Positions 1-64,000 of a stretch of DNA of 64,000 nucleotides are shown here, piece after piece. This DNA comes from Polytrichum commune (Eukaryota > Streptophyta > Polytrichopsida > Polytrichales > Polytrichaceae): NCBI GenBank assembly GCA_950295325.1, contig OX485807.1:64501-128500 (forward strand), given 5' to 3'. Made by a program: the position numbers and the translations under genes. Every line of letters starts with the position of its first letter. The stretch's first letter is position 1. The notes beneath the pieces were generated by a model that made no database searches, had not been told where the DNA came from, and saw nothing but the letters and a program-made list of their open reading frames with translations.

Positions 1-3000
1 ATGCGTGTTCTTCCTACCAATGTTGCCTTGAATGTGGTGGCTTCTAATGATTGGAATGTTACCGCAAATTGGGAGCTTTTTCTTCCAAGTATCACCTACA
101 TTCAACAACATCACATATATTAAATGGTGTGAAAGCCATATTGTGAGGACATATGAAAGTTTCTAATATTGTATCATTACTATACAAAATTAAGTTTTGT
201 AGTTTCAATCTTTCATAATAATGATATGAGTGGTCATAATTTTGAGCATCTTTAAATAGCATAAATTAATATGCATAAATGACAATGTTGTTATTATTGT
301 TTATTATTTAATTTGATTTTTCTAACTAACAAGAGATTGATAATTACTGACATATGATTCAAATAACCTGTTTTTTTGGAACAACGCGGAAAGGTGTAGG
401 CTCATTCATTGGATCCAAATAATCCTTAAAGACAACATGCACATTGTCTTGATAGTCAATACCCAAATGCTCTTGTAAACAAACCTGCACAATGAACAAT
501 GTGCACATCTAAGACCCTAAACCCCAAATCCTACATCAATACCATCATAGATAGATAGAAAATCTAGTCCCTTCTAAGGGGCCTAGCGTGAATGAAGTGT
601 CCGTTCGTAATGTCAATGACCCGATGCCCACTGGACAAGGGGACATTGGGACAATACTACTCTGTCCTTTCGGAGATGGACACTATAATGTCACACTATG
701 CTACTAGCTAGCTAGCCACTAGTGCCTTGAAAATACCAGACATGGTATCCCCCCAAAGGACTTTGAGGTACCCATACAACAAGGTCCAAGGACCCCCCAT
801 CATAGTTGGGTGGACTATGGTGGTGAGCACCACGCCGGCATGGGGAATAGAACCCACAACCTCCTCATCGGGGGCCATGAGTCCTTACCACCAAGCCAAG
901 GCCCGCGGTGCCTCAATACCATCATATATGGACTAGTTCCACAATTGGCTTAGACTCACTTGCGCATCAAAATTTGTCATGATATATAGTCTAATCACAT
1001 GGTAGACTGATGGGGTGCAAGCATAGTAAAGTTGATCCTTGCACAAGTTTAAATAAAAGTAATTCAAAACAATATATCAACTTTGAATTTTGTGATTAAA
1101 ATTTCATAAAATATAAGAAAAAATATTGACCTACAAAGCCAAGCAATTCAAGTTGACAAAAACAATCTCAAAAAAAGGTCTACATATTTTAGAAGATGGT
1201 GCAAGTAGGTGTGCAAGTGGTGATATTAAACAAGTCATTGTCAAAGTATGAAAGTGATTTGATGATTCTCTACAAAACATATGATGATGACCTCAAGTGT
1301 ATAATGGATTCAAGGAATATGAAAAAATAATCAAGCTTAAAATAATTAAGGCTGTGAAATTTACCTTAAAAAACTTGATGTAGCCATTTGCTTTTGAGCA
1401 TTACTCTTAGTAAAAAAATAAAAAATTGAAGATCTTATCTTGGTATTATATATTTGAGTACTTATTACAACAATGAGGTCATCATGAAAAAATGTAAAGT
1501 TCAAACAACATTTTGCTACTACTTTTAGGCGTTTGACCACAAAACTACAGTGTTAAATGTTGAAGCATTTTTTTGATCCATTTTACCATGCTTGCATCTA
1601 ATAGCAAGTACGCAACAAATAGATTGCCTATTGGATTTAGTACGAATCTCAAAATATTCTATCTAAGGATTTTATTTGCATCTACAATGATTCTACTATA
1701 GCTTAGATTTTATATATTGTGATGGCATTGATCCATGTATGACAAGACAAAGCCCCCATGTGTGCCTCTACATGCATATTATAAACTCTCATAACATAAC
1801 AATGACCTTGTATGCTCAAATGTAACAAAGAAATTGGAAATTTTGGTTTTTCCTATTCTGATAAATGACAACATCCCAAACTTATTGGATATGGCTCAAA
1901 TTTGTTTAAAAAGTGCAAAGAATTTTAATAATGGACATTTGTGCCACTAAGGAGGGAAACAATGCATATTGTCGACCTTGGGGTTGGATTCTTTATACCA
2001 ATAAAACACTCAATCCCTAATGTCTACATTAATAACATGGTTCATAATTAATAAATTAAAAAAAGACTTCCAATAAAATCAAGGAATTATATGAAGTTCT
2101 ATAAAATAATACAAAATTTGAGAATTTTTAAGTTCCATACTAGATTTAATCTATGACTACAAACATACATGCATTGGGAGAAATTGATGGATGGAACATA
2201 CGCGTACACACCAATCTTCGCCTTGTCACTCAGGCACTAACATGGCATGGATCTCAGGGCGGCCTTCCTCAACCTCAAAAGACATGGTGAAGAGGCCACC
2301 CTCTGCATTCACCTTTGCCTCCATTACCTCCCACTCCACACTAATATGGAATGGCGATGAATTATACACCCAAAACGCTTTCCGTGCCACTGGGTTGCCC
2401 GCCGGCATTGTGTTCCATGTCAAAACAAGCTCTGAGGTGTCTTTAATGTCTTGAAGACCTCGTGGCTCAAGGTAATTAATTCTTGAGATGAGTGGATTGC
2501 CCACCAATTCAATCTCCACTGGAAAGTAGAATGGAGAAAGACGTCCAATCTAGCCAATGGCATGGGAGCCAACTTAAACTACATAAATATTATGATAAAA
2601 GAGTTGTTTGCAAATTTGTCCACAAACCAATCTCTTCAAATTATCTTTAAAACACATAGATATATAATTGTTCAAAGCATTTTCAAACAAAATCAAACAA
2701 CTTAAATAGAACAACATAGCAATTTATATGTAGAAGTCATTATTTTTCCAAAATCATACTTCGTTAACCATCCCAATATCATAATTTAAGCGATTGTACC
2801 AACTATAAATATATAGGTCTTGTTTGGATACATTTGGACATCAATGCTACATAAGATGATGGGTTGGATATTGAATCAAGCAATCTCATCTCCAACAAAA
2901 TATCATCCCAAACTAAAACTCCAATAAAATGAGGTTTTTCCTTCGTTTAATGTCCCAAAAAAATGCCAAAACCCTAAACTTGGCCTCAATTCCCCAATGT

Positions 3001-6000
3001 AGAAGTGAAATATTATAGGTTTGTACATATGCACATATTTGAAGATAAAATGGTCTTTATAAATTCATTTTTCAAGTAATAATATGCATAATGTGTAAAT
3101 TTTTGCTCAACCCAAAAATTAACACACGAAGATGAATATGTGTCATAATTGCATACATTCTTAAGAAAATTTGGATCACTTTGTGATTGTTAAGATATTT
3201 GATACCCTCTTCAAGTGGGTTTGTGTATGAACCTACGCCAATCTGGGATCTTAAAATTAGGTTTTCAACTATTGAACACATGTATCCAATACTTAGTTTC
3301 CTTGACCCCACTCCAAACAACATTATTTGGATACATTATGCAATATTATTATGATTATGAGGTGCTACAATTGTTTCTTGGGAATGCCATTTCTTTTTTA
3401 AGAGAATCTTTGAAGATATTTATGGTAGGTTGCTCATGGTAGAAAATATGATAACTCTATTGATAAGAAATAGCATTCATCATAAAACTTGTTTGCACCA
3501 ATAATCTTTGAACAAGAACCTATGTTAATTCCAATAAATGGTGTAATTTCAAGATTTAGCATTTGTACATTGCAAACAATTGTGTCGGAGTAAATGCCGG
3601 GAAGCGTACTAAAGCATACAATCTCACATGACCATTCTGCCCATGCCTTGAGGACACCTACTGGGTATGGGTATAACAAAAATGCAATGCTTCGGCCATC
3701 TTTGATCATATTTTGGTGCATGGTCCCTTCAATCTTGCCCCACAACATGGACTTCCCGGCACTTGAAAAAAACCGAAAGTGATATTCATCCTCACGACCA
3801 AGCAAGGGGTGGATGCGACTTGTTCTCTCGCTCATGGTTGATTGAAACGGATCGCGTCGGTTTGGGTTTAGTGTGGAGAGGTGCCCTGTGAGTGCTGCCA
3901 ACATCCATAGCTCCTCACGGATCAAAGACGTGTTGGGCTCACTCACGTGGTTCATGACACGGAGCCGCACATTGGCCGTAATAGGTGAGTGGTTTCGGAT
4001 CACAAGCTTGAGCGAGTGCACCCTCCCCACTGCACTTTGTCGCCCAAAGTCCAAGCATGGGACATCGGGCAGATCAAGTGTCGGCGTTTCATACCTTCGT
4101 CCGTCACTTGTTGAGCGTCGTGGGAGTCGTTCTCTAGTCTTTTGCTCGTCAATTCGCTCCAAAATATTACCTCGCCCTGACAACTGGTGTCCGTCTTCTT
4201 TGTCTAATGTGAACACATGAAAGCTTACTCGAATATCAACAATGTAAGCCTTGAGTAGCAAACCCAACGGAAATTGTTGTTTCCAAACCTCACACACTAA
4301 AATGCACTCAAATGGACCCAACCTGTCAATTTCAGGATCACAAACTCATTAACATAAAAGGATAATGACTTCAATAACATGTGAAGAAGGACATTTTTGG
4401 AATACATCACACCGTCAAAAAACTACACTGAATATGTTATTTAATGTCATTGACTATTTGGAACCACGCAAAGCTATATTTATTTATTGTATCATGATTT
4501 ACCACCAAATATTAAATTTTTTGTTTGGACATTATAACATATTAACAACTTCACTTGGTAGATAGCCATGTCAATAGTAAATTGATATAGCATTGTGTAA
4601 ATACAAACCGTAAGTGCTACTAAATATCATATTTAGTGTAGCTTTGGTACAAATAGTCTAAAGATTAACATATAAATAGGTTGAACCCTCTCTTGCGTCC
4701 TTCCACCCTTCTTCTTTAAACAATTAATCTCCACCTCTTATCCGTACCAAATTCATTGATGTTTTATTTTATTTTGAGGTTTTGTATATATTTTTAGGGC
4801 TTCGTTTAAAAACACTAAAATATGTAGTTCACTACTAAAATTACCTAGCAAATGCCAGGATATGATCACTCTATTGTAAACCCTAATACACACGCACTAA
4901 TTTAGTTCCAATGATCATGATTTGACCAAACCTTTCACCAATGTTAACAAGCACCTACCCAAACATATTCTTAGTTTTTTCCATCCCTCCAATGTCTTTT
5001 TTATGTTGAAAATTTTTCACAAGCATGCACACCTTTATTTGAATATGAACATTGGTTGGCAAATATTAACGAAGAGAGAGAGCACCAACCTTTGTGGTGT
5101 AAATTTGAACGTTAAGTGGATCTCTTGGCATGGTGGAATTTTCCCTGATACTTGGGACCATTGAATGATCACGTGTTTGTGGTCACCCACCCCGTCTTGA
5201 CTCCACCAACTAAAACATGCTGGTAATGCTCGCAAATTGCGCAAAGTGATCAACCTCTCAATCTCGCAATACAAATATTGGATGCCTAGGTCAATCATTG
5301 GTGGGATCACTGCCACTCGAGGTGCATCAACCTCCGCCCGTGCTACAACCATGCTCGTCGGGGACCCCAACTCCTCCACCTCACATATGATTGCTAGCCG
5401 GAGGTATCCCCGTTTAGTGCCAGTCAACACCACCTAAACAATTCAACAATACACTTTCAATAAGATGTACATGAAATTCAATGTGGAATTTTAAAATTTT
5501 AAAATAATATGTATGTTGACACAACAACAAGTTAAGAACCATCCTAATGTACTAAAATAAATAAATTGATAAAGCCGTGAGCTTCATGAGGAAGCAAACA
5601 TGAATGAGGAGTCTCTTTGACCAAGGCTACTAATTGACAAGGCAATTTTGTTGGAATGTCAAAATGAAAAATTCAATTTTAACTCTCAATAGTTGATGTG
5701 ACGAAAATGAGGTCAAGAAACTGAAAATCATGCATGTTAATGAAGGTGTGACCATAAATATTTAAGTTCAAATTCATCGCATTGATCTCCCTTTGAGCAA
5801 AGTGTTGGAGCGACTTCCACATGTCCCATTGCAATTTATGCATATCTAAATAATTTATCTTCCTGGTCAATTGGAAAAGAAAAAAATTATAATATTTGTG
5901 CCATAATGCACAATCTACCACCAAGCGATAGGTGTGACGCTCGGGGGTTCACTAGCGAAAATTTTAGAACAACGTGCGATAAAAAATAGGGTCCAATATA

Positions 6001-9000
6001 TTCATTGCAGGTAAATATTGTAAAAAATGTACATGTCAAATAGGGGATTTTAAAACAGTGAAACATGTTTACATGTAAAATACCATCACATATATTATTT
6101 TCAAGTTTTTTACGTGTAAAATACCATCACCTTATAATCTTTTCTGCAAGGTAAATAACCCCCCCCCCCCCAATAAATAGGTCCGGAACGCACGTGTATG
6201 CAAAATATAAGAGGGAGTGAACCCCCCGAGGTGTGACGACTTGACCTCCTAGATTCCCACAACCCATTCACCATGTTTTGGGATGTAGGCTTGATTTTTA
6301 TAAAACACTGAAAATAATTTATGTCCCTTGAATGAGTTTACGGTTGGTATTTAAGGATTTTGGATCATGTCTCTTGGTGCCATGCATAAGCAATCTTATA
6401 GGTTTGGACACCTAACCTTCACACTACATGATTGATGTCGTTCAAGCACCCCAACACTTGGGTAAAAAGCAAGGTGTTGATGCCAATCATCTTCCGGGTA
6501 GGGTGGGCCCGCCGGATACCAAAGCCTACGAATCTTGACCACAGGCAGTGGTTCATGTGGCAAAACATTTGGAACCGGCCGTTTGTGCTCCACTTGTCTA
6601 TACGATTTTGTAAGGGGTACACCATCTTTGAACATTTGTAAAGCATCACCATAAGTAGAGAGTGCCACGGGTTTGTCACGGCTACTTAATATTTCATTTT
6701 CTTCGGGGTCAGGACTAGAGTAAAGCTTGAAGTGAGCCCTTGTTCCACTCTTACTTGTTATCGTGAGCTTCAGCTCATATGTACTATCAATCTGATCAAC
6801 AATCACAACAAAAAAATGATAAGTATATAGGATCTAGGATCCACTAATGGTGAATCATAATTCATTTGCTTGACTAGAAATGCAAGTTTTGAAAGGTGTG
6901 TGACCATCTAGATGTAATTTTCAACTATCTTGAAGGTGGAACTATAGTGGTTTCATTTATCAATCAATATTTAAAGTTGGATTTAGTTCAAACTTAGCAT
7001 TTTCAACCTATATTTAGTATTGAAGACGGTATGTATCACAACTATATATATAATGTATTTTTATCACATTTTGATTGGTCTCCCTTCATCCACAATAATG
7101 GTGGAAGACTCAACATGTGATGCACTTGTATTTATTTGCATTCAACCCACATCCTGTATGACACCACCATCCAATATTCTCAAATGAAATCATCATGAGG
7201 TAATTTGTGAATATTTGGTGACCCTTGTAGTTAATTTACTCAAACATGTTTATGACATTATAATATAACACATTAACATGCACGTAACACAACTATATTA
7301 AATATCTCTATAGCAATTTAACATCAAATGATGTTCTCTACCTGGACAAGACCATAATCCAACATAGCTGGAGAAAGGGCAACAACAGGACCTCGCACAT
7401 GACCTTCAACTTGAAGAAGATGAGATATTTCTCCTTGACCGGTTGGGTTGGTGAAATGACACGAGTGTTTGGCCTCTATTGCCCCAATGGTATGGGCCTT
7501 CAAAATCACAAGCACGTCTTGATTGCCATGTGCCACAACTATGCCAGTTAACGGTTGGAAGTACACAACATTTTTGCGGTGTGGGAGCACACTCTTAGAG
7601 GGGGTCCTTGGGCGCTCCCATGAGAAGTGAACATTAGATGGGCTATTGTTTCTTAGGACAATCTTGAAGTTGCGGACAGTGCCTAGGGTGAGGCCGCCGC
7701 TTACCACAATAAGAGGGGGTAGAATTGATACATCCAAATGGACTCCCACACCCAACAAATTTACCTCAAATAGTTTGGAAATCTTGCCCATATTATCTAC
7801 TTGGTTCACTGCATATTCTTCATTTGTGAATCTATATTGTTGTCGTCCATTTGATTCCTTATGAATCTCATTTTCTAATCTAAACAATTGATCCCTGAAT
7901 CTCTTCCATTCATTGGAAGCAAGGGGTAGGTCCATCCGGGTGTCGACATACAAGCGAGCAATGGACATGTATCTGATCATCTCTGGCGGTTTAAACTTCA
8001 TGCTTATATTTGTCTCAACCAATGCCGGGAAAAACCCAAAGATGGGTTCCGCAACAAATTCACGCTCGGCCTCCCAACACACCTCTTTTGTGTCTGTATC
8101 TTTTTCTTGTTCTTGCATCACCTTCCCTGACAAAGATACCTCCATTTGTCTCGATATTCTCCAATAATATCGAACATGTGTTTCACAACGATTATAAATT
8201 GTCAAGTTTCGACATATTGTTCCCCCAACACAACCATCACCAAAATTTACACCGAGGTCGAATTCTCCAGGCCTCCATTCACGACCATCAAGTCTCGTGC
8301 AATCAATTTGAAGGTCAACAGCATGACCTTTGACAACAACCTCCCAATGTCGTCCCGTGGAGGTTTCTATTTGTAATACACCTACTCAAGAAAATCATCA
8401 TACTTGTGTTTAGTTATGAGAGGATGTTTTGATATCATTTGACTATTTATCATAGTATACTTTAAATTTGTGGTTTCATTAGCATGTTTTTCCAAATGTA
8501 ATTTAAAATCAGCTTAACCTAAGTATCTCAAAGATTCATAATCAATCAACACTCTATTATATTTCGGCCCTATTGTCGAATGCAGGTACAGTAGCTTGAA
8601 ATGGTATGTGTTTGAAAATCTAATCATAAGATTAATTTTGTTCTCTCTTTTCCCTCCAATTATATATATATATATATAATCATTTTTTACAAATTTTTGG
8701 AAGAGTCATATGCACACCTGTGTATTGCCCTGCTTTTGGTGGCCTAAATAAAACTATTAATTCTTGTGATTGATCCTTTTCAAGTTTGACTATCCTTGGA
8801 TATGCAAGGAATGGCGCAAACAAGACAAAATTGTTGTTAATGTAGTAATCCTGGAGATCTTTCCATCGGATATCTTGATTCCACTCGGTTTCAATAAAGT
8901 CCCATTGCAAGTTGTCGCTAAAACCAAGCATGGCAAAATGAGCTCCTGCTCCTTTGCTTTCATAATGGTAAGAAATTGTGACCAAATGGCATGTGAGGCA

Positions 9001-11198
9001 AATGCCAAGGTCTAAGAAAGGTGGGAATACAACGGTAGGAAGTGGGTTAATCGACATCAAATGCACGATGCATTTATCCATCTCTGAGAGCACAAGCATT
9101 TCGTCCTCCACTTCCTTCACTGTCTTTGGTGTGTATGTGATCTCAAACTTGCAAAACATGCCGGATATCAAGATCTTTCCTTGGAATGGAACTTCTTTTG
9201 ATGTCATGTGGAAATAATTTGTTTTTGGCTTTATAAACCTAAATCAATATGAACAAAATGATTGGTTTACTATTGATTTATAATTGAGAGTTAAAAGCCA
9301 AAATACCAAACTTGAAATCCTCCACCAACTTAAGGTTTTAAGGTTTTAAACTTTAGGTTTAGGGTTTAGGGTTTAGGTTTTCATCCACACCTTATGATGA
9401 ATGAAAAAAGAATTATTCACAACATCATCCACAAATGGAATAGTCTAGAATTTCAAGAGTCACTTGGACTCAAAGCTTTGGACTTGATGGCTCCTCATTT
9501 TGTGTTTCCATTACATAGATGACCTTGTTTTGATATTCTCCCAACAAGCACAGTATATGGCTTAGTTGCTCTCCGCTTAGGAAAATTTACTTTAATAGGT
9601 ACCATCTTGTTCCATCCATGTTCTATCTCCAATGAAGGTTCAAAATAACCCAAATATTGGTTAATGTTTGGATTTTCCTTCCATGACCCTAACTTGCTTG
9701 TCAAGGAAGATTATGGAAAATTTGATATGTAACAACAAAAATCACCTCAAACGTTGGCTCCAAGGGCTTTTATTCACAACATGTAAATGTGCAACATATA
9801 CCTTCCCAGCCTCTGCAAACAAATTTAGCAAGCCTAAGCATCAACATTCACACCCTAAACCTACAAATTCGTAACATTATGTGCTTTATCCATTTGCAAC
9901 CAACACTTGACATGTGCATTAAATATTAATTTATTATATTTTTCAAGTCCAAGATTTTATATGCTAGACTTGGGCTTAAAATATCAATATTATTGGGAGT
10001 AAGTATCATAATCAACCCAAATTATAATTGCACAATAGTCCAAACCACACAAACCTACACATATTTATTGTTTATGTTTTTTTTTGTCTTGATTTGACCA
10101 CTTTCAAGAGTAAAAGCACTCCCCCCACCCCCAAACAACAAAATCTATAAAAAAAAATACTTAAAATTTTATAAAATATGCCAAAACAATGAAGTTTGAT
10201 TGAAGTTGTTGATTCATCATTATATGACTTTCAACTACAACCTCATTATTTAACAAATTAATGCATGAATATCATTGATGGTCAAAGGGTTAAATTTTAT
10301 GTTGTATGTATTATTATGTTTATCTAAAGTGTGTGGGTTTATGAAATCTTATATAATTCTTATGTATCAGCCTATCATTTAGGGGTCACAATTGCTTGTA
10401 GATGCAAAAACACTTAAGGTTCATGTATATTGGGTCAACCAATAGCAATAGTAGTATTATCATTGGTATTAGGTTCTTTTGCTCACCAAATCCGTCAAAC
10501 ACCACAATAGGTGGATCAAGATGACCATTCTCCACTGGGCCTTCAAGTGGCACCTCAATCCAATATGGCAAAGGTATGGCAGGATCTTTTTGGCGATAAA
10601 TCTCCAAAGCCTGAAGTACTTGTCATCCACTGAAGGTGTATTTTAAGTTGCCATCTCAACAAGTTTGTGGATCATACTATTCATGTGGTACTTTAAATCT
10701 GTGCAAATAAACAATGCAACACCTATCAACATTACATATGCAAGATAGCCAAAACTTGTAGATTTTACATGTAAAACATTTTCAATTGTTATTACATACC
10801 ATAAGTTATTGTGTGCGTTAGGTCTTATGATTTGAGTTCTTATCCCAATTGGTATTCATTTAGAGGTCATAACTAATATAATGAATACTTATGGTACATA
10901 GTTGAGTTTTTTTTAATTTATTTTACAAACAAGATAGCACACAACAAAACAAGGTGTCCATAACTTGGAAATATATTCATGTAAAGATAACTTAGAACCT
11001 CGATTAAAAGGCACTACCTTGAAGCGTTGTGGTTCCCTCCTATAGCGAGGATTGTTCAAGAAATTGATTCTTCGCATCATTCTTTCAAGGAGTTTGCATT
11101 CCTATAGTCAACATATACATTTATTATTGGCTATATCAAAATAACGCTACAAACTTAAGGATTCATTCTAAAATGGCATTACCCAACCCAAATATACG

Positions 11199-11251
<53 letters not shown>

Positions 11252-14200
11252 ATTTTTATCCAATGAATTGAGAAAGGTTTAGATGCAAACCATGACATAT
11301 TGAGCAGCTGGCATTTGTAGTCTCCACGACTCCCGCTCTTCAATCGGGAGCAATCTCCAATCTTGGCCAGGCTCTGGAAAAAATCTCAACTTCGATGTCT
11401 TTGTTCTTCTTGCAAACTCCAAGTTTGCAAATCGCCTCCACATAATGAGATTTTTCATTTGTGGGTGGTCGTGGAGGGGAGCTCTTGCAGATTGTCTCCA
11501 TGACCAAGATCTCCATGGCTTTAGTTTACGGTCTTCAAGTCTTTCCTAAAAAGTTAATACCAATGTCTCTCATATTCCTAAATGTACATAGAATGTAAAT
11601 TTTGTTTCCAATAAATTTGGTCATTCAACAAAATGTAGACACATGTTGTGTCATTTGTATCTACTTTCATTTTTTATCTTCTTTTTTATAATGAAAAGGT
11701 TGAGATAAAGGGACTCAACAAGCTTAGTGTGAAATAAAAATAAATGGCTCTAATGTTGTTAATTGAGGTCTATCGTGTTGCTTGTTCTATGAATTGGTCT
11801 AACTATATTACAAATGCAAGAAAACTTCACAAGATATAGGGAGATCTTATTGCACATTGTCTCATTTAGAGGTAAACTCCTTGAACTTTTGCGGGTAAGC
11901 CAACTCACACCAATCTATCCTTAGGTTCCCATATGGTTGATTGAAAATACCTAGACAAACCCACTATGAAATGGGTAGGTAATAAATAGTAAGGTGCATT
12001 AGAATTGAGTATTAGGAAGGTCACCTTTGGGCCATCCTAACACCATTCCAACTTTAGGCTACTTAACCTTGGAGTTTCTATAGGCTCTAAGCTAAGGCTT
12101 TGGGTTTCACCAGTCGTGCTTATTTAAGAAATTCACTCTCCTCAAGACTCAAGGAATGTCATATTGCTTTGCAAGAAGGCATGTACCAACCCTTCCAAAG
12201 GTGTTTATTTTTAATTCTATTTTTGTATTCAATACAATAGAAGCATCATAGATCAAAGATTTGTAATTTATTCATTAAATGTGACTAGATGTGGTTGGCC
12301 TTGAAGCAATATTCAAAAACATGTTATCTAAAATGGATTTCTCGATACATGAAAATGATTCATTTACAAACAACAATAATATATTTACGAGTACATATGG
12401 GTGTAGTAGATATATAGATTGATAGACTGATTAATTGATAAATATGTCAACATCCTGGGAAGCAACATGAATGAAGAATCTCTTTGCTTATGGGTTGTTG
12501 CCACCTTTTGGTGAAGGGCATTTTGGTTTAAGGTTTGGGATTTAGGATTTAGGGTAACCGTTTTACATGGATACACAATATTTGAATGTGTGCACAATTT
12601 GGGATAATAAAGCATGCAACATATAACTAGATAATGCCCAACAACAACAACAATAGAAAGTTTTTGATATGTATCAAAACTTCAACACCCTAAGGAATAA
12701 AAACATGAATGAACTTTGAAGAGCCTCTTTGCATGTTGGCTATGGTGGGTGACAAACTTGGTCAAGTCGAATGGCTTCTGCCATTTCAACAGCTTCTGTC
12801 ATTTGAAGAGCTTCATCTAAATCTCCACCCAAATCCTCAAGGCAATCAAACATATGTTGATCTAACATCACAACCTCTTCACCTCCATGTTCTTTGGGAG
12901 GTAGAATTGCATCTTCCTCATAATCAACTTGTAACTCACCTTCTAAATTTTGGGAGTCCACCTACGTGATCACAACAATGCCAAAAGATGTAATAAACAT
13001 TTATTTATGTATTGCCTATATTTATCGACATGTACAAGAAAATGTTTCATAGCTGGTTAATGTGATTATAATTAAATAAATAAAGAAGCTCAAATGACTA
13101 TTGTGTGAAATACTTCATTGGATAAAATGTTTCATTTCAATGGTCATCATATGCAAAGTACATAATCTTTTAATATGTAGTGTGTTATATTTTAATATGT
13201 CCATCACATATTAAAATATACTTTGGTAGGTTGGCAAATGCAAATTTCCACAAGAGCATAATCTACTTGCCAAGCTTGCAAATGAGTCCCATAGGCATTG
13301 TTCATCTTATTCTTGCCACTTGGGGTACAACCCTTGTGCTTTATTACCTATATTGGAGATCCCTTTGTAGCATTTGATCACCCCACGTATAATTCTAAAC
13401 AACATCATATGTGACATTAAGTGCCCACAATCAATTGGTTATTAAAAAGTTGAGAATCGCGACCCATATATTGAGCATTGATTTCCCACGTTTTATGGGC
13501 ATGTGGCAAGGATGTTGATCAATACTTGCAAGTGCTGAGGATGTTGATCAATTGTGAACTCCCACTCCCCTCCCCACCCTCTCTTAATGGTTTACTTACT
13601 ACAATTCACAATCGCACTAGAATTGACGAAACGTGTGTTAAAGTAAGAGTGAGTGGGAGAGAGAGGGAACATAATTACCTTATGCATGTTTGTAGGGGCA
13701 AATGAAGTTTATATTATGACAAAGATCTTCGTCTAATAGCCTTGTCGACTAACATCTTCATTCAAAAGTTGTATTGATATTGTCATTATTAACTTACCAT
13801 GGTCACTTCATCTGGCAATGCCAACACATCTTTCCCTTCAACAACGTTATAGCCTTCAATTAGACCTTCATCCGGGGCTCTCCAACTTAAGGTCCGAGCT
13901 GCCACATGGGAATATCTTTTGGATGGCTTAGGAAGAGTGAAATTTGGGAATTGGACATATGGCTTGTGCAAATTCACATCATTGGTGAGGAGATTTCCTT
14001 TGCGGAAAGCACCCCATGGAATGCGCTCAATTGTCTTCCGATGGTCATGGAGGGGTGCTCGTATGGGGTTCCACTTCTTGGTCCTCTTTGCCACCCAATC
14101 TACAAGTCCATCTGTCTAGACCCATGGAATTCAACCACATGATTCATTTGACGTATGAAGAAGTATTGTGATTTTTTTTAACTTTATTGATTTATGCATG

Positions 14201-15115
14201 GTAAATGTAATACGTTCCCCTATCAATTCATGTCATTCGAGGGTTGTCAATTCAAATAAATTCCTAAATGTTTATAAAATTCTCTAATTCTTTTAATATT
14301 TTTCAATATCCAAGTTTTTTTTTTGAGAATATTTTTTTTTATGTCCTCATTGCTAATTGACACCACTTGTAGCTTATTCGAATATAAAGTTCACTCTTCA
14401 ACATTAACCATATCAAAGAAACTACATTGAAAAGTTTGTCCCCCAAAAACATTCATTGGTTTGATAGATTTTCATTTTCTAAAACTAATTACTATTATCA
14501 ACCTAGGATGGAAAATTGAGCCATGCAAATATGCAAAGTTTTCATGTGATATAATTTTGCATTGTTAAAATACACCGTTTGTAGATCTATGGACTTTGGC
14601 AGACCATTTGACTTTGGTGGATTTTTTCAAATTGAAGAAGCACATTTTCAAATGCTTTTTTAATTTCTTGCTTCAATATTTGAGATTCTCGTGAATCAAA
14701 GATTCAACTTAAATAGAAATAATATTTTATGAAAGGTACATGGTTTGCAAAATTCAACGTAAATTTTGGAAAGCCCTCGTTGGGCCTCATGTTGTCTTAA
14801 GATTTCAATGTTCCACATGGTGTGTAACTTTACACAACTTCTTTGGAAAGAGAACAAATAGCTTCTTTGGCCATATGATGATATTCTTTATGACCAACCA
14901 GTAGGCATGTGTACTAGTTATTATTGCTCATTCAGACACACATAATTCAATTGGAAAATGGATCCACTCACTTTCCAAGCATTTGGGTCGGGAGGATGTA
15001 GAATCTTTTGCATCAACTTCTTCAATAATTCCTCTGCAATTGGTACAGCAATTTCTCGATCCATATCAATGCTAGGCATGGCTACCTCCATCTTTGAACT
15101 CTTTTTGGGCGCCAT
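1..15115 (-). CDS. DLEC1: DLEC1/CFAP81 (FAP81) flagellar central-apparatus protein, 15 exons, 3' end off the left edge
   Basis: Homologue of DLEC1/CFAP81, an ASH/MSP-domain protein that in Chlamydomonas (FAP81) belongs to the C1 projections of the axonemal central pair. I read exons at 14972-15115, 13798-14115, 12758-12961, 11291-11545, 11018-11101, 10487-10610, 9746-9812, 8718-9238, 7342-8366, 6417-6791, 5090-5433, 3520-4322, 2238-2518, 368-484 and 1-95. All phases join without a stop and give about 1,585 residues; human DLEC1 is about 1,755. Family matches include LERMMRRINFLNNPRYRR (about residues 312-329), PPIVVFDGFEAGKVYVAHLH across exons 6-7, FPPFLDLGICLTCHLVTISY in exon 8, and VYNSSPFHISVEWEVM in exon 13. 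At least five ASH-like beta repeats are visible. The start is the first in-frame ATG (15113-15115, AGCATGGCG) after an upstream TGA; an out-of-frame ATG at 15154-15156 precedes it. The exon 13 donor (TTA|gtgcct) is weak, and exons 1-3 are little conserved, so their borders are less certain. Flowering plants lack this gene, so expression is probably in sperm cells (inference). Confidence 0.87.
536..549. repeat. Target-site duplication, left copy, of the SINE
   Basis: TCAATACCATCATA, identical to 913-926. The two copies bound the tRNA-derived element exactly. Confidence 0.85.
550..912 (-). mobile_element. tRNA-derived SINE with 14-bp target-site duplication, in DLEC1 intron 13
   Basis: Read on the minus strand, the 912 end carries a tRNA-like head: an A-box-like TTGGCTTGGTGGTAAGG (about 882-898) and, some 30 bases on, a B-box-like GGTTCTATTCC (844-854; consensus GGTTCGANNCC). 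The body runs to a short TCTATCTATC tail at 550. The 14-bp sequence TCAATACCATCATA occurs perfectly on both sides (536-549 and 913-926). A tRNA head, simple tail and long perfect target duplication are the standard features of a SINE. At 363 bp it is longer than the common plant Au-SINE type; I do not recognise the family. Confidence 0.85.
913..926. repeat. Target-site duplication, right copy, of the SINE
   Basis: TCAATACCATCATA, identical to 536-549. The perfect match suggests a fairly recent insertion. Confidence 0.85.
9331..9380. repeat. Interstitial telomere-like tract (TTTAGGG)n in DLEC1 intron 7
   Basis: About three TTTAGGG/TTTAGG units preceded by degenerate TTTTAAGG units. This is the Arabidopsis-type plant telomere motif. 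The tract is too short to be a telomere and lies in an intron. Confidence 0.7.
11193..11248. repeat. (TA)n-(GA)n microsatellite in DLEC1 intron 4
   Basis: About 25 bases of TA repeats run directly into about 31 bases of GA repeats, between exons 4 and 5. Confidence 0.95.
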
Positions 15116-15470
15116 GCTTTCTGAAATTTGGAGGGAGTGTGGGAGGATCTTTCCATTTTTAAGCAAGATTTGGTGCACTCCCTCTAAATTTTGAAAATGT
15201 GGTGTTTTCAATGAGGGATTTCACCTACGTCAAATTTTTACAATTCTTTTTTCTTGAGAAATATCTCACGTTTATTTAAGTGTGCTTCTAATGATGGTAA
15301 TTTCAGTTTCTAATTTTAGGTCAGTCAAAAGATAGGTTTTGGTTTGCAGTGAGCTTTACCTAGATCCACTGGCGATGCCCTAAGTTAGTATGATTCAGGG
15401 GTCTCAGGACAGTGGGTGGTGATAGATATTTGCAATTGATTGATCCTTGTCAAGAATATTAATGTGCGGG

Positions 15471-15500
15471 GGTTTAGGGTTTAGGGTTCAGGGTTCAGTA
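15471..15500. repeat. Interstitial telomere-like tract
   Basis: Two TTTAGGG units followed by GGTTCAGGGTTCAG variants, about 360 bases upstream of the DLEC1 start codon. Confidence 0.6.
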
Positions 15501-16265
15501 TTTATGCAAACAGTTACATTTGACTTGCAGTTACACATCCATGTTGTCATGCAGTTTGCACGATTGGTTTCGTGACTTTATTGAGTTTTTTCCCTCTAGG
15601 ACTTCCTGGAATTTTTTGGTTTAGTCTTGTGAGATAATAATAGAATGACATGCCTGGGAGTAGTTTTTTTGTACAAACTTAGACCATGTTGCTATTGCTG
15701 GACCACAAGCTATTCCATAGAGAAATTAGTATGCCAAAAATAATTATAGAATCTACTATAGAACACACAATGTGGCGGTGGTAAGGTTGTTGCCCCACTG
15801 TTCCAGAAACAATAAGGTGGCATGCTTGGACTACATAGGACCATGTTGGAGTGATTAATAATTCATCTCCATGGGTGCAATGGAACGGCAGAGATGCAAA
15901 CCATCGATTATACATGTTCAAAGTCGTACTACAAATTAGGCTAGGGATTCATGATACTACGCAAAATGATATGTTATGAATGTGGAAATGCAGCGATAGA
16001 TATTGTAACCTGTATGTGACTATTTTTAGGTCATTTGACTCCAGAAATGGGGACAAAACTCCATATTAGTCTAGTGGAGTCAAATTGGAATGAAGGAAAT
16101 TGATTCTAAAGTCTGGGAAGCCAAACGGTTGATGGGAGTGAAAGCACATCATGATGATTTCACACCGGCTAGTTCCCTAGAGTGGGGGAGTGTGGTAGCC
16201 TCCATGAGATAGAGGGTAATGTCAACTTGATGGTCCAATTGAAAGAAGACTTGAGGCTCCCTAAA

Positions 16266-16640
16266 CTACATTCTCAAATAGTGGTGGAAACTTATCTCTA
16301 ACGGGGTCGTACATGGGACATTCCAACACAAGTGTGCCTCATTTTCAATTGCATTATAAGAGCAAATGTTGCATAATCTATTATCTGTAGAGACAAGGAT
16401 AGTCGACCACCATCCATTTTCAATAGCAAGTTGATGATTTGAGTTGAGGTAAGCAACAACGATCTTGTCTTGTGGTGGTGTCAATGGGTGCTTCAAGTAC
16501 AATTCACATTCGTATTTGAGAAAATCCTTGAGGTGGAGGTAATGTAGTTTCTTCCTTGTGAGATGGAAAGAGTTCCACTCTTTAGCAAGGAAAACCTTCT
16601 TGATATTTATCAAATGTGAATTTTGATTTTATTGGGTTGT
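16266..16640 (-). mobile_element. Non-LTR retrotransposon C-terminal remnant (different family from copies A-D)
   Basis: The minus strand encodes a 115-residue open stretch with VVAYLNSNHQLAIENGWW, then a Cys/His cluster (LCNIC, ENEAHLCW, NVPC). This resembles the conserved patch and zinc knuckle that follow the reverse transcriptase in many LINEs (pattern N/RLAIExGRWxxI, then CxxC...ExHxxxxC). It has no polymerase motif and is broken on both sides. I call it a decayed LINE tail; assignment is by motif only. Confidence 0.6.
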
Positions 16641-16929
16641 CGTGGGGTTCCCATTGATGTAGACCCCATAATGCCTTCCACATGGTTGTCAATTTGTGCT
16701 AGATGTTAAATCCTTGTTTAGCGAGGTGTCATGAAAGTGAGGTTGCTTGACTAAGTAACCAAGAGGAGGGTAGGTGGGCAAGCCGTTGTTGAAAACCCAT
16801 GGTGAGCTTAAGAGGGTATAGTTCTATGGGAAGTTCTTTAAATTTGGCCAACATACATGGTAGCTTGTAAAAGAACATACTTTAACGCAAGACATTATAT
16901 GAATCAATTGTCAATCTTGTAGGGGCTCT

Positions 16930-17215
16930 TTAAACTAGAGCCCCTTCATCCACAATGGATGTGTTTACATAGACGCCACAAATCTCAACCCTACAAAATA
17001 GACTATATACTAGACAAATTATTGTGTACTAGTAAACTATGCACGTATTTAGAGTTAGGAGGGCCTACATGCCAACTTCTAACCCACCATCTAAAACCAA
17101 CCCATGGTCCATCCCACCACCTTCCCAATGAACCCATCCGCATATTGTTACTAGATGAGCTTATGGAGACATTACGATTCCCTAGCCATTGTTATCGATG
17201 CTAAAATTGGATTGT
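16930..17215 (+). pseudogene. Possible APE-type endonuclease remnant
   Basis: An 81-residue open stretch contains KIDYILDKLLC and LCTYLELGG. This recalls the 'KIDYI...L...G.SDH' end of LINE-type exonuclease-endonuclease-phosphatase domains, but the SDH triplet is absent and the frame soon breaks. Weak evidence. Confidence 0.25.
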
Positions 17216-19261
17216 GAATATGTGTTCCTCATGCATGGAAGTATGGGTGTGCAAAGGTGAATGTTGGGCCAATGCATATACATTTAGGTACTTACATAGG
17301 CAAATAGGGGAAGAGATAGTGATTACGAGAGGGCTCCAAATTCACATTTGAAAGTTGCACATAAGGTTACCTGCCAATACCGACATCCATGTCTATCTCA
17401 TGAATTTCACCGCATAGAGGGTTTAGGGTGGGGGTCATGATGAGAGAAGGGGGCATCTTGCATAGCAATGCATGATCATGAATAAAGGATAGCTCCTTTG
17501 ATAAGTCTTGAATTTGTGGAGATTTTGGATGAGGTGGGTGATGATCTCATTGGGCTATTCTCATGTGGCCTCCAATTACACCAAGTTTGTTGGGCATTTG
17601 GTATTCTCCGCTTTATTTTAGGACTTGGTTGGAACACATCATAATCCATGTCATAGTCTATGAGCAAATGACCTATTTCAAAATGGACAACTTGTGGACT
17701 TAGTAATTCTAGTGTAGAGTAACTCGAATCACTTGGGAAAGAAGTGCAATTGGGACTTTAGGGTTATAAATGTCATCATATTATCGTGAAATCATTAGAA
17801 ATTTGTTTGAGTTGTTATATCACTTAAAGTAGGGAGGGAATGGCACATAAATTCAATACCAACATTGCAACATCTTTCTTGGCACTCACACCAATATCAC
17901 ACATCACAAATGAACCCCCTCCATCTTTGAAGATATTTCAACAATGTTGTGTTTTCAACCACACTTGTGTCATAACGATAATATAATTATCTAAGAAGGC
18001 ATTTAACCTCAATCCGAATGACCTCCTTTACTGAGGTTGAGCTCCAATACTCCTTAGCTTACATTCTAATGATTTGAATGATATGTATTCGCATTATACG
18101 GTGCAACATGTTTGACTTGTCGCAAAATATCTCTTGTGAGAATAATACACATCTCAAACTCAACTATTAGTTAGAAAGCAATTCAAAAGCCATGGCTTTG
18201 GAGCAACTACTTTGTTGAGAAATGTATACCTTTGCATGGTTACTTCCTCCTTAGAGGGCATGATTTGGTTACTATAGTCCTAGCAACATAAATTTAAAGC
18301 AACCAACTTAATGAATCCAAGATGCAAGCAATAACATGTTGATTCTCATTAAAACCTCCAAAATAATGTCAACAACAAGGTCACAAATCATATCAAGTGG
18401 TGTTGAAGGTCGGAATTCCAAAAGAACAAGAATATATTTTTAAAAGCTTTGTGATGCGCCCAATAATTGCCCTCACAAGTCAACTAAGAAGATGTCACAA
18501 AAATTTGTTAAACAAAGTGTGGTTTCGACAATTTGAAACTTTGAAGAAACCAATAGCTTCAAGTGTACAAAACCTTGAATTGAATCCAATCCAAACCCTA
18601 GAACGTGAGTAAAAAAAAAGTGTCAAATTTTGTGATGAAGTTTGATCCCAATGAGAGATGATGTTGATGAAGTTGAGCAAGCATGTGCATCTCTCGACGA
18701 TTCCCATATGGCCACGGTGTCCAAGCAACACCACATCATCACAGCATGCTCCGCCACTTCTTCCTTCCCCTAGGACACCACCATTACTAGAGGCCCTTCC
18801 CTAATTGGCTTTAGTTAGGAGAGTTGAGCTTTGCTAATTCCTCCTTACGATATAGGAGTTTGTCTTGTTCACACAACAATGGGTGGATTTCACTTCATTT
18901 AACGGTGGGCAAGTATTGGGGTGTTTTATTTTATCCATTGTTCTCACTTGGTGGAGTTTTATCTCTAGCCTAAACACATTGCCTAAAAGTTGAGTCCCAC
19001 ATCCCAACCTTTTTGAGTGACCTCTATTTTTGTTAAGGTATGTGGGTGTTATTCCGTTAGTTTTTCATGTTCTCAAACTTCTACCGATCATCTTTAGGCC
19101 ACAAAACTTGTGTTGCATTAACAAGTCTATGATGAGATATTAGAAATCATCACATTCAAACTCATACTTCCCTTTATTTAGTTATGATTATGAAAAGTGC
19201 ATGTGAATGGACACTAAAAAGACAAGTGTTTAAAATCAAAGTTGGACTACGTGGCTCAACA

Positions 19262-19800
19262 ATCGGCATAATTGGGGGGGGGGGGGGGTATGACCACTTA
19301 ATGAGCACGAGAATCCTCACTTTGAAAATGAATGAGATATTCATCTAAGCTCCAAACATTATAAGGAAAGCGACTACAACCTTGAGTTGTAATTGCTAAC
19401 CATCTTTTAGTCAAGTAGATGTGTCTAGTTCGGTTACTTCTTGTAAATGAACACTTGCATTTAAGGGGTATGTGGTTTGTTGTGGCTCCAAGAACGAATA
19501 TCAAACAAATTGGATTGCATGCTCAAAAGACGATAACCGTTTTAGCTTCAATATTCAACATAATTAGGGGGTCCTATAAATGACCATTTAATGAACAAAC
19601 GAGTATTCACTTTGATAATGAATAAGATATTCATACAAGCTCCAAAAACTGCAGAGAAAGCGGCTATGGTCTCAATTTGGATTTGCTACCTATTTCATAC
19701 AAATCATATGATTCATGTCCTAGGGGAAGTGGGTCAATCATGAAAAGTAAGCTTTCAAGACCCGTGTGGTTTGGGATTCACCGTTATTTGCCAATAATGA
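19262..19800. repeat. Diverged tandem duplication, unit about 290 bp
   Basis: The stretch from CGGCATAATT (19264) through a G15 run, TGACCACTTAATGA, GATATTCATCTAAGCTCCAA and AAGCGACTA recurs from about 19556 as CAACATAATT, TGACCATTTAATGA, GATATTCATACAAGCTCCAA and AAAGCGGCTA. The similar order of several matches about 290 bases apart shows an old duplication. No function is evident. Confidence 0.7.
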
Positions 19801-20239
19801 CATTGCCCAATCAAGAGACTCAAAAGTTGCTAGTCATCATTGTAGCTCAACACATGCCGAAATAGGGTGGGTTAAGGGTGCCTCGGTAGTTAAGGTTGCG
19901 ATATTATCCTCACCACATCGTTCGCCTCCAAGATTTGACTATACTTAGGACATTGGTGCGAAATCCTAGCAAGTAAGACTAGTTTTATGATCTCAAGACC
20001 CCAAAATAAAACCAGGTGAGGAGGAGGCATAAGTTACTTCGCATAGGTCACTTAATTTAGGCTAACTTGAGTAAGACTCAATCTTAGTCTCCAACCCAAT
20101 TTGTAATGAACCTCTGCTCAATCGTGTTAAATTGTTCACATTCACAATTAATTCACCCAAAACTTACCACATGAATAAGCGACCAATTATTGATCTAGAG
20201 GTCCACCTCTCAATTTGAAGACACGCACAAAACACAACA

Positions 20240-20735
20240 TAAGCTTAAATGACTTACACAACTGGCCAGCGCTTCTGTATGTGTCTCTGTGGTGGGTATA
20301 ACCAGCGTGTGGTCGATTTAACAAGCCCCTGTAATTATTACATGAGTGGTCACTGTTGGCTAATGGAAAGCTGGTCTCCAGTTCACCAAACCTCCCGTGC
20401 GAGTGACGCCTCCTGAATTGTTTGCAGGCACAGACAAATTAGGGTTGCACGTAGGCTCCTCGTTGGGTGTCCCACACAATACCATACCATACCGGACTTC
20501 CCACCGCATCGCCACGCTACATAGCTTTCTCGTTATTTTTCACCAGGTTTTGCTTCCCTTCCAGTTCTATTGTGAGTGTTCTGGGGTGTGTGTGTGTTTT
20601 TTTTCTGGGAAGCGTTGCATTTAGAGTTTATTGTTCTTGAGTTCGATGTTTCTTTTTCTTCTCGGCGTAAGATACACGTGCCGGATCGATTGTGTTGCAG
20701 CAGCGACTCATTGATCGTTGGTGAGATCTTCGACG
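20240..20735 (+). promoter_or_regulatory. Presumed promoter and 5' leader of the proteasome beta-5 gene
   Basis: This non-coding stretch directly precedes the ATG at 20736. It contains ATTAGGGTT (near 20440), close to the plant telo-box, and a short CCATA repeat near 20480. I see no clear TATA box, so the transcription start is unknown. Confidence 0.35.
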
Positions 20736-23657
20736 ATGTTGGATCTGAGTGCCTTGGAGCCACCCACGCTCCATACTTTATCGTCTAGCGTGGAGCCTCA
20801 TTTGTATGCCGCTCCGAGCTTCCAGTTGCCTGCTGTTGCTGATGTAAGTTTCTCATAGGCGTGGTTGTGGTTGACGCAAGTCAGCGTAGACAAGAATCAG
20901 TGTCGCACAGAAACTTCTCAATGAGCTAGGATCAAATGGATCGAGCTTTGATTCTGGCATGGTATTTCGGACGTTTTTGTAATTAGGGTTTCTCAAATAT
21001 TGCGGATATGTATCATTTAATTTCAGGGTTTCAAGTCGTCTTCTCCGTCACTAGGGGTACCCGGACTGAATTGTTTCTTCTGGCTCATTATGGAGAATCT
21101 GATCTTCAATTCTATATTATTTCTATGGGTTTGCAGGAAAATCGTTCTGAATTGCGCTGTAGCTGTACAACTCTTTCCGGATGACTGGTGGATATCGAGT
21201 TTTTCGATCATCGTGTAGTTTCTGACATGGTATGTGTTTATGTACATCCGTTTTTGCAGCTGGATGGTTTTCAGAAAGCAGCTGTGCAGATGGTAAAGCC
21301 CGCAAAGGGTACAACTACTCTGGCCTTCGTTTTCAAGCATGGTGTCATCGTGGCTGCTGACTCACGGGCCAGCATGGGCAACTACATTTGTATGCTTCTT
21401 ACTGAATCATCTCTGCAGGAATTGTTCTGATTAAGTCTATCAGAATTATTTTTGTAATTAGCATTGAAATTTAAGTAGGAGTTTGTTCGTAGTAAGTTGT
21501 CAGCATGGTTCTACAGTTATGAAGCCTCAAATCATTCAAGGTCATTCAAAATTGTGACTGTGAATGCACTCAATGCTGTACATGTTACTTATAACAGTTT
21601 TATCAGTATAGTGTTCTGGGTCAAATGATATGTCACTATTTAATTATAGCAGTATGTGTGGTCTCTTTCCATCCATTTGAAAGTTTGGTCTCTACTGGTT
21701 CCCCTGACTTATAATTTGACTTTTATTTGAGCATGTAGCTCCCTGGATTGGATATCTCTCCTTATCTAAACCTTACCCCCCCCCCCCCCCCCCTCCCTCC
21801 CTCCCTCCCTTTGTTATCATATCTCAAGTGCTGTCTACTGATACTGTCAGGGAAATATTACTTATAATAGTATTGGTATTCCCTTTGCAGCCTCACAAAC
21901 AGTGAAGAAAATATTGGAAATCAATCCCTACTTGTTAGGCACTATGGCCGGAGGTGCTGCCGATTGCCAATTCTGGCAACGAAACCTAGGCACACGGGTA
22001 TTTTGCCCTTTTACCTGCTATCAGTTTATATGTTTGCAAAATAGTACAAAGTGAATTATGGGCCTTTCCACAATCTTTTGGCTTTGAGTTACGCGAGTCT
22101 TCAAGTTTGAGGACTAAGTGTAGCATGATGTGTTGTGTACTGAAGTAGTGAAGTGGGTCAGAGTAGCATGCGAAACAAAAAATGGCCCATGGAAGCTTAA
22201 GCTATCAAGCCAGTGTTTAGTTATGGAATAATGGCTCAAGCTTAGTGTGCTGCTTTTGTTGACCTTGGCAGTGCCGGCTGCACGAGTTAGCAAATAAGAG
22301 GCGTATTTCAGTAACAGGTGCTTCAAAATTGCTCGCAAATACTCTCTATTCGTATAGAGGCATGGGTCTATCCATGGGCACTATGATTGCTGGCTGGGAT
22401 GAAACGGTAAATTTCTTCTTCTAATAGACACCCTTGATATGAGGTCTAAATTAACATGCAGAAAATTGAAGCTGCCGATGTTGATATGAGAATTTGTATT
22501 TCAACTTGGGAAGCACTGGCCCACCTGTGCTATTGCATGTGTTGAGAATCCTTTAATGATGGTGCCTTTATTGATCTCTTCGTCCCAGCATGCAAATTCT
22601 GCAAATTTTACTGGCACAATATGCCAAGTTTACATTGGACACCTTCGGTTATCCAGTTAACTGGAGGTGAAATCAGATGCTTGTGCTAGAACCTATAGAA
22701 ATCTAATAAATTCTATTGCTTTCGTTGCATCATTCTGGTTTTTGATGGAAGTAGTCGAGTTGCATTGGTGTGAATATCTGCAAGGGTGCAGTCTTGACCT
22801 TGACATTTGCTGTGTTGTAATATGAATGTGGATGGCAGGGCCCGGGTCTATACTATGTGGACAGTGAAGGTGGCAGGGTGAAGGGCACACGCTTTTCTGT
22901 TGGATCTGGATCTACTTATGCATATGGTGTACTCGATACAGGGTAAGATATTACGATGGAGGATCGAGAATTGGACACATTTGTCTTGTGACATTTTTTT
23001 AAATGTCTAAAAAAGACATGCTGTCCAGTTTTGGGCTGACAAGGTCTTTTTTTGATATTGATACTTTATGTTGCTATCAGCGTGCTTTTCAATTAGATGT
23101 AAGATAACAATCGTTTTCACAAAGTTCCTGGGATGGTGACATCGATTCATTATCTGAAGTGTGCTGGTGGTTGCTTGTGTTTTCAGATTCAATTGGGACA
23201 TGTCTATTGAGGAAGCAGTAGAGCTTGCTCGTCGTGCTATATACCATGCCACTTTCCGTGATGGAGCTAGTGGTGGTGTAGTTAGTGGTAAGCAATGCTT
23301 GTTCTTGTATTTTGTAGGCGGTTGATGACCTGTTTCACCTATCCTATTGCTCTATCCAGTGGTGTTGCTCATTATACCCTAAATCTTGAGTAAGGATCTG
23401 ATCTAGTTTGGCAAGAAAGTCATTACACACCTTCGTTAGTGATTTGTGGCCTCTCTTGCATTTCAAAGCCTCCTTTGTTATTCAGTTCTATGGAAGTTGC
23501 AGAACTGCACTAAGACCTTCTTGCTTTTGCAGTTTACTATGTAGGTCCTGCTGGGTGGAAGAAAATGTCAGGTACCGATGTCGGTGAACTTCATTACAGT
23601 TACTATCCAGTCCAGGAGGCCCCAGCTGAGGCAGAGATGGGTGAGGCATCAGCATAG
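20736..23657 (+). CDS. PBE: 20S proteasome beta-5 subunit, seven exons, complete
   Basis: Catalytic beta-5 subunit of the 20S proteasome, giving the chymotrypsin-like activity inside the core particle. Exons: 20736-20843, 21260-21389, 21891-21997, 22272-22406, 22839-22942, 23187-23287 and 23533-23657; all junctions are GT-AG and in phase, giving 269 residues. The propeptide is 53 residues and ends [10 protein letters not shown], so the mature enzyme starts at Thr54 (Thr1). Counting from Thr1, Asp17, Lys33 and Met45 are all present ([22 protein letters not shown]), as required for catalysis and the beta-5 S1 pocket. Other family signatures are [31 protein letters not shown] and [10 protein letters not shown]. 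Length and sequence match Arabidopsis PBE1 (274 residues). No defect is seen. Confidence 0.98.
21776..21811. repeat. Poly-C tract followed by (CCCT)n in proteasome intron 2
   Basis: About 18 consecutive C residues run into four or five CCCT units. Simple-sequence DNA, 80 bases upstream of exon 3. Confidence 0.95.
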
Positions 23658-25108
23658 ACATAATGGAGTCAACTGTCCCTGTAGATCTCCACCATGCTTA
23701 CACAACAATCAACGGTGTTAGAGAAGTCCACCAACCTCTTTGAGGTCTGTGAATAGAACCAACGATGGAGGTTTTTGGGATTATGTCAGTTATCCCCATG
23801 TTGTCCTCAATGATCTAGGTATACCCTTTTATGGAAATTCTGTATACATTGCAGTTCGCCATTCCTTTTTCATATGGTCTGTCATTTCAAGAATGAGTGT
23901 TTGCCTGTATGGGAAATCTTTGGAAGGGAGCTGGTATCATGACTTGCCTCTGCAGAATAAGACTTGTAGAAATTTGTACAATGAAGTGGAGAACCCTGAA
24001 TGGTCAAATAAAATACTTAGGTGGCAATAGTTTAAATATATCTCAGACAATGTGGACATACTCTTGTGAAGTAATCTATGACCTCGATACCCAAGCGAAG
24101 AGCTTTCGAACTCTCTGGAAGTCTGTGTTTCTCCTCCCAGTTTTAAGGCAAATGTGATCTGAGTAAGTTGCCTACAGAATTGGAGTAAATATCCAACCAA
24201 TTGTATTGAGGTTAATAGCTGTTGCTTTCATAATTGTTGCATTAACACCATTAAGACTGTTAGATGACCTTTTCCTTGGGAGAAGTGAAACCCCCACTCC
24301 CAACACTTCCTTTGCATTGTGAAGAATTTGATCCTTGGCATCCGGCGGCTATAATAGGAGGAAGTTAGAATATTCAGGATCATCTCCCTAGTTATCACAT
24401 TTGATTGAAACCGTCACTTTGGGAGGGGTAAAGTGTTCCAACTACAATCCATTAAGCAACATTGAGACTTAGTAGGTATGTGTGGCCACCGAAAGCACCT
24501 GAGGCGACCTCACCTTGGAGATTGCATCAACCAGTTGTGGGTCCCTGGCATTACAGTGCCATTACACTCTTCCTAGACACCCACATTTTGTTCAATTTTT
24601 CTAAGGTAGAACCGCAACCCTTATTGTCACACATAACTCACATGCAAGTTTTTATTAAATTTACAAACAATTCAGGCAACATTAAATATGAGCGTTGATG
24701 TCAATTTATAAATGGAATAGTTATTATTGCCGTTGCTATTTGGTGAAAAGGAGAATTTTTGGTGTGATACAAAATAATTACATTGGTAGGAACACGTTTT
24801 ATCGTCTTAACAATTGAGCTTGACCTTTTATTGCCCTTGGGTGCACTCCAATGCACTTGGAACTTTCATGCCACCAACATTATGATCAGGTCATTAGCTT
24901 GAGCATTTGTACGATCAATAAGTCAAGTGTGGAAGTCGACTCTGGAATGAAGATGTTGAAAAATCAATCTTTATTTCAACATATTTAAAGGGAACCAAAA
25001 GTTAAAAACTTGAAGTTCTCAAGTTGGGGCAGTATGCAAGTGTTTTTCTTGATTTGGATGAGGGTGAAGGATTCAAATATAAATTTTTGTGTCAAGTTAG
25101 AACATCTG

Positions 25109-25130
25109 TTTGAGGATTCGAATCCTCAAA
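25109..25130. repeat. 22-bp perfect palindrome
   Basis: Arms TTTGAGGATTC and GAATCCTCAAA meet at TTCGAA with no spacer. The right arm is followed by a second TCCTCAAA. Confidence 0.9.
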
Positions 25131-25629
25131 TCCTCAAATGCATATTCTTGTTGGTGATGTGATCGAGGGCATTATGAAAGATCCAATGATCTTAGTGTGG
25201 ACATTCGCTAGAACACCTTGGGCTTGGAACCCCACATGGCACATGAGAAAGTGCCCGTTCACAACACCCAAGAATATTATTTAGAATATCTTCACCCAAG
25301 TCTTTAGGCTAATAGGATACAAAGTTGTCCATGAGTCACTTCATGGATAACTTAGGACTTGGGATCACATAACAATGATTACTAATCAATGAAGTCCATA
25401 GCAAGACTTCCCCGGACCATGTTTATGCCCTCACATTGCACAAATGCATTTGAAAGGTTGCATCCCAAAGCATCATACCTAAGTAATCCAAAGATGTCGA
25501 GGAGCCCCCCTCATGACCTTCCAAAGAGTTACATGGAGGAAGACTTGCATATGGCAACCCAGGCCTTGGGTCCAATTGATCATGTGTATAATTATTTGGC
25601 TCAAAAATTGAGCTTCCCAATTAGTAGGT

Positions 25630-25790
25630 AGTGTTCATGAATATCAACTTTATAGCATGATGTACAAAAATACAAATAAAATCAAACTCTTAGGATGTCA
25701 ACATTGGAACAATAAACCAATTTTAAGACTACCTCACTCAATATATTTATTTTATCAATACTTTGAAAATACTCAGCTTAGGGATCGATG
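25630..25790 (+). repeat. 161-bp direct repeat, copy 1
   Basis: Begins AGTGTTCATGAATATC and ends CTTAGGGATCGATG. It differs from copy 2 at only two positions. A further CTTAGGGATCGATG follows at once. Neither copy ends in CA, and I see no primer-binding site, so an LTR pair is not supported. Confidence 0.95.
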
Positions 25791-26464
25791 CCTTAGGGAT
25801 CGATGCCTAAAGATATGATGTCCACCTTGGCTTGGCATTTGTCTGGAATTGCACCTTATGCCATATTGATGTTGTGCAGCTTCACTTGACGCCAAATATG
25901 AACCCCTCATTAACACACAAAATCTTCATGACCTTCAGAACCCCTTCACAATCTACATACAAAAGCTCTAAGTATCACACAAAGGATGTGCATATATGCA
26001 AGGCATCCATGGCTGAAAACCCAATGCCATAGAGGTGGTCGGATATAGCCTGATGAAGAAGCCACACAATGTTGTTGAGGTGAGGAAGAATTCAAGGAGG
26101 AAAGCTCTGAAAGGCAACGGTATATAAAAGAGACTGCACGTTGTTTTGAAGTGAATGCACATTGTTTAGAGAGGGAGTTTACAATCTTGCAATCGAAGAA
26201 CTTAAAAAGAAAATATTGTTCTTAAATCTAGTTAAGTAGCAAGTTGTCTTAGAGAAGGCAAGGAAATCCAAAAAAATGGCAAATTATATGTTGTCCTGAA
26301 AGATCCCACTATGTGAATGATAATCTGAAGAGGGGATAGGTGTTTAGGATTTAGAGTTTACGGTACATCAAGCTCATCATTTGCTAATTTCTTAGAGGAT
26401 GAAGTCCATGTGAATCTTAAAGTTTATTGATTACCCAAGAATAACCTTGTGGTTTTTAGAACCC

Positions 26465-26625
26465 AGTGTTCATGAATATCAACTTTATAGCATGATGTAC
26501 CAAAATACAAATAAAATCAAACTCTTAGGATGTCAACATTGGAACAATAAACCAATTTTAAGACTACCTCACTCAATATATTTATTTTATCAATACTTGG
26601 AAAATACTCAGCTTAGGGATCGATG
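26465..26625 (+). repeat. 161-bp direct repeat, copy 2
   Basis: Same length and direction as copy 1, 835 bases downstream, with two mismatches in 161. The near identity indicates a recent duplication. Confidence 0.95.
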
Positions 26626-26849
26626 GCGGATGGAGTCCCCGCAAAGCTCAACACAAGCAATCGCCACATAAGAGCAATTCATTTATAGATCATTGACTAT
26701 CACCTAACAAAAATAACACCAATGCATATCGCACATCGCACATAGGAAGATAGAAAAACAAGCAACAAGCAAACAATGAAGCACCAAAAACACGAGAGCA
26801 TACAAAGTGCCAATACGAACACGTAGGAAATATCATTGTTTCAATACAT

Positions 26850-29800
26850 GGACTTTATAACACCCAACATTGCTCTTCACACTATCCCTTCTCATCATTG
26901 CGATCCTCCTCAACAAATGCTTGTCTGATCTACCTCCTCAATCTAACCCACTACTAGATCTACAAGCACAAAAGTTTTCTCCTTCACTCTACCCTAAAAA
27001 AACTAACTACATCACCACCAGACCTTCAATACCACATATACCAACAACAACAATCATACCACCGGTCCATGGAGCATCAACCACAAGACAGACCCGAAGC
27101 ATGCCACCCACCCCTTTGACCCAACAAGTGAAGTACACCATTGCAAGGAGCTAAACCATATCTATGCCACATGTATGTTCCACATCCACACCGTTATCAC
27201 ACACAAAGTCCCATGCAAAGCTTCAATGACCCCAATGCACCAATGTTCACTATTTGCAAAGTACCACACACAAACTCCATCTCACATCACAAAGTTAGTT
27301 GCACACCAATGTAACTCCCTTGGAACGCCCCCATATAGATTGTCCTCTCACATGTGGCACCACAAGTCCCGGGTATCATTAAGGGGTCCCCCTTGTGCCC
27401 ATAATGTTGTGGGCAATCCTCATGGAGAGGTGCGCAACACAAACCCCCAAAGCATTGCAAGTGCCCACAACACCCAAAAAAAATCATTTGAAAAACCCCA
27501 CTATGTGATGACCCAACACATCATCCAACTCAATGTCATTGTGTGGTACAAAAATACCCATGGCATAACACAAAAGGCTACATCATAGAAAAAAAATGAA
27601 GTAACAACTCAAAAATAACAAACAAAGCCACTAGAGAAGTCTTTGACATGAGCCTCTAAAACCCAGCAAAAGGGAAACACCCAATCCATACTACATTCCT
27701 AATGAATCACCAAAGCCCTCCCCACCCAATCCCACGATCTCCTCTTTTTATTTTTTTTCAAAATTGCTACAAATTCAAATAGATCGCCAATTTTGGAATC
27801 ACATCAAACAATCTTGTTGTACAAAATATTAAAATACAAAAAACACTATTTATAACAAGCTACAAGCCCACAGCCCTAGCAAACACAATACACAAATTGT
27901 ACACAAATACACTAGAAACCTTGCTCACTGATTATAGCGAACAACACAAAATCTTACACCACAACCAAGAATTATTTTGCTTACAAAGAAATATCATTTG
28001 ATAGTTACGTATGCTCATAGCAACTCTCAAGAACGGAAAATAGGCACATGAAGACATCCACATAGCCTACATAGAGTAATGTACGCTTTCGGCTCCATGG
28101 ACCATGCCAAACTCCTAGCTATTATGGAAAATCTAGGCTTCCCACTTGACACCATTGAAATAGTAGGCGACATCTATGCTAACTCCAGAATCTCATTCCA
28201 TGTAGCTTATTTTGGCACCACCCCTCTAGTGCACATTAGCAGAGGAGCCATACAAGGCAACACTCCTAGCTCATGTCTATTCAATATTTCTCAAACCACT
28301 ACTAAGATGGCTAGAAAATGGATCCCTAGGCTACCACTCAAACACATCCCAAAACACATTGACCACAACAACATACGTTCACAACCTAGCACTACTCACT
28401 GATGACATCTAGAACCTACAACCACAAATAGAATAACTCAAAAAAATCATTGAATGGGCACACATGGACCTCAACCTTGCCAAATGTGCCATCCTAGGAA
28501 GCCCCAACAAAGCCAAACTCAAACCTAGCATCTTTATGATGAGACAAAAACTTGATTCAAAGGTGAGGGATTGCACTTGCAACAAGAAAATGGAACCACA
28601 AGCTTCACACCTCCATGTAGCAAGAAACCACAACTAAGAGGATATAAAAATAAAACCCAAGCAAGGAGGCCAAGCATATAGAAGCAAGGTTGAGAACTTG
28701 GGAATGCATGAGGACAAAGAAGAAGCCAAACGCAACACACTCGAGTGAAGGGCGAGGCGGCCACAAAATTAGGAGGAAGACGCGCGGTTATAGGATAATC
28801 ATTCCACATGGATATGCTAGGCAATGGCATTAATGAAAAAAAAATCTCAAATATTACAAGGAAGATTATGAATATTAATGCCACATTTGGAAGAACAAAT
28901 CATGAGGATAATTTAGGCCATAGAGGAAGAAAAAAATAGGACTAGTGATCAATATTCAACTTGAGAATTTTTGCCAATGTCGTGAAAATTGGCTTAATTC
29001 TCAACAAATGTTTCACCTATATGCATATGTAACCACCGCATGAAAACGATGAAAACTTAGAATATGAACATTTAAGAAGCTTGACAACCATAACCGTTAG
29101 AGAAGGCTTACATAAACTAATATCTAGGTGGAAGAACATAATGACCACATAAAATATAGATTTAGATCTAGAGTGTAATACTATATATAGAATGATGTTT
29201 ATGAGAGAAACACTTATTTCCTTAATACCAAAGTTATCTTAAGATTGAGTGTCAAATAACACTTGAGCTTATCTCGTATATTACCTCCTTCAAGACATCC
29301 TTCACAATACATATACAATACATATACAATATTAAAGGTAAAGTAGTTCTACATCTAACGCCATTGCCCTAGGGCGTGGCTAAGAATGTTTTACAAACAA
29401 ATACTCTATTCACTCCGGCCTCCTCCGGACACCGGAGTTCTTCTTCTTCTACAATATTTTTGTAGGTTGTTGGATATTGTGATACTTGAATGATTGTTAA
29501 TTGAGAGGAAAGTAGCATTTTTTAAAGCAAGCACTCAAAAGTGTATTGTAAGGGTGAGATTGAAGCGCTCAAGACTTTGGAGAATTGTGGAACTTTGAGA
29601 AACAAAGTGACATTGAATCAAACCTCGACTCTCATCAATGACTTGATAGATTTAAGACCAAGTTGATTATTTTTTCATAAAATAAGCACTTATGATTGAA
29701 TTCCTTAACCGGGAGTGTTGAAATTGATAATTCATAAAGTAAGAACTATAGCTCATGCTTTGTAAAAGTAACAACAAAAACATAACTTGGTTAATACATT

Positions 29801-31920
29801 ATCAATGAGATGATTTATGATGATATGGGATTAAGTATGAGAAATATCATATTCATGATTATGTCAATGTAGTTAAACTTTTCATATGCATTTTTTATAC
29901 ACTTATAGGAATTATAGTGGTAACACATGATCTTAAAGAAGAAAGACACAAAAACATGCATGTTCTATTTAAGACATTGACATTCAATTCTCACTAATTC
30001 CTTACCTTATCAAAGAAGCAATTTGATATTATGCAAGTTAACATGCTATATATATATATATAAATTGACACAAGTACATGTATGAATGATTTGATGTTGA
30101 AGGATTTATGTATCACGGAAATCATAAAACATACTACAAATTTGACCTTCTTTGGAAAACTTAATTAAAGCTTTTAGATAACTCTTTTGTCATCAACAAT
30201 TAATAATATTGATTGAAGTAATTTAATTTTGAAGATATGGATGGAATTTTAGGGTATTGACACGCCTCTGAAAACTCACTCTATCTTAGTTGTTCTCATA
30301 ATCAATGAGCCTTACATTGAGATAAAAGATAATTAAGATTGAGGTCTTTTACATATTCTAAAGAAATCATATTCATATCATAAGGAGAAAGAGAGGTCAA
30401 CATTTTAGCAATGATTTTCAACCGAGCACATTTAAGAGACACACTATTTCTCAAGCGATCATAAATTAACATGATGTTCCATCCAGAGTCTACTTAGCTT
30501 ATTGCAAAAGAACAACCCACAATGTTCATTACTTTAAAGCATGCATAAAAGCTCAAAGAATCACATACAAAAGTAAACAATTCTCAATCTTAACACAAAA
30601 CAACCTATACTTCTACCTAGGTATATGATTAGTACCATCACTAAAATGGCAAATCCAAAATTACATTACCATAAACAAAACCAAAGAACAAAGCAGACTT
30701 CTTATAGCCTCACCGGCCATTATCCGACAAATAATAAAAGTCTTGAATACCGTCAAGAATCCAAGAATTGTATACGCATACCATGGAATGCTCTAATCCC
30801 AACATAAGAAAACCCCGCGTAATCCTAAATAAACTCATATATATATATCTAAAATGTTGAACAATACAACCAACATCCTTAACCACCTTAACACATAAGG
30901 CTTTGGCATAAACACCACATCCATCCTTCCAATACGTACTTAACATGCATAGGCAAACAACTCATCTAAGCCCTTAATGATCAAGGCCAATTAAGAATGA
31001 TTTACCAAGGTCTCACCAAATACATAGTTACAAAATACAAAGGATCCTTCAACCTCCCAAAACTCACCCACCAAGCATGCTCTAGATTTCTCAAAACCAT
31101 AACATTCTTCTTATTATAAAGAGAATTTGAAATCCACGTTGACAAATGAGAGACCACCTTCCCCATACAACAACCACAACTAAAAGCCCAATGACTCAAC
31201 AACAATAACTACATACTATTACGACCACAAGAAAAAATACACACCAAAAATAACCTCAACAGATTATACCAATACAATATAACCATGGTAGCTCAAACAC
31301 AAAACCAAAATAGCACAATCATCTCCCCAACGGAATTCAAACAAAGATATAAAAAAAAATACCCCCAACAATTAACAAAGCCCTAAACAAGCAAAAACTA
31401 TGTTTTCCCCGCACCCTCTACCAATAAATACCACCACAAAACCCACACACATCAAGCCAAGCAAATACAAACGACACAAACACACGGGCCAAATCCAAAT
31501 ACCCACAGGACATAACACCAATACAAGAACTTATTAACAAAAGAACGAGGAAGAGAAAAAACAAATGGGGAGAACCAACCACCCACATACAATTCTCATG
31601 CATGTGGAACACCCCCTTAGGATACATAGTAAATTGAGAAGACAAACAACACGTTCTCCACAAAGACAACCTAATATTAAGGAACAAATTCCTCCACCAC
31701 AAATGTACCAACATTGGACTACAAGAATACATAAATACTTTCAACGACCCACAATTTGTGGCCTCAACATTTGTCTAACCACCCATTGGAACACCCCAAG
31801 TTACCCTCAACGTCCAAAAATGTAACCTTGACAAAGACATACAAGCCATATGACCAACAATACAAACACACGTTAATTTTTTGCCACACAATCTCTTACA
31901 TAGCAACCATAAATAAATAA
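26850..31920 (+). mobile_element. LINE copy A, broken, split by a 1,995-bp insertion
   Basis: Plus-strand remnant of the same non-LTR family as copies B and C/D. From about 27780 the reverse transcriptase can be followed with frame changes: an N-terminal stretch like LETLLTDY and HKILHHNQE, then FGSMDHAKLLAIMENLGFP (about 28085-28145), RGAIQGNTPSSCLF, and a degenerate catalytic box LTDDI near 28400 (usually YADD). Coding continues to KLKPSIF at about 28535 and resumes as FKACIKAQRITYKSKQFSIL at about 30531; copy B has these joined. The thumb/connection region follows (KEFEIHVDK, LYQYNITMVAQ, ISPTEFKQRYKK) until an AAAT-rich tail near 31918. The 5' part (26.85-27.6 kb) is only weakly like copy B. 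Many stops; not functional. Confidence 0.8.
28537..30531. mobile_element. 1,995-bp insertion inside LINE copy A (solo-LTR candidate)
   Basis: LINE homology stops at 28536 and resumes at 30532. The 5-mer CTTTA lies on both sides (28532-28536 and 30532-30536), as a target duplication would. The insert starts TGATGA and ends TCATTA, one change from the TGATGA...TCATCA ends of an LTR. No coding region is recognisable inside; it holds TATA-like stretches near 29.17 kb and GC-rich hairpin-prone DNA near 29.35-29.44 kb. A solo LTR fits best but is an inference. Confidence 0.6.
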
Positions 31921-33514
31921 ATAAAAGTAACGTCAGGGTTTAGTTTATATCCAAACATGAATGGGAGTCTGTTCCCCTATAGCATTTTGATGTTTAACCA
32001 AGCGTCACATTAAGTGTACTTCCTCCCTCTCGGAAGGTGGGCTCCTTTAGTAAGAGTGGAACCTAACCTCTAGGGGGGGTGTGTTTACGGGGGGTTGTTT
32101 ATTGTCTAGTTTCCTTTTATTTAGTATTAGGTATGTGAGGTACTTAATGGCAGTTTGGTGTAATTGTTTCATGAGTGTTTTGATCTCATTTTTGGGTATT
32201 TTCAGTTTTTCTAAATCTTTAATTGATTGTTCATGGATTGCTCCTCTAACACTTGCCGTGATGGTGATGAGGGGGTTGACTTTCTAGCCGGTTGTTCTAA
32301 GTATTTGTATGAGTGGGTTGCATTTAGTGGTTTTTTCGTTGTGAGTTGTGTTTGGGAATTTCTCGTGACAATGAGTTAATTCAATGAATTGTATGACATT
32401 TGGTGGGGTTGGCGTTAGGGGGGATTGGTTGTCTGTGGGGGCACCTAGAATGCATAGTATGTCCGGTCTAAGCATGGCTAGGCATGTGCATGGTATAGTG
32501 GGGCATGCGCATTGGTGTAGCCAATGTGGCATTGTGCTATCTTGGGGTATGGAATTTTGGTTGCATGCGTTGATGAGTGTGTAATATCTCATATGTTTAT
32601 TTGATTGTAGGGTGTGCGATTTGGTATTACTGCTTTATTGTGACGTGCTATACGTAGACCCTTTATGTGAGGGTTTGAACATGTAGATAGTAAGTGTGGC
32701 CATGTGTCTATGGCATTGTTGGTATGCCATTTTCGTCGGGGGGGTCTAAATGAACCATCGGTGTATATGCATTGTTGGGGTTTTAATTTAGGGGGATGGG
32801 TATTGTATAGTTCTATTGGTAAGGGTAATGTTGATTGGTTGATTTCTAAATGGTTGTATTGTGTGGCTTTATGCCATGCGTGGGAATATTTTGTTTTTTC
32901 TTAAGAGGGGTGTTTTGGGTTAAGTTGATTTTGACTTTAATGTTATATAGCCCAAATATGTTGGATGTGATTGCATTGGATGTTTGTGGGTTGCCTAGTG
33001 GAGGACTTTGACTGTGTACTATGCTTATTATGGTGGTATATTGGTTTTCTAATTGGTGTAGATATTTTAGCCATTCTAATGTGGGATTGTATTGTATGGT
33101 GTTAGGTGGGATGGTTACTATTGTGTGTATTTCTGCATGGGTGAGGGGGACGGGGTTCTCTTTATGATTGATTATAATGATGGTTGTGGTGTTGTGGTGT
33201 TGTGGTTTGTTTGGGCTGCCATGCGGGCCCAATGGATTGATGTCATAGCAATTTTGAAGTTTGGGGGGTGGGCTAGGCCTTTACCTCTCCACTTTGATGA
33301 GTGTGCAAGTCTAGTCGATCCAAATATTATATCTTTATTGTGTGGAGAGTTAAATTGGGTGAGTGTCGTTGGGCATGTGAGGGGGAAAGAGTAGTATGAG
33401 TGTGTGACATTATAGGTTTTTATTAGGGCTTGTAGGGTGGTTTTTATTTGAATTATATATTTTGTGTTTCTTTTTCGGGAGGATTGTAATATATCTTTGG
33501 GTTAGCCATAGAAT

Positions 33515-34447
33515 TTATGTGGCCAAGTCTTGTAGTGGGGGGTTCAAGAAGTGGAGTACAGGGTGCATTTGGTTTTGGTTATATCTCTCCCATTGCCATC
33601 GTAATCTTGTGAGTGGCATGGTTAAGATGTATGCTCTAGTTTGGTCGTAGATATTAGATTCCATCCCTTGTATTTGGATGGTGGGTTTGGTAGCAATGAT
33701 GTCTTTATTTGGGTTGTATTCCTTGGTGATTAGTGTGAGGTTTGGGGATATAATGGGTGGGTGGATGAAACTTCGGTCCTTAGATTGTGCAAATTGTATG
33801 CATGAGTTATATGTGGCCATGGTGTTTGTCATTTGTTTGCTTTGTATGAGTTTGTGGAGTATGAATATGTTGTGATCTAGGGTGATATTGTCATGGTGAA
33901 GGAGCGATGAGGCTTCAACCCATTTTGTCGTGCTAGTTGGACGGGTATTCAATTGGTACATGTAGTGTTGTTTTATGGCTTTTGCTCCCCATTTGTCTTT
34001 GTATACTATGGTTTTGGTGTTTATTATGTTTTGTATTGGTTTTCCGATTGTGGGGTCTATTTGGTTATCACTATTTGTGGGTGGTGTATGTGTGAGTACT
34101 TGTTGGGGGGGGGGGGGTTTGTTGGTTGTCGGTTGGCTACATGGGAATAGAAGTTGGGCATGTGCTAAGGCTTCCTTTACTGTTTTAGAGGTGGATTTGA
34201 ATTTTTGTTCGAATTCTTTGGGGGACATTATTTGTTGGGTGTTTGGGTTTGGGATTTGGTCAAGGGTAGTGATGTTATATGTGTGTAATTTGTTGAGGTA
34301 TTTCCTAGATGTTTGTTTTTGTTCTAGAGAGAAGAGGGCGTACCATGTGGTTTGTTCCCAAGCGCGTTCTATTGTTGTTTGTTTAATGGGGAAGTTTTTA
34401 ATGTTGGTATTTATGTGGATTTCATATTCTCTTTCTTGTAGGTACAT
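33515..34447 (-). CDS. Longest intact stretch of LINE copy B: connection region, 310 residues
   Basis: Uninterrupted frame downstream of the reverse transcriptase palm of copy B. It is very rich in Asn, Thr, Gln, His and Pro because the coding strand has little G. Segments REYEIHIN, YLNKLHTYNITTLDQ and MSPKEFEQKFK match the corresponding part of copy A at 31120-31380. It is part of a dead element, not a host gene. Confidence 0.6.
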   Translation of the reverse strand: MYLQEREYEIHINTNIKNFPIKQTTIERAWEQTTWYALFSLEQKQTSRKYLNKLHTYNITTLDQIPNPNTQQIMSPKEFEQKFKSTSKTVKEALAHAQLLFPCSQPTTNKPPPPQQVLTHTPPTNSDNQIDPTIGKPIQNIINTKTIVYKDKWGAKAIKQHYMYQLNTRPTSTTKWVEASSLLHHDNITLDHNIFILHKLIQSKQMTNTMATYNSCIQFAQSKDRSFIHPPIISPNLTLITKEYNPNKDIIATKPTIQIQGMESNIYDQTRAYILTMPLTRLRWQWERYNQNQMHPVLHFLNPPLQDLAT

Positions 34448-36611
34448 TGTTTTAGTTGTGGGTGATCTTGCACATGCATGGAATTTTAAACGTGGGAGGT
34501 AGTAAGACCCTCCATATTTGGATGTGATGTATAATTGGTTAGTCCTTGGTAAATTTGACCCAGTTGGCCTTGGTCATTGAGGGCATTGAGAGGTTGTTTA
34601 CCAATACAATGTGTGTAGTCGGGAAGGATGGAGGTGATGTTAAAGTCGAAGTCTTCATTGGAGAGGTGGGTTAATTTGTTCGATGTGCTTTTGGGCAGGT
34701 TACATATTTCTTTAGTTAATTTGATGAGGATTTTTCTAGTTTCTTAATATATGGTTTGGAGAATGGTATTGCGTAGTAGGCGTATGCTATGCATGGTTTT
34801 ATGACTATGTTTAGGATGTGGATTTTTTGTTTAATTGTGGCGGGGGAGGCCATTAGTAGTTTGCTTTGTTTTTTTGTCTTTGTCATGGTGATTTTTTTTG
34901 GATGTTTCATTTCAGTGAGTGGGTTGGGTAGATGCCAAGGTATGTATATGGTTCATTTTGTGTGAGAGTGGGGAAAGGTTTATTCTTGAACTGGATGTGT
35001 TGTGCTTGTATGTATGCTTTGAAGGTGGTCGGTTTAAAGCTTAATTTGTTCGGGCATCCCGTGATCGCGCATTTGGAGAGGCTAAGGTCTAGATGTATTC
35101 ATTATGATAATTTTTTGAGTTTGTGGATTTGTGGTTGGTTGTGGGTTACATCATCAGTGAGGATGGCGAGGTCATCCGCGTATGGTATGGTATTGTACGT
35201 GGTTGATAATGTTTTGAAGTGGTATCCTATGTTGTCTTTTCTAGCCATCGGAGGAGGGGGTCTAGGAATATGATGAATAAGTAGGGACTTAGGGTGTCCC
35301 TTTGGATGGTCTATGTTGTGGTAAATTTTAAGGTGGTGTTTCCAAGTTTTTTGTTGTTTACATGGAAGGAAGCCTCTTTGTTGGTGGGTTGTGTATGGTA
35401 GTGCCTGGTATGGTCGAGTGTTGTGGTGTGTTTTTTTGATACATGTGCTTAGTGTGTGAATTATGTTTTGAAATTGTTTTTGGGCTTCTTCTCAATATGT
35501 ATGGTGTAGATGTGAAGTGTGGAGTATTTTTGTGAGTGATTGTGTGGCAAGGTTTGTGGCTTCTTGGAATCGGATAATTATTTTTTGGATGTTTTCTGGT
35601 GGTATAGGTATGTAATCCTTGGGGGTTGTATTGTGGACTGGTCCGTTTTTGTTACAAGCATGTTGGAGCCAAGGTCTAGGCTGACGGGATAGTGGTCCGA
35701 GTTCTGATTTTGGTGGAGTAGAGTTGTGCATGTGATGTGTGTGTGGTTTGACATGTTAGTGTAAAACCCATCAATGAGGTTGGTGGATGAGTAGTTGTGT
35801 CCTCCTTGCCGTGAGAGGGTTTCAGTGTTCTGGGTGGGGTGTAGGGTTAGGGTTTGCATGTGTTGTGCCCATTCTTTGTCTTCATGGGTGGGGGCTTGAG
35901 GTGTGCCCTCGTGGATGTGTATTTGTAGAACAATGTCTCTGTTGAAGTCTCCTCTTTGTATGATGTTGTGCATAGGGTGATGTTTTACTAAGATATTTAA
36001 CTGGGTTCTGATTTGGGGGATGAGGTTTAGGTCGTTTGGGTGTGATGTCATATAGATGTTCATAATGAGGAGCGGTGTTAATGGTTTGTTGGATATTTTG
36101 AGAGCTTGTAGGTAATGCAAGATGTTGGTTGGGGTGGGGATTTTAAATATTTTATTAAGAGGTGTGTAGGTTTTTATGAATCATGGCTAACACTCCACCC
36201 CGCGGGGGCTTGGTGGTATATTGGCGGTTTCTTGTTGGGTTTGTATTGTTTGTGTTATTGTATATGATTTTGTAGTCTAGGCATTTGTTCTCTATGTACG
36301 TGGTTGATATGTTTTTGATTAGTTTGGTCTTTTGCAAGAGGATGATGTTGGGTTTGTTGTGTAGGGTGTTTTTAAGTTCTATGATGCATGGGAGACTAAA
36401 ATTAATGTGCCTTGTGTTTCATGTGATGATGTGTGTGTTGGTGGTGGCGGTGTTAGTATTTTGTGGTTGCAGTGGTTGTGCGTGTGTGTATTTTGGGTGG
36501 ATGTGAAGCTTGCAATTTTATGGGTGCGCGTGGCAATTGTTTGAAGAAGTTGTTTGGGTATTAGCGGGAATTGTATTTCAAGGTTTTGTTGAGTGACGGG
36601 CAGAGCCCTAC

Positions 36612-36950
36612 ATTGGGTGCCCATACCCATGCCCATGCCCATACCCACCCATGCCCATGGGTTTTGGGTGGGCATGGGTGCAATATTATTGTTCATGGGT
36701 GGGCATGGGTGGGCATGGGTGGGGCACAATTACACAATCATACAAGACACATTACACAATTTTTGAATACATGGGCGCAATTTGAATAGCATGGGTGGGC
36801 ATGGGTGGGCACATGTCATGCTATGTGTGGGCATGGGTGGGCATGGGTGCGCACATGTCATGCTATGGGTGGGCATGGGTGCGCACATGTCATGCTATGG
36901 GTGGGCATGGGTGGGCATGGGTGGGCATAGGTCACTGCTGATGGGCATGG
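36612..36950. repeat. GGGCATGGGT minisatellite with higher-order units, inside LINE copy B
   Basis: Ten-base units GGGCATGGGT are repeated many times from 36666 on. From about 36787 they form a longer pattern of two or three units plus GCGCACATGTCATGCTAT. The first part (36612-36655) carries the same motif in the opposite orientation (CCCATGCCC), so CACCCATGCCC and GGGCATGGGTG can pair. The array lies between the N-terminal and endonuclease parts of copy B. Confidence 0.9.
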
Positions 36951-37202
36951 TCTGGGTATGGGTGCAATTAAAAAGGAAAATGTTGGGCTCTGGTGACGGG
37001 TATACCATTGGCAATCTTTTGATTGATGTAATTGTGTATTAGTATAATTTTTTTTTGGGGGGGGAGGGTTGTGGTGTGTGATTAGTAAGTATTTGTGACA
37101 AGCGGGGGTACCTATGTGTGGGTGTGGTTCACTATTTTGGAATCAACGTAGAATGGTTAGGCATCTTGGGTCTAGATGATTGGAGAGTTGGTCATTACAT
37201 TG

Positions 37203-38021
37203 TTATGGTAATGGGCTTAGGGCGATGATGAAAGCGTCTAGTAGGTAGTGTGGGGGGTATTTTAATAATAGGATGTTGTGTCGTTGGAGGTGTGGTAGGG
37301 GCATGATGTGGGTAGTTGGGGTGTGTGTGGTTAGGTAGGGGGCAAAGAATTCTTCTAGGTGTTGGTAGTGGGGTTTGAGTTTCAAGGTGTGTGTTATGAA
37401 GTATTGTCTTTGTATTTTTGTGAAGTCTTTTGGGAGGTTGTTGAGGATATGTTTGAGTGGTCCAAGGTTGGGGTGTACGTCGCCGCTCAATAGAATAAGT
37501 GGTTGAAGATCAACAATGTGTGTGGTTATTTTATGTATTGTTGTATGTTTATGATGGATGTGTTTAATTATGTAGAAGGTGATGAAGGTTATGTTGCGAT
37601 GTATGTGTGTAGGTTTCGGATGTTGTATTCGTGATTGGTGTGGGGGTGGGGGTGGGGTGGTGTGGGTATTTGTGAGGGTACGGGTGTGTATGTTATGGAC
37701 ATATAGTGGATGTTGATGTGTAGGTGTTGAAGGCCCTTTTTGTGGGGTTATGATGTTGGTCTTTTTGTGGAGGGTAAGTATGTTCTTATGTGGGGGATTT
37801 GCTTGGATGGTAGTGGGCATGTGACCTACTAGTATTAAGAGTGTGAGGCTTAGTGTTGTTAGTTTTCTCGGGTGTTGTTGTGGTGGTGGTATTATGGTGG
37901 AATTGTGTGGTTTTAAGTGATGCTTTAATGGTGTGACTTTGTGATGACTTTTTGTGTTGTGTAGGGGGGTGGTTGTTGGTATATAAGATGAATGTATTTG
38001 ATAGTCATGTAAAGTATCCAA
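37203..38021 (-). CDS. N-terminal open frame of LINE copy B with 2A-like motif
   Basis: A 272-residue open frame, His/Thr/Pro-rich. It has a hydrophobic stretch near the N-terminus (LTTLSLTLLILVGHM) and LLSGDVHPNLGP at about residues 181-192. Many LINEs carry (S)GDVxxNPGP here, related to 2A ribosome-skipping peptides; in this copy the Pro of NPGP is Leu. The rest matches nothing I can name. Confidence 0.5.
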   Translation of the reverse strand: MDTLHDYQIHSSYIPTTTPLHNTKSHHKVTPLKHHLKPHNSTIIPPPQQHPRKLTTLSLTLLILVGHMPTTIQANPPHKNILTLHKKTNIITPQKGPSTPTHQHPLYVHNIHTRTLTNTHTTPPPPPHQSRIQHPKPTHIHRNITFITFYIIKHIHHKHTTIHKITTHIVDLQPLILLSGDVHPNLGPLKHILNNLPKDFTKIQRQYFITHTLKLKPHYQHLEEFFAPYLTTHTPTTHIMPLPHLQRHNILLLKYPPHYLLDAFIIALSPLP

Positions 38022-40735
38022 GGTATGAGTGTGTACTCTTTATTAAAAAAATAATACAAAAAACAACACATAATATATAGAGATCATTGATGGTAAGCTA
38101 TTTGGTAACTATTCATTAAATGCGGTGGGTCCTTGGTGGTCCATTGGTAGGTTGCCGTGGAAGCTAGGGGGTCCAAATCTTGTTGTCCAAATCCGAATCC
38201 GAATCATGTTGTTGAGATTGCCCTTCAAATCTATTGGTGAGGTTGTGTAGGATGTGTATGTGGCAGCCATGGTTCGGAATGGGAGAGTTGATGTGTGCAT
38301 AGAGGTAGTGAAGAGTGGAGCGAGCGATTGTGCAGAGAATTGGGGCATTTGATGGTAGTTCAAGGGGTCTTGGTTTTAATGTGGAGTGTTTAAATTTGGG
38401 TGTTTTGGGTTGTGGTGATATGGAGTTTAGATGTGGGCGTTGACATTGGGCAAATTTTGGCATGGGTTTTGGTGTCGGGTGAGTTACAGTTTGGTGGTGT
38501 TGGAATATAACCTAGTACATGGGTGTGGGGGTTGATACTAGGTAATTTCCAATAGGGCCTTCAATGTTGGGTGAATTTCAGTCAGTTTGTAACGGCGTTT
38601 GGTTCCTGGCAATATGGTATACACGTGTGACTAGGTATTTTTTGTCGAGGGTTTCGGCATTAGGTGGGTTTTGGCCTAGTGGCAGCAGTGTCTTGTTTGT
38701 GATTTTCTTGGGTGTGGGTGTGGGTGTGAGGGTTGATGTTTGGTAAATATCAGTAGGGGCCTAGGCATTGGGTGAATTTTGGTTTGGTGATAGCGGTGTG
38801 TGCGTTGTTTTGGCATGGGATGTGGTGTTGGTTGGCTTTTAGTGTGGTGATAGCAACGTTTGTTTTTTGAAATTATGGGTTATTTGTAGGGATCTAGTTT
38901 GTCATTTTTGGTTGTATTTCGAGGCAAAATTGTTGGCCAAGAGTGGGTTTTGTGGCTTGGGCACAAATTGGGGTTGTGTCTTGGGTGGTGGCGGTTTTGG
39001 CTTATTATGTTTGTGTTGTTTTTCGGGGACCAGACTTTGGCGTTTTTTGGACATTGTTTTTTGGTGGCATTTTGGGTTTGTCAGTTTCCTTTATGGGACT
39101 TAGTGAGGTATGAGTGGTGCTGATTTTTGGTTTTGTGGTGAGGCAGGTGGGGGTGACCTTTTTTTTTTTGAAGGTAAGTTATAGGCAGTTTGTTATTGAG
39201 TTTGTGTTGCTTTTTGGTGGGAGAATTTGTTTGTTGTGGGTGCAAGAGATTTTGCTTACCTTTGTGTGTGTGGCTTTGTGTTGTGTGGGTGGCGATGGAG
39301 GTGCTACTATGTGTGGAGTGCACTTTGACCGAGGCGGAGGTTCTTGATGGTAGTTTATTGAGTGGATTGTGGGGGTTGATATTGGGGGTTGAGTTGGCAT
39401 AGGTTGATGGTAGCCTTGTGGAGAGATTCTTGAAGACGGAGTTGGGGAGTGGCACCTTAGTGGATAGACTGTGGAAGGGTGGATTGTGATTGAATGGTGG
39501 TATCTTAATGCAAGCACACATGGTGATAGTGCTTATAAGCACCCATGTATATGAATAGAGGCAAAGCCCCAATGTTGAAGGTGTATGTTGGTGTTGGAGT
39601 TTTTTTCTTTTTTTCTTTTTTTCTTTCCAAATCTGAATTTGGTATCTTTCTTCTATGCTTGTGGTTTGGAATCCGATATCTTCTCCTTCCTCTGTCTTGG
39701 TGGCCATTCTTGTTACCACTATTGGCTCTAAAGTGTAGGTTTGCTTATCACTTGCACAAACCAGAGTCAAAGGTTGGTTCAAAACTTAGCTTCCCGAGTC
39801 TCTTTGCTAGATCTACCTTAGTTTTTTGTGCGTTCAAATCTTGATTTGGTCACTTCGTGGCTACATTTACTCCTCTCCTTCAATCTCCTCGTAGAGACTT
39901 CCTTGATATGCACAGAATGGATGTCTATTGATTTGCAGAGAGTGTCGATGGCTTTGATATGCTCTCTCCACACTTCGATATGTTCTTACTAAGTTTTTTG
40001 GAGTTTGCAAGCAATCTAGCTTTTCAACCTCACTCATCGCCGGACTCTTTCTTTATCATTTGCTCAATCTGATTACATTTCAACTCTATTCGAAGTTTGG
40101 AGAACATGAAAAACACACCAAGATACCTTAACTCCTTCACTAAGCACCAAGGAGTTGGCTACCTTTCTCAACAAACTTCTGCATAAACCCATCTAGGAGT
40201 TTGCATAGCAATCTAAACTAACGACCCTCTATTAGTTTGGCCGATCAATGTGAATAGAACAAGTGGCCCGCACAAATTACAAATCAACTCAAGAATGATT
40301 TCCTTTGAAAGCCCTGGAAACCCGAATGCGCCTTACTGGCACTAGTTGATCTTGTGCTATAGCCTATGATCACTCCTCTTCTTGTCGACCTTTTTCATGA
40401 TCTCCTTCATTGATGCATTCGCAACGCTAACGAACACTGATCCAACACCAATTTCTTTGCACATCTACTTCATTGAAAGCCGTTGTGTGAAGAGAAACCT
40501 TTTGTCTCACTCTTATGATCAAGTTATGTAGTGATCAATCTAATGTGTTTTGCAAGATCTACCTTAAATCTCTCTTAGAGGCTTGCTAGTGACTACATCC
40601 GCTCCTCTACTTGTTGATCTTCTTCGTGATCTCTTTCATTGACCTACACTCCAAATCGTCTTAGGGACGCCATAGCCATGACCAAGCTGAGTTGAGAGGA
40701 GATCCAATATCCTCCGGAAATACCCCATAGCAACC
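38022..40735. other. Repetitive DNA between LINE copies B and C
   Basis: The plus strand is T/G-rich up to about 39.5 kb, like copy B. A diverged tandem duplication with a 200-bp period lies at 38524-38790. A 233-residue minus-strand frame (39081-39782) starts with an ordinary-looking acidic/basic segment (MATKTEEGEDIGFQTTSIEE) and then becomes low-complexity; I cannot name it. From 39.9 to 40.7 kb two related stretches (near 40380 and 40600) contain CTTCTTGTCGA/CTACTTGTTGA followed by TCATGATCTCCTTCATTGA-like sequence, suggesting another old repeat. No host gene is seen. Confidence 0.45.
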
Positions 40736-40739
40736 ATAA

Positions 40740-42340
40740 TTACATATTGGTTACCTTGGCTCTAGAATAAACACTCCAAAACGCAATCAACCAACTCCTA
40801 GCCACAATCCTCCCACTGCCTCAAGATTTTGAAACCAAATTGTTGTGGTTTTTATACAAATATGTCAATATACTACCAAGGAAAAAACCCAAACACATCC
40901 TAACCATAAATCAACACCACAACCTACACCTCACATTGACCAACCTCATCATTGAGGCCTTCCAACTCACGCACTTGTATCATTTCTTCTCACTTACAGT
41001 CCAATCCCCATTATAACATACAACCCACCATACCAATGAGACACAATCTTCAACTCACAAGGGCGAGCATTATCATCACAATGAAATGGAGCATGATACA
41101 CACATCCTACAAATTACCAAACCATAACACAATCCAAACATTGGGCCGCATCTCAAGAAAATCCACCAAATAGAACGGATATGGTCTCAAAGCACATAGA
41201 TTGGACACCTCAAAAACTCACACTAGACAACCAACCAAACATACACACCATCACTACAATCCCCCCAAACATGCTCCTATACCTACATGTCATGCAATGG
41301 CCTCCATACTACAACCACCCAAAATTGCTCTCACAACAATCAACTGCGTACATAGCCAAAATGCCCCACCCACACCCACCACACGTTTGCTACACAATTA
41401 CAACAAATCATCCACAAAATGTTTAAAACAAAATCCAACACAAAACCCCAACCATTACAATAAAGCCCTATAAAGTCAAACCTCGAAAAAATGGACAAAC
41501 TCTCCCCTCACAAAATACCCCTCAACACACTTGCCCACATAGACAACCCCACCCGTCCCACAAGAATACCATAAGAAAAGAAAAGAAAAAAGAAAAAACC
41601 TCAAATATATCCACATCACCAAATGGCAAAGGCAATGGTAATGTCACCGGCTCAAAAATACACAATCTAATCAACAACATGCAACTAACCAAAAGACTAT
41701 ATATCCAAGGATTCCAAAACATATTGTGCGCTCAACTATATGCTATATGGCTAGCATTAGCCAACACCCAAAACACCTTGCGACATATTTATTGACAATC
41801 TCAATATTATATACCTTATAAACAACCACATAAGACACCCGTCTGCCCAACACAAGCACCCCGACGACCTCTCGATAGCATCAATAGTAAACTTCATCAT
41901 GTGGTCCTAGCACAAAATAACCGTACCTAAAACTTTGTACATATACAAACATCCAAGGAGACATATTGGCAAATGCACCAGAAAACAATGGTGCCCTTAA
42001 AAAACATCATAACCCCAATGCCACACATACATGATGGGCACACCATATCATACATACTAAACAACCCCCCCTCAACTACAAACTTCATAAGGATAAATAT
42101 GAATCTACAATCCTATGTATAAAAATATCACATTTGACTTACAATCGAGCAAGCCCAAAAGTTTCTTTATGTGAAAAAATGGATAAACAATTATCAATTA
42201 GACCGAAAACTCTCAAACCACCATTAGCAAACACACAAACTACACATGCCCAAATAACACATATTCTCAAATTTCATTTTCTACGATACATGGGAAATGC
42301 CTTATGTGAACCCCTAGAGTGGTCCACCACTCCACGTTAT
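40740..42340 (+). mobile_element. LINE copy C/D, 5' part (connection region and RNase H)
   Basis: Plus-strand remnant of the same family as A and B. NIHTITTIPPN (about 41240) matches EIHTIVTIPPN of copy B. RNase H features follow at about 41620-41990: GNVTGSKIHN, CAQLYAIWLAL (the usual catalytic Glu of AEL is Gln), IYIDNLNIIYLINNHIRHPS, and a degenerate C-terminal patch. The stretch ending FHFLRYMGNA leads to PRY at 42340, where the element is interrupted. It continues at 50280. Multiple frameshifts and stops. Confidence 0.75.
42333..42340. repeat. Target-site duplication, left copy, of the 7.9-kb insertion
   Basis: CACGTTAT, identical to 50272-50279; the bases on either side of the two copies differ. 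Confidence 0.7.
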
Positions 42341-43364
42341 CACTTTTAGTTAGAATACTAGCATTAAAAGTCAGAATTGATAGGGAATTTAGGAAAAATT
42401 AATTCATTTAGCATTAAGCCTAGAAGAAGGAAGATGAATTATCAAGGACTTCGGGCCTTCCACCGGAAGAAACAAAAATCTAGTGAAAGGTAAGGTTGGC
42501 CAAAATGAAAACAAAGTAGTGCTAGAAAATAACGAAGTAGAAAAAAACATGTTAGCTAGTAAAAACAAATAGATAAGATTTAAGTTAGTAGATGCTAGCT
42601 AAGTAAATATGGGCAACATAAAACAATTGGAGGTGTTTGGTGTACGAAGGTGAAATCGGCATGAATTTTTTTTTTTAAAAAAAAAACGAAATGAACTACT
42701 TGCCTATTTGGCCCCTTACCAAGTCGATGGCAAAAATTTAGAAATATTTTTAAGGTCTCCCGTCGGAGCCACCTCAGCGAGAAGGTGACAACCTCAACTG
42801 GAAAAACTCCCGAGCCTAAATTTTGGGGAAGGATTCAAAAAATACAGCCGGTGGTGGAGGGGTCCAACACATTTTTTAAAGGGTTTAAAAACCTCCTCCT
42901 TCGACTTTGTTCTATCTTTCTTCTTCTAAATGCTTGGGCGAAATCACCATTCTATGTAGTTAGGAAAAAACTTATATTTTACCTTCTAAATGTCCTAATA
43001 GCAAGGCTTGAAAAAATCTTCTATTATATTTTCTAGTTAGAATGTGTGTCTGTTATCACACAAAAATTCTTCATTTTTTGTAAAGGTACTTTAGATTGTA
43101 TGATTGCAAGTGGAGGCATTGTAGACATCAGCCGCCGATGTCCTGAACGCTCAGTTCATGATTTATAATAAAATAAATATCATTATTCTCTTGTAGAAAT
43201 TTTATAGAGCTATATGTAGTTTTTTTCCATTTGTGATTTTGTTAAGGTAGCAATTACTTATGAGTTTTCACATATGGAATAAAAAAACAAGGTGTTCATT
43301 TGGATAGCGTTTACTGGATCAGATCTCCTAGCCCAATAAAAGTTTAAATTTTGAAAATTTATAT

Positions 43365-43870
43365 TTTATCCAACTAGATATTTTGTCTAGTTTTCCAAGA
43401 TTGTTTAGAACGATTGATTTGAATAAGACATGAATTAGATATGAATTTTTGAAGGCGGGATACGTAGTTTGAGACTTCATGGTTGACTGTTGCATTACAG
43501 GGAGTTTGCTGAATTCATCTTGGCTTAACTTGCTAATAACACATTTTTATCAAATAGATATTTCTAATATTTTTCTAAGGTTATATAGAACGTTTGATTT
43601 CACTAATAAACAAATTAGATGCAAATTTCTAAAGACGAGATACGTAGTTTAAGACTTCTTGATTGACTGCTATATTGCAAGGAATCTGCTGGATTCATCT
43701 TGGCTTAACTTGTTGAAATCATATTTTTTTTCAATTACACCTTGTTAATAGCTTTCCAATGGTGTATGAAAAGCCCAGATCCAAATAATAATGAATTTAC
43801 TATGAATTTTTGAAGTTTGAAGTCGGATAGGTGAATTGGAAGGAACGGTTGAATCAACCTCGCACTTCCA
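43365..43870. repeat. Tandem repeat of about 180-bp units, two good copies and one diverged
   Basis: GATACGTAGTTT occurs at about 43459 and 43639, with matching flanks (GAACGWTTGATTT, TTCATCTTGGCTTAACTTG). A third, weaker copy with GAATTTTTGAAGTTTGAAG follows about 165-180 bases on. The period is that of many plant satellites, but three copies do not make a satellite array. Confidence 0.75.
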
Positions 43871-46800
43871 ACCCTTACAACTTTTGTATTTCCTATCTGA
43901 TTAAAGTCATTTTTAAATCGTTAAAAATATAATTACATGCACTAAATAAATTTATAATATTTAGGCCTAAATTACAGTGCAAAAGAAATAAATGATGTTT
44001 TAATCGTTAACTAACGTAAGCTTTATAATCAAACTAGCTACAAGAAAAAAAACAAGGTCAACGTTCGGGAAGTGGAGCAATGAAGGAGGTAGTGGCTCGG
44101 CCTACATCGAGTCCAATCAACCGAAGAGAATTAAGGCAAACTAACTAACCTTAGCCTTCTATTTAGGGTTGGAGGAAGCGTGGCCAATGTATGCATCCCT
44201 ACACCCACTCACCTATCTCGTAAGGTCAAGTGGCTTGACCACTTGACTACGAAAGAGATATCCTATTTTATTCTTCTCGGGCCCTTGGGTATGTTTTATG
44301 GTAGTAGTTTTGTATATTAGAAAATTCTGTATATGGTAAGTCAGATTAATGACCGATACGACCACTCTAACTGTTGTTGGTTTAAAGGTGAAATTAATGA
44401 CCCGCGAATCCACTATTATGTTGATGGCCCCGTGAATTGGGAGTAATGACCCCAATTTATGAAGATTGTGTAACAGGTTGAACCTACAGGTTGTCCGTCA
44501 CCTTAGTTTCATTAAGTTGCATTTCATGATCTATCTAGTGTAAACATACATGTGGTACAATTTTTTGGTCTCAGAATAGTTATTTTAGAATTTTGATAGG
44601 ATGTGAATTAATATTGTTATTCAAAATGTGAAATGGACACTAAAGTAAGTCATTAGTGACCAATTATCCGAAATGAGCTAAGTGTGAGACATTTAGGTCA
44701 TTTGAAACAGTTTTCAAGAGGAAGTGACTGTTGGGCAGGGCAATAGACATGTGGCCAAGTCGAAGAGCCTTATGAAATCTGGCCCCAAGAGACAAAGAAG
44801 TTAACTTAGGGGATATAGAGGAGAAGAAGGGGGGGGAGAAAACAGTTCCTCTCGAGAAGAAAGCCTCCCTCATCTTGCAGTTTTTGAGCGAGTCTAGCTT
44901 GGGTGTGAAGCCCTTTTTGAATGAACATTTTACTCTACATAATATAATAGCGTGAAGTTCTTTTATCAATTGTGTGTGTGGGAGTTGAACTTGTGGTGTT
45001 GATGCTTGTGTTAAATCAAGTGAGTCAAAGTGTATTTCCTGGGTTCGGGAAGAATCCAGAGTGAAGTTGTGACGTCTTACTTCTGTGAAAGAAGTAAGTT
45101 AATTGTCGTGTGATCTTAACTGTGTAAGCCTATCAGTCACCGGGTTGAATTTGAAATTCCAACGTGACTAAGTTACAGGAGTCCTCTCGGGAAGGGAGTG
45201 ACAATTTCTCTGCAGTGGCGAAAAGTCCCTCTCGAATAATCACCCTTGGCGTGAAGCCCTTGAAGTGTGCAAAGCAGGTTTTATTACTCAATCTGGGAAC
45301 ATTGAAGTATGAATCCATGTCGGGAATTCGTGTGCACATATTCCCGTTAGGGAGCAAGTAAGTTATGGAAAGATGTGAAACCTGTGATTGATCTGTAAGA
45401 CCGACTTAAAAATTTATTGTGTCATAAACTGATGAAGTTCGAATACATGAAAGTTGGCTTAATTGTAGCGGGCCTACATCATATTTAAAGTTGTGTGAAT
45501 CAATTAAGGAGTGTCAAGTACCACCTACTGTCACCCGAATACAAGTTGTGTGTGGAGTGTGAAACTCTATGGCGGATGAATTTGATTGTTACTCCTGTGC
45601 AAGCAATACATGAATCCTAAACTGAACCCGTAAGTCAATCCGGTGCATCCAGAAGAGAGTGTGCTTCTTGGAAGAAGAATATTACAGAAGAGGATCATAA
45701 GAATTAGACTCCTGTGAGAAGAGGAATTCCTTACTTAATATTGTTCAAGTGTAAACATTCAATACCGAGAGTATCTGGTGGGCCGAAAGTCTGAGGGCTT
45801 TGGTAATAATCTCGGGTGATTTCCTGTGATAGGAAATTGTACGCTTGGACTGATAAAAGTTACTTCCATTAGTTGGGAGAACCATATATAAATTGGGAGA
45901 GCTGTGTAATGTGGGCACTTCTGCTTTGGATCCCCTGTCTGCAGTGATCGAGGGAACATGACTTTTAAATTCCCCCCTCTGAGTCCTCGTAGAAGAAGGA
46001 AAACGTTAGTCCTGGATTCTATCAGGTTGAGTGAGCAAAACTAAAACTGAGGAAGGACGAAGAGAAACGTTCGGGAAAATTCGCCGAGTGAAGGCGACGT
46101 GCCTGGTCCAGTAGCAGTTTTCGAATTTATTCTCTTTGCTTGATCAAATTGCCTTAATGTAGTTCGGGGAAATCACCTCAAGGATTCCGTCATGAGTGAA
46201 TCCTATGAAAGGAGGAGCCTGGAGTCATGAAATTGATAAGAATATATTAGCAACCACGAAAATGAGGAGATCACGAAGGCGGAAGTCGTGCGCGCGCGGA
46301 GCCAAGAGGAAGAAGCAGTCGCGTGGAAGGAGTTGAGTGCGCATTTAACCCATATCGTTTGGGTGAGAGGGGGAAGGCAAGCTTATAAGGAGAAGCGGCC
46401 TGCTACTTAGCCGAGAACAAGACGCTGACTGGTTACTGGTGACTGCTACTTGTTATTGGTTACTAAGACTATGGCCCTCTCTGTGAGACGTGACTTGATA
46501 CTGGTGACTAGACTATGGTCCTGCCATTAGACGCTTTCGGTCCCGGTCCGGTTCAGTTCGCTTCGCTTAGACTCGTTCACTAGGTTCCCGTCACTTGTAA
46601 TTAGACTTTTGCACGTTATAACAATTAATTCTAATATGTTAAAACTCCATTTGATTTTGATAAGTCTAAAATGACTAAACAGTAATTCAATTTTGAGATA
46701 TTGAAGTAAATCAATTAATTTAATTGCTTAGAGGTAGGAGAGTCATGTGTGATTGTGATGTTTCCTAACCTGTGGTATGGCCGATAGTACTTGGTTACTT

Positions 46801-47275
46801 TTCTGAAGAGACTATGGTCACCTCAAGGACTTCTTGCCTTGGGTTTCTGAGACTATGGCGTACCCACATGTCTATGGCTGAGTTGTGACTCCCTGAATTG
46901 CAAAACACATTATAAGAGTGATGTTAATGACGAGAATGGGTTGTAAGGGAGTGACTGATCAATTGCATGTAATGTTGTGAGTGACCCTCAACCTTAATTA
47001 AATCAATCCTAAAACTCACTCTAGAAGTCTTTTTCCCTGTGTTTGTTGTCCTAAATTCATCTTAATTCCCTTGTAATCTATCAATTAACTTAATGGTGAT
47101 CCCTAGATGTAACACATGACACTCATTTGGTCTTCCCTGTGTGGTTTTCTTAATTGGAACCCAATCTAAAAACCTATCTACAATACATAACTATCAAAAA
47201 CATATAAAACAAATCGTAAACCCTTGTTGGCAAAAGACTCGAATCGGAAATTTAACTCGGTAGGGTAACACCATT

Positions 47276-47298
47276 CTTCGGACCGTTGAAGTCCGAAG
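47276..47298. other. Perfect 8-bp hairpin
   Basis: CTTCGGAC and GTCCGAAG are separated by a 7-base loop (CGTTGAA). It lies inside the 7.9-kb insertion; no role is apparent. Confidence 0.5.
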
Positions 47299-50271
47299 GG
47301 TTTGAGATGACACTCGACCTTCAAAGGACCTGCACGAGGACTTAGAAGGTTCCGAGCTAAAGGGTGCACCAACCAGGTAAGGGTTGATGCCTAATATCAG
47401 CCCTAAACCCCCACCCTTATGCGTCACAGTCCGGGTGGTAGCCTATGGTTCACATGTACTTAAGTAAAGTCAGTTCACCATTGGGACTAAACATCCAATG
47501 CACCAACAAATGAGTGACACATACACAACTTACTCCAAAGGAAATAATGTTACAAGCATTTAAAAAATTAATGCTCTTCTTTCTTGTGAGTATTCCCAAA
47601 CACCCTCACTTATCAAATCTTCACACACACATTTGATCATCCTCTACTCCACCTAAGCTAACTCCTAATAAACTTAATGTATACACTGAGTTAAACATCA
47701 TCATTGCACCTACCCATTACATCCATTCATCTAACTACTTGATCAACCACATCCTAATGTTTTGCTTGTCCCAATAACACCCTTATCCCTAACATATCTA
47801 CCCAGTGCTAATCAACCTCGATAGTCTGTGACCCTACTCAAATTACCCCTGGCCTCCAGAAACCTCCTCATAGCCTTCAAAAACCGTATTGGCCCTCCGC
47901 CTTCAGTGAGTTCGGTTTGTTTACTCTCCCAGCAGTCTTAACAATTAGACAACAGAATATTCCTCCAGCTCTGAAATCGATGGCGATCTCGGACCTTGCT
48001 GGTTCACCTAGCTCCTCCAGCCTTTTTCAACTCTGCCCGGTGTCTTGCACTTTTCAACATTCAATTGCTGCTCAGCGTAGCATCAACGTTCCCTCCTCGC
48101 CTAAGGCAGCCTTTGATGCCCTCTATAGTTGTTGGAGCTACATTGTCCAACTTAGCTGAGACATGACAACTTGCAGTTCAAACAGTACAAGAATTCCACA
48201 AGGCATTGCCTCGGCAGCATTGATGAGAACAGAAAAAACTCCTTGTCAGTTCAACCAGAACAAAACACTCCTCTGAAAACCCCAAGCATGGCACCCAACG
48301 ATTATCACAGGGGCAACGTGCAATAATGGTTTCTGTATCAGCAGCTCAGCTGCATCCAGGTCAGCCCTTTTTCCCTACCATTTCTTACCATGTTCCGCAT
48401 ATTTCGCATTTGCAGCTAACTGTAGCGGAATGCAACCCACCTCCTCTTGCATGTTGAATTCGAAACAGAACTCGCTAGTCGTCTACACAAATTATGGTAT
48501 CACCTATTGGCGATGTGAGTGCAGGCAGCTCAGCCTTCGTTCCGGCAGTTTTTGAATCCGCCACAGCCCACCTCCAGTGAATGCAACCCCCCTTCACCCT
48601 CCTGCAGTCCGACAAGAGAAATTTGTGGTGAAGGAATCATTGTCTCCGTCCTACTTCCTCGCGAAGCAAGGGACCATCCCACAATGTACCTCCAGTCAAC
48701 CACCACTCGTTCACATAGACAATGCAGCCCTTCATAGACCCCCAGAGGCCACATTCGCACTTGATCAAGCAGGGTGGCCCATTGAGGATTCAACTCCAGA
48801 ATTGAAGGTGGGGATGAGTAAATTCGAAGGTTTTAGCCGCGTGTCGATCATGTGCGTAAGGCACTTCATCCGGACCTGACACCCTGCCGCGCTCAACAAT
48901 CCCACCCAGAGCCTCCTCGGTACTCAACTCACCCCCAGTGAAACTCGAATTGCACCCAGCAAGATCACCAAATTCAACGGAATCACAACACAACTAGCTT
49001 ACCCGGTATCGGCATTCCGCCTCGCACCTCACACCTCGGGTTCATTTGGCAATTCTTAGACCCAGTAGCACCCAAGGGTTGTTGCATTATCTTGTGGCCT
49101 CACGACATTCCGCAAGGAGTCAAGAGCGCCATGTTTCGGTGAGGTTTCTTCCTCATCGTTGTTTTTTTCTTTTTCTTCCCAAGTACAACTTCTCAGCATC
49201 CATAGCGTGCCAACAAGCCTTCCCATCCCTCGAAGACGCCTCCCCACATCGTTGGCGACACGGCAGGGGCCGAGCTACATAATTTCGGCAGCGCTTCCGC
49301 CATGTTTCTATTGATGTCTCTCTTTCTCCTTCTCCCCTTCCGAATGAGAGCTGCTGGAACCAGATGTTCGGGACCCCTTCCGAACTCTCCACCTTTCCAG
49401 CGCCTCAACCCAAAGTTGGCTTCCATTTTTTTCTCCCCTTGTCTCTTCAAAATTGATAACCAACGAGAAAAACTTGGACACTAGCACTCTTGACTTAATT
49501 AGCACTTGACCCCTATAAGAATATGACCCATAGATGCCTTCACTTAAATCAACTTGGCATCTTTCCTTAATTACTCATAACTTAACACTCTTAATTCAAT
49601 CAAATCTAAACTTTTAAACCTCACTCATTTTTATCTTTTTGATTAATTAAAACAATTAAAAATTCTTAGATTTTAATGTTTTTAAGGTTAAATTCAAATG
49701 TGGGCACATAATTGGGCTCACACCTAATATATGAATGTAGTAAGGTAGGATGTGTAAACAAAATTAACTAAATAAGAAGGAATTTGTGTACAAGGTGGGA
49801 CTTAGGCCAAGTCCCCTCCGCTTAGGAAATTAAATATAACTAAATAAAGAAATAAGAAAGAATTGAATGGTCCATCAAATCGTCATTATTCTGTTCATTG
49901 GGCTAGGGGTGGTATGAATCACACCCGGTTGGTATGTATCAAAGCCATTTCAATTCACAAGTTATGATTGTCTTGGTTCCAAGTCTGGTTCACAAGTCTG
50001 GTGCATCTGCGCTTAGAATAGGTTGTAGGTTTAGGTTAGAACTAGATATGAAATTAATTAGGGAGTTTAGAGCCACAATAGTAAAAAACTAAGATCCAAC
50101 CTTCAGAGGTACTACAACGCATATTTAATTCCCCTCCAAAAATCTAAGTATTCATGTTATACACTTATCATTTGAGTTCGGCTTGGGCACCTACAAGTGC
50201 ATGCCACCTTCACCGAAGGGCTTGTGTGATATTTTTAGGCTCCCTCGGAAGGGGGTGGCCCAAAAGCGCCA

Positions 50272-50279
50272 CACGTTAT
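50272..50279. repeat. Target-site duplication, right copy, of the 7.9-kb insertion
   Basis: CACGTTAT, identical to 42333-42340. Joining the LINE at this point keeps the reading frame. Confidence 0.7.
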
Positions 50280-51100
50280 AAAACTTATTTTGGCCTCACA
50301 TAAACACGAATCCCAATTGTACCCATCTGCCCTAGAAACGACAAAGACACATGGCCACACCTTCTCTCCCTATGCAAAAACAAATTCCTCAAAGGACTCC
50401 AAATAGCAGGACACAATGCCGCCATCCACCAAATAACCAATCTACTAAAATTGTGCATTCACACAAGACACTTCACACTCACCAACACTGATACAATAAA
50501 TGGCACACCTCAAGATAAAACCATCCCACCATGGATTCTACGTTGTCAGTGTGACACTTCAAAATGTGTATGCCTCGCCAAATTACACCTAGACATCATA
50601 TACATACAAGAAGTGGCAACAAAACAAATAGGCCCACTAATACCCACACTTGACCTCTCCATATAAATTATCAAGTTCATATTTATTCACAATAGATACA
50701 CCACACAAACCATTCAAGCCAAACCAAAAACGGCAAAAAAAACAAGAAAACAAGAAAAACAAAAACAAATACAACCCACTAATTGAAAAAAAAGTGCACA
50801 CAATGATGGATAGTGCTCCCCTTAAAGTAATCCATGCATGTGTCCATGGAACCATCTATACAAACAATCTAGAAGAACTCCATAGTCTACACATACCCAT
50901 GACGTCCATCAAAAAATCAATGAAGAATATACACATTCTAGCCATTAAATATATCATTTACATGGTTATAATCAAACATAAACTAGTGAATAAACAAGCA
51001 CCCATAATACCCCTCTCCCGGGATTAAATCCCATGTCACTCAAACTATGAACAATAAACTAGGGCCTACCTACCGCAAGGTAGGCAATAAACCCTTTCTT
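50280..51100 (+). mobile_element. LINE copy C/D, 3' part (C-terminal Cys/PD region and 3' end)
   Basis: Continuation of the element broken at 42340. It reads KTYFGLT, RIPIVPICP, DTWPHLLSLCKN, then ILRCQCDTSKCVCLAKLHLD (about 50540-50600), matching copy B's CACPTIPCTCLAMLRPD. The PD of copy B is LD here. The C-terminal end (SIKKSMKNIHILAIKYIIYM) runs to about 51025. A hairpin with a GCAA loop (51069-51084) follows, in the position of the GNRA hairpin of copy B. Confidence 0.75.
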
Positions 51101-54100
51101 GTACGAAGAGACTCTTGAATAGGGGAGGACCGACATGCTCAAATTTATATTTTCTTGATAAGACTAATGCAACATTCAAGAATTAGGCATCAAAATAAAA
51201 TGACGAGTATTTAGCTACATATGAAAGTGATCCTCAACACTATACTTGGTGGTGTGAAGTCCAACCAAAGTTTGATTTTCCACACTTTACCTAAATGACT
51301 AGGTGGGACGGAGCCCACGTATTTGATGGGAAAGAAATGGTTCAAATAGGTGTGGGCCGGGCCGTACATTACAAAAGAATGCACCTATTTCATTTTGAAA
51401 TTATTGAGCTCCAAAAGCCTCTTTGTTTCCTATTAAGCTGAATAGGGGAAGCAACAAAAATGCTTGAAATCATTGCAGTTTGTTCAAAGTCTTATTCCGT
51501 ATTAGATTGCTCCTTGTACAAACTTGGCCACCTACACCAGACAATTCATGAAAGTGATATCACATGAGTACCTACTACTAGGCTCTACCTAACTTATGTT
51601 TTCATGATCCTATAGAACATTGTAAATCCTTCCCGATCCCCCAAAAATGTGGTTCTTGAGAGAATATGCCGGGAAAAAAAGAATGTAAGTTCCATGTATG
51701 TGGCCCACAACAAGTTGAAAAATTCCACTCTATGAGTGAGGCAGAATCTGATAGTTCCATCATAAAGGTAGATGGGTCCTAAATGGTTACTTTTTCTGAC
51801 CAGAGCAGGATTGCCTAGACATGAAACACGTGATTAGTATCAGATGATTAACATATCCAAATCGAGGATGTAGCCACTTTCCTCAAAAGATTCGAAGGTC
51901 ATATGAATATCTTGTTTATTATTAGAGTGAGATTCTTGTGTTCATTAAATGGTCATATACATCCCACAACCTCCATTGACCACGTGTCTTTTGATATACA
52001 TTATTGGAACCACGCCTAACCAAATACCACTCTTGTGGCTCGTTTATGCGCCACTTTTATCCTAATAGAACTTGACTAAGTGATCCAATTTAAATCTAAG
52101 ACATCTTAAAACAATTCCCTTCTAGAGAATGCAAGGGTATAGTTGCACAAATAAACATTTCTCAATTCTTTAAAGGCACAATGTTGAATAGTTGTATTGA
52201 CTTGGCTCATGGCCCCTTTCACATGCAAACAATCACTAAAGTTGACAAATTTATTATATGTGAATGTATGAGAGAAATTTGATTACATTGCATGCATTTC
52301 AATGAAAAAAACAAATGTTCCAACACATTTGTTGCATATGTATGAGATGTTATATACTAATGACCCACATGTTGTATGAACCTTATAGTGCACAATCAAT
52401 ATTGCAAATCACACGTATTGAACCAATTTTGTCTAGATATCCACCCAAGGTCCCCAACCTCACATATGCCTCTTCACATTTGTGAAGAACATGGAAGTCC
52501 AATGCAATTCAGAAAACAAATGCCACTTGTCATCCATTTTGATCTCTCGGAAGAAGAAAAAACAAGAAAGAGAAAGAAAACAAATTACGTTGGATAATTG
52601 GGCCTGCCAAGCAAGAAAAATGGCACAAGATGCATCATCCATGCAAATAAAATTAAATAAACAACACAAAATATCATCACATGTCATTATCACACCATCA
52701 TAAATCATGTGGCATCTGTTGGCATATTGTGCCTTTGAGAGGAGGGTTGATGGATGAGAATGATACGTACATTTTTATTTGAAGATGTACAAGTGTTGTG
52801 TGAATGATACATTGGGGTCCATTTGGATGAATGTAGTCTTCATATGTCATGGGGTGGTGGGACCACATCACCATAATAAACCGATTGTGCTCGTCTTAGG
52901 ACATTCAGTTGCATGTATGTTGGGTCACCCTATGAAATAAATAGGAGACTTGGACAATTCATGCTTATTTACTTTCACACTAAACCTCTTATATCCATTA
53001 CAATTGTTCGTGGTTATTATTGGATGTTCAATATAGTATATCAACCTTTCATATCTTCCACACCGATGCAATTGAACATGAGTGTGATAAACCATCTTTA
53101 CTTTTTATTGCACACACAAAATGGTCATCATATTTCTTGCTCTTGTCTATCTTAATATAATATCACGGGACTCCAAATCTTCCAAACCCGCACAATTACA
53201 TGTTCTTTCTCAAATCCTTGTAGCAAAATCATCACAGGTGCGTTGATTCATTGGCGATGGAATTACTTGGAGATTGAAAAATGAAAGCTGCTCCAAAAAA
53301 TTGGATGACACCATCCAGGACTAGCAATTGTGCTAAAGCAAGATTGTACATTGTTTTGGCCCACTAAAGGCAAGATGAAATCATGAACATCACACAATAA
53401 GATTGTTGACATAATTTTGCATGAGTAATACTTCATGTAAGAGGCATAGATAGACGTGACAAATGTTGTATCGGCCCAACGTAAGGATTGTTCACCCATT
53501 AGTCAGGTCATGCCATGAAAGAAAGGGTTGGAAGGGTCACTTCACTCTAAACCCTAAATCTTGCCAAACACCACCACAAATGGAGTTTGGGCTAGACTAT
53601 CAAGATAGGGTCTTTCTAAATACCATTGACGAGCGTTGCATTCACCAGGGTGGCGAGTAGGGGCAACACCGAAAAAGCCATAGCCTCAGCCCCCGAGCTT
53701 GGCCTTACCCCGGGCCGCAGCCTAACCCCTGACCCTGGACTAACCCTTGTATTCTTGAAGGTCGCTTGTCCATATAACTCATACCAAGTGCACTTCATTT
53801 TCAAGGTCCAAAATCCAATATATATGGTCACTTCCATTGAGTAAATAAGCAATTGATTGGGATTTCTTTTTTGAAGTGAACCTGTCAATAAAGCATATAA
53901 TTAACTTGGAAGTCAAAAACATTACAAACCCCTCATTAGCACTAAGGTTATATTTTTTGTGACTTACCATTGAAAAAACATTTTTCCTACTAAAATGGAA
54001 CTAAAATTAGTTTTTTTAAATTCTAATTTTAGTATGTTTTAAAATAATAATATAGTTAATACCTTCTACTTCACAAATTTTTCAGACACATTCAAATTAA

Positions 54101-55674
54101 TTAAGTTTGACTAAATATAATTAAGTGTAACATGCCAGGCTCATGGGGCCTAATTAAGTAACAAGCCTCAGCTTAATTAACATGCCTCAGGGGCCTAACA
54201 CTATTATACCCACAGTAATTGTTATCATATGGACGATTTTCATGTTTTTCTCCAAAGCATAAGTTTTGGAGGGCGGATGGGGATGCAAGTTGAATAATCT
54301 ACACTTAAACTTGATGTGGATATAAAATTCATGAGTAACTACTTGTACGCAAAGACCTCCCTAGGAGAATTCAAGGAAAATAAAATAAATCATAAAGAAC
54401 GTGCGCAATGGAACGTATTGGAATGCAACCAAATGCCTTTGATGTGTGTGTGTAAAATGGCCCTTATGTTAGAATTTTTGTTCTTGTGAAACCCCTAGGG
54501 AATTATTTGGTACGAGGCCACATTTTCCCACAAATTTCCGACCCATATAAATTGGTAGCAAGACTTAATAGTACAAGGGAGTCAAAGTTAAACAATTGTT
54601 GGATTAGTGAATTTTTTAATGAAGGGTATTGATGGGGTTGTTGATGGGCAACTTTGGTGATATGCAGTTTGATGATGTAGAAAGTGTTTATGACATATTC
54701 AAAAAAAATGTCACGGGTTTATGATAAGAAATGCATGTTTAAAAAATATAGAAACATCAAGTGTGAACATTGTTTGTTTTTAAAGATGAACCACATTTAA
54801 TATCATTGCATAAATATATTTTATGTAAGAATAAATAAATAAATTTAAAGTATTGCAAGATGGATGCATTTGTGTATACACATAATTGTAAATTCCAAAA
54901 TTTGTTGAATGATATATGAATCTTGTGATAAGGATTCTATACATGTGAGCCTCCGACAAGAATTAAGCTCATACATGACAATCATTGACTTATTTATGCA
55001 TCTTCCTCATCTATGAATACATTAGCAAGAACATAATCATTTAAGTTTACCAATGCAATTTAAAATGATTGAAATATGGATTTGGAATAGTTAATATGAT
55101 ATACAATTTACGTTTACTTGTTTTCTTATCAAGACCCGTGTTATAAGGAAAGGACGCAAAGTTGAGGGTCTGCCTTATTCATTTTATACCATGCATAGAT
55201 TCCTCGATTGTTTTTGATGAGTGACTTACAACCACAACCCTTTTGATGGGTGACATGATAAAATGTAAAATATCAATCTTGGGGGGGACCATACTTGGGG
55301 CTAGGTGTAGACGTGTAGACCATGGTTGGTATTTGCAAGCATTGTAACCGTATTCTAAGCGTTGTCATCCATCCAACACTTTCTCATGTTAGCCTTGTCC
55401 CTTTTCATCCATCTACCTCTCTTAAAAGGCTCACACCAAATGCCATGTTTGACCACCACAACATCCACATAAGTTACTCCTATCCATGTTGGTACGTCAC
55501 TCGTCTCTTTCTCATTCACCCACATGAATAATGTCCGACATGGCATTCATATGTCACTTTATCTGTTCTCATCCATTCGCACCATCATGGTCCCAACTCC
55601 CCACATGTTGTGTTGCGCAATAGATTAGGTGGGTCCATGAGTTATATGCATAACTTATGTGGTTATAATAATAC

Positions 55675-55707
55675 TATTCTTATTCTTATTCTTATTCTTA
55701 TTCTTTC
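55675..55707. repeat. (TTCTTA)n microsatellite
   Basis: About five tandem copies of a six-base unit. Confidence 0.95.
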
Positions 55708-56792
55708 TCATCCCATAAGAAGTTCCATGCATCCCACAAGCATGCATAAACAAACATTAGCATAGTAGTGTGGACTCGTCTGACATGTGCCATGCATACA
55801 TTATGTGGATGGAACTCACATAAACCTCACAACAATTCAATCACTACATGGAACCCGTGAAGTAAGGAGGATCTCATGTTTCTACCCATGCATGCAAATA
55901 CCTATGTTTATCGTCCACTTCTATCTTCCATGTGCCATCTTCTTTGTATGTTAGTAAATCATTAGTCTCACTCATCCACCAATGCGCCCCCCCCCAAAAA
56001 AAGAAAAAGAAAAAAATGATTCGGAGATAAGCCTAAGCAATGTGTTTGCACACAAATTTCGATAATAATATTTATTGCATATGAAATGTTATATATTGCA
56101 AGGATGCTCTTTAGATTTGGCCTTCTATGGCAAGACAAAAATATTGAAATGCATCTTATAATTTTGTAAGTGACTTATGTCCAACAAGTAGATAGTTATG
56201 TAAATTACGTACACCAATGATTCTTTTGGCACAAGTACTTGCATCATAATACAAAACAAAATCTACGGTTGGTCGATTTCGATGAAGCAATCTGTTAATA
56301 ATATGATTTTGTTAAAAAAGAATACCAAGTACCTTACCTCACTTTATAGTTTGTTTGAAGATGTATATGTGTGTGTGTGAATTTGTCACAAGTCATTGTA
56401 TTGATTATTGCAATATATAATGCCACAACAAAATTATACATTAGTATTAAGGATTGATAAACCACAAAAAAATTGCCACAAAAGACCAAACACTGGTCAA
56501 GCATATATCTCTTTTGATTTATATAGCTATTTTTTTGTATGTTATTATCCACAAGTATCATCTCATTTTATTTTAGAGCAAGAAAACAGTAGAACCGTGA
56601 GGCACTGTCCTTTATTATTAAAGACTACAATTATTGTTGTCCACTTTGCTCACACCAATCCATAATTATTTACTATATGTATAACCAAAACTTTCTTGGA
56701 TTTTGTGCGCCTTTTTTGAAATACGGGTCAAGGACTGAAGCTACTCATTTATCACCCGAATTTTAAAATAAATAATTAACAATTGCCAAAAT

Positions 56793-56866
56793 AACTATAG
56801 TTAACTATTTTTTTCAATACATTTTAGGGAGCAACTATAGTTAACTAGATATATACAACTATAGTT
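56793..56866. repeat. Three AACTATAGTTAAC palindromic motifs
   Basis: The self-complementary AACTATAGTT, each time followed by AAC, occurs at 56793, 56833 and 56857. Spacing is uneven. Could be chance in AT-rich DNA or the end of a small palindromic element. Confidence 0.5.
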
Positions 56867-57829
56867 AACATCCACATTAAATAAAATGGATCAAAAAGAA
56901 TAAGAACAAGTAACGTCCAAGTGGTTAGGAAATTTGCTCTTGAAATAGAGAAGTCGATGCATAGTCTTTGTCTTATAAATAAAGCCAATAAAGTGGAAGA
57001 GAATGAATGATGCATTGCTCCTACAATGTATCCTCCATCTCCACTCTCTACATCACTTATTTTAGTTATTGTGGTACACACTAAATTTAGAGCATCTATG
57101 TTTTTGAGACTGGTGCTATCCACAATATTTTAAAAACAATTGCTCTTGACCTCATGTTGTCACTTTTATATATACCTTATGTCTTTATCTTAAGAACGAG
57201 ACTTAACTTAAGTTCTAGGTAGCTCTCTCTAGTTTCTTACATGAAACTCTAGTAAACTAAAGCTGACTTAGTTTCATCCACATTAAATGCACATGGAACC
57301 TCGCATGAAGATGAAGAGTTTATATCTTGAGGGGCTGATCACACTGGCCAATTTTGACAACATTTGTTGGCATCTCCGACCGTAATAGTGTGAAAAGTGG
57401 TAGGCTAACATCTATTTCTCAACATAATCCCCAACAATTTCATAGCTAGAGCCGGGCGGAAAGTTTGGTGTGATCGGAGCCTAATCTTCATTCTCAATGA
57501 CTCCCACAAGGCAATTCATCCACAAACAAACTCACGGGCAAAAAATCTAACGAAATTAAGAGCTATGCTTTAAAGCTTAAAGTCAGAGCCAATAAATTTG
57601 TATGCAAGTCCACCACATTCAAAAATATGAATGTGTAAGTATCGTGAAGTGAGTTAAGTTAAATGCCATTGTCAAGTGTCCACATTGCCCTCCCTCACAC
57701 CCATGGTTGGTAAGTCACTTACTTACCACTTACATACTTACAGGTGGTGACGTTAATCGTGGCCGTCCCCTGTATCCATGGTGGAGGGGGAACGGAGCCC
57801 GCAGCCGCAGTGTCACCAATCTTTGTCTT

Positions 57830-58043
57830 GTAAGTAGAAGCGAAGCGAAGGGCCAGGGCAGAGCAGAGGAGAGGAGAGGAGAGGAGAGGAGAGATTTGCA
57901 TTAGGGTTTGGAGCAGGGGAGGAAGGAAAGGAAAGGAAAGGAAGGAGGATCGAAGTGGTGGTTGCTATGTAGTTGTAGCATTGGGAGTCAAGGATTGAGG
58001 TGGAAGTTGAATCAATCATACAGTAGTAAGTATCTATCTATCG
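57830..58043 (+). promoter_or_regulatory. Presumed purine-rich 5' leader of the HVA22-AMP deaminase locus
   Basis: Just before the ATG at 58044 lie a (GGAGA)n tract (57865-57893), TTAGGGTTT (57902-57910, a plant telo-box sequence) and GGAAA repeats. GA-rich leaders and telo-boxes near the transcription start are common in plant housekeeping genes. The start site itself cannot be placed. Confidence 0.45.
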
Positions 58044-58571
58044 ATGGGGTGGTTGTGGATATGGACGCTGGCGGGGCGATCCATGGCCGTGGCTGGGCCA
58101 GTGCTGATGCTGGTGTACCCGCTGTATGCGTCGATCATGGCGATCGAGAGCCCCGACAAGGAGGATGAGCAGCAGTGGCTCACCTACTGGGTGCTATACT
58201 CGTTCGTCACGCTGTTGGAGATGGCAGTGGCACCGCTGGTCGCCTGGATCCCGTTCTATTCCACCATCAAGCTGGCGGCAGCGGCCTGGTTGGTGTTGCC
58301 ACAGTTCCGGGGCGGGGTCATTCTCTATACGTGGTTTGTGAAACCGCATTTACATCTGGCGGTAGGGCCAATTGGGCAGGAGAAAGAGAAGAGCAAATAT
58401 TTGGAGCAGGAGAAGGGAAAATCGTTGGAGCGGGAGAAGAGGAAATCGGGGGAGCTCATTGGAATTGGTAGTCGCAGCAGCAGCTCGCTGGCAGCAACAG
58501 ATATTACAACACAAGCGTCGTTGGTTGGATCAAATAACGCAGTCGAAAACGGACCAGGTAGGTTCTCGTAG
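58044..58571 (+). CDS. HVA22: HVA22-like (TB2/DP1) domain exon; possible stand-alone 175-residue product
   Basis: HVA22/REEP-type proteins insert hydrophobic hairpins in the ER membrane and shape tubules. The frame shows [13 protein letters not shown], then [37 protein letters not shown] and [11 protein letters not shown] in the family's order, all in one exon. A charged tail with three EKEK/EREKRK clusters and a Ser-rich stretch follows. Reading through the donor at 58557 adds only four residues (GRFS) before a TAG. Thus a transcript ending in intron 1 would give a normal-length HVA22-like protein, whereas splicing fuses the domain to AMP deaminase. If the two are separate genes, this is the complete HVA22-like gene. 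Confidence 0.7.
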   Translation: MGWLWIWTLAGRSMAVAGPVLMLVYPLYASIMAIESPDKEDEQQWLTYWVLYSFVTLLEMAVAPLVAWIPFYSTIKLAAAAWLVLPQFRGGVILYTWFVKPHLHLAVGPIGQEKEKSKYLEQEKGKSLEREKRKSGELIGIGSRSSSSLAATDITTQASLVGSNNAVENGPGRFS

Positions 58572-61500
58572 GCTCGTCACAGTGAGTGACAGACACACGC
58601 AGTGGCGGATGACTCTAGGCACCTCTCAAAGTTATATGTCATCTGAGATACGAGTGACGTAAAATGCTCGTAATTGTAGTTGCGTTGGGATTGAATTATT
58701 CGAGGGCACATAGGTTATAAAGTGTTACGAAATGGAATTGGAATGATCCTTAGAGACGAAACCTCTCCCGTCAACTTCATCTATCTGTTCACGACTTCAC
58801 GATTACTATCTCCAATTAGTCATACTCACAGTCTGCTTGTTATAATTGGATATTTCTAAAACCCTGCACTGGCGGGGATCATCATCATAAGTAAGCGTAA
58901 CTCTGTTTTATAACGGGAGTCCAGCTTAGATTATAACATAGTGCTCTGGTTGGTCAATGAATGAACTTCAACTTCTGCGATGAAATGAGCCCCCCTTTCA
59001 CTAGAGCTCCAGTTGAGAGCTCTAACTTGCAATTTTCTGGACTTTAATACTTGGAGTTGATTAACATTCTTCCAAAGCTCAACTGCGGAGAGCTTGACCA
59101 ATATTCAAGCTCTCAATATATTTTGAGCAAGTGTAAAGTGGCCATGCTCAAAGGGAAATATGAAGGGGTGGATGATACTAAACAAAACAAATAATCATTC
59201 ATGACAAGCCAAAGAATGTGGAAAGCCCCTTGGCTTGGGGCCCACAAAATGAGAGCTTGAAACTTGAGCTCAGGACATTCCTCCACGACATAGCTTAGGA
59301 TTTTGTTTGACCGTGAGCTTGTTGTAGTCGTTCAATATGGGATGCATCAAAGGCGCCATCTAAGATTCTAATAAGTAGAGAGTTGGCGCCCTTCTCAACT
59401 TGAGCTTTAGTATTAAGGGGGCGTGAGAAAAGCTATTTTGAGGGTGTTCAAGCATTAGCTCACCTGAATTTTGGAGTCTTTTCTGTTGTTCGTTCCATTC
59501 ATGAATGTCTCATGTGAGAGTATATGCTTGTGTTGACCTTTAGGCTCCTATGTCTGTGCAGGTGGACATTATAGAAGCACTTCATCCTGGAGGCCTCCAG
59601 CACCTTCACAGTTGCCGCCACTGAAACCACCAATGCCGTTGAAGGCACTCACTGTAGTACGTCCTAGCTCACCAAATTCTCCTGTTGGGGCTGAGTCTTT
59701 TGAAAGCACTGAAGGTTCTGAAGGAGAAGATGACAACATGCTGACCAATGAGGGCATTTATGATGATGAAATTGAGGATGGGGATCCTAAGAAGAGCATG
59801 GTTGTTGACGGGGAAGTGAATGATGGATCTGAATTGGTGAGTTCCTCATCTTTTGTTTGGTTTCTTGAAGTGTGGGTCGGTCCTAGATGTTTATGGTTTC
59901 AAGAGACTTATCCTATAGTTGAGGATGTTGTACAGAGACTAATAAGGCTAGAGTATTTTTGTATTCATGTATTTGACAGTGGTCTACCCATAATGTACAT
60001 ACTGAGCATTGAGCTCATGCCCTGTCAGTACAGATTCCAAAACTGCAATTTTTTACCTCAATACCTTGCCCTTATACTTCTGAACCACCTGTCTGGTTCC
60101 ATGCAGGTAGATGGATTAGTGAGACCACAATCTCCAAGTGCTGAAAAGCCAGTTGCAAGTATGGTTCGATCACATAGCATAGGTGGGGAGATTCATGGGA
60201 TTCATGCTCCAGATCCAGTTGCTGCTGACATTCTTCGGAAGGAGCCAGAGCAAGAAACTTTTGTCAGGCTAAATGTCACACCCATTGGTATGTGTGTGAT
60301 ATTTTCACACTTCCTCACTTTTTACAATCTTTTCACACATCTTGTGCGCCCACACTGTACACACCTATCCACACCTGCACACAATGAACAATTTAGGACA
60401 ACCTCCTCAAGGCTCTTTTCACCTCCTCTATTTTTCTACTCTCCTCCTTAGTCCTCACCACAAGTTTGTGTGACTTCCACTCATGCATTGACTGGGCACA
60501 CAAGCTCCCTGAAAGAGTGTATGGTGGGCTTCACATAATGGTCAGATGATGTGAAAGAAGGCCTCTTATGGATTCAAGAGTTTATGGCCCTGCGTGACAG
60601 CTTATCCTCTGTGCATTCAAGCTCCATACAACACACGTTGATCCATCCTCTTAGGTCAGTTACCACTAATGTCTGTAAGAAATCCTAGGGTGCCGTACAA
60701 CTGAAAATTTTATAAGCAATAAGGTTCTTGGGTATAAGGGAATGTGCATCTATGGCTTTTCTTACTTTGGTCAATGCACTCCGTGTCTGATAACAGAGGA
60801 GCCGTCTGAAGAAGAGAAGGAGGTGTGCAGATATATGCATGAGTGTATGGCTTTGCGAGACAAATATGTCTTTCGAGAAAGAATCCCTACTTGGGAGAAG
60901 GAGGAGATAACAGATCCTGGTACTCCGAAGGCGAATCCTTATCCATTCCAGATTGAGACAGAACCAGCCTCCTCGGTATGAGTTTACGAACATCCTATCA
61001 CCTCTCACTTGTCCCCTCTCACTTGTCCCCAATATTTTATGCTTGGTGATTCTTACCTATCTTAGTTCTTGAGGTATCACGTGTTTCAGCTGTATGTCAT
61101 CAAAGTGGCTCTTATTGTCCTGCCAGGAATCTAATTGTGGTTATTTTGACTGCATTCAGCATGTCTATCGGATGGTGGATGGCATATTTCGGGTCTATAA
61201 GAATGATAAAAGTAAGTTTGTACTTCAATCATACAGAGCGATTAGTTTTGTATGTATTCAATTGAGTAAATGGTGACATTCTTGTATTTGTGTATTGTGT
61301 CCTCTTCCGGCAATGCCCAACTTTATTGTCTTCTGCAATTTTATCAGATTCGCAAAGTCTTTGTTTGGAGCACCATAATTGTTCAATTCATATTTTGAAT
61401 TTGGCGGAATTCTGTTTACAGGCTGTGAAGAGGCTTATCCAGTACATGATGCTACCACCTTTTTCACCGACATGCATCGCATCCTAAAGATCATCTCCCT

Positions 61501-64000
61501 TGGCAATGTGCGAACATTGTGTCACCATCGTCTCAAACTTTTAGAGCAGGTTTGTGACTTTGTGCTGCATGCAGTATGCAGATCCATGTTGTTGAGCACA
61601 ATGTTTGTATATAATGGATTCAAGCCTTGAGGACATAAGCAGTTGTGAAGGAGCACATAAGCAGTTCTACTTTATTCCATCAGGAGTTGCATGATTTTTG
61701 CTGACCTGGTATGTTTCAAAGTCTAAGAGCATCAGTTATAGTTTTTCTCTTCAGATTTTCCTTAGCTCCTTATGTTTTCTTCAATCTAATCTGAAATGTT
61801 AGTCAAAAATAACTTTGTTAAATTTGCCAGAAAATGATAATTTGTGTCTTTGAGTTGTTGCAGAAATTTAGCCTTCACCTCATGCTAAATGCAGACCGTG
61901 AGTTTCTGGCGCAAAAGAGTGCTCCTCATCGAGATTTTTACAATGTGCGGAAGGTTGACACACATGTGCATCATTCGTCATGCATGAACCAAAAGCATCT
62001 CTTGCGTTTCATCAAATCAAAACTTCGCAAGGAATCAGCTGAGGTATGAGACTAACGTGTTTGGACACTTTGCAGGGGGCACTGTACGTTTATGTTATTG
62101 AGGCATGAATGCATGTATTGAACATCATACATGTTTGTAAAAATCAACATTGTATGAACTTAATCAGGAACCATGAGTACGCAACTTATCTTCACATACT
62201 TATACCACAAGAAGTCAGTTTTCAAAGTGGACTGATTTGCAGAGTATATGTCAGCAAAATTGTTCATGAAGTCCTCTTTGACTAATTTAAGGGATACTTG
62301 TGCAAGCAGGTTGTCATCTTTCGTGATGGTAAATACCTTACTTTAAAGGAGGTTTTTGAGAGTCTCGATCTTACTGGGTAAGCAAATAAATGACTGTTCT
62401 GAAATTTTGATGACTTTTCTTTGGGACTTATGGCTTTCTTTATCAGTGATCCTTTATCAGTCATATTCATGGTTCTGACACCCTTCTGTTGTGTTCCTCA
62501 TATTCTGGCCCTGTTAAGCTAGTGTATTGTGCTCCACATCTATGACCACGAGTCAAATTACAAGAACCATGTGTAGATCAGATTCATTTATCACTGGTTA
62601 GTTCCTCGTTGTTGATCGTTGTGTGCAAGTCTGAAGCTGTGTAAAATTTACGACATCTTCAAATTCCTGTCTTCTTAATGTGATAAAAACTGGGATTGGG
62701 GTGTGTCTACCCAGTTACGATCTCAATGTGGATTTGCTGGATGTACATGCTGATAAGAACACTTTCCACCGGTTTGACAAGTTCAATTTGAAGTACAATC
62801 CTTGTGGCCAAAGTAGGCTGAGGGAGGTTTTTTTGAAGCAGGACAATCTTATCCAAGGTAGTGCTCAAGCATTTTGTGGATGCTCCCTAATGATGAAGAT
62901 TAGAGAAGTTGATTTGTCAGTTATCTTACTGTTGAGACAAGTTTGACGTTTTTGTATGTAGTCAAATAGTCTTTCCTGCTCTTGACATGGCATATATAGT
63001 AATGTTTTGGTGGGAGGCAGCTATATCCTAGTGCCATGCCTCTTGATACGCCTTGCAACCTTTACTGCAGATTATCAAAGATTATGTACATGGGTGGGTG
63101 ATCTTGAGGCTGAAATTATTTGGCAGGGTTTTGCTTCAGCATCAGCCATCTAACACACTTTATGTTACATCCTGTTTGAGATTACAGGTCGGTATTTGGC
63201 TGAGTTGACCAAGCAAGTTTTTTCAGATCTTGCTGCAAGTAAATATCAGGTATGTGATGTTGTATATATTGAATGTATGTGTAAGATTGCAGTCATATAC
63301 TATGCTTAGAGAAACTTTATCATATTATCACACTATATTGAATGGCCATGTCAGCAGTGAATTCTTAATGATCATGGTTTCTGAGACTTTTGCACATGTG
63401 TGAAGACGTGACTGCATTTTATGACCTCTTTTAGCTTACATGCATATTGCAACTGATGGTGTGCTCATAATCCAGATGGCAGAGTACAGGATCTCAATCT
63501 ATGGAAGAAAGCAAAGCGAGTGGGATCAGTTGGCAAGTTGGATCGTAAACAATGAGTTGTATAGTGAGAATGTCACCTGGCTTATACAGGTAAGTGTCAA
63601 GCTTGGGTGGTATTTGTGGAAAGATCTGGCTGCAAAAGGTAACACACAAGTCCAGAGTATCACTTCACTCCATGTTTTGGAATTATTCAGGTGATAGTGT
63701 CATCCTACTTGCAGCTGACTAATCTGATTCCCTTTTTATCACGAATCAATCAAATTAAGTCTTGTTCTCTACCCACGTAGTTGCACAAGTCTACTTGCAG
63801 TGTTTTAAGGTTGTACTCTGTGTACAAGGATGTGCAAAAGTCTCACAAACTGTAAACAATGCAACAATTACCTTTCTGTTGAGACTTTCTGTATTACTGC
63901 AGTTACCAAGGTTGTACAATGTGTACAAGGAGATGGGTATTGTGCAATCCTTTGAGACGATCTTGGAAAATGTGTTCACCCCTCTCTTCGAAGTCACTGT
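58044..64000 (+). CDS. AMPD: AMP deaminase with an N-terminal HVA22 (TB2/DP1) domain; runs off the right edge
   Basis: AMP deaminase converts AMP to IMP; Arabidopsis FAC1/AMPD is membrane-anchored and essential in embryos. Exons: 58044-58557, 59562-59836, 60107-60287, 60797-60975, 61127-61211, 61422-61549, 61864-62043, 62310-62377, 62715-62857, 63188-63249, 63476-63589 and 63903 onward; all phases agree, giving 675 residues so far. Exons 2-12 match FAC1 closely: [39 protein letters not shown] with zinc-ligand HxH at residues 488 and 490, [20 protein letters not shown] and [12 protein letters not shown]. The rest of the catalytic barrel lies beyond the window. FAC1 begins with a single membrane helix and a basic linker. 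Here exon 1 instead gives a TB2/DP1/HVA22 domain (residues about 18-100) and a Lys/Glu-rich linker (112-137). The AMP deaminase call is firm; the fusion is inferred from splice phase and the lack of another start. Confidence 0.85.
63790..63840 (+). pseudogene. Decayed partial copy of the start of AMP deaminase exon 12, in intron 11
   Basis: CTTGCAG then AAGGTTGTACTCTGTGTAC at 63807 resembles CTGCAG then AAGGTTGTACAATGTGTAC at the true exon start (63908). The best part matches at 22 of 24 positions. One extra base between the AG and the match would put it out of frame. It looks like a short tandem duplication, 101 bases apart. Confidence 0.55.

What the first reader, a model, noticed from the sequence alone, without database searches (positions are those of the whole stretch)
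58044..59836. HVA22/TB2-DP1 membrane domain fused in phase to AMP deaminase
Seen: the exon encoding a full TB2/DP1 domain ends at CAG|GTAGGT in phase 1, and the next coding exon (59562) begins in phase 1 with the Ser/Pro-rich AMP deaminase N-terminus. In-frame sequence upstream of 59562 meets a TGA with no ATG, and the first ATG in that exon lies well inside it. No single-helix anchor exon is found between 58558 and 59561. Known: plant AMPD (FAC1) has one N-terminal membrane helix. Inference: this lineage replaced it with an ER-shaping hairpin domain, which would place purine deamination on curved ER. I know of no described HVA22-AMPD fusion.
Basis: partly seen in the sequence, partly recalled or inferred. 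Interest (0 to 1): 0.82.

Follow-up and report, generated by a model that had tools for sequence, protein, structure and literature searches.

The report
HVA22 membrane domain fused to AMP deaminase
In what appears to be a moss genome, one of two AMP deaminase genes has lost the usual single-helix membrane anchor and instead begins, in the correct reading phase, with a membrane domain of the HVA22/REEP family known from curved ER membrane; the gene looks intact and under selection, but no transcript has been seen yet.

Summary
Exon 58044-58557 encodes a TB2/DP1/HVA22 domain and ends at a strong phase-1 donor; the next AMPD exon (59562-59836) enters in phase 1. The joined model has 19 exons and 925 codons and carries both domains. 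It has the same exon order and phases, but its exon 1 is a single-helix anchor ending in the same phase at the same boundary. That anchor exon matches strongly nowhere else in the genome search, and no alternative lies in the intron. A stand-alone HVA22 gene on C4 matches the fused copy up to about 58382-58388; beyond that the fused copy has a linker with an in-frame 24-bp repeat instead of the C4 tail. Corrections: only one of the two AMPD genes found is changed, and the C-terminal tail is gone, so an ER-targeting anchor is better supported than an ER shaper. No RNA and no second species could be tested. New architecture of known parts.

The parts
58044..58557 (+). exon 1: HVA22 (TB2/DP1) coding exon, 171 codons + 1 base, phase-1 donor
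58119..58346 (+). TB2/DP1/HVA22 domain (PF03134) proper, in one exon
   Evidence: (C5:122619-122846)
58379..58455 (+). in-frame 24-bp tandem repeat (3.2 copies) coding a Lys/Glu-rich linker; begins about where similarity to the C4 HVA22 ends (58382-58388)
58558..59561 (+). intron 1 joining the HVA22 exon to the AMPD body; no anchor exon, HVA22 tail or AATAAA found in it; its retention would end HVA22 after 175 aa (GRFS-stop)
59562..59836 (+). exon 2: Ser/Pro-rich AMPD N-terminal region, enters in phase 1; first ATG at 59633
60107..60287 (+). AMPD exon 3
60797..60975 (+). AMPD exon 4
61160..61211 (+). AMPD exon 5
61422..61549 (+). AMPD exon 6
61864..62043 (+). AMPD exon 7 (DTHVHH motif)
62310..62377 (+). 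AMPD exon 8
62715..62857 (+). AMPD exon 9
63188..63249 (+). AMPD exon 10
63476..63589 (+). AMPD exon 11
63903..64000 (+). AMPD exon 12, runs past the window end (to 64043 in extended numbering); exons 13-19 follow in L004, stop codon TGA at 66917-66919 in extended numbering

Best explanation
This is one gene encoding a membrane-anchored AMP deaminase whose ancestral single-helix anchor exon was replaced by a first exon from an HVA22-family gene. Shown: a two-domain reading frame with matching splice phase, the single-helix anchor exon in the paralog at the same boundary, no such exon found here, and low amino-acid change relative to silent change in both halves when compared with their relatives in the genome. 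Inferred: the HVA22 exon came, perhaps with its upstream control region, from a duplicate of an intron-free HVA22 gene like the one on C4, lost its C-terminal tail, and gained a phase-1 donor that splices into the old AMPD exon-2 acceptor. Inferred mechanism: the TB2/DP1 segments insert in the ER membrane, perhaps preferring curved regions, with the C-terminus in the cytosol, so that AMP-to-IMP deamination takes place at the cytosolic face of the ER. The paralog stays on an ordinary single-helix anchor, dividing the enzyme between two membrane placements.
For: 19-exon model, 925 codons, phases consistent, all 18 introns GT-AG. PF03134 at residues 26-101 and PF19326 at 321-913 in one frame. AMPD 2a3l (Arabidopsis) aligns to fusion residues 208-922 at 1186 bits, starting inside exon 2. 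The paralog at C5:43.037-43.050 Mb has the same 19-exon order and phases; its exon 1 is a 127-residue anchor with one hydropathy peak (residues 13-31, 1.77) ending in phase 1. The anchor-exon query lists 3 genome matches at E up to 10 (5 candidates scored): the paralog itself, and two at E 0.46 and 0.71. Exon 2 resembles paralog exon 2 (score 83; 0 of 1000 shuffles reach it); the 25 residues ending at the first Met do so weakly (0.042 of shuffles). Junction donor best of 73, acceptor second of 85 local sites. TB2 segment against C4 HVA22: 79 codons, pN 0.102, pS 0.701, 83.5% identity. The linker has in-frame 24-bp periodicity, and its codon score exceeds all 1937 (overlapping) stop-free 201-mers of window 1-57600, + strand.
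Against: No RNA evidence is available. Intron retention would give a 175-residue HVA22 protein. An AMPD starting at ATG 59633 would still hold the catalytic part. The junction acceptor is only average (16th of 36) and second locally to 58714. The fused HVA22 lacks the tail of its stand-alone relative. No second species could be examined. The selection estimates are pairwise and do not separate the fused branch from the other. The codon model was trained on exons 3-19 of the same gene plus the C4 HVA22. The linker shows no significant similarity to the paralog's linker or to the C4 tail (0.73 and 0.24 of shuffles reach the scores), so its origin is unexplained.
Confidence: 0.83

Rival explanations
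1. Two neighbouring genes: a short HVA22 gene ending in what looks like intron 1 (GRFS-stop), and an AMPD with its own promoter in the 1-kb gap, starting at ATG 59633 as a soluble, anchor-less enzyme.
For: The HVA22 frame stops at 58571 if unspliced; the first ATG of exon 2, 59633, is in frame; the catalytic region lies downstream.
Against: A strong phase-1 donor sits exactly where the reading frame needs it. The stand-alone HVA22 tail is not found. Exon 2 is AMPD-like from before the Met (weak). No AATAAA in the gap (weak).
Confidence: 0.1
2. Mixed output, not exclusive with the best explanation: the locus makes both the fusion and, by intron retention or early polyadenylation, a short HVA22-only protein.
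For: Retention gives a stop after four more residues.
Against: No direct evidence; the short form would lack the C-terminal tail of its relative.
Confidence: 0.25
3. A single-helix AMPD exon lies further upstream, or is diverged past recognition, and the HVA22 exon is skipped or is an alternative first exon.
For: The paralog has such an exon; a 34-residue hydrophobic frame at 55637 has a weak phase-1 donor (2.54), and the paralog's own anchor donor is weak too (2.67 leave-one-out).
Against: The anchor exon gives no significant match in the 64-kb window (best E 0.10, minus strand, 15437-15375; the whole paralog as query gives one further weak minus-strand match, E 0.056 at 23409-23110, covering its residues 81-176) or elsewhere in the genome. 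The 55637 frame is what other stretches give by chance.
Confidence: 0.05

Closest known systems
Plant AMP deaminase, Arabidopsis FAC1 (PDB 2a3l), and the AMPD paralog in this genome
   Same: Catalytic body; exon order and phases (paralog); N-terminal SPxSPV-type region
   Different: Exon 1 encodes a TB2/DP1/HVA22 domain and a repeat linker instead of one N-terminal helix
HVA22 / REEP / Yop1 family (PF03134); closest here the gene at C4:19143063-19143545
   Same: TB2/DP1 segment 83.5% identical over 79 residues; no intron inside the domain
   Different: C-terminal tail not found, a Lys/Glu repeat linker in its place, and in phase with an enzyme of about 750 residues

Membership tests
HVA22/REEP/Yop1 (TB2/DP1/HVA22, PF03134) | TB2/DP1 domain over the curated cut-off | tested here: met
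   90.8 bits against 27.2, profile 1-76 of 77
HVA22/REEP/Yop1 (TB2/DP1/HVA22, PF03134) | Several hydrophobic membrane segments | tested here: met
HVA22/REEP/Yop1 (TB2/DP1/HVA22, PF03134) | C-terminal amphipathic helix described as needed for curvature in REEP/Yop1 | tested here: inconclusive
   C4 tail not found in the window (best E 1.4; one E 3.5 piece inside the exon's own tail, 58474-58539). The best 18-mer moment is 0.47 in both tails, with mean hydrophobicity -0.39 here and 0.01 in C4: an amphipathic but much more charged segment is possible
HVA22/REEP/Yop1 (TB2/DP1/HVA22, PF03134) | ER localisation and membrane shaping | not testable with these tools
   needs imaging
Plant AMP deaminase (FAC1 type) | Full AMP deaminase domain | tested here: met
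   PF19326 980.6 bits, profile 12-625 of 630; 2a3l aligned over 208-922
Plant AMP deaminase (FAC1 type) | Conserved metal-binding and catalytic motifs | tested here: met
   VDTHVHH, HTGEAG and STDDPLQ blocks aligned to 2a3l without gaps; that these are the metal and catalytic motifs is recalled
Plant AMP deaminase (FAC1 type) | Single N-terminal membrane helix encoded by exon 1 | tested here: not met
   Present in the paralog, not found here

The most novel reading that the evidence does not exclude
After an ancient AMPD duplication in mosses, one copy exchanged its simple anchor for an HVA22 domain, giving an AMP deaminase placed on curved or HVA22-marked ER, possibly under HVA22-type stress control, while the other copy kept the old placement: purine deamination split between membrane sub-domains by exon replacement.
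Probability: 0.4. Interest if true: 0.72.

Novelty: new variant of a known kind. Interest (0 to 1): 0.55.

Why it matters
Why plant AMP deaminase is held on a membrane at all does not follow from its reaction. A natural anchor swap, with the unswapped paralog in the same genome as control, makes that question testable: it suggests that a membrane position, and perhaps a particular one, was kept through a complete change of the anchor. It is also a clean case of exon replacement at a conserved intron phase.

Tried and rejected
Retrocopies as witnesses of the spliced junction: the 5 AMPD matches outside the two genes (four loci, L008-L011, 8.5-9.5 kb each) were fetched. None shows exon 1 or 2 at E up to 0.01. 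L008, L009 and L011 match exon 7 only; L010 matches exons 4-8 with intron-sized gaps between them, so these look like genomic fragments, not processed copies. Linker derived from the old AMPD linker or the HVA22 tail: no support. No solved structure matches the HVA22 exon by sequence at E up to 1. No Rfam family (gathering threshold) and no tRNA in the window.

Papers: HVA22 with gene fusion gave 17 papers, 15 listed, none opened. HVA22/Marchantia/Physcomitrella (2 of 3 terms) gave 1,413, 25 listed, none opened. AMP deaminase/FAC1/transmembrane/Arabidopsis (3 of 4) gave 44, 20 listed, one opened. HVA22/REEP/reticulophagy/AtHVA22a (2 of 4) gave 35, 15 listed, four opened. Polytrichum genome assembly gave 6, one opened for passages and not used. 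AMP deaminase with moss and gene fusion gave 0. Of all papers opened I saw only the passages found by term.

A first dN/dS attempt gave no usable dS for the AMPD pair (-1, and a math error); own NG86 counts replaced it. A first anchor-exon scan required donors of 4 or more, stricter than the paralog's own anchor donor (2.67 leave-one-out), so it was repeated at 2 and 0.

Full report
What was claimed and what was checked. Sequence and translation confirm the exon, its donor, the acceptor, and the absence of an ATG between the upstream stop and exon 2. The window lies at C5:64501-128500 of a 407.8-Mb genome in 64 contigs, for which no relatives are held. The gene runs off the window end; I fetched the rest as L004.

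Gene model. Nineteen exons with consistent phases and 18 GT-AG introns give 925 codons and a stop. Exon limits were placed by eye from homology and then checked by script. Pfam finds TB2_DP1_HVA22 at residues 26-101 (5.4e-26) and AMP_deaminase at 321-913 (4.3e-295) in this one frame. The Arabidopsis enzyme 2a3l aligns from fusion residue 208, inside exon 2, to 922.

The control: a second AMPD. The genome search with the AMPD profile lists 25 matches from 31 scored candidates: 10 in the fused gene, 10 in a second gene at C5:43.037-43.047 Mb, and 5 in four other places. The second gene also gives a 19-exon model, 878 codons, with the same incoming phase at every exon. Its exon 1 is a 127-residue anchor with one helix ending in phase 1 (TGC A|GTAAGA), and its exon 2 enters in phase 1, as in the fused gene. 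So the boundary at 59562 is an old AMPD boundary, and the fused gene has a different exon before it. Cautions: two of the paralog's donors are GC, the donors of its exons 2 and 7 were my choice among in-phase alternatives, and the one for exon 7 scores poorly (-2.66). The two AMPD bodies are 76.8% identical over 727 aligned codons, with saturated synonymous change (pS 0.863, pN 0.079 over 402 codons; pS 0.878, pN 0.015 over 57): the duplication is old and the pair is constrained. By score against 2a3l the fused copy (1186 bits) stands slightly above the paralog (1139 bits), but the aligned stretches differ in length.

Is the old anchor hidden nearby? tblastn of the paralog's exon 1 against the window gives nothing better than E 0.10, on the minus strand; the whole paralog gives one further weak minus-strand match, E 0.056 at 23409-23110. 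In the genome the exon matches strongly only itself. A scan for ATG frames with a helix and a phase-1 donor finds, in 50001-59561, the HVA22 exon (donor 10.77) and one 34-residue frame at 55637 (donor 2.54) of the kind that other stretches also give; none starts in the intron.

Where the HVA22 part comes from. PF03134 matches two places among 16 scored candidates: here and C4:19143246-19143476. The C4 gene is a stand-alone HVA22 of 161 residues in one open frame. The domain segments are 83.5% identical over 79 codons with pN 0.102 and pS 0.701. The similarity runs from 58056 to 58382 or 58388, and a 24-bp, 3.2-copy, in-frame repeat coding a Lys/Glu-rich linker starts at 58379, followed by a Ser-rich stretch. 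The C4 tail is not found in the window (best E 1.4; an E 3.5 piece lies inside the exon's own tail). HVA22 genes with introns inside the domain could be missed by this exon-wise search; weaker matches on C7, C5 and C3 (E 0.02-0.23) were not followed. Passion-fruit HVA22 genes have 5-8 exons (passage of PMC10835403).

Splice sites and coding signal. A weight matrix from the two genes' other introns puts the junction donor first of 73 local GTs and the acceptor second of 85 local AGs; the training set is small (36 sites each) and the acceptor is average among them. The linker's codon score in frame is 0.30, above all 1937 overlapping stop-free 201-mers scored in window 1-57600 on the + strand.

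Likely working. In REEP5 and reticulons four membrane segments and a C-terminal amphipathic helix are both described as required for high curvature, and C-terminal helix mutants of REEP1 move to the bulk ER (passages of PMC11455953; on Rop1's helix, passages of PMC10409813). A review describes a two-hairpin model with cytosolic ends but says that the topology was not settled (passage of PMC9437294). Plant AMPD is described as having an N-terminal transmembrane domain (passage of PMC3042610); the original paper, Han et al. 2006, was not held and I saw only its title in a reference list. I infer that the fused enzyme is an ER-membrane protein with its catalytic part in the cytosol, and that the HVA22 part serves as an anchor or address rather than as a full shaper, since the tail is gone.

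The organism. Two of three LEAFY-like loci (L006, L007) carry D and C at two places where 4bhk has D and C and 2vy1 has H and R; L006 scores 218.7 bits to 4bhk against 171.1 to 2vy1, and L005 201.3 against 180.6. That 4bhk is the Physcomitrium (moss) protein and 2vy1 the Arabidopsis one is recalled; the listings name no organism. I take the genome to be a moss. Large contigs (C4 59.1 Mb, C5 52.9 Mb, C6 44.7 Mb) would suit a moss with few large chromosomes such as a member of Polytrichaceae; that last step is recall and inference.

Novelty. In the held library no paper contains both HVA22 and 'AMP deaminase', one contains HVA22 and AMPD (listing only), and none has AMP deaminase, moss and gene fusion together. 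Protein-architecture databases and plant proteomes could not be searched, so the fusion may already sit unremarked in annotations. I rate it a new variant of a known kind.

Noticed in passing
L005 (C1:40571878-40572195), L006, L007: Three LEAFY-like DNA-binding exons in the genome. L006 and L007 have D and C as in 4bhk, but L005 has H and R at those two places as in 2vy1. A moss with both kinds would be worth a look; another matched piece of the L005 gene (C1:40571425-40571670) was read through one TAG, which may be intron.
   Followed up: partly
L008, L009, L011 and L010: AMPD fragments: three loci match exon 7 only (83-89% nucleotide identity to the fused gene) and L010 matches exons 4-8 at 94-100%. 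Exon capture by mobile elements is a guess.
   Followed up: partly
L002/L003, paralog introns 6 and 9: The unfused AMPD paralog seems to use GC donors (CAG|GCAAAC, AAG|GCATAA) where the fused gene has GT.
   Followed up: no
7327-8205, minus strand (perhaps also 8683-9207): Exon of a cilium/flagellum protein gene of the CFAP65 type (PF24507, 9.5e-7, 29.6 bits over a cut-off of 27); the neighbouring frame has only sub-threshold matches to CFAP74/HYDIN-type domains. Fits a plant with swimming sperm.
   Followed up: no
35581-36120, minus strand: Weak match to an endonuclease-reverse transcriptase family (PF14529, 1.7e-4, 21.9 bits, below its cut-off of 27.4).
   Followed up: no
L001, 7046-6564 (C4:19143063-19143545, minus strand): A stand-alone HVA22 gene whose whole coding region is one open frame.
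   Followed up: yes
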